64,000 nucleotides of DNA from Methylomicrobium sp. (GTDB lineage: Bacteria; Pseudomonadota; Gammaproteobacteria; Methylococcales; Methylomonadaceae), in contig JAGXSU010000058.1 in NCBI GenBank assembly GCA_018333785.1, positions 1 to 64,000 of the forward strand, read 5' to 3'. This document shows, piece after piece, positions 1 through 64,000 of this stretch. Both the position numbers and the translations under genes were made by a program. The notes beneath the pieces were generated by a model. The model was not told where the DNA came from, made no database searches, and worked only from the letters and a program-made list of their open reading frames with translations. How positions within the stretch are numbered: position 1 is the first letter of the stretch; each line of letters begins with the position of its first letter.

Positions 1-62
1 ACTAGACCCCTAGCGCGCCCTTCGACGCCTCAATGCGGCAGGACTGACCTGTCAAACCAGTT

Positions 63-180
63 TGCCTGGTGACCATAGCGAGCGTGGCCCACCCGATCCC
101 ATCCCGAACTCGGCAGTGAAACCGCTTAGCGCCAATGATAGTGTGGCAGTTTGCCATGCGAAAGTAGGGAATCGCCAGGC
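63..180 (+). rRNA. rrf: 5S ribosomal RNA
   Basis: Typical gammaproteobacterial 5S sequence TGCCTGGTGACCATAGCGAGCGTGGCCCACCCGATCCCATCCCGAACTCGG...GAATCGCCAGGC; the two ends pair (GCCTGG/CCAGGC). Confidence 0.95.
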
Positions 181-188
181 TCTTATTT

Positions 189-229
189 AAAACCCCATCC
201 AGGTTCATACCTCGGTGGGGTTTTTTTTT
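189..229 (+). terminator. Rho-independent terminator after the 5S rRNA
   Basis: aaaCCCCAtccaggttcatacctcggTGGGGttttttttt: hairpin followed by a T-tract directly downstream of the 5S. Confidence 0.85.
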
Positions 230-340
230 GGCCCTGCTTCTTAAAGGGTGCTTGCTTGGGGGGACATTCACAGGCTTAAATTCTCTGTACAATCAATCTT
301 TTTTTGGCATTACCAAGAATGGAATTAATCGGTAACCATT

Positions 341-1852
341 GTGAAATTATCATGCGGATTAAAAAGTAGGCTGTTTGATTTTATATCACCATTTGTCGGC
401 GTATTATTGACATTGGCATTTGAGCCCTTTGGATATTGGGTTTTTTCATTTATTTCCCTCGCTTTTATCTTTGCATCCTGGCAAACATTGTCTCCAGGAC
501 GGTCTGCATTAAGAGGTTTTTTATTCGGCCTGGGCTTTTTTGGAGCCGGTGTTTCATGGGTATTTGTTAGTGTTCATGAATTCGGTCATGCTTCTTTAGC
601 TATCAGTATTATAGTCACCTTCATTTTTGTATCGGTTTGGGCTTCATTTGTCGGCTTGACAGGATATGTCGCCGGTAAAACATTCTGTTGTTTAACTCGG
701 CCTGCTTTTTTTATAAGTTCAAGCCTGTGGATTTTGATTGAATATATTCGAGGGACTTGGTTTTTAAATGGATTCCCCTGGTTGCAAATTGCCTATTCAC
801 AAACAGATTCTGTTCTTGCTGGATATGCGCCCGTTTTAGGGGTCTATGGGGTAGGATTTATAGTGGCGTTAATTGCAGAATGCCTGATCTCTCCTTTTAG
901 ATTGCTAAAACAAGGTTTTAAAATAATCCTGCTTTTTGTTCTGTGTATAGGCGGAATAACACTTAACTTTTATAAATGGACATATCCTGCGGGTAATGAA
1001 ATTTTGGTTTCATTGGTCCAGGGCAATATACCGCAAGATAAAAAATGGGAACCCAGTAACAGAGATCTTACTCTCAAGAAATATCGTGAGCTAACTCAAC
1101 AGAATTGGCAATCAGAAATTATCATATGGCCAGAAACAGCAATACCTGCTTATTATTCTGAAGTTAAAGACGACTTCCTGGCATTGTTACAAAATGAAGC
1201 AATACACCATAAAACAGACATTATTTTAAGTTTGCCCGTAAAAGAAGAAAAGGGTGATAAATTTAATGCGGTAATGGTCTTGGGCAAGGAGCCTGGTTTT
1301 TACCATAAAAACCATTTGTTACCTTTTGGAGAATATCTGCCTTTACAACCCCTTTCAGGTTATATTTTTGATAGGCTTAACCTTTCGGGACTTGGAAGAT
1401 TGACCTCAGGAGGAAATCAACAACTCATGTTGAAAGCCGCCGGATATTCTTTTATGACATCAATTTGTTATGAAGATACCTTTGGAAATGAGCAACGAAA
1501 AGGTCTGCCGGATGCCGCTTTCCTCATAAATGTGACCAATGATGCCTGGTTCGGTAACTCAATAGAGCCTCATCAACACCTTCAAATTGCTCGCATGCGA
1601 GCAATAGAAACCGGTCGTTATTTGCTGAGAGCTACCAATACGGGAGTAAGCGCAATTGTTAAACCCAATGGACAAATAATTGCAACCGCCCCCCAATTTG
1701 AGACGGCTGTTATCACGGCAAAAATTTTACCAATGGCAGGTATGACGCCCTATGCCAGACTAGGTGATGTTCCAATAATAATTGGGATACTTCTTATTTT
1801 AATGATTAATTTTTGGCGTAATACAAAGAATAAATCAAATTTACTGTCATAG
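341..1852 (+). CDS. lnt: Apolipoprotein N-acyltransferase
   Basis: Multi-TM N-terminus plus nitrilase-like domain (IIIWPETAIPAYY, HKNHLLPFGEYLPL, SICYEDTFG, NVTNDAWFGNSIEPHQH). Confidence 0.93.
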   Translation: MKLSCGLKSRLFDFISPFVGVLLTLAFEPFGYWVFSFISLAFIFASWQTLSPGRSALRGFLFGLGFFGAGVSWVFVSVHEFGHASLAISIIVTFIFVSVWASFVGLTGYVAGKTFCCLTRPAFFISSSLWILIEYIRGTWFLNGFPWLQIAYSQTDSVLAGYAPVLGVYGVGFIVALIAECLISPFRLLKQGFKIILLFVLCIGGITLNFYKWTYPAGNEILVSLVQGNIPQDKKWEPSNRDLTLKKYRELTQQNWQSEIIIWPETAIPAYYSEVKDDFLALLQNEAIHHKTDIILSLPVKEEKGDKFNAVMVLGKEPGFYHKNHLLPFGEYLPLQPLSGYIFDRLNLSGLGRLTSGGNQQLMLKAAGYSFMTSICYEDTFGNEQRKGLPDAAFLINVTNDAWFGNSIEPHQHLQIARMRAIETGRYLLRATNTGVSAIVKPNGQIIATAPQFETAVITAKILPMAGMTPYARLGDVPIIIGILLILMINFWRNTKNKSNLLS

Positions 1853-1915
1853 TGACAATACCATCACTGTGTTATTTTGGGCTCTATGTGACGAAACAGA
1901 GAGGAGTGTACTAAT

Positions 1916-2704
1916 TTGGAAACCTTAATACGCCTGACCGCTGCATTAAGCATTTTTGGAGTCATGGTCTTTTGGGAATACTTGAAACCGCGCCGCATAC
2001 TTCCGGTGGAGAGACTTGTTCGCTGGCCAATTAATTTGGGTCTAGCTGCAATCAATATGTTGATGATGCGTCTGACGGTCGGAAGTGCCGCTTACTTAGC
2101 CGCTGTTGATGCGGAAGAAAATCATTGGGGCATATTGAATCTGATCAATTTGCCAGACAGTTTAAATATCATAATCAGTTTGTTGATTCTGGATTTTGCT
2201 ATCTATTGGCAACATGTGCTCTCCCATAAATGGCCTTTGCTTTGGCGTCTTCATCAGGTTCATCACTGCGATTTAGCCTTCGATGCCACTACGGCTGTCC
2301 GCTTTCATCCGTTAGAAATTCTTTTTTCAATGTTTTATAAAGTTGCCTTCATCTATTTGATAGGCGCTGACGCATTTGCAGTTATTCTTTTCGAAATTAT
2401 CTTGAATGGCGCTGCGACTTTTAATCACAGTAATATTTCAATTCCGGAATCACTGGATAAAAAGCTTCGTTTTTTGATCGTTACACCGGATATGCACCGT
2501 ATCCATCATTCGACTATCAAAACTGAAACCGATAGCAATTATGGATTTTCTATTACTTGCTGGGATAGGCTTTGTAGTACTTATAAAGCACAGCCTAAAT
2601 ACTCGCAAGAGCAAATGCCCATCGGACTCGATTGTTATAGAGACAAAAAGGAATTGGGATTTTTAAACCTCTGCTTGATGCCTTTTCGCGCACCATCAAA
2701 ATAA
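1916..2704 (+). CDS. Sterol desaturase / fatty acid hydroxylase family protein
   Basis: Membrane protein with His-box motifs (HVLSH, HQVHH, HNFNHS-like, HRIHH). TTG start at 1916. Confidence 0.8.
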   Translation: METLIRLTAALSIFGVMVFWEYLKPRRILPVERLVRWPINLGLAAINMLMMRLTVGSAAYLAAVDAEENHWGILNLINLPDSLNIIISLLILDFAIYWQHVLSHKWPLLWRLHQVHHCDLAFDATTAVRFHPLEILFSMFYKVAFIYLIGADAFAVILFEIILNGAATFNHSNISIPESLDKKLRFLIVTPDMHRIHHSTIKTETDSNYGFSITCWDRLCSTYKAQPKYSQEQMPIGLDCYRDKKELGFLNLCLMPFRAPSK

Positions 2705-2774
2705 TTCAATCAGGAGTCAATAGGCAAAGCCAAATCTTGCTCTAACGGCAACATCCGGATAATGATGTTAAACC

Positions 2775-3590
2775 TTATAGGTCATAATCCATGATGGCCA
2801 GTTTTTGATTAAGCAATTTAAGCAGATCTTTTCCTGATTTTACATTTTCAAGATTGATGCCCAATGTTTGGTTCGAATTAATCACATGCCAGCGTTGAAG
2901 CAGGTTTTTCAGGTATGTTTTTTCGGTAACGGAAAGTCGAAATCTACCGGTCAATTCGGAATGTTGCAGATCCTGCTCGTTGATAAGTACGCTTTGCAAT
3001 AAACGTAATTCAGTTAGCAGCATTTCAAGTGCTGGTAAATTCTTATCAATTAGATGCGTGACCTTACCGGCTTCAAGTAAACCTGCTGGTTGAGATGGGT
3101 TGTCTGAAACCACCTTCAAACATTGTATTAATTCACCACTAGAAAATCGTCCTGCTGATTCATAAAAAGCGGATGCTTCCATGTCGCTCAATTGTCCATG
3201 ATCGTAATTTAGTTGAGGGTGAGATGTCGTCAGGATGGTTTCAGAGCCACAAGGTAATGTGTAAGTTAATGGCGGGTAAAAGCTTCTTTTGGTATCCGCA
3301 TCAATAATTTTATGTCCTATAAACGGGGTGTTCACGGGATGATCTCTGTGTCCGGCAATACCAACATTAATTAAGATCGGATTATGACCTCCTAATAACC
3401 CTTGTGAAAAGGCTACGCCGGCAGACATGGCAATTTTTCCGATGCCAGTCACTATCAAATAAATGCCGTCATGGCTATACAACGCAAATTGTCGTATCTC
3501 AATATGTTTTTTTAAGCGATATCGCGCTATCAAAGGCTTTGCCTCACAGGCCAGTGCAACGAAAAAAAAGACACGATTATTTGAATTCAT
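2775..3590 (-). CDS. Phosphorylase/nucleosidase superfamily protein (MTA/SAH nucleosidase-like)
   Basis: VALACEAKPLI, NVGIAGH, SDMEASAFYE, VVSDNPSQ motifs of the PNP_UDP superfamily. Confidence 0.65.
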   Translation of the reverse strand: MNSNNRVFFFVALACEAKPLIARYRLKKHIEIRQFALYSHDGIYLIVTGIGKIAMSAGVAFSQGLLGGHNPILINVGIAGHRDHPVNTPFIGHKIIDADTKRSFYPPLTYTLPCGSETILTTSHPQLNYDHGQLSDMEASAFYESAGRFSSGELIQCLKVVSDNPSQPAGLLEAGKVTHLIDKNLPALEMLLTELRLLQSVLINEQDLQHSELTGRFRLSVTEKTYLKNLLQRWHVINSNQTLGINLENVKSGKDLLKLLNQKLAIMDYDL

Positions 3591-3790
3591 ACTTGAAATA
3601 AAAAGAGGTTTTATTACATCAGATTCATAACTGCATAAAGCTGATCGTATTCAGTGTGTTATCTTCAGTCAACAATCTTCTAAGCGTTATCTGTTACATT
3701 TTTCCTTACTTTTCCTTTAAAATTAGATAATTGTTGCATCAAATTAAAATGTAACTTAAATTAAAAAGAAAACCCTGAGGCTTTAGAATC

Positions 3791-4234
3791 ATGATATCGA
3801 CACCACCAAACATTGATAGACGCCAACAATCACGTCATCTTGTGGACGAATTAAAAAAAGAAAGACAACAAGTGTGGAGCATGTATTGCCATGTAGCTGA
3901 ACTTAAGCCGTTTTCACCTCAGCAAAAAGTCCAACTTAAAATTACCGAATTTTCACAATTACTGGTCGATTACATTTCACTAGGCCATTTCGGAATTTAT
4001 GATCGTCTGGTAACCGGTGACGAACGCCGTGCGGGTGTTTTAAATATGGCTGAACAGATTTATCCTGAGCTATCCAGAACGACTGACGTCGCAATTGCCT
4101 TTAATGATAAATATGAAGATTCAGAGGAAGCGCTCAATTTAGAAAGTCTTGAGCACGATTTATCTTATTTGGGTGAGAATCTGGCGATCAGGATCGATTT
4201 GGAAGACAAATTGTGTAATATGCTTTTGAATTAG
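3791..4234 (+). CDS. Rsd/AlgQ family anti-RNA polymerase sigma70 factor
   Basis: Size and pattern (RRQQSRHLVDELKKERQQVWSMYCHVAELKPF...LVDYISLGHFGIYDRL) match Rsd/AlgQ. Confidence 0.75.
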   Translation: MISTPPNIDRRQQSRHLVDELKKERQQVWSMYCHVAELKPFSPQQKVQLKITEFSQLLVDYISLGHFGIYDRLVTGDERRAGVLNMAEQIYPELSRTTDVAIAFNDKYEDSEEALNLESLEHDLSYLGENLAIRIDLEDKLCNMLLN

Positions 4235-4294
4235 GAAAAACCCCGCGTCAAGATAAAAAAGGGGCAATGACCAAGCATTGCCCCCACTTCTAAA

Positions 4295-7000
4295 TTATTT
4301 CTTATCAGGTTCAAATGTTGTTCCTGATCCGTTTTCAACCCTGATAAATCGATCTTTTAGTTTTTGGAATGCACCCCATAAAGTCGTATCCATGACGACT
4401 TCATTGCCAATCGAGACAATGACACGTGCCAATTCAGGTATTCGTGTCTTGATAGAAATTAGATAAATCGGCTGGACATACAAAATGGAATTTTTCATAG
4501 GCAGAATAATCATCCTGCCCATTTCAACGCGGGAACCGCGTTGATCCCAAAGTGTTAGCTGGGCTGATATTTCCGGGTTTTGCTCAATCAAAGCTTCCAC
4601 CTGCGCAGGGCCGTTTACCTGAACTTCCTTATGAAATTTATAAACGGTAATTCCTTTTTTAAAGGCATCACCGCATTTTTCTTTATCCATGACGCTGGCC
4701 ACACTCACCATACTCAGGTTAGCGTTATTTACAGGTGTCATGGCATTGATCATGACAAATTCCTCCTTGCCTCCGCAATGCCCAAAATCTATCGTTAAAT
4801 AATAAGGCTTTTCAGGCTTGTCTCGAACCTGGGCAAACTGCCACGTTTCAGCTTGTTGATAGAACAATGCGGGTTCAGTTTGATGGTATTTCGCATAAAC
4901 TTTCATTTGCAGGTAATACAAATCTCTGGGGTAACGCAATTGCTTTTTCAACTCCTCTGGCATTTCGTCGATATCCCTAAAAACGCCTGGATAGGCTTTA
5001 TCATAAGCCTGAATGATAGGGTCGGTAGGGTCGGTATTATAGTATTTAACCGCGCCGCTGTAAGCGTCGACCGTAACCTTGATTGAATTACGAATGTAAT
5101 TAAATTGTTCAGAGCCATCTAAAAAGTCGTCATCTGCCGATTTGGAAACCGGATACCAATTAGATAAGGTATAAGCATCTTGAACCCAGAAAAAACGGTC
5201 CTTAGTGATCACTAAATAAGGATCTTTATCCAGATGAAGAAACGGTGTCAGTAAATTGATGCGTTCAATGATGTTTCTTCTAATCAGTAACTTGCTTTTA
5301 GACGTTATATTGGTAGAAAAAAATATCTTTTCGTCTTTAAAATAAAATGCAAACAGGAGTTTTCTGAAATAAGACGGTATAGGAATTCCACCGATTCCTC
5401 GGTATGCTTTATCCAGCGCATCATCTTGTTTGGGCGTTGTTCCGGAAAGCTCCATTACATTCAGATTATTGGGGGTAATCGCGTATTTGTATTGCTCTTG
5501 ACCATAATAGATATCCGGTTTGTTTACTTGCAGACCCACATCGGAATGCAAATTAAGGTCGCGCAAGAACCAGATAATTGGGTTGGCAGCGTCTTGCGCC
5601 GCTGGGGTCGCTACCGCACCATAACCATGAGTAAAACGCAAATGGGTGTTTTCCCAGTTTTGAGCTTCCTCAGGTAGTTTGGAGATGTTCATTTCCCTTG
5701 CTGCGAGGTTAACCTGGCGCTTAAAGCCATTTATAAAATAACGCCCTTCATCCACTTCAAGAAAATGGTAATAAGGGCGGATGCTCTGCATCTGGTTATA
5801 CACGTCATCCAGGAATTCGCGGTCCCAGACCGGAATATTCTCGAACCTTTTTTGTGTGCTCCATTCTTCAATGTCCTTGGTAGGGTCGAGACTTACTGTG
5901 AAGTCTACCGTTTCGATATTTTTAAGATCATAGGCATCCAGTGTCGCGTCTATATTGTGCTGAATAAATGGACGTTGAGTCTTGACGGGGTTGGGTTTGA
6001 CAATGAATTTGTCGATCAACTCGGGTATGAAATCAATTCTTTGAATACCAAAAACGCCTAAGAATAAGCTGAAGGTAACGATAAACGGCATTTTGATGCG
6101 AGGCTTCTCTGAAAAAAAGTAAAAAAGCAAAGCAATTGCAGAAGCCAAAAAAGTAAATATAGACAACCATATAAGGGGCAGTTTGTATCGTAATTCAACA
6201 AAGCCCGGGCCTGAGAAAATCGGCTCATGGACATTGACATACAAAAGCGAAAATCGATGCAGTGCAAATCCCCACAGCACAAACAACACGACAAATCCAA
6301 ATAACACAGCCAAATGAATCTTGGCCGCCATCGGAAAGTTTTTGACTTGATTGGGTACAAAAATACTCTGCATCCAATATTGGAAAGCCACCATGACAAA
6401 GATGATGCTGGCCGTAACAAGCAGTTCCGCTTGGATAAGCTGATAAATAGGGTAGGAAAGCAGATAAAAGCCAACATCTCTGCCGTAAACAGGCTCAGTA
6501 ACGCCGGCTGATCCACCAAAGAAGAAAAGTAATGACGCTTCCCATTGTTCATAAAAAGGAACGGCGATCATCACCGCCAACACCAAAGCCACGGGTGTCG
6601 ACAATCTGATTGAATAGCTGATAAATAAATCAGCAAAACGGTCAAACGCCCGTCGTTTTAGAGGATCTGAAAAGACAGCCTCATTCGGATTGAAGCCGAA
6701 ATATCGAGAAGACAGCCAGAAATGTAAAAAGAAAATTGAAAAGAAAAAGAGCGTGACAATACCGGAAAGGAAAAAACGGTAGAGCAAGCGCAGCCAAAAG
6801 TATCCTTCAAACTTTAAGGCCTGAAACCACCAATAATCGACAATTAGATCAAGAAAAACGAAATAAAATGCTACATAGACAGTAACCAGGATACCAACCG
6901 TTGTTATTAAAACAGCAGGTAAATATTTCCAAATCCGCATAGTTTCCTCTTTGTATGAGTGATCAGCTTTTACATTTACGAGATAAGCCTTGGCAATCAT
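4295..7000 (-). CDS. UPF0182 family (COG1615) large membrane protein
   Basis: About 900 aa, N-terminal TM helices followed by a long soluble domain (FTHGYGAVATPAAQ, YGQEQYKYAITPNN, YPRDLYYLQMKVYAKYH). Confidence 0.85.
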   Translation of the reverse strand: MIAKAYLVNVKADHSYKEETMRIWKYLPAVLITTVGILVTVYVAFYFVFLDLIVDYWWFQALKFEGYFWLRLLYRFFLSGIVTLFFFSIFFLHFWLSSRYFGFNPNEAVFSDPLKRRAFDRFADLFISYSIRLSTPVALVLAVMIAVPFYEQWEASLLFFFGGSAGVTEPVYGRDVGFYLLSYPIYQLIQAELLVTASIIFVMVAFQYWMQSIFVPNQVKNFPMAAKIHLAVLFGFVVLFVLWGFALHRFSLLYVNVHEPIFSGPGFVELRYKLPLIWLSIFTFLASAIALLFYFFSEKPRIKMPFIVTFSLFLGVFGIQRIDFIPELIDKFIVKPNPVKTQRPFIQHNIDATLDAYDLKNIETVDFTVSLDPTKDIEEWSTQKRFENIPVWDREFLDDVYNQMQSIRPYYHFLEVDEGRYFINGFKRQVNLAAREMNISKLPEEAQNWENTHLRFTHGYGAVATPAAQDAANPIIWFLRDLNLHSDVGLQVNKPDIYYGQEQYKYAITPNNLNVMELSGTTPKQDDALDKAYRGIGGIPIPSYFRKLLFAFYFKDEKIFFSTNITSKSKLLIRRNIIERINLLTPFLHLDKDPYLVITKDRFFWVQDAYTLSNWYPVSKSADDDFLDGSEQFNYIRNSIKVTVDAYSGAVKYYNTDPTDPIIQAYDKAYPGVFRDIDEMPEELKKQLRYPRDLYYLQMKVYAKYHQTEPALFYQQAETWQFAQVRDKPEKPYYLTIDFGHCGGKEEFVMINAMTPVNNANLSMVSVASVMDKEKCGDAFKKGITVYKFHKEVQVNGPAQVEALIEQNPEISAQLTLWDQRGSRVEMGRMIILPMKNSILYVQPIYLISIKTRIPELARVIVSIGNEVVMDTTLWGAFQKLKDRFIRVENGSGTTFEPDKK

Positions 7001-7378
7001 TAATCATGCAACTCTTGCTGCACTTTGTTGGCGTTATTCTAACATCCACCAGACTATTCGGAGCATATAGAATGCAGTATCGAATTCATGAGGTTGAAAA
7101 AATCAAGAATCAAGATCGATTTAGCACCTCAGATAATAGATTTCCCGATCTAAAATAACGGCATTTTTATCTTTGTTGGCTCTGGAAACCTCTTAACAAG
7201 AGAAATAGAGATCGGATTTTGTTGTGCGGGCATTTTAACAATGTGAGATTTTAATCCAAAAAAACAGGGGGCAACCTAAAGTCGCCCCCCATTGTCCTTT
7301 CAAAATTTATAGCCCGAAAATAGTTTAAGTTAATCAGGCTGTAAAGCGTCTTTAGTCGCAAGACTGCCTGTCTAAACC

Positions 7379-10027
7379 TTAAGCCAAACTCTTACTTGCA
7401 ACTTCATAAACATCAGGCGAAATCGCGTCGGTTGTCATAATGCGTTCCAGCTGATCTTTCATTAATTGTTGTCGAGCTACATCAAAACGCCGCCATTGTG
7501 TCAGTGCGCTTAACATTCGCGATGCCACTTGAGGATTCAATGTGTTCAGTTCAATAATCCTGTCACCCAGAAAACGGTAACCCTGGCCGTTGACCGCATG
7601 AAAATGCAATGGATTGGCTTGACTAAACGCCCCAACCAGAGAACGAACACGGTTCGGATTTTTCATGTCAAATGCGGGGTGATCCAGCAAAGCTATAACG
7701 GTATCGAAAGTTTCAGGCATGGGGCTGGATGCTTGTAAAGCAAACCATTTGTCAATTACCAACGCTTCATTTTGCCATTGTTGATAAAAATCGCTCAGAC
7801 ATTGTAATTTTCCAGGGTGCTCGTTATTAACAATCACACTGAGCGCCGCCATCTGATCGGTCATGTTTTTGGCAGATTTAAATTGCGCCAGCGACAAGCT
7901 TTGAATCTCAGAGGTATTCAGTACACTTAAATAGGCAAGGCAGGCATTTTTAATCCGTCTGCGGCCAATAGCCCCGGAATCGAATTGTCCTGATTCATCT
8001 TTATGGTAGAGCTGATAAAGTTCTAAAAACCGCTTTTGCAACTGCTCAGCCAAAGTCAGGATGACTTTTTCCCTGGCATAATGAATACCCTCGGGGTCAA
8101 TAACCTGCATTTGCTCAGCCAAATAAATTTCGGAGGGTAAATTTAACAGCAAAGCAAAATAGGATAAATCCTCCCAGGATTGTTCCAATACCTGTTGAAA
8201 AGCATCGACAATAACCGGTTCAATTTTTAACTCGCGGCCGTCACGCCAATCCTCAATCGAATTCAGAATAAATCGGCTGGATAATTGCTGCCCGGCTTCC
8301 CAGCGATTGAACGTATCGCAGTCATGTCTCAGTAAAAAAGCAAGTTCATCCGGACTGCGCTCCATGGTCAGTTTGATCGGCGCAGAAAAACCACGCAAAA
8401 TCGAAATTACTGGTTTTTCTCTTAAACCGGTAAAAGTAAATTGCTGTTCTTTTTCAGTCAGCTGTAAAACAGTTTCATTTTTGCTTGCGGATTGCTCTTT
8501 AAGCTGACAGGGTGCTATGGAGCCATCGCTATACAACAAGCCCAGCCGCAGAGGAATCGGCAGTGGTTCTTTCACTGGCTGGCCGGGTGTAGCTGGGCTT
8601 GTTTGACTGATGGTTAAATGCAGCGTTTGGGATGCCTCATCATACTGTGGGCTCACGTTGACCACAGGCGTTCCGGCCTGTGCATACCAGCGTCGAAATG
8701 CCGTCAGGTCAACACCATTGGCATCCTGCATCGCATTGACAAAATCGTCGCAAGTAACTGCTTGACCGTCATGCCGTTGAAAATAGAGATCGCTGCCTTT
8801 ACGGAAACCTTCCGCACCTAACAAGGTATGCAGCATTCTGACGACTTCTGCGCCTTTTTCGTAGACGGTCAGCGTGTAAAAATTATTGATCTCAATGTAG
8901 GCATCCGGACGAATGGGATGTGCCATGGGACCGGCATCTTCTGCAAACTGGCGTGTCCGCAGCATATTGACATCTTCTATGCGTTTAACTGCTTTGGATG
9001 TTCTGTCGCCGGTAAATTCCTGGTCACGGAAAACGGTAAAGCCTTCTTTCAAACTGAGCTGAAACCAGTCCCTACAAGTAATCCGGTTGCCGGTCCAGTT
9101 ATGAAAGTATTCATGACCGATCACCCCTTCAATGTGTTCATAATCACTGTCGGTGGCGGTATCAGGCCGGGCCAGTACGAATTTGGTATTAAAGACATTG
9201 AGGCCTTTATTTTCCATTGCGCCCATGTTGAAGTGCCCGACTGCGACGATCATATACAAATCCAGATCGTATTCGCGGCCGTAAACCTGTTCGTCCCAAA
9301 GCATCGCGTTTTTGAGCGCTTGCATGGCATGTGCGCATTTGTCCAGATCATGGCTTTCTACAAAGATCTGTAAATCGATTTCACGGCCCGACATGGTAGT
9401 AAACTGATCGGCTACGCAATCTAATTGTCCGGCTACCAGCGCAAACAAATAGCATGGCTTGGCGAAAGGGTCTTCCCATGTGACCCAATGAGCATTTTCG
9501 GGTAATTCGCCCTGTGCGATCTTGTTTCCGTTTGAAAGCAGCACCGGATATCGCGACTTATCGCCGATCAAGGTGGTTGTAAACCGGCTCATCACATCGG
9601 GACGATCCAGGAAATAGGTGATTTTCCTGAAGCCTTCCGCTTCGCACTGGGTACATAACATGGACTTGGAAAGATATAGACCTTCCAGAGCCGTGTTCGC
9701 TTTAGGGTTAATGTGATTTTCAATGATCAGTTCAAAGACTTGTTTCTGCGGTACCTGATGGATGATGAGAGCGGTAGCCGTCTGCTGGTAATCGTCCTTA
9801 CTCAAGGCTTCCTCATTCAGCGAGACGCTGATAAGTTCCAGCTTTTCGCCATGAAGTGTCAAAGCTTCGCTCTGATGCGAACTCTCCGGATTACGGCTGA
9901 TTTTCAGCTTGGCGGTGACTTGGGTGCATTCATCATCCAGGTTGAATTTCAGATCCACTTCGTGAATCAGGTATTCCGGTACCGTATAATCTTTTAGATA
10001 AACTGTTTGTGGGTTAGCATCACGCAT
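7379..10027 (-). CDS. pepN: Aminopeptidase N (M1 family)
   Basis: GAMENKGLNVF, HEYFHNWTGNRITCRDWFQLSLKEGFTVFRDQEF. Start placed at MRDANPQTVYLKDY (10027), because the upstream 87 codons of the ORF-track version overlap the DUF423 gene. Confidence 0.95.
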   Translation of the reverse strand: MRDANPQTVYLKDYTVPEYLIHEVDLKFNLDDECTQVTAKLKISRNPESSHQSEALTLHGEKLELISVSLNEEALSKDDYQQTATALIIHQVPQKQVFELIIENHINPKANTALEGLYLSKSMLCTQCEAEGFRKITYFLDRPDVMSRFTTTLIGDKSRYPVLLSNGNKIAQGELPENAHWVTWEDPFAKPCYLFALVAGQLDCVADQFTTMSGREIDLQIFVESHDLDKCAHAMQALKNAMLWDEQVYGREYDLDLYMIVAVGHFNMGAMENKGLNVFNTKFVLARPDTATDSDYEHIEGVIGHEYFHNWTGNRITCRDWFQLSLKEGFTVFRDQEFTGDRTSKAVKRIEDVNMLRTRQFAEDAGPMAHPIRPDAYIEINNFYTLTVYEKGAEVVRMLHTLLGAEGFRKGSDLYFQRHDGQAVTCDDFVNAMQDANGVDLTAFRRWYAQAGTPVVNVSPQYDEASQTLHLTISQTSPATPGQPVKEPLPIPLRLGLLYSDGSIAPCQLKEQSASKNETVLQLTEKEQQFTFTGLREKPVISILRGFSAPIKLTMERSPDELAFLLRHDCDTFNRWEAGQQLSSRFILNSIEDWRDGRELKIEPVIVDAFQQVLEQSWEDLSYFALLLNLPSEIYLAEQMQVIDPEGIHYAREKVILTLAEQLQKRFLELYQLYHKDESGQFDSGAIGRRRIKNACLAYLSVLNTSEIQSLSLAQFKSAKNMTDQMAALSVIVNNEHPGKLQCLSDFYQQWQNEALVIDKWFALQASSPMPETFDTVIALLDHPAFDMKNPNRVRSLVGAFSQANPLHFHAVNGQGYRFLGDRIIELNTLNPQVASRMLSALTQWRRFDVARQQLMKDQLERIMTTDAISPDVYEVASKSLA

Positions 10028-10050
10028 CGTTTGACTCGACAAGTTGAATA

Positions 10051-10431
10051 TTAAGAGGATTTTTGTGCTGCAAATAGCATGATAAGGACCCAGGCAGCTA
10101 AAAAGGCCAAGCCACCGAAGGGGGTAATCATACCCAGCCATTTGGCATTGAGTATTGTCAATAGATACAGACTGCCTGAGAATAAGATAATTCCACCAAA
10201 CATCAGCCAGCCTGCCCAGTGAATCAAGCGCGACAAGGGTACCTGCTGCTGCAGGAAGGCGAGACCCAAAAGCCCCAGTGCATGCCACATCTGATAGTTG
10301 ACCCCGGTTTTATAAATATCTAGCATCTCCGGGCTAAAACTGTTTTTAAGAGCATGCGCACCGAATGCACCGAACGCAACGCCGGTAAAGGCACTGATTG
10401 AGCCTAAAAATAAGAAGACTGAACGCATCAT
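10051..10431 (-). CDS. DUF423 family membrane protein (YgdD-like)
   Basis: FGAFGAHALK...YQMWHALGLLGLA motifs, small multi-TM protein. Confidence 0.85.
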   Translation of the reverse strand: MMRSVFLFLGSISAFTGVAFGAFGAHALKNSFSPEMLDIYKTGVNYQMWHALGLLGLAFLQQQVPLSRLIHWAGWLMFGGIILFSGSLYLLTILNAKWLGMITPFGGLAFLAAWVLIMLFAAQKSS

Positions 10432-10946
10432 TTTTCCTTGAGTCTGGGCATTAGCTGAACAAGATTACAGGGCCTGGTTCGAAAATCCAACTGATCTTTA
10501 ATCAAATCATCCCAAGCGGTTTTACAAGCCCCTGACGACCCGGGCAAGCAAAATATGTAAGTGGCATTGGCGACTCCGGCAATGGCTCTGGATTGAATCG
10601 TCGATGTTTTGATGGATTGATACGAGATCATTCTGAATATTTCGCCAAAGCCGTCAAGTTTCTTATCCAGCAACGGTTCAACCGCCTCAGGGGTTCCATC
10701 TCTTCCCGTCACGCCGGTGCCGCCGGTGCTGATGATAACCTGAACCGCTTCATCGGCTATCCATCGCGAAACGACAGACCTGATTGCATAGATCGAGTCG
10801 GGTACGATGAGTTTCTCAACCGGAATATGGCCAGTCTCCCTGATGCGTTCAATCAAAGCCGTTCCGGATATATCGTCGGCATCGGTTCGCGTATCGGATA
10901 CCACCAGAACGGCAATGTTAAGAGGGATAAAGTTTCGATCGGTCAT
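10428..10946 (-). CDS. moaB: Molybdenum cofactor biosynthesis protein B
   Basis: VVSDTRTDADDISG, ISTGGTGVTGRDGTPEA, FCLPGSSGACKTAW. Confidence 0.92.
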   Translation of the reverse strand: MTDRNFIPLNIAVLVVSDTRTDADDISGTALIERIRETGHIPVEKLIVPDSIYAIRSVVSRWIADEAVQVIISTGGTGVTGRDGTPEAVEPLLDKKLDGFGEIFRMISYQSIKTSTIQSRAIAGVANATYIFCLPGSSGACKTAWDDLIKDQLDFRTRPCNLVQLMPRLKEK

Positions 10947-10976
10947 TCGGCTGGGTCTCTCGGGTTAATGTTCAGA

Positions 10977-12338
10977 TTACTTTAATACCAGAAAAAAGGC
11001 TTCTTCACCGCGCTGTATATTGATTAACAGTTGGCTTTGGGGATTTACCACCTGAACTAATTCATCCAGGTTTCTAACCCGATAGCGATTGGCGGAAACA
11101 ATGATATCACCGGGTCTCAATCCTGCCCGCCAGACTTCTGAAGCCGTATTAATCTTTTCTAAAAGAACGCCTTCTATTTGATTTTTCTGGCTGCTGCTCA
11201 GGATGGTGCCAATCAATCGAGGGTGGATTTTCTCGCCGACGACTTGCGGTCGTTGAGGCTGACCAATGGCCGCTTGTACAGTCATCTTTTCATTATTTCG
11301 ATAAAACTCTATATCAACCTTATCACCAATTTGCATCAAGCCAATCATATTGCGAATGTCATGACTGCCTTTTATTTTCTGGCTGTTGACCTCGGTAATG
11401 ATATCGCCCGGTTCCAACCCCGCTCTTGCGGCAGGTGAATTGCCCTCAACCTTGCTGACCACCGCGCCTTTATTGGTTTCCAATCCAAACGCTTTCACGA
11501 GTTCGGGACTCAAGTCTTGTGTCGTGACACCCAACAATCCCCTCCTAACCTCGCCATGCTTGACTAATGATTCTTTAATAGTCAAGGCCATGTTGGAGGG
11601 TATGGCAAAGCCAATTCCGACATTGCCCCCGTTAGGTGCCAAAATAGCCGTATTCATTCCAATAAATTCGCCATTCAAATTAACCAAAGCACCGCCCGAG
11701 TTGCCTGGGTTAATGGAGGCATCGGTCTGGATAAAATTTTCATACCCTTCAATGCCCAAACCGGAACGTCCCAATGCACTGACGATTCCAGACGTTACTG
11801 TTTGTCCCAGGCCGAACGGGTTGCCTATCGCAATGACAAAGTCGCCCACTCGCAATTCATCTGAGTTGGCAATCGGCAAAGCGGTCAGGTTGTCGGCAGG
11901 GATTTGAATTACGGCAACATCGGCATCCGGATCGGTTCCAATCAGCTTGGCATTCAGTTGCCGGCCATCCTGTAAGGTCACCATGATCTTGTCGGCTTTA
12001 TCGATGACATGATTATTGGTCAATACATAGCCATTACGGCTATCAACAATCACACCCGATCCCAGGCTGTTTTTTTGGCGCTGACTGGGTTGGTTGGGCA
12101 TTTGAAAAAAATGCCGAAAAAAAGGATCTCGCATTAAGGGATGCTCAAGAACCTGGACATTCGTGGAGGTAGAAATATTAACAACAGCCGGCAAACTGGT
12201 TTCAAGCATGGGTGCAAGAGAAGGCAGCTTCTGGCCATTCACGGCAAAGGGAAGTCCGCTTTGAGCCGGTGATGCGGCAAGAAAAGCCAAGGGCACGACT
12301 AAACAACCCACTATTGTTCTAAAAATTTTACTGTTCAT
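10977..12338 (-). CDS. Do/DegQ family periplasmic serine endoprotease
   Basis: Catalytic regions LTNNHVID, DADVAVIQI, QTDASINPGNSGGALVNL, and two PDZ domains. Confidence 0.93.
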   Translation of the reverse strand: MNSKIFRTIVGCLVVPLAFLAASPAQSGLPFAVNGQKLPSLAPMLETSLPAVVNISTSTNVQVLEHPLMRDPFFRHFFQMPNQPSQRQKNSLGSGVIVDSRNGYVLTNNHVIDKADKIMVTLQDGRQLNAKLIGTDPDADVAVIQIPADNLTALPIANSDELRVGDFVIAIGNPFGLGQTVTSGIVSALGRSGLGIEGYENFIQTDASINPGNSGGALVNLNGEFIGMNTAILAPNGGNVGIGFAIPSNMALTIKESLVKHGEVRRGLLGVTTQDLSPELVKAFGLETNKGAVVSKVEGNSPAARAGLEPGDIITEVNSQKIKGSHDIRNMIGLMQIGDKVDIEFYRNNEKMTVQAAIGQPQRPQVVGEKIHPRLIGTILSSSQKNQIEGVLLEKINTASEVWRAGLRPGDIIVSANRYRVRNLDELVQVVNPQSQLLINIQRGEEAFFLVLK

Positions 12339-12738
12339 AGTGATCTCGCAAGAATTAACACGCTAATTAATAGTTTTGGTTTTTCAAAATAAACATCTCA
12401 ACTGTTCGCTCCTAAAAGATACAGGGTACGGCGTGAATACGCTTGAAAATTGAGCAAGAGCGAATAAATCAGGCTATTTACGATGGTCTTTTCGCATGTG
12501 GCTGGGATTCAGTGATGTTTATTCTCTGGACAGTCCATTGAACATGCGATGAATAATCGCAAGACAGTTTTTGTTGGATATAAAACATGGCCTAATCCCA
12601 ATTCCGCAATCACCTTAGAATATGGGCACTAAAAAATTGAAAACAATAGGCACTTTTGTGATTCCTGTTATTTTTTGGCGATCAATTGCCATTATTAAGC
12701 TATATTAGAAGCGTCAATACCCACTTTATCCAAATTGA

Positions 12739-14100
12739 ATGGCTGTAGATACAAGCTCCGACGACGGTCAAGCAATTCGCAAACTGGTTCCCATTGCAAA
12801 TCTTGCAACTCCTCATTTTGAGTCGCTGTGCGCTCAAATTACTATTCAAGACGCTGCCCGAAACGATATTCTATTCAAGCGGGGCGATGTTGATCCTCAT
12901 TTATATTACTTATTACACGGGGAAGTGTCTTTTCAGGCGGCAGGATTATCATTTGAGGTCGTTAAATCTGAAACTGAATCTGCAAAGTTTGCGCTAGCTC
13001 ATCAAGTTCCTAGAAAAATTGATGCAGTTGCGCGAAGCTCTATTCGTTATATTAAGCTGTCGGCTAGTTTATTAGACTGCCCTTTGACACAAACCTATGA
13101 GGAGGAAATCAGTTCAATGGTCATTATTGAGCCCGAGGAAAACTCTGACGACTGGATGACAACGTTGTTAAGGTCGCCCATTTTTCAGAAGCTTCCCCCA
13201 GCTAATTTACAAAAAATTCTAATGAGCCTTGAGGAAGTTATTTTTGAGAAAGGGGAAACAATTCTGCGCCAGGGAGATTCAGGGGATTATTATTACCTGA
13301 TAAAAAGCGGGCAATGCCTCTTAACCCGAAAGCCTTCTGAGCATGCCAAAGAAATCAAGTTGGCACTGCTTAGAGACAGTGACACTTTTGGTGAGGATTC
13401 CATCCTCTCGGAAAAGCCACGTAATGTAACTGTAACAGCGCTCACTAAATTATCATTGTTGAGACTCAGCAAAGATAATTTTATCAATCTGATCAAAAAA
13501 CCATCACTAAGATATGTTGATTATGAGCAAATGTGTCTTGAAGTTAAGCAAGGGGCGTTATTGCTGGACGTAAGATCAACGGAAGCGTTTAATTCTCATC
13601 ATCTTGAAGACAGTTTAAGCGCTCCATTTTTTACCCTGCGTATGCAGGTTAAAACGTTAAACAGAAATCGGCCTGTAATCGTGGTTTGTAATAATGGGAA
13701 GACCAGTGAAGCCGCTGCTTTTCTGCTGCTTAAGAACAAAATAAAGGCTTCGATTCTTGATGGCGGCATAGAGAATGTTGCCCCAACACTGGTTAAAAGT
13801 GCGGCTTCTTTTGCCATTGATGATGGTGTGGAAACGACTTTTGTCGTACCTCAAAAAACAGTTGGCATTTCCGTTTCCGGTCCTGAAAAAGAGAGCGCTA
13901 CGGAAATCGATAAAGACGCCGTGCTGGAAAAGCTGCAAAAGGATAACACAGCATTGCAGGATGCTAATGACCGTTTAAAAGTGATGTATGAGCAGCTGAA
14001 ACAAGAAAAGGAAGAGGCGGATAGGGAATTTAGAATGCTTTACAGGCAAACAGAAAAGCTTAAAAGTATTTTAAACGCAATGAAAAAGAATCCGGAGTAA
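12739..14100 (+). CDS. Tandem cyclic nucleotide-binding domain plus rhodanese domain protein with C-terminal coiled coil
   Basis: CNB motifs (FKRGDVDPHLYYLLHGEVSF; GETILRQGDSGDYYYLIKSG..FGEDSILSEKPRNVTV), rhodanese LLDVRSTEAF..VVCNNGKTSEAAAFLL, then a Lys/Glu-rich coiled coil. Confidence 0.85.
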   Translation: MAVDTSSDDGQAIRKLVPIANLATPHFESLCAQITIQDAARNDILFKRGDVDPHLYYLLHGEVSFQAAGLSFEVVKSETESAKFALAHQVPRKIDAVARSSIRYIKLSASLLDCPLTQTYEEEISSMVIIEPEENSDDWMTTLLRSPIFQKLPPANLQKILMSLEEVIFEKGETILRQGDSGDYYYLIKSGQCLLTRKPSEHAKEIKLALLRDSDTFGEDSILSEKPRNVTVTALTKLSLLRLSKDNFINLIKKPSLRYVDYEQMCLEVKQGALLLDVRSTEAFNSHHLEDSLSAPFFTLRMQVKTLNRNRPVIVVCNNGKTSEAAAFLLLKNKIKASILDGGIENVAPTLVKSAASFAIDDGVETTFVVPQKTVGISVSGPEKESATEIDKDAVLEKLQKDNTALQDANDRLKVMYEQLKQEKEEADREFRMLYRQTEKLKSILNAMKKNPE

Positions 14101-14211
14101 TGTCCTGGTCTATTTTTCAGCGCCCTGTAACGCTATAGCAAAAGGTGTTTCTGTTACATCAGCCACACAACCACAGCCTGAATAGCTGTGGTCATCAAGG
14201 CGTGAGATAAA

Positions 14212-14367
14212 TTATTTTATCTTGGCTTCTTTATACATAACGTGTTTACGCACTACCGGGTCGAATTTTTTAATTTCCATTTTTTCCGGCATAGTCCTTT
14301 TGTTTTTGGTGGTCGTGTAAAAGTGACCTGTTCCTTCTGTAGAAACCAATTTGATTTTGTCGCGCAT
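14212..14367 (-). CDS. rpmG: 50S ribosomal protein L33
   Basis: Translation [51 protein letters not shown] (51 aa). Not in the ORF track, read by hand. Confidence 0.95.
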
Positions 14368-14376
14368 TTAGCCCCC

Positions 14377-14613
14377 TTAAGCTTTTATGCCATTTTTTCG
14401 CATATCTGCCAATACAGCATCAATGCCATTTTTGTCTATTATTCGCATTGCTTTGGCAGAAATACGCAGACGAACCCAACGATTTTCGCTTTCTACCCAA
14501 AATCTGTGATGTTGCAGATTCGGGCAAAAACGCCTTCTAGTTCTATTGTTGGCATGTGATACATTATTACCGGTAACTGGACGTTTTCCCGTTACCTGAC
14601 AGACTCTGGACAT
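14377..14613 (-). CDS. rpmB: 50S ribosomal protein L28
   Basis: [52 protein letters not shown]. Confidence 0.97.
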
Positions 14614-15038
14614 GATTAACCTCTAAAAAATATGCAGTGGCTCAAAAGTTAGCTGATCTTTATACCAAAAATTTCTTTTCAGGTAAATAACTAACTCTTG
14701 ACACGGTACATCCGAACCTGTCATTCAAACCGTCCTGATGGTAAATTAATCATTCAATTGCGCTATTTTTAAGCTTAAAATTACATTTCAAGAAAAATGG
14801 CAATCAAAGATTTCCTTCTTTATTTTGCTGTTTAAAGGCATAAGAGGCGGTAAAAGGGTAAGTTTAAACACCTTTTTTATAGCCCATTTGTCAACCAGCT
14901 TTCTTCGGTATTAATTTGAATAACAATTAACTGCTTTTTAGCCGGATCCCATATCATTGGAGAAAAATAATCTTTCAATGGCATACTATTGCAGCCATAA
15001 AAACCTATTTAACCCATTCGTAAAAAAGAGAACTCATT

Positions 15039-15992
15039 ATGCCCATAAAACTTGGCATGGTTATGGACCCCATCGCAAGCATCAATATAAAAAAGGACAC
15101 CAGCTTTGCCATGTTGCTGGAAGCGCAGCACAGAGGGTGGGAACTGCATTATATGGAACTTAATGACCTGTATTTACGCAATGGCAGGGCTTTTGCCAGA
15201 ACCCGGAAACTGTCGGTTGAGCGAAACGAATTGCAATGGTTTCGCTTTGAAGGCGAGCAAGATCTGGCTTTAGATGAGCTGGATGTCATCATCATGCGTA
15301 AAGATCCTCCGTTCGATCAGGAGTATGTTTATGCCACCTATTTGCTCGAAAGAGCCGAGGCAAACGGCACTTATGTCGTCAATAAGCCCCAATCCCTCAG
15401 AGATGCCAATGAAAAATTATTTACCGCCTGGTTTCCTGAGTGCTGTCCGGATACCCTGGTGTCCAGGGACAGCAATAAAATACGTAAATTTCTCAATGAA
15501 CATGGAGAAATAATTTTAAAGCCACTGGATGGAATGGGCGGCACATCGATCTTTTATGTGCACCAAAATGACCCTAATTTGAGTGTGATTCTGGAAACTA
15601 TGACCCATTACAATGGTCGTTATGTGATGGCACAAAAATACCTTCCTGAAATTAAAAATGGCGATAAACGCATATTGATTGTCAATGGAGAAGTAGTACC
15701 TTACGCGCTTGCCCGCATTCCCGCACAAGGCGAATCGAGGGGTAATCTTGCGGCAGGCGGCTCATCTGAAGGGCGCATCATTACGGAACGCGATATGTGG
15801 ATAGCCAATCAGATTGGTCCCACGTTAAAAGAGAAAGGGCTGGTCTTTGTGGGTATTGATGTCATCGGTGATTACCTGACCGAAATCAATGTCACCAGTC
15901 CCACTTGTGTACAGGAGCTGGATAGGGCATTTGGCCTCAATATAGCGGGTCAACTGATGGATCACATTGAAGAGAAGCTGCAATTGCTATGA
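15039..15992 (+). CDS. gshB: Glutathione synthetase
   Basis: MPIKLGMVMDPIASINIKKDTSFAMLLEAQ, ATP-grasp LKPLDGMGGTSIF, VINGEVVPYALARIP-like, INVTSPTCVQELDR. Confidence 0.95.
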   Translation: MPIKLGMVMDPIASINIKKDTSFAMLLEAQHRGWELHYMELNDLYLRNGRAFARTRKLSVERNELQWFRFEGEQDLALDELDVIIMRKDPPFDQEYVYATYLLERAEANGTYVVNKPQSLRDANEKLFTAWFPECCPDTLVSRDSNKIRKFLNEHGEIILKPLDGMGGTSIFYVHQNDPNLSVILETMTHYNGRYVMAQKYLPEIKNGDKRILIVNGEVVPYALARIPAQGESRGNLAAGGSSEGRIITERDMWIANQIGPTLKEKGLVFVGIDVIGDYLTEINVTSPTCVQELDRAFGLNIAGQLMDHIEEKLQLL

Positions 15993-16882
15993 GCTCTCAA
16001 ATGACTTTAGGCAGATTTTCCGCCACATCGGAAAGTGATTCTTTGCTGGTTGCCTTGTTCATTGCTGCGGTTGTTCATATTTTGGTTCTCTTCGGAACGA
16101 ATTTTATTTCGCCTAAACCGGAAAAGGTGAGCCGAACGATTGAAGTCACACTGGCGACTACACCGGCGCCCAAAGCACCGAAAAAAGCCAGTTTTCTGGC
16201 GCAGGATAATCAAATTGGCGCAGGCGAGAAAATAACCAAACCGGTGCCGCCCAAGCAAAAACTGGCTAGCAGTCCGGCTGTCAAGCCATCGCCTGTGCCG
16301 GTCAAAACCAAGCCGCCCAAATCACAACCCAAAGAAGCGGCAACGGTTAAAAAGATTATAGCTACGACAAAACCGGCAGAAGTTAAAATCACGCAAAAAG
16401 AAGCGGCAGTTGAAGTGGAAGCCACGCCCGCGCCTACGCCGCACATATCAGCTGCGGATCTTCAGCAACAGATTACCCAGTTGGGCACTGAAATCCGGCA
16501 GAAACAACAAAGCGCGGATCTCAGCAAGATAAAGCATGTTAGTTCAGTAAGCACCCACCAATACGTAGCTGCTCAATACATGAAAGATTGGGAAAACAAG
16601 GTGGAAAGAACCGGAAACCTTAACTATCCTGAAGAAGCCAGCAAAAAAAACTTTTACGGCAAGCTGACCATGGAAGTGGGTATAAAACCCGACGGTACTA
16701 TTTACAATATCCGTATCAAGCAATCTTCCGGCAACGTTGCCCTGGATGAAGCGGCCAAGAGAATCGTCCGGATTAGCGAGCCTTTTCCGCCTTTGCCCAA
16801 AGAACTGCTTCAGGAATTAGATGTGCTTGTGATTACTCGTGTCTGGCAATTTTCAGACAAATCCGGCATGACCAGTCAATAA
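15989..16882 (+). CDS. tonB: TonB family energy transducer
   Basis: N-terminal TM, Pro/Lys-rich linker, C-terminal TonB domain (YPEEASKKNFYGKLTMEVGIKPDGTIYNIRIKQSSGNVALDEAAKRIV). Confidence 0.88.
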   Translation: MSSQMTLGRFSATSESDSLLVALFIAAVVHILVLFGTNFISPKPEKVSRTIEVTLATTPAPKAPKKASFLAQDNQIGAGEKITKPVPPKQKLASSPAVKPSPVPVKTKPPKSQPKEAATVKKIIATTKPAEVKITQKEAAVEVEATPAPTPHISAADLQQQITQLGTEIRQKQQSADLSKIKHVSSVSTHQYVAAQYMKDWENKVERTGNLNYPEEASKKNFYGKLTMEVGIKPDGTIYNIRIKQSSGNVALDEAAKRIVRISEPFPPLPKELLQELDVLVITRVWQFSDKSGMTSQ

Positions 16883-16903
16883 CCGATTTAATAGCAGATT
16901 CCG

Positions 16904-17479
16904 ATGCCAAATATCAAAAACGGCGCGACATACTTAAACAACCAGTTTCTGATAGCGATGCCCAACCTGACAGATCCCGGTTTTTCCCATACGGTCACCT
17001 ATCTGTGTCAGCATAATGACGAGGGTGCTCTCGGTATTGTAATCAATCGATTAATCGATATGAAGCTGGGTGAAATTTTCACTCAAATGGATATCAAAGC
17101 CTCATCTCAAAGCGCCATTGACGCGCCGGTATTTTCGGGCGGGCCCGTTCAACAGGAAAGAGGCTTTGTCATCCACGAAGCAACAGGCGAATGGGATTCC
17201 TCGCTACTGATTTCAGATATTATCGCGTTGACAACGTCCAGGGATATTCTGGAGGCGATCGCAGCAGGTGAGGGGCCTCAAAATTATTTGGTCGCACTCG
17301 GTTATGCAGGTTGGGGGGAAGGGCAGTTGGAGCGTGAGATTATCAGCAATGCCTGGCTAAATACGCCTAGCGGCAATGATATTTTATTCAGTACGCCCGT
17401 CAGTCAACGCTGGTATGCGGCCGCAAATCAAATCGGGATTGATATCAACAAACTGACCGCACCGGCAGGACATGGCTGA
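16904..17479 (+). CDS. algH: UPF0301 YqgE/AlgH family protein
   Basis: NQFLIAMPNLTDPGFSHTVTYLCQHNDEGALGIVINRL, YAGWGEGQLEREI. Confidence 0.93.
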   Translation: MPNIKNGATYLNNQFLIAMPNLTDPGFSHTVTYLCQHNDEGALGIVINRLIDMKLGEIFTQMDIKASSQSAIDAPVFSGGPVQQERGFVIHEATGEWDSSLLISDIIALTTSRDILEAIAAGEGPQNYLVALGYAGWGEGQLEREIISNAWLNTPSGNDILFSTPVSQRWYAAANQIGIDINKLTAPAGHG

Positions 17480-17933
17480 TCGAAACACGCTTTCAAACCC
17501 CATCAATCGAGATACCTTTCTGGGTTTCGACTTCGGTAATAAAAAAATCGGTGTAGCCGTGGGTCAAACCGTAACCGGAACAGCCAACGCGCTGGAAACC
17601 ATCAAATCGATTAATCAGGCTCCCGATTGGCTTGCAATAAGCCGGTTGATCAAGGAATGGGAGCCTGCTGGTTTTGTCGTGGGTATATCACGTCAACTCG
17701 ACGGCAGTGACAATCTGATTACGCCGCGTATGCTGAAATTCTGCCGACAACTTGAAGGCCGCTATAATCTGCCGGTTTACCAGCAGGACGAAACCCTGAC
17801 TACTTTTGAAGCCAAACAATTGCTATTCGATGATCATCATCTCAAGGCAAAGAAACTTTGGGCAATTCAGGACCAGCTGGCGGCACAACTTATTCTGCAA
17901 ACCTGGCTCAATAACTCAAATAATAAACAATGA
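17472..17933 (+). CDS. ruvX: Holliday junction resolvase RuvX (YqgF)
   Basis: FLGFDFGNKKIGVAVGQ, VVGISRQLDGSD, QQDETLTTFEAKQLL. Confidence 0.92.
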   Translation: MADRNTLSNPINRDTFLGFDFGNKKIGVAVGQTVTGTANALETIKSINQAPDWLAISRLIKEWEPAGFVVGISRQLDGSDNLITPRMLKFCRQLEGRYNLPVYQQDETLTTFEAKQLLFDDHHLKAKKLWAIQDQLAAQLILQTWLNNSNNKQ

Positions 17934-18448
17934 ATAACACACCTCTGCAAATTCCCGCTTTGTTATCAACCCTCGAAAACTCGTTGATAGAAACAATAAG
18001 CGAAAGAAAATTAAGCAATCCTCTGATGATTGGTATTCGCACCGGCGGAGTCTGGATTGCCGAACGTTTACATCAACGTCTAAATTTTGAAGAGCCGCTG
18101 GGTTTGCTGGATATTTCGTTTTACCGTGATGATTTTTCACAGATAGGCGTACACCCAAATGTCAAACCCAGTCAATTGCCTACCACGATAGAGGGGCGCG
18201 ATATCATCCTGATCGATGATGTGTTTTATACCGGCCGCACCATTCGCGCCGCGTTGAATGAAATTTTTGATTACGGCCGTCCTAATCAAGTGGTGCTTGC
18301 CGTACTGATAGAACGGGATGGGCGGCAGATTCCGCTAAAACCGGATTGTTACGGTGCCCGCATATCATTAGAGGCCAATCAACGTATCAAGCTTACCGGC
18401 CCTGAGCCCCTGAGCATTTATATTCAATCTATGAATGAGGCAGCCTAA
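17930..18448 (+). CDS. pyrR: PyrR bifunctional regulator / uracil phosphoribosyltransferase
   Basis: [52 protein letters not shown]. Confidence 0.93.
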
Positions 18449-18453
18449 GCTCT

Positions 18454-19416
18454 ATGACGGAAAACCTGCAATTAAATTCTGACGGTAAATTAAAACACTT
18501 TCTGACGATTGAGGGCCTCGATAAAGCCTTGTTGACCGAAATTCTTGATACGGCAGAGTCATTTGCCGGAATGTCGGAGCAACAGGTCAAAAAAGTGCCG
18601 TTGTTACGCGGCAAAACCATTGTGAATCTGTTTTTTGAAAACAGTACCCGCACCCGGACGACATTTGAACTGGCCGCGATACGCTTGTCCGCTGATGTCA
18701 TCAATATGAATATTGCCACCTCGGCTACCTCCAAAGGTGAAAGCCTGCTGGATACCATCCGCAATCTGGAAGCCATGTTCGTGGATATGTTTGTCGTCAG
18801 GCACGCCACCAGCGGCGCCGCCCATTTTATTGCCCAACATACCGCACCCCATGTCAGCGTCATTAATGCCGGTGACGGTCAGCACAGTCATCCTACTCAA
18901 GCCATGCTGGATATGTTTACTATCCGGCAAATAAAAAAAGAGTTTGCGCCGTTAAGAGTGGCCATAATCGGCGATATATTACACTCTCGGGTTGCCCGCT
19001 CCCAGATTCTTGCTCTTAATACCCTGGGTGCAGCAGAGATACGCGTGATTGCTCCCAAAACATTATTGCCGGCCCATGTCGAGACCTTGGGTGTTAATGT
19101 CTTCCATGACTTGACGGAAGGTTTAAAAGATATTGATGTGGTTATCATGCTGCGATTACAAAAAGAGCGCATGACATCGGCTTTGTTGCCCAGCGAAAGT
19201 GAATACTTTAAATGTTTCGGTCTGACCCCAGCCAAATTAAAAATCGCCAAGCCCGATGCAATTGTAATGCATCCAGGTCCTATTAACCGAGGCGTGGAGA
19301 TAGATACACGGGTAGCCGACGGCCCTCAATCCGTTATTTTGCAACAAGTGAGTAATGGTATCGCCGTGCGTATGGCGGTTATGTCAATGGCCATGCAGGC
19401 AAGAGGGAACGGATAA
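18454..19416 (+). CDS. pyrB: Aspartate carbamoyltransferase catalytic subunit
   Basis: [42 protein letters not shown]. Confidence 0.96.
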
Positions 19417-20696
19417 TGCAAAAAATAGCCATAGAGAACGGCAGGATTATCGACCCGGCCAATCAATCCGATAGCATTGGCTCTTTGTATATAGCGGAAG
19501 GCCATATCATCGCGGTTAATGAAACGCCGGGTGACTTTACCCCGGATATTGTCATTGATGCGCAAAATCAGATTGTTTGCCCGGGCTTTATCGATATGAG
19601 CACACGGCTACGCCAGCCCGGTCAAAGTCATAAAGCCACCCTAAAAAGTGAAACACGCGCTGCAGCCAGCGCCGGCGTCACGACGCTGGTGTTGCAGGCG
19701 GATACCAAGCCCGCCGTGGATACCCCGGCCATTTTGGAATTGATCAAAGATTTGGCGGACAAAGCGGACTATCCGAATATTGTAACCATAGGCGCCCTGA
19801 CCCAAAAACTGGAAGGACAAGAACTCAGTCCCATGCTGGCGCTCAAACAGGCAGGATGCATTGCGGTTGGCAATGCCGGTAAACCCGTATCCAACCTCTT
19901 GATACTCAGGCGTGCAATGGAATATGCCGCCAGCCATGATTTATTGCTGATTTATCGTCCTCATGAACATAGCCTGGGCAATAAAGGCTGTGCACATGAA
20001 GGCGCGGTCGCTACCCGCTATGGTCTCCCCGGCATTCCCTATACGGCGGAAACCATCGCGCTGGCTCAATGCCTGGAACTGGCCAAACAAACGGGTTGCC
20101 GGGTCCATTTTGGACAAATCAGCTGTAAACGGTCGTTGATAAAAATTCAACAAGCGAAAAAATACGGACTCGATGTGAGTGCCGATGTCGCCATTCATCA
20201 GTTGCATCTGACCGAAAATGACATGGAACCGTTTGATAGCGCTTATCATGTTTTGCCGCCGCTACGCAGTGATCAGGATAAGCAGGCGCTGCGGGATGCC
20301 TTGTCACAATCCGTGATTACAGTGCTGTGTTCAGATCATCAGCCCCATGATCTGGATGCAAAGCTGGGCGCTTTTCCTGAAACCGAACCCGGCATGGCAT
20401 CGATTGAAACTCTGCTATCTTTAATGCTTAAACTGGTCAATGATAAAACCATATCGTTATCGCAAGGAATCGCTGCATTAACCTGCAATCCTGCCGGGAT
20501 CTTACGCTTACCCAGCGGCTCTCTGAGCGTCGGCATGATCGCCGATATTTGCGTATTTGATGCCCATATGAACTGGACGATCGACTCTACGACGTGGAAA
20601 AGTAAAGGTTTAAACACGCCGTTTTGGGGTAGCACTTTGTCAGGTCGCGTTACTCACACTCTTCAATCCGGCAAAATTATTTATTCTTTGAATTAA
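19416..20696 (+). CDS. Dihydroorotase-like protein, probably the non-catalytic PyrX/PyrC' type
   Basis: Amidohydrolase fold directly downstream of pyrB (CPGFIDMSTRLRQPG, CSDHQPHD, GMASIETLLSLML). The canonical HxH is replaced by STR. Confidence 0.85.
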   Translation: MQKIAIENGRIIDPANQSDSIGSLYIAEGHIIAVNETPGDFTPDIVIDAQNQIVCPGFIDMSTRLRQPGQSHKATLKSETRAAASAGVTTLVLQADTKPAVDTPAILELIKDLADKADYPNIVTIGALTQKLEGQELSPMLALKQAGCIAVGNAGKPVSNLLILRRAMEYAASHDLLLIYRPHEHSLGNKGCAHEGAVATRYGLPGIPYTAETIALAQCLELAKQTGCRVHFGQISCKRSLIKIQQAKKYGLDVSADVAIHQLHLTENDMEPFDSAYHVLPPLRSDQDKQALRDALSQSVITVLCSDHQPHDLDAKLGAFPETEPGMASIETLLSLMLKLVNDKTISLSQGIAALTCNPAGILRLPSGSLSVGMIADICVFDAHMNWTIDSTTWKSKGLNTPFWGSTLSGRVTHTLQSGKIIYSLN

Positions 20697-20706
20697 GGAG
20701 TTTGCC

Positions 20707-21018
20707 ATGAAGAAGTCTTATCGCTTTTCCACGCTGTGTATTGCATTGGCCGTCAACGGCTGTACCAGTGATTTCAAGCCTAAATCCTCCGCCTCGGGAG
20801 AGCAAATATTTCAGGCAGCCTGCGCGGAGTGTCATCAACCTCTGGATGAAAATGTTCCTGATGTCCTGTTTGAACTGCACCCTAAAAATATGAACGCAGG
20901 ATTCGTTAAACATAAAATTTACACAGGTTCTATTCGAATGCCAAAATTTCCCAATATCAAAGGAAGCAAAATGCATTCGTTAAGCACGTATGTACTCGCT
21001 CACAGCATCAGCAAATAA
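20707..21018 (+). CDS. Small c-type cytochrome, possible lipoprotein
   Basis: Signal peptide with ..NGC, heme motif CAECH, distal RMPKFP. Confidence 0.8.
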   Translation: MKKSYRFSTLCIALAVNGCTSDFKPKSSASGEQIFQAACAECHQPLDENVPDVLFELHPKNMNAGFVKHKIYTGSIRMPKFPNIKGSKMHSLSTYVLAHSISK

Positions 21019-21023
21019 ACTAT

Positions 21024-21761
21024 ATGGAATGCAATCACAGACAAAATAACTCATTCAACACCATTGATGACGTCAAAGGTGACCAGTCCTGGCGGATTTT
21101 TCGAATTATCAGTGAATTTACCGAAGGGTTTGACCGGCTATCCCATTTATGCGACGCCATTTCCATTTTCGGTTCCGCCCGCTTGGCGCCGAATCATCCT
21201 TATTATCAAAAAACGGTAGAAATAGCCGGGTTGTTAGCCCAGCATGATTTTGCGATTATAAGTGGCGGCGGCCCCGGCATTATGGAAGCCGCCAACAAGG
21301 GCGCTCATTCCCATAGACAGCCTTCAATCGGCCTCAACATAGAGTTGCCGATGGAGCAAAGGCCTAATCCCTACCAGGATATATCCTTGGGTTTCCGTTA
21401 TTTTTTTGTACGTAAAGTCATGTTTGTCAGGCATTCGATGGGATATGTCTGCATGCCGGGCGGTTTTGGAACGCTGGACGAATTATTTGAATCGCTAACC
21501 CTGATGCAAACCAAAAAGATTTATCCATTGCCTCTGGTTTTATTCGGTACCGATTTTTGGCAAGGGCTGATGGAATGGATAAAGACAACGCTGATCGAAT
21601 ACCAAACCGTATCAGAAGAGGACCTGAATTTTATCACGCTGACTGACGATCCTCAGGAAGTGCTGGATATAATGATTAGACATAGAGATTGGAAAAACCA
21701 GCAGCGCATGGAAAGTCGCTCAGGAAGTTCAATTGATTACAGTCATAATTCGACCGGTTAG
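21024..21761 (+). CDS. LOG family (TIGR00730) Rossmann-fold protein
   Basis: ISGGGPGIMEAANKGA and PGGFGTLDELFESLTL motifs. Confidence 0.9.
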   Translation: MECNHRQNNSFNTIDDVKGDQSWRIFRIISEFTEGFDRLSHLCDAISIFGSARLAPNHPYYQKTVEIAGLLAQHDFAIISGGGPGIMEAANKGAHSHRQPSIGLNIELPMEQRPNPYQDISLGFRYFFVRKVMFVRHSMGYVCMPGGFGTLDELFESLTLMQTKKIYPLPLVLFGTDFWQGLMEWIKTTLIEYQTVSEEDLNFITLTDDPQEVLDIMIRHRDWKNQQRMESRSGSSIDYSHNSTG

Positions 21762-21853
21762 ATGAATAGACCTCAGGGCTGACGCTTAAAAATAGTCAAG
21801 CCAAAGCTTACCAAACGAGCCACTTTCCTTATATCACCCATCTGTACAAAAAA

Positions 21854-22486
21854 ATGAATATACCCTACAAAGCGCATCCTTGGCATGGCATCCATCCCGG
21901 TGAACAAGCCCCCTCCGTCGTGACGGCTTTTATAGAGATGGTCCCTTCCGATACCGTGAAATACGAAATCGACAAAACAACAGGGTATCTTAAGATAGAC
22001 CGGCCCCAGAAGTTTTCAAATACTGTGCCGACGCTCTATGGTTTTATTCCGCAGACCTATTGTGCGGAAAAAGTAGCCGAATTTGCCGAAAAGATGTCGG
22101 GAAAAACGGTTGCTAAAGGCGATGGCGATCCTTTGGATATCTGTGTACTGAGTGAGCGGGCTGTTACCCATGGCAATATCATTTTGCCTGCCATTCCGAT
22201 TGGCGGCTTTCGTCTGCTAGATAGAGGGGAAGCGGATGATAAAATAATCGCGGTTATGAAAGGTGATGAGTTTTATCGTCAGTGGAATGATGTATCAGAC
22301 TGCCCGTCATCTTATATCAACCGGCTGAAACATTATTTTCTGACGTACAAAAATTTGCCGGGTGAGACGAGTCATTGCGAGATAACCAACGTTTACGGGC
22401 GTGACGAAGCCCATGAAGTGATCCGTCTGTCCATGGCCGACTACCAGACGCATTACGACAATACGGAAGAGGAAAACCCTGTTTAA
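21854..22486 (+). CDS. ppa: Inorganic pyrophosphatase
   Basis: EIDKTTGYLKIDRP, YGFIPQTYC, GDGDPLDICVLSE motifs. Confidence 0.9.
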   Translation: MNIPYKAHPWHGIHPGEQAPSVVTAFIEMVPSDTVKYEIDKTTGYLKIDRPQKFSNTVPTLYGFIPQTYCAEKVAEFAEKMSGKTVAKGDGDPLDICVLSERAVTHGNIILPAIPIGGFRLLDRGEADDKIIAVMKGDEFYRQWNDVSDCPSSYINRLKHYFLTYKNLPGETSHCEITNVYGRDEAHEVIRLSMADYQTHYDNTEEENPV

Positions 22487-22557
22487 ATCTAATAACCCGA
22501 AATAACAATCTCGTTGACTTGGCGGGTAGAACAAAATAGTAAAACTGAAGATTCAAT

Positions 22558-22633
22558 TGGTGGGTGCTGAGGGGTTCGAACCCCCGACCCTCGCCTTGTA
22601 AGGGCGATGCTCTCCCAGCTGAGCTAAGCACCC
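22558..22633 (-). tRNA. tRNA-Val (anticodon UAC)
   Basis: Reverse complement GGGTGCTTAGCTCAGCTGGGAGAGCATCGCCCTTACAAGGCGAGGGTCGGGGGTTCGAACCCCTCAGCACCCACCA; cloverleaf folds, loop CTTACAA, CCA encoded. Confidence 0.96.
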
Positions 22634-22702
22634 ACTCGTTTTGAAGACGCGCATTCTACACGAAAATTCATTTTATGAAAGACCGGATTTAACGGTATCG
22701 AT

Positions 22703-23500
22703 TTAATCGAAAATAGCGGTATCCCGGCCTTTGACTTTTTCAAGCCTCAGTAAAACAGCCTCCTCTTTAATGCCTTTAAACTGGGCCCCCGAGATTAAAG
22801 AACCCGTGAAATTGGCATCCAACAGTTTGGCGCTGGACAAGTCGGCATCCGACAAATCCGTGTTGCTTAGATTGGCTCCCGCCATATCGGCTGCAAAAAA
22901 TGTGGCTTTGCTCAGATTGGCTTTCGTCAGATTTGCCAATCGCAGCATGGCTCTATCGAAATTACCGCCTGACAAATTGGCACCGGTCAAATTGGCGCCC
23001 TTCAAGCTCGCGCGCATTAAACCCATAGGCTGATTTTTCATATCGGCGCCCCAATTGGCGTTGGAGATGTCCGCGAAGCTGAGGTTGGCGCCATCCATGA
23101 TGGCAATGACACGGCTACCGCTAAGATTGGCCTTGCTCATGTCGGCTTTAACCAGGCTCACTCCGAAAATGCTCACATTGGATAAATCGGCATGAGTCAG
23201 CTTTATCCCGGTCATCACCGTTAAATCCAGAACCAGACCTGACAAATTGGCATGACTCAGATCCGCTTGCCTAAGATCGGCACCCCATAAGTCTGCATGG
23301 CGCAAATCCAGCCGTGACAAATCGAGTCCACGTAAATCCTTTCTCCGCAGATCAGCCGGTTTGGACTGCGTCGCTGATGCTAAAAGCCCTTCAATTTCTG
23401 ATCGGGTCAAATCCGCCGCCCATCCTTCTTGATTGACGAAAAACAGGCACAACGCTGAATAAATCAAACGGGTCACAAAAAATGGTTTCATAAGCCTCAC
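22703..23500 (-). CDS. Exported pentapeptide-repeat protein
   Basis: Signal-like N-terminus followed by many A(D/N)LxX pentapeptides (ADLWGADLRQADLSHANLSG..GANLTGANLSGGN). Confidence 0.9.
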   Translation of the reverse strand: MRLMKPFFVTRLIYSALCLFFVNQEGWAADLTRSEIEGLLASATQSKPADLRRKDLRGLDLSRLDLRHADLWGADLRQADLSHANLSGLVLDLTVMTGIKLTHADLSNVSIFGVSLVKADMSKANLSGSRVIAIMDGANLSFADISNANWGADMKNQPMGLMRASLKGANLTGANLSGGNFDRAMLRLANLTKANLSKATFFAADMAGANLSNTDLSDADLSSAKLLDANFTGSLISGAQFKGIKEEAVLLRLEKVKGRDTAIFD

Positions 23501-23608
23501 TCTCGTTAAAGTTATTACAGAATGTTATTGAGAATAATCGGTAAACTGTATTAACCGCAAATTTTTAATCTATCCATCGTAGATCGAAATTCGGCACCGG
23601 GGTGCCCG

Positions 23609-23673
23609 TCAAAGGACGCCGTAAATACATCCATGTAAGCTCTATGCCAGCATCCATGCAGGAAAAGCCTTTG
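23609..23673. repeat. Dispersed intergenic repeat, copy 1 (second copy at 45884-45948)
   Basis: tcaaaggacgccgtaaatacatccatgtaagctctatgccagcatccatgcaggaaaagcctttg aligns with 45884-45948 over about 65 bp. Confidence 0.65.
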
Positions 23674-23816
23674 CCGAACAACCCGTTGCCTCCTTTGGCT
23701 CTGCCGAAATTTGAAGTGCGAAAGGCATAACTGACCGGTCCGCCCATGGTCGGCATGCTTAAAGTGATGCAAATAAAAATCGTCGTGTCAGACGGGGCCG
23801 GACCTTGTAAAATACT

Positions 23817-24001
23817 TCCTGATTAGCAAGCTGTTTCAGCTAAATCCATAAGCCCGTCATGCCCGTCGGGAAACGGGCATCCAGTGCCATGGATGGTAAG
23901 CTTCGAGCTATCCATGTGACCTGGATTCCGGCAATCCCTGCCGGAATGACGCGCTCGAATACAGATAAAGAGTTAGAGCTGGATCATCTTTATAATCAGG
24001 A
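23817..24001. mobile_element. MITE-like element family A, copy 1
   Basis: Terminal TCCTGATTA...TAATCAGGA inverted repeats, perfect flanking 6-bp direct repeat AATACT (23811-23816 / 24002-24007), and an internal REP-like palindrome attccggcaatccctgccggaat. Confidence 0.8.
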
Positions 24002-24093
24002 AATACTTTGTATATGCTCACTCTATTCATTGTTCATTAAATCAGCTTTGTGGACGTCTTCTTTATTTCCAGGGTTCACCCGTTATTATCTGA

Positions 24094-25401
24094 ATGCAAT
24101 CAAAATCGATGGAAGACTTGCACGATCAACAAGACGCCGGCAATCCGGAGCGTCTGAACAAAGAATGTTATTGTGTATCGCTTGATAGGGCGGCTATGCG
24201 GGCTCAATTATCAGAACAGGCCAGGGAAGTGGATCTTTATAAAATGATTACCGAAGAAAGGCCGCACCTTTTTGCCGAATCGGCTGTTTTTGTCACCGAA
24301 TCCTGCCTTTCCAAACAGCAGCAAATTATTGCCGCGATTGAAAACGTGATTGCTTTACCCGCGTTCCAAGCGCTGGCGCTACGTTTTGCGCCTTCGGCTG
24401 CACATTTTATCCCTAAAGCCAGCGGTGTTTTTCTGGGTTTTGATTTTCATTTAAGTCCGGAAGGACCCAAGCTGATTGAAATCAACACCAACGCCGGTGG
24501 CGCAATGCTCAATGTCATGCTGGCTAAAGCCCAATTATCCTGTTGCGAGCTTGCCGCGGGCAAGCAACCCGGCATCACTTCTTCATGCAAGGCCGAGCAG
24601 GCATTTATGGCCATGTTTCTCCAGGAATGGCGGGCAGAAAATACACAAAGATCATTAAAATCCATCGCGATTGTTGATACGCAGCCGCAAACCCAATTCA
24701 TGCTGCCTGAATTCATTCTTTTTCAAAAACTATTCGAGCGAAACGGCATCACTGCCGTTATTGCCGATCCCTCAGAACTTGATTATAAGGAGGGTCATGT
24801 CTGGTATGGTCACTTGCAGATTGACCTTATTTACAACCGGCTCACTGATTTTGGCTTGACGCAACCCGAGCATCATCAGCTTCGGGACGCTTATCTTGAT
24901 TCGGCCGTTGTCTTGACGCCCCATCCCCGAAATCATGCGCTTTATGCCGATAAAAGAAATCTGGCGTTGCTGACGGATGAAACAACACTGCTGGAATTAG
25001 ACCTTGATGAACCAACCCGTACTTTGTTGCTTCAAGGCATCGCACAGACGCGCTTGGTGAAGGCCGATGATGCCGACTGGCTTTGGAAAAACCGTAAACA
25101 GTTGTTCTTCAAGCCCGCCAGAGGTTACGGCAGCAAAGCCGCTTACCGCGGCGACAAAATGACTCTTCGCGTTTTTGATGAAATTCTGCAGCACGATTAT
25201 GTCGCTCAAAAGCTGGTTCAGCCAAGTGAGCGGCAACTTGAAATAGGCAACGAAAAGCTGGATTTTAAGGTAGATCTGCGTAATTACGTTTATCAGCGTC
25301 AGGTGCAATGGGTCTGCGCTCGCTTATATCAAGGCCAAACAACCAACTTTAGAACGCCGGGCGGAGGCTTTGCCCAGGTCGTTGCAATTCCGGATGTCTA
25401 A
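24094..25401 (+). CDS. Uncharacterised ATP-grasp-like protein (glutathionylspermidine-synthase/circularly permuted type suspected)
   Basis: GFDFHLSPEGPKLIEINTNAGGAMLN, LFFKPARGYGSKAAYRGDKMT, KVDLRNYVY..ARLYQGQTTNFRTPGGGFAQV. Confidence 0.5.
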   Translation: MQSKSMEDLHDQQDAGNPERLNKECYCVSLDRAAMRAQLSEQAREVDLYKMITEERPHLFAESAVFVTESCLSKQQQIIAAIENVIALPAFQALALRFAPSAAHFIPKASGVFLGFDFHLSPEGPKLIEINTNAGGAMLNVMLAKAQLSCCELAAGKQPGITSSCKAEQAFMAMFLQEWRAENTQRSLKSIAIVDTQPQTQFMLPEFILFQKLFERNGITAVIADPSELDYKEGHVWYGHLQIDLIYNRLTDFGLTQPEHHQLRDAYLDSAVVLTPHPRNHALYADKRNLALLTDETTLLELDLDEPTRTLLLQGIAQTRLVKADDADWLWKNRKQLFFKPARGYGSKAAYRGDKMTLRVFDEILQHDYVAQKLVQPSERQLEIGNEKLDFKVDLRNYVYQRQVQWVCARLYQGQTTNFRTPGGGFAQVVAIPDV

Positions 25402-25544
25402 GCGCAAATCAATATCCTGAGTCCGGATGCGTTCAAAAAACACCCTTCTGAAAGGGGATGGGGCTGTCCGCAGGCCTTTTTAAGATGTCACGAATCTGTC
25501 ATATCAAACGGCGATAATTCAGTTTTATTTTTCCGGAATTATTT

Positions 25545-25751
25545 ATGAATGATGGATGCAATGCGTTAACGGCTCAATACACTTTCCCGCTGGATATGGA
25601 CGAAGTCTGTGTCAGCTTCTTGCCGGCTATCGACCAGGCCTTACTGCATTTGCTGGTCGACAACAAAAGAAGGGTCTCATCAGCGGGTTCATTTAAAGAG
25701 CCATCCCGGTTCTTTGGTCTTGATGAACATGAAGTCGCTTTAGGGCGATAA
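25545..25751 (+). CDS. Small hypothetical protein
   Basis: 68-aa ORF downstream of the ATP-grasp-like gene, no recognised domain. Confidence 0.35.
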   Translation: MNDGCNALTAQYTFPLDMDEVCVSFLPAIDQALLHLLVDNKRRVSSAGSFKEPSRFFGLDEHEVALGR

Positions 25752-25756
25752 GGCCA

Positions 25757-26836
25757 TCATTTGAGTGCGGGATAATCGGTGTAACCTTTTTCCCCGCCGC
25801 CATAGAAGGTATCAAAGTCCGGCTCATTCAAGGGTGCGTTGATTTTGAATCGCGCCACCAAATCAGGATTGGCAATGAAGGGCTTGCCGAATGCGACCAG
25901 ATCGCAGCGCTTCGCGGCAATGCATTCATTTGCGCTGGCCAAGGTGTAGCCGCCGTTGGCAATATAAACGCCTTTGAAACACTGTCTTAACGCATCAAAA
26001 TCAAAGGTGGAATGATCCTCTTCAACCGGAATCATGCGTTCGACGATGTGAAGATAAGCTAAGTTGAATCGGTTTAACTGCTCAACGACATAAACAAAAT
26101 GCGTTTGAGGATCACTGTCCGTCATGTCGTTAAAAGGATTGGTCGGAGATAATCGCAAACCTACTTTATCCGATCCTATCGCCTCAGAGACTGCGGCCAA
26201 CACCTCAAACAAAAAGCGAGCACGATTTTCAATCGATCCGCCATAGGCATCGGTCCTTTGGTTGGAGCCATCACGCAGGAACTGATCCAGTAAATAACCA
26301 TTGGCCGCGTGTACTTCTATACCGTCAAATCCTGCTTTAAGCGCATTGATGGCAGCCGATCGATAGTGGTCAATGATGACGGGTATTTCGGAGAGTTCCA
26401 GTGCTCTCGGCGTCTCGTAGGGCTTAAAGCCATCCTCGGTAAAGGCGTTGCCTTCAATTTTAATGGCCGATGGCGCAACCGGCAGTTGATGATCGGGTTG
26501 CAAGTCACGGTGTGAAACGCGGCCTACATGCCAAAGCTGCAACACAATGAGGCCGCCTTCTTCATGAACGGCGGAAGTAACTTTCCGCCAGCCCTCGATC
26601 TGTTCATCGCTGTAAATGCCCGGCGTATAGGCATAGCCTTTTCCTTGCGGCGAGATTTGAGTAGCTTCGGCAATGATTAATCCGGCGGTAGCTCGCTGGC
26701 GGTAATACGTGGCATTCAATTCCCAGGGAATATCGCCAGGTTGTTTTGACCTGCTTCGGGTCAAAGGCGCCATGACGATTCGATTTTTTAATGAGAGACT
26801 TCCGGCAATAACCGGCGTGAATAAACTAGTTGGCAT
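25757..26836 (-). CDS. Alkene reductase, Old Yellow Enzyme family (NemA-like)
   Basis: LKNRIVMAPLTRSRS, EATQISPQGKGYAYTPGIY, FDGIEVHAANGYLLDQFLRDGSNQRTDAYGGSIENRARF. Confidence 0.93.
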   Translation of the reverse strand: MPTSLFTPVIAGSLSLKNRIVMAPLTRSRSKQPGDIPWELNATYYRQRATAGLIIAEATQISPQGKGYAYTPGIYSDEQIEGWRKVTSAVHEEGGLIVLQLWHVGRVSHRDLQPDHQLPVAPSAIKIEGNAFTEDGFKPYETPRALELSEIPVIIDHYRSAAINALKAGFDGIEVHAANGYLLDQFLRDGSNQRTDAYGGSIENRARFLFEVLAAVSEAIGSDKVGLRLSPTNPFNDMTDSDPQTHFVYVVEQLNRFNLAYLHIVERMIPVEEDHSTFDFDALRQCFKGVYIANGGYTLASANECIAAKRCDLVAFGKPFIANPDLVARFKINAPLNEPDFDTFYGGGEKGYTDYPALK

Positions 26837-26912
26837 GGTGCTTCCCGGGTTGAATAAAGCAAAAAGTGCAATTGGCTCTGTTGGAATAATCAGGTAACTT
26901 TTTCAATCAATC

Positions 26913-27242
26913 TTAACGAAGGGTGTGGCGGTGTTCTGACGCGGCAATTTGCGCACGCAGCATCTCCCGTTCTTCCATTAAATCCAGAACCAGGGCGATT
27001 CCGGCAAGATTGATGCCCAAATCCCGTTGCAGCCTGAGCGCAAAACGCGCGCGGACCAGATTGGCACCTGAAAAACGCCATTCATGAATGTTTTCGCCGC
27101 TGGGTTCAATGATACTCTCTTCCACGAGGCTGATGATCATATCGGCATTGGTGCCGCAGGCTTTGCAAAGCTGGCCCAATGTCAGGCTGTCTTCTTCAAT
27201 GACGGTGCCGGTATACACTAATAACAAATCAGATGATTTCAT
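26913..27242 (-). CDS. cbpM: Chaperone modulator CbpM (MerR-like)
   Basis: About 109 aa, partner position directly after cbpA, pattern [45 protein letters not shown]. Confidence 0.8.
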
Positions 27243-28192
27243 AAACTGAGTCCTAGCGATTGACGCGGATTATAATCCAGTTGTGCCTGCATTTGCCGGT
27301 AAACCGAGCGAGCCGTTTCAGAATCGGCTGGCGGTAGCGTAATTTGCAGCACAACAAAAAAATCGCCCGGTTTTTTCGAGGGTAAGCCTCGGCCTTTTAT
27401 TCGCAGTTTGCTGCCTTGTCTGGAATTGGCCGGGATGCTCAGATCGACAGGACCTTCTGGCGTGGGTACCTTGATTTTGGCGCCCAATGCAGCCTCCCAG
27501 GGCGTCACCGGTAAATCCAGGTAAATATCGGTATCGATGACGCGATAGAGCCGATGTGGATTGAATGCGACTTCGAGTAATAAGTCACCGGCTTGGGCGC
27601 CACCCAGTCCCGGGCTACCCTGGCCTGTAAGCCTGATATGCTGGCCCGGTTTGATGCCTTTGGGTATTTTGATATTCAGGGATCTTTGTTTTAGTTGTAA
27701 ATAACCTTTCGCATCGGTCTCGGGGATGTTGAAAATAATCGTCTTTGTTGCGCCGGTGATGCTCTCTTCCAGGTCAATTGTGATTTTGGCATGCGTATCC
27801 TGGCCTCGGTTATGAACGTTGAAATGTTCGCGGCCTGCACTTCTGAAACCCGTATGGCCGAATAATTGCTCAAAGAAATCACTGTAGACACCGGCTTCGT
27901 CACTGGTAAATCCTCCGCCCTTGAATTCAAACGCTTGTTCCCAATCGGGCGGCGGATTGAAATCCTGTCCGGCTTTCCAGTTAGCGCCCAATTTATCGTA
28001 GGCCGTTCTTTTTTCAGGGTCTTTTAATACCTCATAGGCTTCGCCTAACTCTTTAAATTTAGCTTCGGCATTTTTTTCCTTGCTGACATCGGGATGATAT
28101 TTTCGCGCTAATTTACGATAAGCCCGCTTGATCTCTTCCTGAGTCGCTGAGCGCGGAACGCCCATTATTTGATAGTAATCTTTAAATTTCAT
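27239..28192 (-). CDS. cbpA: DnaJ-class co-chaperone CbpA
   Basis: J-domain [34 protein letters not shown], plus C-terminal DnaJ substrate-binding domains. Confidence 0.92.
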
Positions 28193-28724
28193 AGTGTGCG
28201 GTTAACCAGTGGATAGAGTTAAACAGTGATTCTTTGTCAGCAGTTCCCCGCGTGATAAAAATGGGACATCGTAAACTTTGCGCGGATGTCGACAGCAGGG
28301 ATACTGTGGTCAATCCCTCTTGAATGGGGTCACGGCGGTCCTGGCAAGGCTTACCACTACCCTCAAGCCGGGAAATGCAGGATTTTAACCATTGGATTAG
28401 CTCTGCTGCAAAGTTTAACCACTACGGGTAAGCGCTGAAGGTTTCTTGCTACATTGGCAAACCTCGTTTCTTAAGTCAACACAATTGAGACAGACGCATG
28501 CCTCACTCAACAAGTTGAAACTTAAATGGAAAGTCTAACTGCGTCACCGCGAGGGGGTGAGGATTAACAGAAAATGAACTCTTCGTCTTTAGTAAAGCGA
28601 ACTCGCTTGGCTCAGAGAGCAATTCATCACAAGAGTTTTACCGGATCGTGAGGATTTCGTGATTAATCTCCAGGCACAATACATTCGCCATTTAGAACAA
28701 CATTACTTATTTAGGAGATTACTC

Positions 28725-29546
28725 ATGTCATTCGTTAAAAACTCTTGCCGGCTTTCGGCACTGATATTATCCGGATTGTTATTGCCTTTATCGTCCGTTC
28801 AGGCGTCGTCAGTGCCGAATGTTTCGATCAGCATATCGAATCTATCCCCCGCCAATGGATTGTCATTTACGCCGGTATTTCTAGCTTTTCATGACGGTTC
28901 TTTCGACCCATTTGATGTTGGCACAAAAGCCTCAAGCGCCATTCAGGTCATTGCTGAAAGAGGTATGTCTGCGGAATTAAGTAATTACTTCAGCAGTAAT
29001 CATCCTGACGGCCTCAGCCATGTGCTAACTGCTACCAGTAACGGTTTCGGACCCGGTGTGTTCTTGCCCGGTGCCTCCGGTACAGTGAATTTTGCTTTGG
29101 ACCCGATAAAACACCGTTATTTGAGCTATTTTTCCATGTTGCTTCCTTCTAATGACCGTTTTTTAGGCAACGACAATCCAAGGGAAATCGCTTTGTTCGA
29201 TGACAACGGTCAGTTCGTCGGTGGCAGTTTTCAGGATAATGCAAACACTATTTGGGATTCAGGCACAGAGCAGGATGGTCGGTTTGGTGCAGCATTTGTG
29301 GTAGGCTCAAGTTCTGCAGACCACGTTGGGGAAGACGGTGTCATTCAAACCAATTTCGATTTTTCGGTTTACAACGGCTTTACCACACCGGCAGGGTTTG
29401 ATTTTAGTAATCTACCGGGAGCGTCTACCCCACTATTAAGAATAGATGTTGCTCCGGTTCCATTACCTGCTGCAATCTGGTTGTTCGGCAGCGCTTTATC
29501 ATTATTGGGTTTTACTCGCAGAGTTTCTCGTTCCAGCATAGCTTAA
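28725..29546 (+). CDS. Spondin-domain protein with VPLPA-CTERM sorting signal
   Basis: Signal peptide, spondin-like body (VSISNLSPANGLSFTPVFLAFHDGSFDPFDVG), C-terminal VPLPAAIWLFGSALSLLGFTRR. ATG at 28725 preferred over 28659. Confidence 0.8.
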   Translation: MSFVKNSCRLSALILSGLLLPLSSVQASSVPNVSISISNLSPANGLSFTPVFLAFHDGSFDPFDVGTKASSAIQVIAERGMSAELSNYFSSNHPDGLSHVLTATSNGFGPGVFLPGASGTVNFALDPIKHRYLSYFSMLLPSNDRFLGNDNPREIALFDDNGQFVGGSFQDNANTIWDSGTEQDGRFGAAFVVGSSSADHVGEDGVIQTNFDFSVYNGFTTPAGFDFSNLPGASTPLLRIDVAPVPLPAAIWLFGSALSLLGFTRRVSRSSIA

Positions 29547-29871
29547 GCCGCATTTTGGATGAAATCGCCGGTATAACAGTCGGCGATTTCTGATCCAAAC
29601 CAAATCCTCATCTCTCTCCACAATGCTTTCAATACCATTTGTTCATCCATTGGTCTGATTCATCAACAGAAAATCGATCCCTATAGCGTTCAAGGCCTTG
29701 AACGGTCATTCAAAACGACTTCAAGGAAGCCGGCATCAAAGAAGCAATAGCTCAGATTAGCAAGGCTGATTCTCTTTTCCGTGGGGTTGTCTGGTCTATC
29801 GGTCAAACAAAACCGGTAAACCCGATACCAAGATTGCGTGGAATATTCTCTCTAATAACCAACCCGTATGA

Positions 29872-30543
29872 CTAAAATCTTTCTATGTAACCCTGCATTT
29901 GCAAAGTGTCCGGTGGTTTTCCGCTCGCTCGCCAGGCTTTTAGATCGATACTATGTCTTAAGGTTTGCGCCGTCTGGATCTGCTTTATTTCATTCGGTAA
30001 AGTGTCAGGCGCAAGCGCATCAGGGTGCCATAACGAAACCTGGTAGTCGCCTGCCGGGACATCGATAGACCAATGACCTTCAGCATTAGTTTGGGTGAAA
30101 TAGGGTGTTTCGGTAATCAGGATATACCCCAACATCCAGTCATGAATATTACAGCCCAGTGCCACCAAACCCGGTTGGTCAAACACGATGGGTTCAGCAG
30201 GCGTGCCTTTATATAATTTGATTTCAAAGCGTTTTGCTTTAGAAAAAGAATATACATGGTGCTGAATATCGTCACTGTTGGGAAAATACACCGCAGTGCC
30301 TGGCGGGATAACCAGAATATGAGGAATAAATTCCTTGCCTTTTTGATCTAGGCGCCAACTGACAGGTTTACCGGCTGTTGCAGATAACCTTGGATCATGT
30401 GACAGCGGCTTGAGGGTGACCACCACATCCGGCAAGGGTTTGCCGTCGCTATGCACCTGACCGCTCAAAGTGACGGCATACAGAGGCCTGGCCATGATCA
30501 GGCCACTAAGAATTAGAAAAACAGCCGATAAGCAATTTGCCAT
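29872..30543 (-). CDS. MauL-like cupredoxin-domain periplasmic protein
   Basis: Signal peptide; DDIQHHVYSFS...GLVALGCNIHDWMLGYI gives a His/Cys/His/Met type 1 copper ligand set; carboxypeptidase-regulatory-like segments. Confidence 0.75.
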   Translation of the reverse strand: MANCLSAVFLILSGLIMARPLYAVTLSGQVHSDGKPLPDVVVTLKPLSHDPRLSATAGKPVSWRLDQKGKEFIPHILVIPPGTAVYFPNSDDIQHHVYSFSKAKRFEIKLYKGTPAEPIVFDQPGLVALGCNIHDWMLGYILITETPYFTQTNAEGHWSIDVPAGDYQVSLWHPDALAPDTLPNEIKQIQTAQTLRHSIDLKAWRASGKPPDTLQMQGYIERF

Positions 30544-31784
30544 AAATTTTCCTCTTGCCGGGTCTGCTGATCCAGGTTGACTCTAGACTGACGATCACTG
30601 TCGATATGGGTGAATTCAAAATTGATTTGATGCCGCTGAGCCAAAGTCAGATTGTAATTGATTGTCAACGCATGCCCTCTTTCCTCATTCTGATCTAGAG
30701 GAAGAAAATCGTTCTCATCGGTGGCAAAATATTCATGGCGTATACTGAAACGCTGATTACCCATTTTCTTGCTGATCAGAAACGACGCTGACCAAAATCC
30801 GTTGTCCACGGCAAAAAGACCCTGGATGCGCTCTCCCATCCGCGTTTGTCCGCTCATGCCCTGACTGATGAATATCCATTCCCAAGGCAAATGCACCTGT
30901 AAACCCAGGCTCCAGAATTGCGTACGCCAGCTATATTGACCGTTTTCCAGAGCCGTAGGATTACCAAGGTTATCGTAATATAAAACCCGGAAATTGTAAG
31001 CTTCGGGCCGATCGATGCTCACTCCGCTGTAATAACCCGGTCTACCGTCCACCTCCACAAAAGGTTTTGTAACGCTTGCTTGCAGTGGCAAATGAGTTTG
31101 AATGCCAAGCGACTCGGGCAGGACGAATTGATCATTCAAGGTAGCCTCATAGTCATGCAGACTCCAGCCGCGCCAGGCCAATAAAACCCCGGCAGTATCG
31201 TTATTCGCATAACCGGCGGCAAACCATTTCAAACGATCGCCGCCTTCAGTCTGAAACCTTATATGTGCTTCAGCACCAAAAACTTTTAATTCCTCACCCA
31301 CCCAGGTATTGATTGCCGAAGAGGTCAGGCTGTAGGGGCTTGTCCAGGCAGTGCCTATGTTTTCCATGGAGACCGGTGGAATAAACATTCCAAGACGAGT
31401 GCCGAATTGCCAGGCGGAAGTACTGACCGGGCGGTAAACCAAAAACGCTTCGCTAAGGTCAACCGGAGTATGTTGATGGTCGGCATATTTTAAAGTCAAT
31501 GTACTGGACCAATCCCAATCCAGTCGGGTTTGCAATACCAGTGCGGCCTCGTTGGCTAAAAAGCGACTGTTGTTTCCGCCATCGCGAAATTTGCCCAGTC
31601 CGTTTTCAATTTCTCCGGGTTGTGAATCCGAATATTGGTACCTAAGATCCAACAAGCCGTTCAGGTTGAATGCGGAAAAATCCGCATCAAACAGATCAGC
31701 ATGGGAATCGCTGCTGACCAGACCAATGACCCATGGGCAAAAGAACCGCAAAACTCCAACATACTTGGAAATCAAGGAGTTCAT
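30513..31784 (-). CDS. Outer membrane beta-barrel/porin-like protein
   Basis: Signal peptide, alternating amphipathic strands, C-terminal aromatic residue (IAYRLFF). Confidence 0.6.
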   Translation of the reverse strand: MNSLISKYVGVLRFFCPWVIGLVSSDSHADLFDADFSAFNLNGLLDLRYQYSDSQPGEIENGLGKFRDGGNNSRFLANEAALVLQTRLDWDWSSTLTLKYADHQHTPVDLSEAFLVYRPVSTSAWQFGTRLGMFIPPVSMENIGTAWTSPYSLTSSAINTWVGEELKVFGAEAHIRFQTEGGDRLKWFAAGYANNDTAGVLLAWRGWSLHDYEATLNDQFVLPESLGIQTHLPLQASVTKPFVEVDGRPGYYSGVSIDRPEAYNFRVLYYDNLGNPTALENGQYSWRTQFWSLGLQVHLPWEWIFISQGMSGQTRMGERIQGLFAVDNGFWSASFLISKKMGNQRFSIRHEYFATDENDFLPLDQNEERGHALTINYNLTLAQRHQINFEFTHIDSDRQSRVNLDQQTRQEENLWQIAYRLFF

Positions 31785-33577
31785 TCGTCATGCTCTTGAT
31801 CAGCCGTTTTCAACGGGAGGGCGAAGCAAAAGTTGCTGCCCTTTCCCAATATGCTCTCAACCTGAATAGTGCCACCATGTAAACTGAGTATCTTTGCGAC
31901 AATGACCAAACCAAAACCACCGGCGTCAGATCGGGCGCGATGCGATAATGGGGATGACCAATCAAAGAGATTGTTCAAATACTCGGCAGGGATGCCGATT
32001 CCTGTATCCTTTAAACTAACCCTCATCCAGGACGCATCAACCCAAGCATTGACCCTTATTTTTCCTCCGGAAGGCGTATTTCTCAATGCGTTGTCCAGCA
32101 AATTAGTCAATAGGCGTTCGATCAACCCGATGTCTGCATGAATGGTTGGCAGACCTTGTAACATGGGCATAGACAATTCAACTACTTTCTGCTCAGCGCT
32201 GAGTTGAAATTTTTGAACCACATCCTGAATTAATTCCGCAATACAAAATGACTCTTTCTGGATACAGGTTTCATCGCATTCCAGTTTAGCCAGTTCGAAA
32301 AGCTCCTGAGCCAAGCGACTGACTTTTTCACTCTGACGTAACGCAACCTGCAAATAACGCTGTTGCTCATGCTCCGGTAAATGATCCGCCTTGAGTTGCA
32401 GTGTTTCCAGAAAGCCATGTAGCACGGTCAATGGATTGCGTAAATCATGGGAAACGGTCGCTACCATTTCTCGACGCTGTTCATCTTTTTGTTTCAGTTC
32501 AAACATTTGTGTAGCCAGCTCAGCCGCGCGATTGAATGTCCTCGACATACGTCCGAGTTCATCCTGGCTAGTCACCGGGAGGGCTAGATCAAACTGACCA
32601 TTCATCATGCGTTCCGAAGCGGTAGCCAGTTCTCGAAGAGGCTGGGAAACCTTTCTGGCAATCAAGATGCAGCCTAGCAAAATGATGATCAATCCGAATA
32701 ACAACAAGGTTAGACTTGCATAAAGCATGAACCAATAAGGTTCCAAGGCATTGGCATAGTCTATTTGCAAGACGGCAAAAATCGAACGTTGGTTATCCGC
32801 CGATGGCAATAGTCGCCTGTGTGTCATTAGTTTGGCGCCTTCGATCACCAGCATTTCCAGTTGATCCGTCTGCACCGCATCTACTGCGAGCCATTTCGAC
32901 ACCAGCCATTCTTGCCTGTTCAGTGATAGCGAACTGCTTAAAATACGTGCTGCGCCTTCCGTGTGTTCGAGCAACGTTACTTCGATAGGCATTGAGCTCA
33001 ACTGTTTTAAATAATCGGAGCGCCTATTATCGACCTGAACGGCAACCGCCACCCAGCCGATAGGTATGGGCGCCAAGACAGGGACAATGGCCCATTCATA
33101 CAGCTGTTCTTCCAAAACGCCAAAGGCCACTGCTTTGCCCTGCTGCTCCGCTTCCGCTAGGGTTTGCGGAAATATAAAATGAGAGCCTTGAATTTTGCCG
33201 GCCGTATCAGCTACAACCCTGCCCTGTAAATCCACATAAAAGGCTCTTTGTCCGCGAATTCGCAGGGTCAAATTCTCCAAGGCTGATGCGATGGTTTTTG
33301 CATCCCCTTCGCTTACAGTCGTGCGAAAACCGAAATCGGCCACTAGAATCCGGGTTTCGCTGGCCATTCGTTCGCCGCCTTCCGTCAGTATCTGCTTGAA
33401 GACCGCTTCGGCATAAATCAGATTTTGATGGAGTTGTTTGATGGAATTGTCATAGAAAATTCTATAGGCGCAGTATACAGTCAGGAGTTGCACGCTGATA
33501 AACAATATGGAAAAGAACAACACTATCCGGGTTTGAAAGCTGAATTTCATAGTTGCCAGTAAAGGTTGCCTCCACAC
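31781..33577 (-). CDS. Membrane sensor histidine kinase (double-Cache-like sensor, HAMP, HisKA, HATPase)
   Basis: ATVSHDLRNPLTVLHGFLETLQ, LLDNALRNTPSGGKI, DTGIGIPAEYLNNLFD, GFGLVIVAKILSLHGG. Confidence 0.92.
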   Translation of the reverse strand: MWRQPLLATMKFSFQTRIVLFFSILFISVQLLTVYCAYRIFYDNSIKQLHQNLIYAEAVFKQILTEGGERMASETRILVADFGFRTTVSEGDAKTIASALENLTLRIRGQRAFYVDLQGRVVADTAGKIQGSHFIFPQTLAEAEQQGKAVAFGVLEEQLYEWAIVPVLAPIPIGWVAVAVQVDNRRSDYLKQLSSMPIEVTLLEHTEGAARILSSSLSLNRQEWLVSKWLAVDAVQTDQLEMLVIEGAKLMTHRRLLPSADNQRSIFAVLQIDYANALEPYWFMLYASLTLLLFGLIIILLGCILIARKVSQPLRELATASERMMNGQFDLALPVTSQDELGRMSRTFNRAAELATQMFELKQKDEQRREMVATVSHDLRNPLTVLHGFLETLQLKADHLPEHEQQRYLQVALRQSEKVSRLAQELFELAKLECDETCIQKESFCIAELIQDVVQKFQLSAEQKVVELSMPMLQGLPTIHADIGLIERLLTNLLDNALRNTPSGGKIRVNAWVDASWMRVSLKDTGIGIPAEYLNNLFDWSSPLSHRARSDAGGFGLVIVAKILSLHGGTIQVESILGKGSNFCFALPLKTADQEHDE

Positions 33578-33583
33578 TTATGA

Positions 33584-34378
33584 CTACTCTGATTGCGTGG
33601 ACACCGACTCATCCGGATGGGCCATTTTGTAGCCCACCCCCCAAACGGTCAAAATCAATTTCGGATGGGCAGGATCTTGTTCGATTTTCGCCCTAAGTCG
33701 ATTGATATGCGAATTGACCGTGTGTTCGTAGCCATCATGTGAATATCCCCAAACCTGATTGAGTAACTCTAACCGGGTGAAAATTTTTCCGGGGTGTTTG
33801 GCAAAAAAATATAACAGATCAAACTCCCTTGAGGTCATTGAAATAGTCTGTCCGTCCAGATTTACTTCATGTGCCAAAGGATCAATGATCAAACGGCCCA
33901 GGACGATTTGCGAAGAAACTGGCTGAGGGTTGGCGATTTTCAAGCTTTCTACTCTGCGGAGCAAGGCACGAACCCTCGCCACCAATTCAAGGACTGAAAA
34001 TGGTTTGGTGATATAGTCGTCGGCTCCCATTTCCAGGCCGACTATCCGATGCGTTTCAGCTGCTTTTGAACTGACAATGATGACCGGGGTATAATAAACT
34101 TGCTCTCGCAGACGCCGGCACACTTCCAATCCGTCTATTCCCGGCAACATTCGGTCAAGGATCAACAAATCGTAAGACTGATCCAAGAGTTTTGCCAAAC
34201 CGGTTTCGCCATCTGCAGCTAATTCCACCGTATAGCCTTCATCAGCCAGGTTTATCTGCAAAATCCGGGCAATTTCCGGGTCGTCTTCAATGACCAATAT
34301 GCGTTTGCTGATCCTGAGCATGGGCTTTAAAAATGAGTTTATTGCAGGGATTGTAATGAAACCAAACCCACCAAGCAA
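33584..34378 (-). CDS. OmpR/PhoB-family response regulator
   Basis: ILVIEDDPEIARIL, LLILDRMLPGIDGLEV, KPFSVLELVARVRALLRR, winged helix VWGYSHDGYEHTVNSHINRLRAKIE. Confidence 0.94.
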   Translation of the reverse strand: MLGGFGFITIPAINSFLKPMLRISKRILVIEDDPEIARILQINLADEGYTVELAADGETGLAKLLDQSYDLLILDRMLPGIDGLEVCRRLREQVYYTPVIIVSSKAAETHRIVGLEMGADDYITKPFSVLELVARVRALLRRVESLKIANPQPVSSQIVLGRLIIDPLAHEVNLDGQTISMTSREFDLLYFFAKHPGKIFTRLELLNQVWGYSHDGYEHTVNSHINRLRAKIEQDPAHPKLILTVWGVGYKMAHPDESVSTQSE

Positions 34379-34534
34379 ATCACAAAAAATTTAATATTTC
34401 GTGATGACTTCGTGATAAGTACACGGCTTGAAATACGATATTTATCTGTATTTGTAACAACTCGCAGGCTTGGAGTAGAGAGGGAAGGTAGAAAGCAACA
34501 GGGGTGGTTATGCGTCCTTTGAAGTCAAAAACCT

Positions 34535-34709
34535 ACCTGATTAGCAAGATGTTTCAGCTAAATCTCTAAACGCCCGTCATGCCCGACGGGAAACGGGCAT
34601 CCAATGCCATGGATGGTAAGCTTCGAGCTATCCATGTGACCTGGATTCCGGCAATCCCTGCCGGAATGACGCGTCCGAATAGATAGCTGAAACATCTTTA
34701 TAATCAGGA
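34535..34709. mobile_element. MITE-like element family A, copy 2
   Basis: CCTGATTAGCAAGATGTTTCAGCT...AGCTGAAACATCTTTATAATCAGG near-perfect TIRs; internal sequence nearly identical to 23817-24001; degenerate TSD aaacct/aagcct. Confidence 0.78.
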
Positions 34710-34770
34710 AAGCCTGCGCCCATTAAAATGGGGATGTGAGTAGATACTTTAGTTTTTGTTTAGCATTCCC

Positions 34771-35457
34771 TTAGTTACGGATAAAAATTAAATCCCATAC
34801 GCCATGGCCTAAACGCAGCCCACGGTTTTCAAACTTGGTTACCGGTCTGTATTCGGGGCGTTCGCAGTAATCACCGGTCAAACTATTGTTGCTGAGCTCA
34901 GGCTCGACGTTTAATACCTCCAGCATATGCTGAGCATAATTTTCCCAATCGGTTGCTGCATGAAAATAGCCGCCGGGTTTCAATTTTTTGACCACCGTGC
35001 GGATGAATTCGGGCCTGACGATTCTTCTTTTGTGGTGTTTTTTCTTAGGCCAGGGGTCTGCAAAAAAAAGATGAATTCCGTCCAGAGTGTGGTCTTTGAT
35101 CCGGCGTTCCAGTATCTCAACCGCATCATGGCAATAAATTCTGAGGTTGGTTAAGCCGAGTTGTTCCGTGAGCATCAATAAATGCCCAACGCCGGGTTTA
35201 TGTACTTCAATACCCACAAAATTGGTATCCGGTGAATCCGCCGCCATTTGTGCCAGACTTTCGCCATTGCCGAAGCCGATTTCAAGAACGGTCGGCGCTT
35301 CTCGTCCGAAGGTTTCAGCAAAACAGCATTCTGCGTCAGGATCCAGGCAAAAAGTATCCCAATGGTTTGCCAAAGCGAGTTCCTGGCCGGGAGTAATACG
35401 CCCTTGTCTGCGAATAAAACTGCGAATTCTTCGGGGGGCCGTTGGCTCAGATAACAT
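34771..35457 (-). CDS. trmB: tRNA (guanine-N7-)-methyltransferase
   Basis: RSFIRRQGRITPGQ, LEIGFGNGESLA, GIEVHKPGVGHLL, FFADPWPKKKHHKRRIV. Confidence 0.95.
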   Translation of the reverse strand: MLSEPTAPRRIRSFIRRQGRITPGQELALANHWDTFCLDPDAECCFAETFGREAPTVLEIGFGNGESLAQMAADSPDTNFVGIEVHKPGVGHLLMLTEQLGLTNLRIYCHDAVEILERRIKDHTLDGIHLFFADPWPKKKHHKRRIVRPEFIRTVVKKLKPGGYFHAATDWENYAQHMLEVLNVEPELSNNSLTGDYCERPEYRPVTKFENRGLRLGHGVWDLIFIRN

Positions 35458-35594
35458 GATGCGTGTAAAAGTAAAAATAGGTTAATGCTAAAGGCGTAAT
35501 GCCGAAGTTTTAAGCAATGTGAAAAGCTTGTGGTACGACGATGTTTTAACCGCAGGCCGGGTAGCGTTCGCTTTACCCGGCAGCGTTAAAAAGT

Positions 35595-36572
35595 TTACAA
35601 AAACAAACCGTCTATGGGCGATGATGCTGAGGCAAACCGCTTTCTGGGCATTCTGCCAGCCAAAAATGCAAGCCTGCCTGCTTCTATGCCTTTTTTCATC
35701 GCTTCGGCCATTAATACAGGATTTTGCGCGGCTGCAATCGCGGTGTTCATCAGTACGCCCGCACAACCTAACTCCATGGCAATGGCGGCGTCAGATGCAG
35801 TGCCGACGCCGGCATCTACCAGAATCGGCACTGAGGCGTTTTCAACGATAGTCAATATGTTATAAGGGTTACGAATGCCAAGGCCTGAGCCTATGGGCGC
35901 TGCCAGCGGCATGACGGCGACACAGCCGATTTCTTCAAGGCGCTTTGCGGCAATGGGATCGTCATTGGTGTATACCATGACGTCAAAGCCATCTTTAACC
36001 AGTAATTCTGCAGCTTTATAGGTTTCAGCGACATCGGGAAACAGCGTTTTTTGATCCGCCAGCACTTCCAGTTTGACCAGATTATGGCCGCCCAGCAATT
36101 CCCGGCCCAAACGGCAGGTGCGCACGGCGTCATCTGCGGTATAACAACCGGCCGTGTTAGGTAAAATCGTATATTTATCGGGCGAAATGACATCCAGCAG
36201 ATTGGGTTCGCCGGGGTTTTGGCCGATATTGGTTCGGCGTATCGCAACCGTTACGATCTCTGCGCCGCTGGCCTCGATGGCCAGGCGTGTTTCTTCCATG
36301 TCTTTATATTTTCCGGTACCCACCAGCAAACGGGAGCGAAAGCTGCGGCCTGCGACGGTAAAAGAATCGTCCTGCCCGCCGCCTATGGCATGAACTATTT
36401 CCAGACGGTCCCCTTCTTTTAAATGTTGCTTGGCGTAACTGTCAAACGGCAGGATTTCTTTGTTAAATTCAACAGCAATGCGTTTTCCGGTTAAGCCCAT
36501 CGCCGCAACTACCTGATCAACCGTCGTTCCATCAGGGTATGTCAGGGTTTCGCCATTTACAAATACATTCAC
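35595..36572 (-). CDS. thiSG: Fused sulfur carrier ThiS / thiazole synthase ThiG
   Basis: N-terminal ThiS ([22 protein letters not shown]...[13 protein letters not shown]) continues into ThiG ([58 protein letters not shown]). GTG start at 36572 with a nearby RBS. Confidence 0.92.
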
Positions 36573-36583
36573 ACTCTTTCTCC

Positions 36584-37660
36584 TCAGTTTTCGATCATTC
36601 TGCGTTGCTGAACGGCTTTGGCCAAATTGTTTAATAGCTGTACTGAGTCGTTCCATCCCAGACAGGCATCGGTAATACTTTGTCCATAGTTCAACGGTTT
36701 GCCCGGTACGACATTCTGGCTGCCCGGTTTAAGGTGGCTTTCTATCATCACGCCGATAATGCGTTTGTCGCCCCCGCTAATCTGCTCGGCGACATCCTCG
36801 CCGACCACCATCTGCCGTTGGTATTGCTTCAGGCTGTTGGCATGGCTGAAGTCAATCATGATGTTGGGTCTTAACTTTGCATTCTCAAGACCTTCGGCAA
36901 CTTTGGCAACATTAAAGGCATCATAATTCGTGCCCCCATTGCCGCCGCGCAAGATGATATGCGCATCCTCATTACCGCGCGTCGAAAAAATAGCCGAACG
37001 GCCTTCTTTGGTTAACGACAGAAAATGGTGAGGACTCATCGCTGCGCCGATGGCATCGATGGCAATTTTAATGGACCCATCCGTGGCATTTTTAAAGCCG
37101 ACTGCACACGACAAGCCGGATGACAGTTCGCGGTGAACCTGGCTTTCTGTCGTGCGCGCGCCGATTGCGCCCCATGAAATCAAATCGGAAACGTATTGTG
37201 GCGTAATCAAGTCAAGGTATTCAGTCGCTGCCGGCATACCCATATTATTCAAGTCCAGCAACAAACTTCGGGCGATGCGTAAACCCTTGTTGATATCAAA
37301 ACTGGAGTCCAGATCCGGATCGTTGATCAAGCCTTTCCAGCCCACAGTTGTTCTGGGTTTTTCAAAATAAACCCGCATGATGATCAGCAAGTCCTTGCTC
37401 AGATCGTCCTTAACCGCTTTCAGACGGTTTCCATATTCAATCGCGGCTTTAGGGTCGTGAATTGAGCAGGGTCCGATCACCACCATGAGCCGATCATCAT
37501 CCCCGGTTAAAATATCGTGAATCTCCGCCCGGGTTTTTACAACGGTTTCTGCTGCAAACTCGGTAATGGGGTATTCATCATGAACCGTAACAGGCGCAAT
37601 GACTTCTTTGATTTCACTGATTCTCAAGTCATCGGTGTTATTTTTAATATGCATGGTCAA
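36584..37660 (-). CDS. 3-deoxy-7-phosphoheptulonate synthase (AroG/AroF/AroH type I)
   Basis: [70 protein letters not shown]. Confidence 0.95.
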
Positions 37661-37836
37661 ATATCGATCTATTAGATTGGGCGGATTGTTAGCAGGCTAT
37701 TTTAACCGTTTTTACCTGCATTTTGTTAGTTTTACTGCTAGACGGTCTTTCTTATAGGTAAAACCCAAGTAAAGAGTTCTTGTATATCATGCGCTCCCGG
37801 AAGTAAGCTTGTTACGCAAATAACACAGGGAATCTT

Positions 37837-38499
37837 ATGTGCGGAAGATTTTCATTGACGGCAACGCCGGAACAAATCACTGAAGCGTTTCAACTGGAAC
37901 GTTTGCCGAATTACGGAACCCGTTACAACATCCCGCCTGGTCAGAAAATTCTGGCGGTCGTCAGGCTGGATGATGGTCGTCATAAAGCCGTCAATCTTTT
38001 TTGGGGGCTCATACCGCCCTGGGCGAAAGACCCCGGCATCGGTCATCGTCTGATTAACGCCAGAGCGGAAACTGTGGCCGAAAAGCCCTCATTCAGAACG
38101 GCCTTTCAGCGCAAACGCTGTCTGATTCCTGCTAACGGATTTTATGAATGGGCCAAAACGGATCAGGGTAAACAGGCTCATCATATTCATCGGATTGATG
38201 ACGGCTTATTCGCGTTTGCAGGTCTTTGGGAGCATTGGGAAAAGGATGCGGAAACCCTCTATTCCTGTACCATTATCACAACGGCAGCCAATGTGTTGAT
38301 TCAACCCATTCACGAGCGTATGCCCGTCATTATTGGCCGGCAGCACTATGATGACTGGCTGGACAAGCAGCAACCGCAGGACCGGCTTCAGGCCTTATTG
38401 GCACACGATGCTTATCAGAAGATGGCGGTTACCCCGGTCAGTGATTGGGTCAATAATCCGGTTCATGACGATAAACGCTGTATTGCTGCAGTATCCTGA
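37837..38499 (+). CDS. SOS response-associated peptidase (SRAP/YedK/HMCES family)
   Basis: Begins MCGRFSL (catalytic Cys2), INARAETVAEKPSFR, CLIPANGFYEW, HERMPVII. Confidence 0.95.
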   Translation: MCGRFSLTATPEQITEAFQLERLPNYGTRYNIPPGQKILAVVRLDDGRHKAVNLFWGLIPPWAKDPGIGHRLINARAETVAEKPSFRTAFQRKRCLIPANGFYEWAKTDQGKQAHHIHRIDDGLFAFAGLWEHWEKDAETLYSCTIITTAANVLIQPIHERMPVIIGRQHYDDWLDKQQPQDRLQALLAHDAYQKMAVTPVSDWVNNPVHDDKRCIAAVS

Positions 38500-38620
38500 T
38501 AAGTCGGCGCCCCCCTTTTTTTATCATCAAATTGGTAATTGCTGGTGTTAAGCACTAGCCGGGGGCGGTCGAAAAAATGATAGAATTTCACTTCGAATCA
38601 TTTTAAGTTTTAGGAATCAT

Positions 38621-38896
38621 ATGCCGCAAATTACGATTGAACATAAACCCAGTGAAGAACGCTTGGAAGAATTAGGCGTTGCCGGTTGGGCCATTTGGGA
38701 AAAAGAAGTGTCTACGTTTACGATCGATTTCGACGAAACAGAAACTGCTTATATTCTTGAAGGCGAAATTCTGGTGACTCCCGAAGGCGGTGAGCCGGTT
38801 CGTATTTTGCCGGGTGATTTGGTTGTTTTCCCTGAAGGCCTGAACAGCCATTGGGAAGTGGTTAAGCCATTGCGCAAGCATTACAGTTACGATTAA
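38621..38896 (+). CDS. Cupin-domain protein
   Basis: AYILEGEILVTPEGGEPVRILPGDLVVFPEGLNSHWEV. Confidence 0.85.
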   Translation: MPQITIEHKPSEERLEELGVAGWAIWEKEVSTFTIDFDETETAYILEGEILVTPEGGEPVRILPGDLVVFPEGLNSHWEVVKPLRKHYSYD

Positions 38897-39287
38897 TTCA
38901 AGATAAGGCGTCAGACCGACCAGGGATCTAGCGACCGCTTTTTTCCAGGATCTGGCGCCTGCTTTTCCAGGTAGCCATACAATGCTTAAAACAATTGATA
39001 GCCAGTCCAACGTTTTCACTGTTCTAAGAGGCCAATGCAGGGCTGCTTATTTTCTTTGGGTATTCGGAATTGGATGTTGAAAAGTTAAAGTTTGACAGAA
39101 TGAAAAAATCCATCCCTTGTTGAAACCAATGAAAAGCCAACTTTAATCTGGGCCTTATCGAATGTTGAAATACTGTATACCTGACATTCGAACCGACAAT
39201 TTTTCGAGAGGATCGCAGGTAACAATCAACCCAAAGGAGACACCGACTTTAGTTATCCAATGACCGGGGGTGAGCCAATTGCCGACA

Positions 39288-39321
39288 GTAGGATGGGTAG
39301 AGCGAAGCGAAACCCATCAAA
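39288..39321. repeat. REP sequence, left flank of RAYT
   Basis: gtaggatgggtagagcgaagcgaaacccatcaaa, inverted relative to 39878-39915. Confidence 0.8.
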
Positions 39322-39342
39322 TGAAACGCCGATAAATGAGAT

Positions 39343-39867
39343 ATGACAGAATATCGCCGACATCGCCTCAAAGGCGGTTGTTATTTTTTCACAGTTAATT
39401 TGGCGGAACGAAATCGGACTTTGCTGACCGATAAGATTGAACTGCTTCGCGAGTCTTTTCGTAACGTAAAAGATCAACACCCGTTTAATATCGACGCGAT
39501 GGTTGTTTTACCGGAACATCTCCATACCATTTGGACTTTGCCTGAAGGAGACGATGATTTTAGTTGTCGCTGGCGGCTCATTAAGACCAACTTTACTAAA
39601 CAGGTCGAAAAAGGCGAACGAATTTCCAAAAGCCGTGAACGCAAACAGGAGCGCGGTATTTGGCAAAGACGGTTTTGGGAGCATCGAATTAGAAACGAGG
39701 ACGACTTCGTCAAGCATGTCGACTATATTCATTACAATCCAGTAAAACACGGCTATGTCCGTTGTGTTGCTGATTGGCGATATTCTTCATTTCATGATTT
39801 CGTCAAACGCGGCATTCTCCCGGCAAATTGGGCGGGCGGCATATATCCTGAATTGGATTTGGCGTAA
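39343..39867 (+). mobile_element. REP-associated tyrosine transposase (RAYT, TnpA_REP)
   Basis: MVVLPEHLHTIWTLP (HUH), RWRLIKTNFTK, GIWQRRFWEHRI, YIHYNPVKHGYV; flanked by inverted REPs. Confidence 0.92.
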
Positions 39868-39877
39868 TCGATGGTGT

Positions 39878-39915
39878 TTTTGATGGGTTTCGGCTAGCGC
39901 CTCTACCCATCCTAC
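39878..39915. repeat. REP sequence, right flank of RAYT
   Basis: tttgatgggtttcggctagcgcctctacccatcctac, inverted copy of the left REP. Confidence 0.8.
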
Positions 39916-39923
39916 GAGCTGCA

Positions 39924-40324
39924 TGGATGCAGGAGGTAGGGCAACGCAAGGAGCAGCTACTGAGCATTTGGACATTGCCGCTCGACGACGGTATTTTCTC
40001 TGTCAGATGGAATATGTTGAAAGGAAGATTTTCCAGGGTGATCGACCACGGCGAAAGAATTTCAAAAAGCCGTCAAAAACGCCGTGAACGAGGAATATGG
40101 CAACGACGATTATGGGCACATTTAATCGAAGACCAAGATGATTGCAAGCGACACGTCGATTATATTCATTGGAATCCGGTAAAACATGGGCATGTTCAAA
40201 ATGTAATCGATTTACCCACAGGGCATAAAGGCCTTATTCAAGCTTCCACCGTTATTTAAAACAAGGCATTTATCAAAGAAATTGGGGGCATAATGAAAAC
40301 AACGAGATTGATGGTATTGAGTGA
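39924..40324 (+). pseudogene. Truncated, frameshifted second RAYT transposase
   Basis: SIWTLPLDDGIFSVRW..RISKSRQKRRERGIWQRRLWAHLIEDQDDCKRHVDYIHWNPVKHGHV; the N-terminus with HUH is missing. After about 40215 the homology continues in another frame (YSSFHRYLKQGIYQRNWG). Confidence 0.85.
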
Positions 40325-41432
40325 CACGACCGATGCGCCTCCTAACGTCGGCACATCCTATTTGGCGCACCTTATCGCGTTGGTTTTTTTACTCGTCACC
40401 ACCATACTACAAACGGAACTTTTGCACGCTTCGTCTGATTCGCTGCAGATAACTCTTGAGCCTCCTGGAATTTATGAAATTGCAACAGGTGCAAATAGCT
40501 GGACAGTCTACTTAAACGGCGTTATCGATCCCGGTGCAGATAAACGTGTAGAGACAGAGTTAAATCAGATTCCTAATTCGCCATTCAATGTGTATCTCAA
40601 CTCACCAGGCGGCGATTTTTTGACGGGTATTAAACTTGGTCGGTTATTGAGAGCCAAATATGCGTGGACGCATATCGGAATACAAAATCACGGGGAGACA
40701 CTACCTTCGCCAGGAGAGTGCTACAGTGCTTGCGCAATGGCGTATCTCGGTGGCTACTATCGATTTTCCACACAGGGTTCTAAATACGGAGTTCACAGGA
40801 CATGGAAAGAGGGCGCGTTCTCCGAAGATGATCTTGATGTGGGGCAAATCATTTCTGCTGCAGCGTCAGCGTATATTCGCGAAATGGGGGTTGATGCTGG
40901 ACTCTTAGATTTAATTGTCAGGGCTGGCAAAAATGAGCTGTACGTACTTAGCGATACTGAAAAGAATGCTCTACGCATTACCAACGAAGGCAGAGCGCCT
41001 GCGGATTGGAGTCTGCAATTAAATCAAGGGCTTTACTATCTTCGAGGTGTTCAAGACACCATGTATGGACAGGGCAAATTCCTTCTATTATGCACCGGTC
41101 AAAGTCTCGGACTACATTCAATTTACGAAGCGGGAGTAGCCAAATCACAATCAATAGTAAAAGGTGATTGGTTTCATTCATTATTGATTGATGGTCGCAA
41201 TGTTTCACTTGGAGTCCCTTATCGAATTTTAGATGATAACGGTTATCTTAATGCGATGTTTGTTTTAACCCCTGAACAAATCAGGCAGATTGTCGGTGCG
41301 CGAGAATCTGTTGGTCATGCAATGCAAGTTCTGCGGGATGCACCAACATTTGTTGGTTACAGGATGGATTTTAATATTGATACACCCAACAAAATACGTG
41401 AATTCATATCAGCATGCTCTTCAAAAAAATGA
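40293..41432 (+). CDS. Membrane-anchored or secreted ClpP-like serine protease fold protein (COG3904-like)
   Basis: N-terminal TM, then VYLNSPGGDFLTGIKLGRLLR and GECYSACAMAYLGG ClpP-like nucleophile region, VHRTW. Confidence 0.65.
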   Translation: MKTTRLMVLSDTTDAPPNVGTSYLAHLIALVFLLVTTILQTELLHASSDSLQITLEPPGIYEIATGANSWTVYLNGVIDPGADKRVETELNQIPNSPFNVYLNSPGGDFLTGIKLGRLLRAKYAWTHIGIQNHGETLPSPGECYSACAMAYLGGYYRFSTQGSKYGVHRTWKEGAFSEDDLDVGQIISAAASAYIREMGVDAGLLDLIVRAGKNELYVLSDTEKNALRITNEGRAPADWSLQLNQGLYYLRGVQDTMYGQGKFLLLCTGQSLGLHSIYEAGVAKSQSIVKGDWFHSLLIDGRNVSLGVPYRILDDNGYLNAMFVLTPEQIRQIVGARESVGHAMQVLRDAPTFVGYRMDFNIDTPNKIREFISACSSKK

Positions 41433-41499
41433 GGCTAGCTTCCCGCCATATGACCATACTTTACAATGAAGCCACACGACCTCTGCATGTATAGAAGCT

Positions 41500-42081
41500 A
41501 TGAATACTTCCCCCAAACTAATTGATGTCTTCGAACAGTTAAGGGAATGTTTAATTATCATTCGTCGCGATTACAACACATACAATGCTCTCTATTGCGA
41601 AGAAAATAGGGCACTATTGACAGCAATTGCACCGACATTTTTCACCGACATTGGGGAAATTCTCCAACGCGATTGGATTCTTCAGGTGGGAAAACTAATG
41701 GACCCAGCTACCACCAAAGTTCGCGGGGCTAGCAGAGAGAACTTGACGATTCAATTGGTTATGCAGCAACTCGAAGATGAATCGTTACTAACCGCAGAGA
41801 TACGCGACAAAGCGAAGGCAATTCTTGACTATGGTGAAATCATAAAGCCAGCACGAGACCGAATACTGGCCCATCGAGACCGTATCAGCCACTTTGAAGG
41901 TATCGCCATGGGGCAGACAACTGATGAGCAACTAAATGAATTCATCGAAAATATTCAGCACTTTACCGACTTGGTGGGAAATCAAATCGGTATTGGCCCC
42001 TTGGATTTTTCGTCATCGGGTTGTAAAGGCGATGTGTATGATCTTCTTTGTTGTTTGCGATCATTAGGAAACTTTATATGA
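41500..42081 (+). CDS. AbiU2/HEPN-like protein
   Basis: All-helical about 190 aa protein with a RDRILAHRDR (R-x5-H) motif, resembling HEPN_AbiU2 family proteins. Confidence 0.5.
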   Translation: MNTSPKLIDVFEQLRECLIIIRRDYNTYNALYCEENRALLTAIAPTFFTDIGEILQRDWILQVGKLMDPATTKVRGASRENLTIQLVMQQLEDESLLTAEIRDKAKAILDYGEIIKPARDRILAHRDRISHFEGIAMGQTTDEQLNEFIENIQHFTDLVGNQIGIGPLDFSSSGCKGDVYDLLCCLRSLGNFI

Positions 42082-42249
42082 ATATCGAAGGGTTCTCGAA
42101 CTCGTTCGATCTAAAGCCGGGGAACGCACCGCGTATCTAAATCTAAATCTGTCAGGCGGCTTTCCATTCAACAACGGTCACTAGCTGTCGAAACTCTGTG
42201 GTCCGTAATTGGCCGAAACGAGCATTGATAAAACAAACTTAACGTCACG

Positions 42250-42580
42250 TCAGGACTTATCGGCCAATTCCACAACCACATGACCTTCATCCAATAATTG
42301 CAGGGCTTGTGGAAAAACTTCGGTGAACAATGCTTGTAACCGCTGGTTAGTAGTATTACCGCTGGTGACCCAAAGTAATTGTGGTGGTGGTTGCTGACGT
42401 AGAACTAGTTCGACAAAATCACTGTCCTTACTGATTAAAACGACACCCTCTTGTTGAGCGCGCTCGAAAATCTCTAGATCGTTGGCATCACGCAAACCCA
42501 GTTCCCGTTGGGCATACGCTTCAACTTTGAATGTCCAGCGCAGCCAATCGGCCAGATTGGGCGTCAACCCAAAAAATCAT
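42250..42580 (-). pseudogene. DUF5615 PIN-like toxin, apparently frameshifted near its N-terminus
   Basis: RELGLRDANDLEIFERAQQEGVVLISKDSDFVELV..LLWVTSGNTTNQRL matches DUF5615. The natural ATG overlapping the antitoxin stop reads MIFWVDAQSGRLAALDIQS*, out of frame with the rest. Confidence 0.7.
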
Positions 42581-42804
42581 GCGACCAGTCGTTCAAGGTT
42601 GGCTCGTCGGGCTGCGTAAAGAAGGCAGGCCTGGATGTCAGCGAGTTCTAGGTCCGGGTAGTCGAGCAGAATTCTCTCACTACTAACGCCCTCTGCCAGC
42701 ATGTGCAAGATATCACTGACCCGTATTCTCATGCCGCGAATACAAGGCTTGCCGCAGCATTGCAACGGGTTATGGGTGATTCGGCTCTCGACTTGCTCGT
42801 TCAT
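42577..42804 (-). CDS. DUF433 antitoxin
   Basis: RITHNPLQCCGKPCIRGMRIRVSDILHMLAEGVSSERILLDYPDLELADIQACLLYAA, typical DUF433. Confidence 0.88.
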   Translation of the reverse strand: MNEQVESRITHNPLQCCGKPCIRGMRIRVSDILHMLAEGVSSERILLDYPDLELADIQACLLYAARRANLERLVA

Positions 42805-43260
42805 AATGTGACATTTTCCGTGCTAAATTGACTTTATTTTAACTTCATCAGGCCAGAAAGTACTAACCGCGTACCCTGTATCTGGATTACAAGTCAAACC
42901 AAAATGTTGACAGGATCCCTAAACTATTGAAAATGGATGGGATACTTGACGGTCGTCTCATGACCGGAATTGTGAATTCGCCATTGAAGCAAACCTATCT
43001 TGATAGCTGTGCTTCATATTTTTACTGCTTCTATAGCTCTGCGGGTAGGCCGTTTGTGCTCGCGTCAATCTGACAATCAGAAATGTGGCAGTCCAACCTT
43101 CCTCAATCCAATCTCGGAAGAAGCAGTTCCGCCTTAAGATAGAAGCCGCTTCGGTTTCCCACCCAGGAAAGTGGGGCTTTATTCTGTAAAAGTGGGGTTA
43201 AACAGTTTTTTTAGCGCAGAGCTGTTTTTAACGCCCGGAAGACTTGGGACGGTGTGATGA

Positions 43261-44328
43261 ATGTGTTACAACAGGCTCATTATTTTCAATAAACAGCAAA
43301 TAACCATGTTTCAGCCGTTTAAAAGCCTTTTACCAACCCATTATTCTTATCGTATCCTGAATCGGAATAGTATCAGCGCTGTCTTTTTAGCGCTGCTTTT
43401 GTCTTCAGGTTGCGCGAAAACCGATAGTGAGCCTTTGCGCGCTGCTCTTGCCTCCACTCGATTTGTTGCCTATACACCTACGGATCTGAAAATTATTTAT
43501 GGTCAGGTCAAGCCGGCCTCCAAAGATCAGATTACCCGTGATTTAACCGTGTTGCGTAATGATTTTCAGGGCTTGATTACCTATTCCTGCGCAGATGGTC
43601 TGGAGCACTTGCCGGCTATTGCGAAATCGCAGGGCTTTACCGCGATTATCCTCGGCATTTGGGATCCGATGTCCGAGGTGGAGCTAACGTGTGCCAAAAA
43701 ACTGGTCAATGAATTTCCTGATCTGATTGTCGGTATCTCGGTAGGCAATGAAAACTTGCTGGCCAAACGTTATGACTGGGATCAATTGAAACAGGCTATG
43801 CGTAAATTCCGCAGTGAATTGCCCGGCACGCCGGTTGCGACTTCGGAGCCGTTCTATTATTACTTGAATGATGAACCGGCTGATTTTATTGCCGAGCAGG
43901 ACTTTCTTTTGCCCAGCATTCACCCGCTTTTTCAGCCCTGGTTTGAACAAGGTAATACGGCATCCTGGGTGAATTTTGTCGTCGAGGTTATGAATTTACT
44001 GATCAAAAAATCCGATAAGCTTATTTTGATCAAAGAAAGCGGCTTACCCAGTGGTCCTAAAGGCAGCCGCTTCAGTCCTGAGCAACAAGCCGGATTTTGG
44101 GTGGAACTCTATCAAAAAATGCCCCGTACACCGGGTTTGAATCTGGCGTATTTCGAAGGCTTTGATCATGCCTGGAAAGAGGAAAACGCCAAGGTCGATT
44201 TTAAAGGTGCACATCCTGAAGAGGGGTATTGGGGCTTTTATACTGAAGCCGGTCAGCCCAAGCCGGTGCTCAAAGCGCTCAGAAAGCTTTGGCAGAGCAC
44301 TGCAAAAAGTCAGGAGGCGCCGCGTTAG
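43261..44328 (+). CDS. GH17-like glycosyl hydrolase lipoprotein (exo-beta-1,3-glucanase-related)
   Basis: Lipobox-like LLLSSGCAK; LKIIYGQVKPASKDQITRDL, VGISVGNENLL, ILIKESGLPSGPKGSRFSPEQQAGFWVEL, AYFEGFDHAWKEE. Confidence 0.72.
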   Translation: MCYNRLIIFNKQQITMFQPFKSLLPTHYSYRILNRNSISAVFLALLLSSGCAKTDSEPLRAALASTRFVAYTPTDLKIIYGQVKPASKDQITRDLTVLRNDFQGLITYSCADGLEHLPAIAKSQGFTAIILGIWDPMSEVELTCAKKLVNEFPDLIVGISVGNENLLAKRYDWDQLKQAMRKFRSELPGTPVATSEPFYYYLNDEPADFIAEQDFLLPSIHPLFQPWFEQGNTASWVNFVVEVMNLLIKKSDKLILIKESGLPSGPKGSRFSPEQQAGFWVELYQKMPRTPGLNLAYFEGFDHAWKEENAKVDFKGAHPEEGYWGFYTEAGQPKPVLKALRKLWQSTAKSQEAPR

Positions 44329-45710
44329 TCCCTGTTTGTTTCGCTACAGTTTTTGAAAAGCTGTTTGGTGATTGTTGTTTCATAAGCGTGATCAATCATT
44401 GGCTTGGGATAAGTGCCGGACAGGTATTTTTTATCCCAGGCATGGATGATTTTGGCGGGTATGGATTTCAGTTCAGGAATCCAGCGGTAGATATAGCGGC
44501 AATCCGGGTCGAATTTTTGTTGTTGCAGCCAGGGATTGAAAATTCTGAAATAAGGCTGGGCGTCACAGCCGGTGGAGGCGGCCCACTGCCAATTGCCGTT
44601 ATTGACACACGGGTCATAATCAACCAGATGCTGGGCGAAATAGCGTTCACCCCACCGCCAGCTGATACGCAAGTCTTTGACCAGAAAGGATGCCGTAATC
44701 ATCCTGACCCGGTTGTGCATGAATCCGGTGTTGTTGAGTTCCCGCATCCCGGCATCGACAATCGGAAAGCCGGTTCTGCCTTCCGCCCACGCTTTAAACT
44801 GATCAAGATTGTTTTGCCAGGGTATCTGGTCAAATTTTGATACGAACGCATGGCCGAATACTTTAGGGTAGTGATGACCGATATGGGTAAAAAAATCACG
44901 CCAATATAACTGCCTAATCAGCGGATGCTCTTCCCCCAATTCGCTGCTGATTGCTTGATGCGCTTCTCTGACCGAACAGGTGCCAAATTTTAAATGAGCC
45001 GATAGCAGGCTGGTGCTCTGCAATCCTGGATAATCCCGAGTTTCCTGATAGTTTTTTTGAGATGCCAGGTGCGTGAGGATTGACAGGGCCTCTTTTCTGC
45101 CGCCCGTTTGAGCCGGACTGGAAGATGTATCGATCAATGACTCGAATGAATAATGCGGTGGCTTTTCAACAAACTTTGAAAAACAGCCCTGAGCTAAAGC
45201 CTTGGGCGAGGGTACCGGGAATCGACGGACGTTATTGTAGAAAGGTGTAAATACTTTATACGCGTCCCCATTCTGTTTAACCGCCTCTTCGGGTTCTGTC
45301 AGCAAGGCATCGGCCAAGGTATGAAGATCAATACCGTTGTTTTGGCAAGTGGTGTAGAGCGTCTCATCCCGTTGACGGCTGAATGGAGAATAATCACGGT
45401 TTATAAAAACGGCATCGATGGCAGCGGTCTGAATCAGTGTTTCAACGATGCTCTGCGGCGAGCCATAAAAAAACGATAATCCGGCCTCTTTTTCACTGAA
45501 TTGTGCTTGCAAGTCTTTAAGGCTTTGTAGCATAAATTGCAGGGCAGGCTTGCTTTGGTAAGGGTGAGGCTCAATTTGTGCAGGATCGAAGATAAAACAG
45601 GGCAGTACACACGCCGACTGTTGCAGTGCGGCGTTAAGAGCGGTATTGTCAACCAGTCTTAAATCGCGGCGGAATATAAAAAGCGAATGGCGGTAACGGG
45701 TTATTGTCAT
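44325..45710 (-). CDS. phr: Deoxyribodipyrimidine photo-lyase / cryptochrome family
   Basis: LFIFRRDLRLVDNTAL, LYWRDFFTHIG, AWAEGRTGFPIVDAGMRELNNTGFMHNRVRMITASFLVKDLRISWRWGERYFAQHLVDYDPCVNNGNWQWAASTGCDAQPYFRIFNP. Confidence 0.96.
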   Translation of the reverse strand: MTITRYRHSLFIFRRDLRLVDNTALNAALQQSACVLPCFIFDPAQIEPHPYQSKPALQFMLQSLKDLQAQFSEKEAGLSFFYGSPQSIVETLIQTAAIDAVFINRDYSPFSRQRDETLYTTCQNNGIDLHTLADALLTEPEEAVKQNGDAYKVFTPFYNNVRRFPVPSPKALAQGCFSKFVEKPPHYSFESLIDTSSSPAQTGGRKEALSILTHLASQKNYQETRDYPGLQSTSLLSAHLKFGTCSVREAHQAISSELGEEHPLIRQLYWRDFFTHIGHHYPKVFGHAFVSKFDQIPWQNNLDQFKAWAEGRTGFPIVDAGMRELNNTGFMHNRVRMITASFLVKDLRISWRWGERYFAQHLVDYDPCVNNGNWQWAASTGCDAQPYFRIFNPWLQQQKFDPDCRYIYRWIPELKSIPAKIIHAWDKKYLSGTYPKPMIDHAYETTITKQLFKNCSETNRD

Positions 45711-45865
45711 AATCGAAAAGTAGAAAGAGGAGAAGGCTCAGTTTATCGCTGTTTAAAGAACATAAGAACTTACTGCCGAAAATAGCGCCGTCAAGTCAGC
45801 TTTGATCCGGCGGGATTAAAAAATAAAAGTTAAAACGCTGTAACTACTCGCCCGCTTTTAATTGA

Positions 45866-45964
45866 GGGCGTAGGTGCTTGATTTCAAAGGACGCGTGAAT
45901 ACGTCCCTGTAGCTCTCTGCAACATCCCTGTTGCAGAAGCCTTTTCAATCAACCACCTACACCC
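45866..45964. repeat. About 99-bp palindromic-ended intergenic element containing dispersed repeat copy 2
   Basis: GGGCGTAGGTGCTTGATTTCAAAGG ... CCTTTTCAATCAACCACCTACACCC inverted ends; interior aligns with 23609-23673. Confidence 0.7.
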
Positions 45965-46052
45965 AAAAAAATTGGAGGGGGGTGAGCAGATACAAGACGC
46001 AAATGACTACCTGTTTTTCTTCCTTCTCCGGCTTGTTCACAGGAAAAATAGG

Positions 46053-46541
46053 ATGTTATTGAATTTCAATGATGCTGATGAAAAATACTTTTGGCTGACG
46101 ATCAATGACGATGTCATGGGCGGTGTGTCAAAAGGTCGGATAGAGCTTTTGCAAAGCCAGATGCTTTTGTTCAGAGGTTATTTGTCTCTGGATCATAATG
46201 GCGGTTTTGTTTCGGTACGCAGGCAGTTGACTCATGCCGCTTTGGCGGGTTACAGCGGGATTATGCTGCGTGTCAAAGGCGACGGCCGGGCTTATCAATT
46301 ACGCGTGAGAACGGATGATCAGTATGACGGTATCGCCTATCGTTCCGTGTTTTCAACCTATGCGAATCAATGGTCAACGCTGACTCAACCCTTCTCGCTG
46401 TTTCGAGCCAGCTTCAGGGGGCGTATTCTGCCAACTGCTCCGGTTTTGGACCCGGCGCAAATCAGGCAGCTGGGTTTTTTGCTGGCCGATAAAAAACAGG
46501 GTTTTTTTCATCTTGAGGTCGCCTGGATACAATCTTATTGA
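46053..46541 (+). CDS. CIA30 / complex I intermediate-associated protein 30-like (NAD-dependent epimerase-associated fold)
   Basis: WLTINDDVMGGVSKGRIEL, FRGYLSLDHNGGFVSVR, GIMLRVKGDGRAYQLRVRTD. Start at MLLNFNDADE (46053). Confidence 0.85.
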   Translation: MLLNFNDADEKYFWLTINDDVMGGVSKGRIELLQSQMLLFRGYLSLDHNGGFVSVRRQLTHAALAGYSGIMLRVKGDGRAYQLRVRTDDQYDGIAYRSVFSTYANQWSTLTQPFSLFRASFRGRILPTAPVLDPAQIRQLGFLLADKKQGFFHLEVAWIQSY

Positions 46542-46750
46542 GGCTCAGGAACCTTTCCTGCAACAAAAAGTATAAAGACTGAGTGAGCGGGTTTTTTAAT
46601 GAGTTGCTTGCTGCCGAATTCCGGCAAAGCTTACGCCTTCCCTTTTTGTATCATCAAACTGGGAATTGCTGGAGTTTACAGCCTTTATCGAATGGCTCAG
46701 AATAATCGGATATACTCCCTGATGATTATGGATACGGACTGACTCTGGCT

Positions 46751-47905
46751 ATGAAAAAAAATAAGGAACACATCGTTCAACCGCTTAAAGTCGTGATTCT
46801 GGGCGGCGGTTATGCGGGTTTATCGGCATTGATCACTTTGCGTAAGCAGTCGCCGGATACCGTTATTACGCTGATTGATCCTCGTCCCCATCATCTGATT
46901 ATCACGCGTTTACACGAAACGGTTCATCGTCCGCTGGATAGCATTCGCATTGCTTATTCCGAATTGGCAAAACGCTTTAATTTTGAGCATGTACAGCAAT
47001 CACTGAGTATCAACGAGAGTCTGTTGCAGCATTGGCAGAATGAGCGAATCATTAAGCTGGAGTCAGGCGAGCTGCCTTTTGATTACCTGATCATTGCAGT
47101 GGGTGCGGCGAACTCCGGCACAGAAAATGATGATCCTGAAATTTTTGATTTGAACAAACTGACTCGGCAGTCTGCCGCACAGCGGTTGGAACAGTTTATT
47201 GCTGAACCTTCTGTTGAAAAGCCGGTTATCAACATTGTGGGGGCCGGACCCACGGGGATTCAGTTTGTATTTGAAATCGATCATATTTTGAAACAAGTGC
47301 ATGCCGATTATCAGCTGAATATAATCGATGGTCATGCCCGCTTATTGAAGGCTTTTCCTCGCGCGGTAGGCGACTATGTGCAAAAACGGCTGGTTGAAAA
47401 AAATATCAAATTGTTTAGCAACGCTTTTTATTCAGGCATCCAAAGCGGTGCACTCATACTAAAAGACCGCCAAACTGATCAGCCGACTGAATTACCCAAA
47501 GGGCTGACTTTTTTGTTTTTAGGCAAAGCCCCTGACATAATGTTGCATGCCAACAGTTCCGGACAAGTGATATTGAACAAAGCGGTGTTGACGCGCATCT
47601 TTACGGCAGGCGATTGCTCTCATTTTGATGAGATGGGAACAAACGGAATGACCTCGCAAGCGGCACTCAGAAAAGGCCGGTCTGTTGCTAAAAACTTGTT
47701 GTTACATGCCGGACTGATCCGGTTTTGCTTGCCTTACATGCATCAGGATATCGGCTATTTGCTGAGCTTAGGACCCGGCGATGCGGTCGGTTGGGTCGCG
47801 CGAAAAGCAACAATTATCAGCGGTCTTCCTGCCTATGTGGCAAAAGAAGGGATTGAATTGCAATATGACCTGTTGTTATCAGGAATTGACAGTTATCTGC
47901 CTTAA
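46751..47905 (+). CDS. NAD(P)/FAD-dependent oxidoreductase (NDH-2-like)
   Basis: VVILGGGYAGLSALITLRK, INIVGAGPTGIQFVFEI, IFTAGDCSHFDEMGTNGMTSQAALRKGRSVAKNLL. Confidence 0.85.
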   Translation: MKKNKEHIVQPLKVVILGGGYAGLSALITLRKQSPDTVITLIDPRPHHLIITRLHETVHRPLDSIRIAYSELAKRFNFEHVQQSLSINESLLQHWQNERIIKLESGELPFDYLIIAVGAANSGTENDDPEIFDLNKLTRQSAAQRLEQFIAEPSVEKPVINIVGAGPTGIQFVFEIDHILKQVHADYQLNIIDGHARLLKAFPRAVGDYVQKRLVEKNIKLFSNAFYSGIQSGALILKDRQTDQPTELPKGLTFLFLGKAPDIMLHANSSGQVILNKAVLTRIFTAGDCSHFDEMGTNGMTSQAALRKGRSVAKNLLLHAGLIRFCLPYMHQDIGYLLSLGPGDAVGWVARKATIISGLPAYVAKEGIELQYDLLLSGIDSYLP

Positions 47906-48002
47906 CAAGAGGCCATAGAGCGGTAAACTATTAAACAGTGAGTCTTGACGGCCGCAGGCTTAACGGCTGTTTTGTCAACCCATTGAAAGCGTGAAAGGGA
48001 CG

Positions 48003-48614
48003 ATGAAAGTTTCAACTTTGACAGTCAAGTGCATGGTTTTTGGCGTATGTGTGTCGCCTTTCATGGTGATGCTGTGGAATGCTTATAACAATACGCTGGG
48101 ACCTAACCCTGTCGAAGCAATGACGCATTTCAGCGGTTTATGGACGCTGCGTTTTTTGCTGATAACACTGACGCTGACCCCGATCAAAATGATCTATCCC
48201 AAGTCGGGGATTATCAAATACCGTCGGATGTTGGGCTTGTTCACTTTCTTTTATGCCACGCTCCACTTCCTGATTTTTTTGGCATTTGAACACGGCTTCA
48301 GTGTTCGTTATATCCTGGAAGATATCCTGACCAGTCCTATCGTTGATGTGGGACTGCTCGCTTACATTCTGCTGATTCCTTTGGCGCTGACGTCAACCAA
48401 CGAGATGATGCGCAAGCTGGGTAAAGCCTGGAAAAAAATGCACATTTCCGTTTATGTGATCGGGATGTTGAGTATTCTTCATTTTGCCTTGTCCGAAAAA
48501 GCGGATATCACTAACCCTCTTTTCTATGCTTCCATTCTTTTGATTCTATTAACCATCCGAGGCGTTGTGCGAAACCGGACGCAAAAAGGCCCCAAAAAAA
48601 TCAATGACACCTGA
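48003..48614 (+). CDS. msrQ: MsrQ-like heme-binding membrane subunit (YedZ family)
   Basis: HFSGLWTLRFLLITLTLTPIK, YRRMLGLFTFFYATLHFLIFL, WKKMHISVYVIGMLSILHF. ATG at 48003 (MKVSTLTVKC) fits better than 47991. Confidence 0.85.
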   Translation: MKVSTLTVKCMVFGVCVSPFMVMLWNAYNNTLGPNPVEAMTHFSGLWTLRFLLITLTLTPIKMIYPKSGIIKYRRMLGLFTFFYATLHFLIFLAFEHGFSVRYILEDILTSPIVDVGLLAYILLIPLALTSTNEMMRKLGKAWKKMHISVYVIGMLSILHFALSEKADITNPLFYASILLILLTIRGVVRNRTQKGPKKINDT

Positions 48615-48831
48615 CTTTTTACAAGAACTTACACACAAGTTCTTCAGCCCTAAACCGCCGAATTATTGCTTTCACCTCTGAAAACTTGCGATTCCATGAT
48701 GCTTGGGTAGACTGAAAAGCCAGTTCAATGAGTGATCCTTTGATCGGCAATTACGATTTATTGGGATCTATTGGTCACAACGAAGATGTTGTGCCTGTTG
48801 ATGGGTTTCATCAAGGTTTATCTTAGAGGAG

Positions 48832-49530
48832 GTGATTATGCGCGGTTTAGTTCAGATATTTCGCTATCTGCCAGCGCTGTGCGGTATCTATGCCGGTCAG
48901 GTACTTGCCATTCAACCCGATGTTCACTTATCCCTTTCTGTCGTTAAGGTAATAGCCAGTACCCCGGCCGGAAAAAATCACATGGGCTCCGGGGTGATTA
49001 TTGCGCCCAATAAAATCGCGACAAACTGCCATGTTACCCGGGATGCTTCACGCATTTCTGTCACCAAATCCGGAGAAAGTTATAAGGTGATCAAGCAGGC
49101 TGCACTGCCTGAATATGATGTCTGTATTCTGGAGTCAACAGCGCTCCCTTTGCCGAATGCGTCGTTGGCTGACAAGGATTCTCTAACCATTGGCAGTGAA
49201 ATCTATCTGTACGGATTTCCTTATGCATTGGGTATGCGATCAATGCCGGGTTCCGTGGTTGCTCTTCACCGGCACGGCAAAGATCCAGTAATTGAAATAG
49301 ATGCCGGATTTATGCAGGGTGCCAGCGGCGGTGGCATATTTAATGGGAAAGGTGAACTTGTGGGTTTAACGACTTTTATGGGGCGGGATGGTAAACAATT
49401 TCATTTTTATGCGATTCCGGCTGAATGGTTAGCCAAAGCCCTGCATGAGCCATTTATGCCTGTTCATGCGTTTCAGCAACTCAGTTTTTGGGAGAACGGC
49501 TCCTTTGTTCGGAACCAGAGTTCTGATTAG
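48832..49530 (+). CDS. Trypsin-like periplasmic serine protease
   Basis: GSGVIIAPNKIATNCHVTRDA, YDVCILES, MQGASGGGIFNGKGELVGLTTF. Confidence 0.8.
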   Translation: MIMRGLVQIFRYLPALCGIYAGQVLAIQPDVHLSLSVVKVIASTPAGKNHMGSGVIIAPNKIATNCHVTRDASRISVTKSGESYKVIKQAALPEYDVCILESTALPLPNASLADKDSLTIGSEIYLYGFPYALGMRSMPGSVVALHRHGKDPVIEIDAGFMQGASGGGIFNGKGELVGLTTFMGRDGKQFHFYAIPAEWLAKALHEPFMPVHAFQQLSFWENGSFVRNQSSD

Positions 49531-49564
49531 GGTTAACACAGGGCAAGTGAATAACTTCAGTTAA

Positions 49565-49597
49565 TAAAAAAAGGCCGGTTAAACCGGCCTTTTGTAT
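49565..49597 (+). terminator. Rho-independent terminator
   Basis: aaaaaAAGGCCGGTTtAAACCGGCCTTttgtattttt. Confidence 0.8.
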
Positions 49598-49618
49598 TTT
49601 TGCGGGGTAATTACAAAA

Positions 49619-49972
49619 TTGAAGTTTCCCAGTTTTTTAGGGGGGTCCACGCTTGTTAGAGAGCGTTGTTTGCACTAATAGTTACCGTCGTTCCGGCAGG
49701 GATTGCCGGACCAATCCGCTGGGAGCGGAATGGCACCCGCCCGAAGGGTGCCGGGCAGGACAGCCCGGCATGAGCCCAGAAGCCATGGATGGCGAGGACT
49801 GTAGCACGTCCTTGTGTCCTGGATCCCGGCAATCCCTGCCGGGATGACGCCTCAGCCTTACGCGACAGTGCTTTATTTAATAGGTTTGCCACCGTTTATG
49901 CAGACGCTTTCGATAATTTCTGCAGCCCAAGCATAATGGCTGTCCGTTTTTGAAATTTTTGGGAAACTTCAG
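49619..49972. mobile_element. MITE-like element family B, copy 1
   Basis: TTGAAGTTTCCCA...TGGGAAACTTCAG TIRs and perfect 8-bp direct repeat TTACAAAA (49611-49618 / 49973-49980); internal REP-like palindromes. Confidence 0.85.
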
Positions 49973-49982
49973 TTACAAAAAT

Positions 49983-50429
49983 TTAGCGTATCAAATCAAA
50001 TGTTTTTTCTAACGCTTTTGTCTTGGTTTTATCTTTTACGGCTTCTGTTGCCGCATCGGTTGATTTAGGCAGACTTTCAACTTGTCCTTTCAATTCTTCA
50101 GCTTTACCTGCGCCGCTTTCCAGTGATTTTATGCCTTCTTTGGCTTCTGTAGGCGCCAATTGCTCAAGGTTTTGCTGGGCAGCGTCTTTGACTTGTTCTG
50201 TAGCCTGCTCTTTTAGGACTTCAGGGGTGCTGCCAATACTGTCTTGCAGTGTTTTAGCTTTATCAAGAGTCTCAGTGGCTTGGGTTGCCTTGTTGACGGC
50301 TTCCGGTGCAGCAGATTTGGCGGCATCGGTGGCAAGTTGTTTAGCCGCATTATCAAACAAGCCCGCCATTGCAGAGCTTGAAGCTAACAAAAGTGAAGTG
50401 ATCATTATTGCTTTGATTTGCATGGGCAT
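49983..50429 (-). CDS. Hypothetical exported helical, Ala/Lys/Glu-rich protein
   Basis: Signal peptide (MQIKAIMITSLLLASSSAMA), low-complexity helical body. Confidence 0.65.
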   Translation of the reverse strand: MPMQIKAIMITSLLLASSSAMAGLFDNAAKQLATDAAKSAAPEAVNKATQATETLDKAKTLQDSIGSTPEVLKEQATEQVKDAAQQNLEQLAPTEAKEGIKSLESGAGKAEELKGQVESLPKSTDAATEAVKDKTKTKALEKTFDLIR

Positions 50430-50745
50430 CTCCTTGTGGAGTTGTAATGGGAGGCTAAAGTCTAGTCCGGCAAACCTGAATTTTATCTGAAGCGTTTAAT
50501 CTTTACTGTTTTACTGCGGATATATGAATTAATTATGAATTATATGCTCATAATATGGAAACAATAAATCTATATAAAGCGTTATTGTCAATGATATGTG
50601 TCTCATATATAGTTGAGTCGTGATTTGGAGATGCCCTGATTTAAAATATCGGATGTTATGAAAGGCTAAACTTTCTATTTCACAAAAACCGAACGGCAAC
50701 CTATAAAGGTTTTAAATTTTTTCAAATAACTTAGAGGATTTACTC

Positions 50746-50919
50746 ATGAGCGACTTTTATAAAGATGTTTTAACTGGCGCGGTGTTTGTAACAGGTCTGA
50801 TCGGCTTTATTTCAGGCGAGTTTATTATTTCATCGACCCTGTTTGCAGCAGCGGCTATTACCAGCAACGTTAACCTAAACCGTAAACGGGGTAATGCCGG
50901 TCACCTGTCATGCAAATAG
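50746..50919 (+). CDS. Small hypothetical membrane protein (57 aa)
   Basis: Read by hand: MSDFYKDVLTGAVFVTGLIGFISGEFIISSTLFAAAAITSNVNLNRKRGNAGHLSCK; RBS-like agagga upstream, terminator downstream. Confidence 0.6.
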   Translation: MSDFYKDVLTGAVFVTGLIGFISGEFIISSTLFAAAAITSNVNLNRKRGNAGHLSCK

Positions 50920-50960
50920 CCTCATCAACTCAAAGGCTGATTGAAGCCATCTCTTAAGAA

Positions 50961-50994
50961 ACGTCCAAGGACTTAAACCTTGGGCGTTTTTTTT
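50961..50994 (+). terminator. Rho-independent terminator
   Basis: acgtCCAAGGacttaaaCCTTGGgcgtttttttt. Confidence 0.8.
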
Positions 50995-51058
50995 CGTCCG
51001 TATCTTCCTCTCTCACCCTTTTATCCGCAAATCGCGGAACTGTTCTTTAGGCAACACT

Positions 51059-51892
51059 TTAAATGGCTATTGGGGCTTTTATGGGGTCTTGTGGCGCATA
51101 TCCGATGAGTTCAAAGTCCTCAAGCCGGTAATTAAAAATGGATTCGGGCCTGCGATTGATTTTCAAAATCGGAAGCTGCCCCGGCGTTCTTGATAATTGC
51201 AGTTTTGCCTGTTCGGTATGGTTAAGATAGAGATGCACGTCACCACCGGTCCAGATGAACTCGCCCACTTCCAGATCGCATTGCTGCGCAACCATATGGG
51301 TCAATAAGGCGTAGCTGGCAATATTGAAGGGCAAGCCCAGAAAGGTATCGCAACTGCGCTGATAAAGCTGGCAAGAAAGCTTGCCGTCGGCAACATAAAA
51401 TTGGAACAGGGCATGGCAGGGCGCTAACGCCATTTTGCCGTTCGCGACGTTTTGCTGCGGACTCATTGATTCATCAGGCAAGTCCGCCACGTTCCATGCG
51501 GAAACAATAATGCGCCGGCTGTTGGGCATAGCTCGTAATTGCTTGATCACGGTTTGAATCTGATCGATTTGTCGGCCGTCTTTAGCGGGCCATGAGCGCC
51601 ATTGATGTCCGTAGATCGGTCCTAAATCGCCTGATGCGTCAGCCCATTCATTCCAGATTGTGACATGATGCTGATGCAGGTAGTCCAGCTGCGTATCGCC
51701 GTTGAGAAACCATAACAACTCGTGAACAATTGATTTGAAATGCACTTTTTTTGTCGTTACCAGCGGAAATCCAGTGGCTAGGTCAAATCTTAACTGATGT
51801 CCAAAGATCGAACGCGTACCGCTGCCGGTTCTATCGCCTTTCAGGGCGCCTTCTTTGAGAATTTTCTCCAATAATGCCAAATACTGTTTCAT
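51059..51892 (-). CDS. thyA: Thymidylate synthase
   Basis: [53 protein letters not shown]. Confidence 0.97.
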
Positions 51893-52671
51893 GCGTCTCG
51901 TTTATAGGCAAAGTAAACCATGAGGCCACCTATCAATATCATGGGGGTGGATAAAATTTGCCCCATTGTCACCCAATCCAGAGCCAGGTAGCCCAGGTGA
52001 GCGTCGGGCATGCGGAAAAATTCGACAAAAAACCGGAAGCATCCGTACAGCATGACCGCGAGACCAGTCGGCGCCATGACCGGCCTGGGTTTTTGGGTAA
52101 ACCACCATAAAATGATAAACAGCACGATGCCTTCCAAAAACGCTTCGTACAGCTGAGAAGGATGACGCGGCAAAGGACCGCCGCCAGGGAATATCATCGA
52201 CCAGGGTACATCCGTGGTGCGGCCCCATAATTCACCGTTGATAAAGTTGCCGAGACGGCCGGCGCCCAAGCCGATAGGCGCTAATGGCGCAATAATATCG
52301 GTCAGTTGCAGCATGGTGCATTGTTGTTTGCGGGCAAATAACCACATGGCAATAAAAACGCCCAGCATGCCGCCATGGAATGACATGCCGCCTTGCCAGA
52401 TTTTATAAATGACGGACGGATCATTGAGAAATTCGTTGAAATTATAAAACAGGATATAACCCAAACGGCCACCCAAAATCACCCCAAGTGCGCCATAGGT
52501 AACCAAGTCTTCTATGGCTTCAGGTGTTACCGGTGAACCGGGCTTTTCGGCTCTTTTTTTGCCCAAAATCCAGACCCCGGCAAAGCCGATCAGATACATC
52601 AAGCCGTACCAGTGTATATTGACGGGTCCTAAGCTGATAGCGACAGGGTCTATAGCAGGGTAATTCAGCAT
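51889..52671 (-). CDS. lgt: Phosphatidylglycerol-prolipoprotein diacylglyceryl transferase
   Basis: [52 protein letters not shown]. Confidence 0.97.
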
Positions 52672-52713
52672 GTTTTTCTCTTCAAAATAAAAAATCCGGT
52701 TACGTCGAAAGCA

Positions 52714-53388
52714 TTAACTTTCGAAAGATAATAGATTGCCAAATGCGCAATGCCAATCAACATCAAATTGATCGACTGCCGGTTGAACAGCAGGATGAGC
52801 AAGTAATTGCGCAGTCACATCGACAGGCAGGGTGATTGCCGCTACGCCTAATTTCAAAACCTCAACCACTTGTGCTGAGTTTTTAAAGCTGGCCGGTAGC
52901 AGTTTGGTTTTCAGTCCGTATTGATTGATCAGTAATTGCAGATCAGCTACGACTTTGATGCCGTCAGCACCCATCACGTCAATGCGGTTGACATAAGGAG
53001 CCAAATAATCTGCTCCTGATAAAGCGGCTAAAAAACCTTGATGGGTGGTGTAGATCGCGGTGGCCAGGACCTGAATATTTTCAGCCTTAATGAGTTTGAT
53101 CGCGGTAAGGCCCGTTTCTGTAGCGGGCACCTTTACCACCAGATCATAAGGCAGGGCCGCTATGTTTCTGGCTTCTTCGACCATCCCATCAACCGTTTGA
53201 CTGACTACCTGAACAAAAAAACGGGCATCACCCGCTAAAATTGAAGCAAGTTCGGGCAAAATCCGGCTGATGCCTATACCGGCTTTAGCGAGGATTGACG
53301 GATTAGTCGTTACCCCTCTTATCGGCAGGCAGGAGTTGAAGCGGGCAACTGCATCCACATCGGCGGTATCCAGATAAAACTCAAGCAT
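52714..53388 (-). CDS. Transaldolase / fructose-6-phosphate aldolase family
   Basis: EFYLDTADVDAV, GVTTNPSILAKAG, VVKVPATETGLTAIK, VNRIDVMGADG. Confidence 0.9.
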   Translation of the reverse strand: MLEFYLDTADVDAVARFNSCLPIRGVTTNPSILAKAGIGISRILPELASILAGDARFFVQVVSQTVDGMVEEARNIAALPYDLVVKVPATETGLTAIKLIKAENIQVLATAIYTTHQGFLAALSGADYLAPYVNRIDVMGADGIKVVADLQLLINQYGLKTKLLPASFKNSAQVVEVLKLGVAAITLPVDVTAQLLAHPAVQPAVDQFDVDWHCAFGNLLSFES

Positions 53389-53561
53389 ATTTTGAACCGT
53401 TTTTTAAAATTGCAGATATTTTATCATCAGTGTCTCTTTATAATGGAAAATTCAGCCAACAAATGTTGACTGTGGTAGTATGGATTTCGTAAAGTCCCAT
53501 GCAATACATTATTGATAAAGGATTTCACATTCAAATTTTCAAAGACAAGGTATCTAAAGCA

Positions 53562-53942
53562 ATGAACTTAAAAAAATTAATTATTACTGTGATCGTTATG
53601 TTCTCTATGGGGACTTTATCCACTGCATTTGCAGCAGGAAAAATTGAGAACGCTACTCCCGCTCAAGTAAAAGAATCAATTGCAAGCGCATTAAAAAACT
53701 CTGAAGATGCATTAGCCGCTCTTAAAAATGGCGATAGCAAAGAAACTATTATGGATTTGATTGGTGCTGCACGTCAGGATTCAAAAAGAATTGAAGTAGG
53801 CAGACTTGATGTTCAACGTAACAAAGCCTCAGCAAAATTAAAAAATGCGCGTATAGCGATTAACAAAGGCGACAACGCAGCAGCTGAAGCGGCTTTAGTT
53901 GACGCAATTAAAGGTTACCAAGAAATCAAAGCCGGGTTTTAA
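53562..53942 (+). CDS. Hypothetical periplasmic helical protein
   Basis: Signal peptide MNLKKLIITVIVMFSMGTLSTAFAA; helical body. ATG at 53562 preferred. Confidence 0.7.
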   Translation: MNLKKLIITVIVMFSMGTLSTAFAAGKIENATPAQVKESIASALKNSEDALAALKNGDSKETIMDLIGAARQDSKRIEVGRLDVQRNKASAKLKNARIAINKGDNAAAEAALVDAIKGYQEIKAGF

Positions 53943-54205
53943 TTATTGGCAAATCCAAGGAACAGCAGTTTTATAGGGAATTATCCGATTGAATGGATAT
54001 AGACAAACAGTGATGACCATCAAGTATCTGATTTGTTGAGTTAACGGTAAACCCCGTTTGCCGTTAACATCCAATCAATAGTTCAGCAGTACGAACACTC
54101 CGCACGTAAGCTAACTTTTCATGGGGTTATAAAATTTATTAACACACTTGACATAAGCGTTGATTTTTCGGATTTTGTATTCTCGGACAAGCCCCTAGGA
54201 ATACT

Positions 54206-55039
54206 ATGAAAAAGTTTGATTTGCTCTGTCAACTCAGCTGCAACCTGCTGGAACCGGCCGCTTTGGTGTTTAATATTCAGCCAGTTGATAATAAAGTTCA
54301 GAAGGTTCTGAATGAAAATCTTCAGATTGAGCCCTTTATTCGGCCCGAAAAATTCTTAGATCCGTTAGAAGGCAATCGCTGCTTTAGAGTCAATCCTTCT
54401 GAAGGTGAAATACAAATTCAATACAGTGCCACTGTGGCAGTTTCCCCTGCCTGGTTTGACCCCTTCGAGATTCACGAAACACCCACCACAAAGCTTCCTG
54501 TAGAAACGTTGCGATATCTTTATCCCAGCCGTTATTGTCAGTCGGATTTGCTGTTTGGATTGGCAATGTCCGAATTTGGCAATTTGGCATGGGACTATTC
54601 TCGGGTTACAGCCATTTGCAATTGGATTTATGACAAAGTCAGGTACATATCCGGTAGCAGTGACTCCCAGACTTCAGCCTATGATACCGCTACCCAGAGG
54701 GCAGGCGTTTGCCGTGATTTCGCTCATTTGGCGATTGCTTTCTGCCGTGCTTTAAACATTCCCGCCCGTTTTGTTTCGGCTTATGCCTATCAGTTGGAAC
54801 CACCTGATTTTCACGCTTGTTTTGAAGCCTATCTTGGTAATCGCTGGTATTTATTTGATCCCACGAGGCGTGCGCCATTGGACGGTATCATCAGAATCAG
54901 TTCAGGTCGAGATGCTGCCGATGTTTCCTTTGTCACTTTCTTTGGTGCAGTGCAACTAAACCGGATGAATATATCGGTGGTCCTGACGGAGGAATCCGAA
55001 GACCATCCGTTAAAAGACACCGGGGCGATTGCGATTTGA
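54206..55039 (+). CDS. Transglutaminase-like cysteine protease family protein
   Basis: RAGVCRDFAHLAIAFCRALNIPARFVSAYAY, DFHACFEAYLGNRWYLFDPTR: Cys/His/Asp triad. Confidence 0.9.
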   Translation: MKKFDLLCQLSCNLLEPAALVFNIQPVDNKVQKVLNENLQIEPFIRPEKFLDPLEGNRCFRVNPSEGEIQIQYSATVAVSPAWFDPFEIHETPTTKLPVETLRYLYPSRYCQSDLLFGLAMSEFGNLAWDYSRVTAICNWIYDKVRYISGSSDSQTSAYDTATQRAGVCRDFAHLAIAFCRALNIPARFVSAYAYQLEPPDFHACFEAYLGNRWYLFDPTRRAPLDGIIRISSGRDAADVSFVTFFGAVQLNRMNISVVLTEESEDHPLKDTGAIAI

Positions 55040-55067
55040 TCAACGAATCACCCACCGTTTTTGCAAT

Positions 55068-57053
55068 CTAAACAGACTGTATTTTGAAGGTGTTGATAAA
55101 TTCTGCCAGGACAGGGTGAACTGTTTCGATTTGGTCAATGCCACAACCAGGCCGAGGCGGAGAATATCTGGCGTAATTCAGTAAATCGGAGGTCGGAAGA
55201 TAACCTACCAGGTTCACTAATTCACCTAGCCGCAAACCTTGTTTTACCAGGTAGACAATATAAGTATGTCTTATTGATTGGGCGGATATTTCCTCGGGAT
55301 GGGACAGGCCTGCATCAATAGCCGCCAGTGATATTAATGCGGACAATTCATGGTTGCTTGACGATTGCTGTTCTTCAAACACTGGGGATTTATCGAGTTT
55401 TTCTACCAGGTCTTTCGTTGCTTTACTGAGTTTAAGGGTGCGCGGAATAGAGCCCCTCAAGGCCATTGTGTTTTTGTCGTAGTCAATATCATCAGGTTTA
55501 AGGTTAGCCGTCTCATCCAGAGAAAGTCCGCAAAGCAACAGACAGATTAACCTTTGGGTTACGCTATTGGCGTTGACAAGTAACCCCCTTAAATCACTAT
55601 CGGTAAGCTCTCGATCATGCGTCATCATCAGCGCCGGATTTTGATGTTGTTGCAGCGAGGGTAGCGGTGATTGTTGATAGTCCAGATGATTCAAACGACC
55701 ATCCTGAGGAATACCGAAGCCGGATATCATGACGCTGGGTTGATGCTGTTGCGTCCGGCTTAAATAGTCAAAAAGCCAGACACTGATCAGGCCCAACAGC
55801 AAAGAGCCTGACACCGCTATCAGGGCATCGCGGTGATAATCGGGACTGATGGGTTGTAGCGGTAACCGCGCGCGTTCGACGATTTCAACTTGCGGGTATT
55901 TTTCATACTGCTGCGTCTCAATTTGTACATACCGTTCCTGAGTTTCCCGGTAAATTTTTTCCAAACCTTCCAGATCGGATTTAAGTCTTTCGTGTTCCGT
56001 GAAACGGGTACTGAAATCGGCAGCTAACTTTTTATGAGCATTGAGTTGCTCCTTAATGGCATTCACTGTTTGACGGGCCGCGGCATATTCCTGTTCGGCC
56101 TCTGAATGGACTATCTGTTTGCCAAAATGACTTTTACTTTCTATTTCATTTTCAAGCTTTTTGATTTCTTCGGGAAGTTGTTTGATGGCAGGTTGCAAGG
56201 CCATAAATCCTGGGGTATAGCGCTGTTGGAATTCGGCCAGTTTTTCTTTAAGTTGCTGCAAGCGAAGCTCAAGCGCTGCCAGATTGGCTTGGTCTTGTTT
56301 GGGTACAACGACCTTTCCTTCGGCGATCGCTTTGTTAATGGCTTCAAGTTTGGCTTTGGCTTTAACTTCTTCTTCACTCGCGTTATTTAGAGAGGTCGTC
56401 AATCCTTTCAGTCTGGCTAAGACATCGTTTTCATCGCGCCCGGTTGAGATAATGTCATGCTGATGACTGAATTGAGTCAATTCCGAACGGGTCTCTTCGA
56501 TTTTTTGTTCTAAAGCCAGTAGTTCCTCCTTAAGCTTTTGCGTGGTACCGCTTTTGTTTTTTTCAATCTCCTCTGCACGCGCATCGCTATAAACATCGAT
56601 CCATGTATTAATCAGTAAAGGCAGGAGTCCAGGTTCAGTGCTTTCTGCCAGCATCCTGACCAGATTCGTTTCCGGAATGGGCTGTACCTGCAAGATCTGA
56701 TGAACCTGGGACATGTCCATCTGTATTTCGGGGCGTGTCAGTTTAAGCCGCCTGATGGTTTCAGTCAGTAATTCCTGGCTCAACAAAACTTGCCGTTGAA
56801 TGGCGACATGCTCTACATCAGGGACCTTGCTCGCTTGATCGATAGCCGTCATTGCCGAGGTAAGTAAGGTTGCTGTGCTTTGAAAAATGGCGGGGCGGCT
56901 GTAACTGAAAATCAGGCTGATTGAGGCCGAACAAACAAAGACCATCAAAAAAATAATCAACCTGGGCGAGCGGTACCAAGGCGGTTGATTTACGGTTGGA
57001 ATGCCGGACGGGTTTTTTTCAATGATCTCTATGTGTGGGGGGTAAATGTTCAC
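55068..57053 (-). CDS. Wzz/GumC-like polysaccharide co-polymerase fused to a degenerate tyrosine-recombinase-like C-terminal domain
   Basis: Two TMs (IIFLMVFVCSASISLIFSY; DALIAVSGSLLLGLISVWLF) flank a coiled-coil periplasmic Wzz region. The C-terminal ~180 aa (genomic ~55068-55613) resembles integrase: RLICLLLCGLSLDETANLKPDDIDYDKNTMALRG..ISAQSIRHTYIVYLVKQGLRLGELVNLVGYLPTSDLLNYARYSPP. Confidence 0.78.
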   Translation of the reverse strand: MNIYPPHIEIIEKNPSGIPTVNQPPWYRSPRLIIFLMVFVCSASISLIFSYSRPAIFQSTATLLTSAMTAIDQASKVPDVEHVAIQRQVLLSQELLTETIRRLKLTRPEIQMDMSQVHQILQVQPIPETNLVRMLAESTEPGLLPLLINTWIDVYSDARAEEIEKNKSGTTQKLKEELLALEQKIEETRSELTQFSHQHDIISTGRDENDVLARLKGLTTSLNNASEEEVKAKAKLEAINKAIAEGKVVVPKQDQANLAALELRLQQLKEKLAEFQQRYTPGFMALQPAIKQLPEEIKKLENEIESKSHFGKQIVHSEAEQEYAAARQTVNAIKEQLNAHKKLAADFSTRFTEHERLKSDLEGLEKIYRETQERYVQIETQQYEKYPQVEIVERARLPLQPISPDYHRDALIAVSGSLLLGLISVWLFDYLSRTQQHQPSVMISGFGIPQDGRLNHLDYQQSPLPSLQQHQNPALMMTHDRELTDSDLRGLLVNANSVTQRLICLLLCGLSLDETANLKPDDIDYDKNTMALRGSIPRTLKLSKATKDLVEKLDKSPVFEEQQSSSNHELSALISLAAIDAGLSHPEEISAQSIRHTYIVYLVKQGLRLGELVNLVGYLPTSDLLNYARYSPPRPGCGIDQIETVHPVLAEFINTFKIQSV

Positions 57054-57109
57054 CGTTGACCTCCTCCTGTCATAAATGCGTGGTTGAGCAGATACTTTGA
57101 TTATTCAGC

Positions 57110-57196
57110 GTAGGTTGGGTAGCATGCTTTTCGCAACCCAACAATTAACGCCATGGCCTTGAATTGTTGGGTTGACTATCGCCAACCGCAACCTAC
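57110..57196. repeat. Inverted REP pair (BIME-like)
   Basis: gtaggttgggtagcatgcttttcgcaacccaacaatt ... aattgttgggttgactatcgccaaccgcaacctac, same layout as the RAYT-flanking REPs. Confidence 0.75.
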
Positions 57197-57412
57197 ACAG
57201 TGCATCACCTTTGTTTTGTGGCGCTGCTGAACAGTTTCAATCCATTTATCTTTTTTAAGCCGCTTGGCTTTATAGATTAAAAAGTGTGTGTTTGATCATG
57301 CTCTTTTTTTTTGCAGCTAAGCAAGTGATTTTTCCCCTGCAGATGGCTAAAGACAGCCACTTATTTTTAAAATCGGGTCATACCCAAATCAAACACACTC
57401 ATAAGGCCGTCT

Positions 57413-59119
57413 TTATGGTTGAGTAATCTCCTCTTTTGCGCTGTTCGGCCGATACAAAAAGGGCAGTGCCATAATCAGCAGGCAAATTAGCCAAATGACC
57501 AACTGTTGATTGCCCAGAGTGAAAGACAGGGCAACCCGGATACGTTCAGCATTGCCTGGATAAGCTTGGATTAAGTCCCGTGCGACGACAAACGCATAGG
57601 TTTCGCCAATGACCAAAATAGGGGCCATGACAAGCAAGGCGTAGCCTAACCTAGTGTCATGATTTATTCGATTGATGCCCGTGCCGATCAGATTTTCGAT
57701 AGACACTGATTTAATGGAAAGCTGTTTTGACGCTAAAAAATGGGTAAAAATCAGAGCTATTAAGCTGATGACAGGGATTGCAGCCAATTCGACCGGAAAG
57801 CTGATATAGCGGCCATTAATGGCCAGGCCCAAGGTTTTGTATAAAGCAAATGCGCCAAATACAAAGAAGATACGGTACAGCCAAGTGCCTAATTTAGGAT
57901 GGATGGCGTTTTGTGTTAACTGATTAATCAGCTTGAATAAGATTAAACCGCTGAGCGCAGCATTGAATAACGCGCCGGTTAAAGTAATAAATCGTTGCCA
58001 ATGGCTATAGCTGGTGTAAAACAGCTCGTCGATCTGAACGATCAGCAATACGCCAAGCAGCTGGGTAAAAACCAAATAACCCAAGGCGATTTGCCAGTTT
58101 ACAGTGAGCAGCTGTTTACGAAAGGCAAACGCGACCATCAGCAAAAAGAGTGACGAAAAAATACAGCGTTCATACCAGTCATCATTTTCATAGACGGGCC
58201 CGGTAAGCGGGAATACTTCCTTGCGTTCAGATGAATACAAGCCCCAGTTGGCGCCGACCACGCCTTCCAGGTTGCTCTTCCACGGCTGATTGAAAGCCTC
58301 CACAATGTTGTAGTCGAAACCGTTTTCCGTTGCGACTTTAATCAGTCCCCGGATAAACATGGCTTCATTGACAATACTGGGCACTGCCGATCCGCGTTGC
58401 CGTCCTTTGCCCGGCCAGCCGGATTCGCCAATTAGAATGGGTTTTCCGGGGCTGATTTGATCGGCTTCTGCGCGAACTTGCTTGTAAATCCGGTCAATAT
58501 GTCCGGGTGCCTCTTCGACAGGAATAGGCTCGTCTTCCCAATAAGGCAGAATATGAATGGTGATAAAGTCGACTTCTTTGATCAGTTCCGGATGTTTAAG
58601 ATACATGGACCAAACATCGGCATACGAGACGGGCTGCTTGACCGCTTGTTTGACGCGGCGGATATAGTCCAGCAGTTGTTCCGGTTTCAAATCACCCCGC
58701 AACAACACTTCATTACCGACAATGACGCGCTTAATGACATCGGGATACGTGTTTGCGGCGTGGATAAGCGCCTCAATTTCCTCATTGTTGTCTTTTTTGC
58801 CATATCCCAGCCAGGCCCCCTGTATCATGTTGAGGCCGTATTTCCCGGCAAGCTTGGGCGTGACGCGCATATTTTCAGCGCTGGAATAAGTTCTGATGGT
58901 ATGCGTTTTATCAGCCAGTAAGCGTAAGTCTTCATCTATTTGCGCTTCGGTAGCAAATTTTTCTTCAAGAGGACTTTGGCCTTCCCTGAACGGGGCGAAC
59001 GATAAACTGTTCAATTTGCCCTCGGGAACGTCTTCGCCAACGTTCTGAGGCTGATTGAATAGCCAGCTGATGCCAATATTGGACAGGATGACTAAGACGG
59101 CAATGACTATAAATCTCAT
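57413..59119 (-). CDS. GH17 glycosyl hydrolase domain with C-terminal multi-TM region
   Basis: LSFAPFREGQSP, IRTYSSAENMRVTPKLAGKYGLNMIQGAWLG, VIVGNEVLLRGDL, ILIGESGWPGKGRQRGSAVPS, NIVEAFNQPWKSNLEG; then about 8 TM helices. Confidence 0.85.
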   Translation of the reverse strand: MRFIVIAVLVILSNIGISWLFNQPQNVGEDVPEGKLNSLSFAPFREGQSPLEEKFATEAQIDEDLRLLADKTHTIRTYSSAENMRVTPKLAGKYGLNMIQGAWLGYGKKDNNEEIEALIHAANTYPDVIKRVIVGNEVLLRGDLKPEQLLDYIRRVKQAVKQPVSYADVWSMYLKHPELIKEVDFITIHILPYWEDEPIPVEEAPGHIDRIYKQVRAEADQISPGKPILIGESGWPGKGRQRGSAVPSIVNEAMFIRGLIKVATENGFDYNIVEAFNQPWKSNLEGVVGANWGLYSSERKEVFPLTGPVYENDDWYERCIFSSLFLLMVAFAFRKQLLTVNWQIALGYLVFTQLLGVLLIVQIDELFYTSYSHWQRFITLTGALFNAALSGLILFKLINQLTQNAIHPKLGTWLYRIFFVFGAFALYKTLGLAINGRYISFPVELAAIPVISLIALIFTHFLASKQLSIKSVSIENLIGTGINRINHDTRLGYALLVMAPILVIGETYAFVVARDLIQAYPGNAERIRVALSFTLGNQQLVIWLICLLIMALPFLYRPNSAKEEITQP

Positions 59120-59310
59120 AAATGCGGTATATAAAAGGAACTGTGAGTTGAAAAATCAGCAACTGGGTGATTTTTAATGGAAGACAGATTTTCCGGCCAA
59201 ATGGTTTTGCCTTCAAACAAGAAACGATATTATCCCTTTTTAACGTGTTGATGTCTGCAGAAGACAAAAGCATATGATCAAGTTTTCTTATAACAGCGGG
59301 AATAAAATTA

Positions 59311-59602
59311 TTGAAGTTTCCCAATAATTTCAAAAACGGACAGCCATCATGCTTGGGCTGCAGGAATTATCGATAGAGTCTGCGTAAAAGGTAGCAAACC
59401 TATTTAATAAAGCACTATCGCGCGAGGCTGAGGCGTCATCCCGGCAGGGATTGCCGGGATCTAGGACACAAGGACGTGCTACAGCTCTCGCCATCCATGG
59501 CTTCTGGTTTCCGGCAATCCATGCCGGAACGACGGTAACTATTAATGCAAACAACGCTCTCTAACAAGCGAGGACAGTCCTAAAAAAACTGGGAAACTTC
59601 AC
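59311..59602. mobile_element. MITE-like element family B, copy 2 (inverted orientation relative to copy 1)
   Basis: TTGAAGTTTCCCA...TGGGAAACTTCAC-type ends, near-TSD TAAAATTA/TAAAATTT; interior is the reverse complement of 49619-49972 apart from an internal deletion. Confidence 0.82.
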
Positions 59603-59650
59603 TAAAATTTTTTTCTCTATTTTAACGAGTCGGCAGTACACTTTGCGAAC

Positions 59651-60328
59651 GTGAACAAATGGAAAATAGTAGCTCTTATTATGAATCGTGACTTACCTGT
59701 TTTATACAGTTTTCGCCGGTGCCCCTATGCCATGCGCGCCCGTCTGTCCATTCGTCATGCCATGATCAAGGTTGAATTACGAGAGATCGAATTGCGCAGT
59801 AAGCCGACACAGATGCTTGCAGCCTCGCCCAAAGGCACCGTTCCTGTTCTGGTTTTAGCTGATGGCGCTGTCATTGATGAAAGTCTGGATATCATGCGTT
59901 GGGCTCTGCTGCAAAATGATCCGGGTAAGTGGTTGCAAGTTAATGATTTTGAAACATTGATTCATACCAATGACAGTAGCTTTAAATATAATTTGGACCG
60001 TTACAAATATGCGGACCGTTACCCTGAACATCCTGCCGGATTTTATCGCCAACAAGGCGAATTGTTTTTGGCTGAGCTGGAAAGCCGTTTGATGCGGACA
60101 CAGTATCTCTGTGGCAGCTATTTTTCAATTGCCGATGCCGCCATTGCACCGTTTATCAGGCAATTTGCTGCAGTAGATGAACGCGTATTTCAGGCATTGC
60201 CTTATCCGGCCTTAAAGCGCTGGTTGGCGGTATTTTTAAGCCTGCCTTTGTTCGATGATGTTATGTCCAAATACGCAGTCTGGGAGCCCGGTTCCTCGTT
60301 AGTGGTGTTTGGCGGCGATACGGTTTAA
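59651..60328 (+). CDS. Glutathione S-transferase family protein
   Basis: LYSFRRCPYAMRARLSIRHAMIKVELREIEL, KGTVPVLVLADGAVIDESLDIMRWAL. Confidence 0.87.
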   Translation: MNKWKIVALIMNRDLPVLYSFRRCPYAMRARLSIRHAMIKVELREIELRSKPTQMLAASPKGTVPVLVLADGAVIDESLDIMRWALLQNDPGKWLQVNDFETLIHTNDSSFKYNLDRYKYADRYPEHPAGFYRQQGELFLAELESRLMRTQYLCGSYFSIADAAIAPFIRQFAAVDERVFQALPYPALKRWLAVFLSLPLFDDVMSKYAVWEPGSSLVVFGGDTV

Positions 60329-61177
60329 AAACGCTAATACTATTAGCCGGTGCTCCGGCCGCATGAACGTTTGAATATGACCGTCACCGGTCTTCAGAAG
60401 CTGTTTAGGTTCGCCTGCCTTGTCATAGAGCTGTTGAGCGTGCTCAAACGGAATGAGGGTGTCAGCGGTGCCGTGTACGATTAATAATGGCGTAGGTGCG
60501 ATCCGGTCTATGACATCAATGGGGTCATAAGGATAAGTCATCAGCCAGCTGGCAGGATATTGAAAAGGCCAGGTTAGCCAGGTCGTTGATACGGCGTGCC
60601 GGACAATGTCTTTGTAGCGGGTAAACGAGGAATCACTGATGACGCCATCCAGCTGGTTTTTGACGGCTGGCCGGGTGCCCGCAAAAAATAAACCCAGACT
60701 CGCGCCTAAACTTTGGCCTAATAAAAAGACCGGTTTATTCCGTGATCGGGCTAAAAGCCAGTCAAATCCTGTTTCAATGTCCATAAAAATGTCCGGCAAA
60801 CCGGGCTCGCCATCAGATAAGCCAAAGCCCCGGTAATCAATCATGAACACCTGATAGCCTTGTTCGGGAAGCCATGCAACACTCTTGATATGGGTGCTGA
60901 CGTTTTCGGCATTGCCGTGCAGAAAATAAATACTGCCTTTCAACCGGCCTTCTGCGGGCAGGAACCAGCCGTGAATCTGGATGCCGTCGCAGGTTGTGAG
61001 GCTTATGTCTTTATAGGCCAGGCCCAACTGTTCAGGCGTTCGTACATGGGTTTTGTAAGGGTAGAAGAGCAAACGGCTGCATCCGCTAACCAGGCTAATT
61101 ATGACCAACAGCAATAAGATCCGGTTTGTTTTTATCCCTATAAAATATCCGGTATAGGATCGAGGAAAAGCCTTCAT
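60299..61177 (-). CDS. Alpha/beta hydrolase lipoprotein
   Basis: Lipobox SLVSGCSR; YFLHGNAENVSTHI, IDYRGFGLSDGEP, LLGQSLGASLGL. Confidence 0.88.
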   Translation of the reverse strand: MKAFPRSYTGYFIGIKTNRILLLLVIISLVSGCSRLLFYPYKTHVRTPEQLGLAYKDISLTTCDGIQIHGWFLPAEGRLKGSIYFLHGNAENVSTHIKSVAWLPEQGYQVFMIDYRGFGLSDGEPGLPDIFMDIETGFDWLLARSRNKPVFLLGQSLGASLGLFFAGTRPAVKNQLDGVISDSSFTRYKDIVRHAVSTTWLTWPFQYPASWLMTYPYDPIDVIDRIAPTPLLIVHGTADTLIPFEHAQQLYDKAGEPKQLLKTGDGHIQTFMRPEHRLIVLAFLNRIAAKHH

Positions 61178-61254
61178 TCATGATGCTCAGTCTGATCAGG
61201 CAGAGTGCTCTTCATTCTACAGTCGTGGACCTTACTGCAAGTCCGGATTTACGC

Positions 61255-61821
61255 TTAACAAAGCACGAAAAGTAAAATCAGTCCTGGAATGATACCTAAA
61301 ATCAAGCCCACCACGATGGCGATGACCTCGCCTGATGAATAATTACAAGAGGTACTGCCGGCACTGGCATGAACTGCACTGTCATCATCCAGTCCGGCTA
61401 GCATCATTCCGGAGAATTCATCGGCGACTTGTTCCTGGGATGAGGCTACTAAAATGCGTGTGCGGGCATCGCTTAGCCGGGTTTCGGCGATAAGAAGATC
61501 ATCGCTGAAGGGCATGATAGAGCGCGCGTTTTTTAATGCATCAATGGCCTCATTGGTAGGTACGAGCGCTATTGCCTGGGCCTGAGTAAGCGATTTGGCC
61601 GAGGCAATTGTTTTTTGCAGATGGTTGAGTTCCTGATTTTGTTCTGCTCCGGTTGGGCAGGCAGACTCAATCAAACCCAAAGCATCAGACCAAGGCCGGG
61701 TATTTGCGGATACTGAATTCGATAGGGTAATGCAAGTGATCAATGTGAAAATCGAATAAATCAACACTGACATAGAGTTCGTATTTTTTGACATAGTCCT
61801 TCTCCTCAAGAGTGGAAACAA
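61255..61821 (-). CDS. Hypothetical exported protein with C-terminal TM
   Basis: Signal peptide and C-terminal IAIVVGLILGIIPGLILLFVLC. Confidence 0.6.
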   Translation of the reverse strand: MFPLLRRRTMSKNTNSMSVLIYSIFTLITCITLSNSVSANTRPWSDALGLIESACPTGAEQNQELNHLQKTIASAKSLTQAQAIALVPTNEAIDALKNARSIMPFSDDLLIAETRLSDARTRILVASSQEQVADEFSGMMLAGLDDDSAVHASAGSTSCNYSSGEVIAIVVGLILGIIPGLILLFVLC

Positions 61822-61907
61822 TAAATTATGCGATTAAATCTTACCTGATTATTAAGAGGCTTCAGTTAAACCAAAATGCTTTTTGTGTCCTTAGGGTAAG
61901 CTTGGCC

Positions 61908-62651
61908 TCATTGATGAATGTCGCGCTCTTCATCCACTGCGCGACCGTGAATAATTTTTTGTCCTGTGAACATTGCGGAAATAATATTGCCGCCTTCTTT
62001 CAACTCGGTAATGATTACCGAGGCAATGTGCAGTGCCACAACCGAAATCAGTGCATAAAAGTTGTACTGATGGATGGTGACAAAGGGTTTCCTTAATGCG
62101 CGCATGCTCTCGTAGGCTGCCGAGTCATACATTTCGGGTGAATAAGGTTTCAATGAATCCGGAGCAATCCCGGGTGCTGCAACCCACTCAGCGATCCAGT
62201 GACCGAGCGGCGGGTAGAAGAGGTCCGTACCCGCCAGAAGGAGACCGGTAACCGCTTGTATCGCCATAAGAAGAAACAATAAGCTTACCCCCAAACGCCC
62301 AAGCGGGTTATGGCCCAGGTAGTGTTCGGGGTGACCGGCCAAGAACGCGGCAATATAGCTGCGTACCGCTAGTAAATAACCCTTGCCTCCTGGAAGGATA
62401 GCCCTCCATCGGGCATGGCGGTTGCCGAAAAAGGCCCAGATGATTCGCCAGAGCAAGTTCAACGCAAAGAGGTAACCGGCTAGTACGTGGATAGTTTTAA
62501 GTGTCAATTTGCCAGCGGTGGGCAATTCCAGCGCATCGGCATTCAGAATTATAAGTCCGATAATGGCCAGGGCTGAGAAACAGAGCACATTGATCCAGTG
62601 AAACCATCGGGTCCCGGCATCCCAAACAGAATGGGTTTTCAGTACAGACAT
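61908..62651 (-). CDS. Cytochrome b561 family (di-heme b-type cytochrome)
   Basis: VWDAGTRWFHWINVLCF, LKTIHVLAGYLFALNLLWRIIWAFFG, FVTIHQYNFYALISVVALHI. Confidence 0.88.
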   Translation of the reverse strand: MSVLKTHSVWDAGTRWFHWINVLCFSALAIIGLIILNADALELPTAGKLTLKTIHVLAGYLFALNLLWRIIWAFFGNRHARWRAILPGGKGYLLAVRSYIAAFLAGHPEHYLGHNPLGRLGVSLLFLLMAIQAVTGLLLAGTDLFYPPLGHWIAEWVAAPGIAPDSLKPYSPEMYDSAAYESMRALRKPFVTIHQYNFYALISVVALHIASVIITELKEGGNIISAMFTGQKIIHGRAVDEERDIHQ

Positions 62652-63086
62652 AGCTATTCTCCATTGTTATCAGCACTATATTTTTTATAAGTTTAAGAAG
62701 ATGCATTCTGCTGTGTTCGCAGCGGAGTGTTTAGCAATCCGCCAGTTGATCGGTCTATTACTGAGTAATAGCGTTTTATAATGCAACTGATATCGCCCGC
62801 AGTCTGTTCGTAAACTCACATAGAGTCAGGGAATTTGCAAAGTTCAACAATAAGCTGTGAAAGCAGCACTGGTGATGCATCACGAAGCATTTTCCAGGAT
62901 CACCGCTAATAAACAAGTTCTAAATAGGTACGCAATACTTACCCGGTCCGGCAGGATTTCAGAAAGTATTATCAGTTTCTGCCTGTTTCATGTGGGTCGG
63001 ATTGGGCGTTAGTCGACTCATCATGCACACAATGTCGGGTTATGCTGTCGCTAATTTGGCCCCCATCGTTTAAGCGAGGCTGACGG

Positions 63087-64000
63087 TTAAACGCGTTTGG
63101 CTTGAGTTTGGTTACGGGCGTTTTCCAGATCCCGATAAACCGGCATTACCCACTCCTCAGCGGCATCCATCAAGACCTGATTAGCTTCCTGTTGTTTTGA
63201 GTCATTGTCGGGAACAAATGAAAATCCAGGGTTTTTGGCATCTGAACGAGCAGAATTCCGCATGCTAATGAGTTCGGAAGCATCCCAGGAAATATTGAAA
63301 TGTTTGGCTATCGATGTCCATGCTGCTTTAGGCAGTTCCGAGTAGTTGACAAGCAACCCATTGCCTAAGGCTTGATGTTTTAGTGCCGCATGAAGGATGC
63401 AACCTAAGACATGTGCGCAATAAGCTTCCGTTGTCATGAGTGAGGTCTGGTCTTGAGTTAAACCAAACATTTCCGGTTCCAGCATGCCTGCCACCATGTG
63501 CAGGCCTCGTCGGCGTTTATGCGAAACCAGTACTTCCAGAGGGTGACGATATATAAACACCCATGGCACATCGGGAAACGCGGCTTTGATTAACGGTAAT
63601 TCAAGCATGTGCCAAGCATCGAATTTGATAAAGAATCTGGCTTCCTCGGCATGCCGACGCTGACTAAAAACACTGACTAAGCTTTTCAAAATTTCAGTAC
63701 GCCGGGCTTCATCAGCGAATGCCCGACCTCGATAGTGCGACCGTATAATCGTATCTAAAGGGTCCGCTTCAGCTATGACGATATTTCGGCCGCAACTTGA
63801 GAGCATCTGCGTCAACAACGTAGAACCGCAACGGGAACTATGAAAAATAAATCCTGTCGGCTTCATTCCAGGTTGTAATCCATGTAGTTCTCGCAGCGCA
63901 TCCAAAGAGGTTTGCCTACAGAATAATTGATTGAACGGCTGGCGCAGGAGATGCGCGATCGTTTCCTCGAAAAATGGCTCCACGAACCGTTTTTCGCCCA
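63087..64000 (-). CDS. Sulfotransferase family protein, truncated at window edge
   Basis: TGFIFHSSRCGSTLLTQMLSSCG (5'-PSB loop), VPWVFIYRHPLEVLVSHKRRRG (3'-PB). The reading frame stays open upstream (GEKRFVEPFFEET) to the window end. Confidence 0.8.
   Translation of the reverse strand, partial: GEKRFVEPFFEETIAHLLRQPFNQLFCRQTSLDALRELHGLQPGMKPTGFIFHSSRCGSTLLTQMLSSCGRNIVIAEADPLDTIIRSHYRGRAFADEARRTEILKSLVSVFSQRRHAEEARFFIKFDAWHMLELPLIKAAFPDVPWVFIYRHPLEVLVSHKRRRGLHMVAGMLEPEMFGLTQDQTSLMTTEAYCAHVLGCILHAALKHQALGNGLLVNYSELPKAAWTSIAKHFNISWDASELISMRNSARSDAKNPGFSFVPDNDSKQQEANQVLMDAAEEWVMPVYRDLENARNQTQAKRV

Follow-up and report, generated by a model that had tools for sequence, protein, structure and literature searches.

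Gene organization at the locus

The window analysed here is a stretch of 64,000 nucleotides from a contig of the methanotroph Methylomicrobium sp. It contains an uninterrupted open reading frame of 661 codons at 55068-57053, located on the minus strand; the plus strand of the same interval is full of stops. A first-pass annotation, made from the letters alone, had reported this reading frame without giving its strand, together with the motifs CGLSLDETANL, AQSIRHT, LVGY and NYARY, which are all found in the translation. An ATG located upstream of the GTG start codon is out of frame. The features of the gene are as follows.

55068..57053, minus strand: whole gene, 661 codons plus stop, GTG start (reading frame, sequence)
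57060..57068, minus strand: Shine-Dalgarno-like AGGAGGAGG, 6 nt 5′ of the GTG (sequence)
56898..56966, minus strand: TM1, residues 30-52 (AF2 model, hydropathy)
55839..56897, minus strand: periplasmic co-polymerase domain with a long coiled coil, residues 53-405 (AF2; Foldseek matches to Wzc, WzzE and KpsE; TIGR03007, 8e-22)
55758..55838, minus strand: TM2, residues 406-432, preceded by the Pro-rich PLQPISPDY (AF2; P404 and Y406 invariant)
55617..55757, minus strand: disordered cytoplasmic linker of 47 residues, 433-479 (pLDDT <50 at 434-478)
55071..55616, minus strand: degenerate tyrosine-recombinase catalytic-domain fold, residues 480-661 (profile, AlphaFold, Foldseek)
55512..55529, minus strand: former box I GLSLDE, residues 509-514, Arg-I replaced by Ser; Gly in 56/56 members, Glu in 54/56 (family alignment)
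55263..55280, minus strand: former HxxR box QSIRHT, residues 592-597, His-II lost, Arg-II (R595) kept (family alignment)
55173..55175, minus strand: Tyr627, at the nucleophile position; Tyr in 43/56 members (family counts)

A chimera or an assembly error is ruled out by the many independent genomes that carry the same fusion. Just 5′ of the gene, at window positions 57100-57220, lies a REP/MITE-like repeat of about 120 bp with the palindrome CAACCCAACAATT/AATTGTTGGGTTG; some 40 dispersed copies of this element, 75-94% identical, are present in the genome.

Polysaccharide co-polymerases (PCPs) are usually, not universally, encoded in a polysaccharide locus. The neighbours of the fusion gene in the window (genes for a GH17-like membrane protein, a transglutaminase-like protein, a GST and a transaldolase) do not form such a locus. 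They vary among the lineages compared, where no conserved operon was found, and an operon-based function was dropped for this reason. Other PCP-like proteins, one true TIGR03007 member among them, are encoded elsewhere in the window's genome. Lacking recurring neighbours, and with other PCPs located elsewhere, the fusion protein is therefore an orphan co-polymerase. The GH17-like protein, which has several membrane helices, is encoded upstream on the same strand (57413-59119); only in the three genomes of the genus does its gene adjoin that of the fusion protein. A few relatives have a gene for a family 2 glycosyltransferase directly downstream of the fusion gene (L039:10565-11254, L037:6998-7732, L042:7660-8349).

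The N-terminal part is a polysaccharide co-polymerase

A Wzz-like succession of membrane helix, coiled coil and membrane helix had been read from the sequence, and this layout was borne out by AF2, hydropathy and Foldseek, residues 1-432 constituting the PCP part. The full-length AlphaFold model comprises TM1, a periplasmic alpha/beta domain with a long coiled coil, TM2, the disordered linker and a compact C-terminal domain. Its overall pTM is 0.34, so that the relative placement of the domains is not fixed in the model. Searching with it, Foldseek retrieved Wzc (the best PDB matches), KpsE and WzzE alongside XerA and other recombinases. Two transmembrane helices surround the periplasmic alpha/beta and coiled-coil domain, as is typical of PCPs, and the Pro-rich stretch ahead of TM2 and the Gly motif within it (PLQPISPDY...GSLLLG) are both present, with P401, P404 and Y406 conserved.

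In single-sequence NCBIfam searches, co-polymerase models matched residues 34-438 (TIGR03007, 8e-22, 77 bits for a cut-off of 279; EpsF TIGR03017, 5e-11, 42 bits for a cut-off of 423). The TIGR03007 score and the separate true member in the same genome rule out membership of the XrtA/PEP-CTERM chain-length family. The Pfam Wzz and GNVR models remained below their gathering scores (PF02706, 11.2 versus 25.5 bits; PF13807, 14.5 versus 27.7 bits), a gathering score being a detection threshold and not a structural criterion; the PCP assignment is carried by the fold and the NCBIfam matches.

The C-terminal domain has a tyrosine recombinase fold

The tail of about 180 residues had been likened to a tyrosine recombinase. 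This resemblance is borne out by sequence models, by a profile search of the PDB and by the structural comparison that had been proposed as a check. Modelled alone with AlphaFold, the domain reached a pLDDT of 85.3 and a pTM of 0.84. XerA was its best Foldseek match (5e-6), and the matches listed were all tyrosine recombinases or inactive kin. A profile built from 35 relatives matched Xer and integrase chains in the PDB, down to 2.8e-12 for the archaeal XerC-like 4a8e. With the single sequence, the NCBIfam models for XerA (1.4e-7) and XerD (5.3e-7) matched over residues 474-619, below their naming cut-offs. The Pfam Phage_integrase model also scored below cut-off, yet 28 of the 35 family members match it at E<=0.1 (best 1.1e-6). 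The resemblance exceeds chance, and the PDB profile and Foldseek matches rule out an unrelated fold for the tail.

The catalytic-domain fold of tyrosine recombinases is thus present, whereas the N-terminal core-binding domain and the basic DNA-binding clamp are absent, their place being taken by the disordered linker to TM2. Formation of a ring by exchange of C-terminal helices, as in recombinase tetramers, was also considered; it is weakened because most homologues stop soon after a conserved HPAL motif, without the long final helix seen in the window protein.

The active site has been lost across the family

Active-site positions were compared between 35 family members (56 in a wider set) and 21 ordinary recombinases, ten of which come from the window's own genome. 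The box I Arg, present in 21/21 controls, is found in 0/35 members, where the residue is Thr or Ser. His-II shows the same distribution (21/21 and 0/35) and is often replaced by Glu or Asp, while the box III His is present in 20/21 controls and 3/35 members, and the hairpin Lys/Arg/His in 81% and 15%, respectively. Arg-II is retained in 34/35 members (51/56 in the wider set), a hairpin Arg in 35/35 (55/56) and the catalytic Tyr in 33/35 (43/56). Arg-II alone thus remains of the RKHRH pentad, next to a Tyr at the nucleophile position (Y627). The degenerate, inactive recombinase first proposed from one sequence therefore holds for the family, which as a whole has lost Arg-I, the hairpin Lys, His-II and the box III His.

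Loss of Arg-I is by itself no proof of inactivity, because the CTnDOT integrase, which also lacks the box I Arg, employs another Arg (PMC8138268). The fusion domain might likewise be a non-canonical active recombinase or topoisomerase. However, the domain also lacks the Lys, His-II and the box III His, and it is acidic; we consider cryptic catalysis extremely improbable. From the combined loss of catalytic residues and the lack of a core-binding domain, recombination by this domain appears very unlikely.

The retained residues could have found another use. Arg538, Arg595 and Tyr627 may bind a phosphate ligand, for which undecaprenyl phosphate, a nucleotide-sugar or a second messenger are candidates, and report substrate supply to the co-polymerase. 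Their conservation (55/56, 51/56 and 43/56), when the other catalytic residues are gone, is consistent with such a pocket. Nevertheless, the domain lacks Arg-I, the Lys and both His, and 11 members, of which at least some belong to the genus that later lost the domain, have Leu instead of Tyr. The retained residues may be structural. We regard a role of this kind as unlikely.

The domain is acidic

All 56 members measured have an acidic C-terminal domain, with a net charge of -2 to -12 (pI 4.2-6.3), a value that leaves room for a local basic patch. The catalytic domains of the 21 ordinary recombinases are all basic (+1 to +11, pI 8.1-10.5), and the two ranges do not overlap, even inside one genome. 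Basic positions of the recombinases (columns 67, 103, 106, 118 and 123) have become neutral or acidic, whereas new charged positions have been fixed in the family: R/K135, R/K139, E142, E144, D100 and D111 (domain numbering; add 469 for the full protein). These are partly located in the helix pair adjoining the old active site.

It had been proposed that the domain links export to the nucleoid or to transcription through DNA binding. A precedent exists in MrpR (YopR), the master repressor of SPbeta, in which an inactive tyrosine-recombinase fold acts as a DNA-binding repressor (PMC10516654), and the conserved Arg-II and hairpin Arg could serve a fold that binds DNA without cutting it, coupling export to the chromosome. 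However, the DNA bound by MrpR is proposed to lie in a basic groove formed between its two domains (PMC10516654), one of which, the core-binding domain, is missing from the fusion protein. The catalytic domain of the phage phi3T homologue, which we used for the charge comparison, is basic (+5, pI 8.9), as in ordinary recombinases, and the fusion family has lost both this charge and the basic DNA-contact positions. The proposed DNA link is therefore unsupported, and we judge a tether to DNA quite unlikely, a shade more so than the phosphate pocket. The acidic charge and the new conserved charges suggest instead a protein surface.

Distribution, loss and selection

Searching genomes for the fused architecture, as had been suggested, showed that it recurs in Methylococcales and, in the class, phylum and order samples, also in several other families of Gammaproteobacteria. 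The domain was found in 62 of the 201 Methylococcales genomes sampled, representing 23 of 48 genera, nearly always in a reading frame of about 635-840 aa. Family members separate clearly from ordinary recombinases (E<=8e-37 versus E>=2e-12 in one search; the weakest member, in another search, scored 1.2e-30). No fusion was seen outside Gammaproteobacteria in the class and phylum samples; few candidates were scored per genome in these searches, so this absence is no proof. The genes in which the domain was seen without the PCP part all seem to be broken or fragmentary. In a few genomes (L053, L160, L162/L163), the fusion gene is present in copies that appear frameshifted or fragmented. Spread of the fusion by plasmids was considered and gave no plasmid match. 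The window's genome carries a second fusion copy with 43% identity (L033:6894-8846, G000:C62). This copy adjoins a SWIM/SNF2 helicase gene, and a helicase gene also lies beside the single copy of several relatives.

The PCP part is present in 78 of the sampled Methylococcales genomes and lacks the domain in 16 cases, 15 from one genus and one gene running off its contig. A tree built on the PCP part alone (71 rows) places the sequences of this genus that lack the domain in one clade (support 100/94), nested within domain-bearing relatives; its 14 sequences (L140-L151, L052, L179) have kept the PCP part. The two other changes of domain presence on the tree correspond to contig-end or fragmented genes. 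The domain has thus been lost cleanly once, in one sub-clade of one genus, and, the PCP part having been kept there, is not essential to it. Some domain-bearing members of this genus have Leu in place of the Tyr.

The dN/dS ratios are 0.04-0.35 for the domain and 0.06-0.12 for the PCP part (0.25-0.35 and 0.10-0.12 in the window's genus). The domain is under purifying selection and mostly less constrained than the PCP part. It could be a vestigial passenger, accidentally fused and kept merely because it is harmless; the clean loss and the faster evolution of the domain in the window's genus would agree with this. However, the domain has persisted from the deepest members in the Gammaproteobacteria through to Methylococcales, its G, E and R columns are invariant or nearly so, dN/dS is well under 1 and new charges are shared family-wide. 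We give the passenger only a slim chance.

A probably recycled recombinase fold in an envelope protein

Many related bacteria have retained the fusion, whose recombinase fold lacks an active site and the DNA-binding charge; the fold was therefore probably reused for contacts between proteins. We think it fairly probable that the protein is a PCP of Wzz/GumC/XrtA type in which a domesticated, non-DNA-binding recombinase fold serves as a cytoplasmic assembly or regulation module. The observations underlying this reading are the two folds, the conservation of the fusion over an order of bacteria and further afield, the loss of catalytic and DNA-contact residues, the acidic charge and the purifying selection. 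By analogy with other PCPs, the N-terminal part would oligomerise in the inner membrane, where it may act on the chain length or export of an envelope glycan. The dead fold would hang beneath the ring on its flexible linker, where Wzc has its BY-kinase, and would serve in assembly or in interactions with other proteins. Conserved and carrying new charges, the helix region LV[RK]QG[LI][RK]LxELExIVG by the old active site would probably form the contact. Such a domain would recombine no DNA and probably bind none. On these sequence grounds, scaffolding at the membrane, also raised by the first-pass annotation, or regulation there appears preferable to a link with DNA.

Co-polymerases are classed partly by their cytoplasmic domains, and the fusion adds to their types a domain of unexpected origin. 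There is perhaps an even chance that it represents an undescribed PCP class, ancient in part of the Gammaproteobacteria, in which a former DNA-binding enzyme, now dead, has become an acidic module anchored in the membrane; by protein interaction or phosphate sensing, this module would perform the regulation that the kinase exerts in Wzc. In the open-access literature, which leaves out most subscription journals, we found no published account of a PCP and recombinase architecture, nor any of a membrane-tied tyrosine-recombinase fold stripped of its DNA-binding charge. If our reading is correct, this is a clean case of a mobile-DNA enzyme turned into a structural part of envelope biogenesis. The clade from which the domain was lost in nature provides a convenient comparison for its role.

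Comparison with known systems

The nearest named PCP families by sequence are TIGR03007 (XrtA-system chain length determinant) and TIGR03017 (EpsF), whose models, unlike the fusion protein, cover no recombinase domain. The protein resembles the BY-kinase PCPs (PCP2a) such as Wzc in its membrane-periplasm-membrane layout with an extra cytoplasmic domain past TM2. In Wzc this domain is a P-loop tyrosine kinase, whereas the fusion protein has no C-terminal P-loop kinase with a Tyr cluster and carries a degenerate tyrosine-recombinase fold at the same position, as had been noticed at first reading. With XerA, XerC, XerD and the phage and integron integrases, the domain shares the catalytic-domain fold and sequence homology; it differs from them in its lost active site, acidic charge, lack of a core-binding domain and anchoring in the membrane. 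MrpR is similar as an inactive fold without Arg-I, His-II and the box III residue (PMC10516654). In contrast to the fusion protein, it is soluble, possesses a core-binding domain and binds DNA, and its phi3T homologue has a basic catalytic domain.
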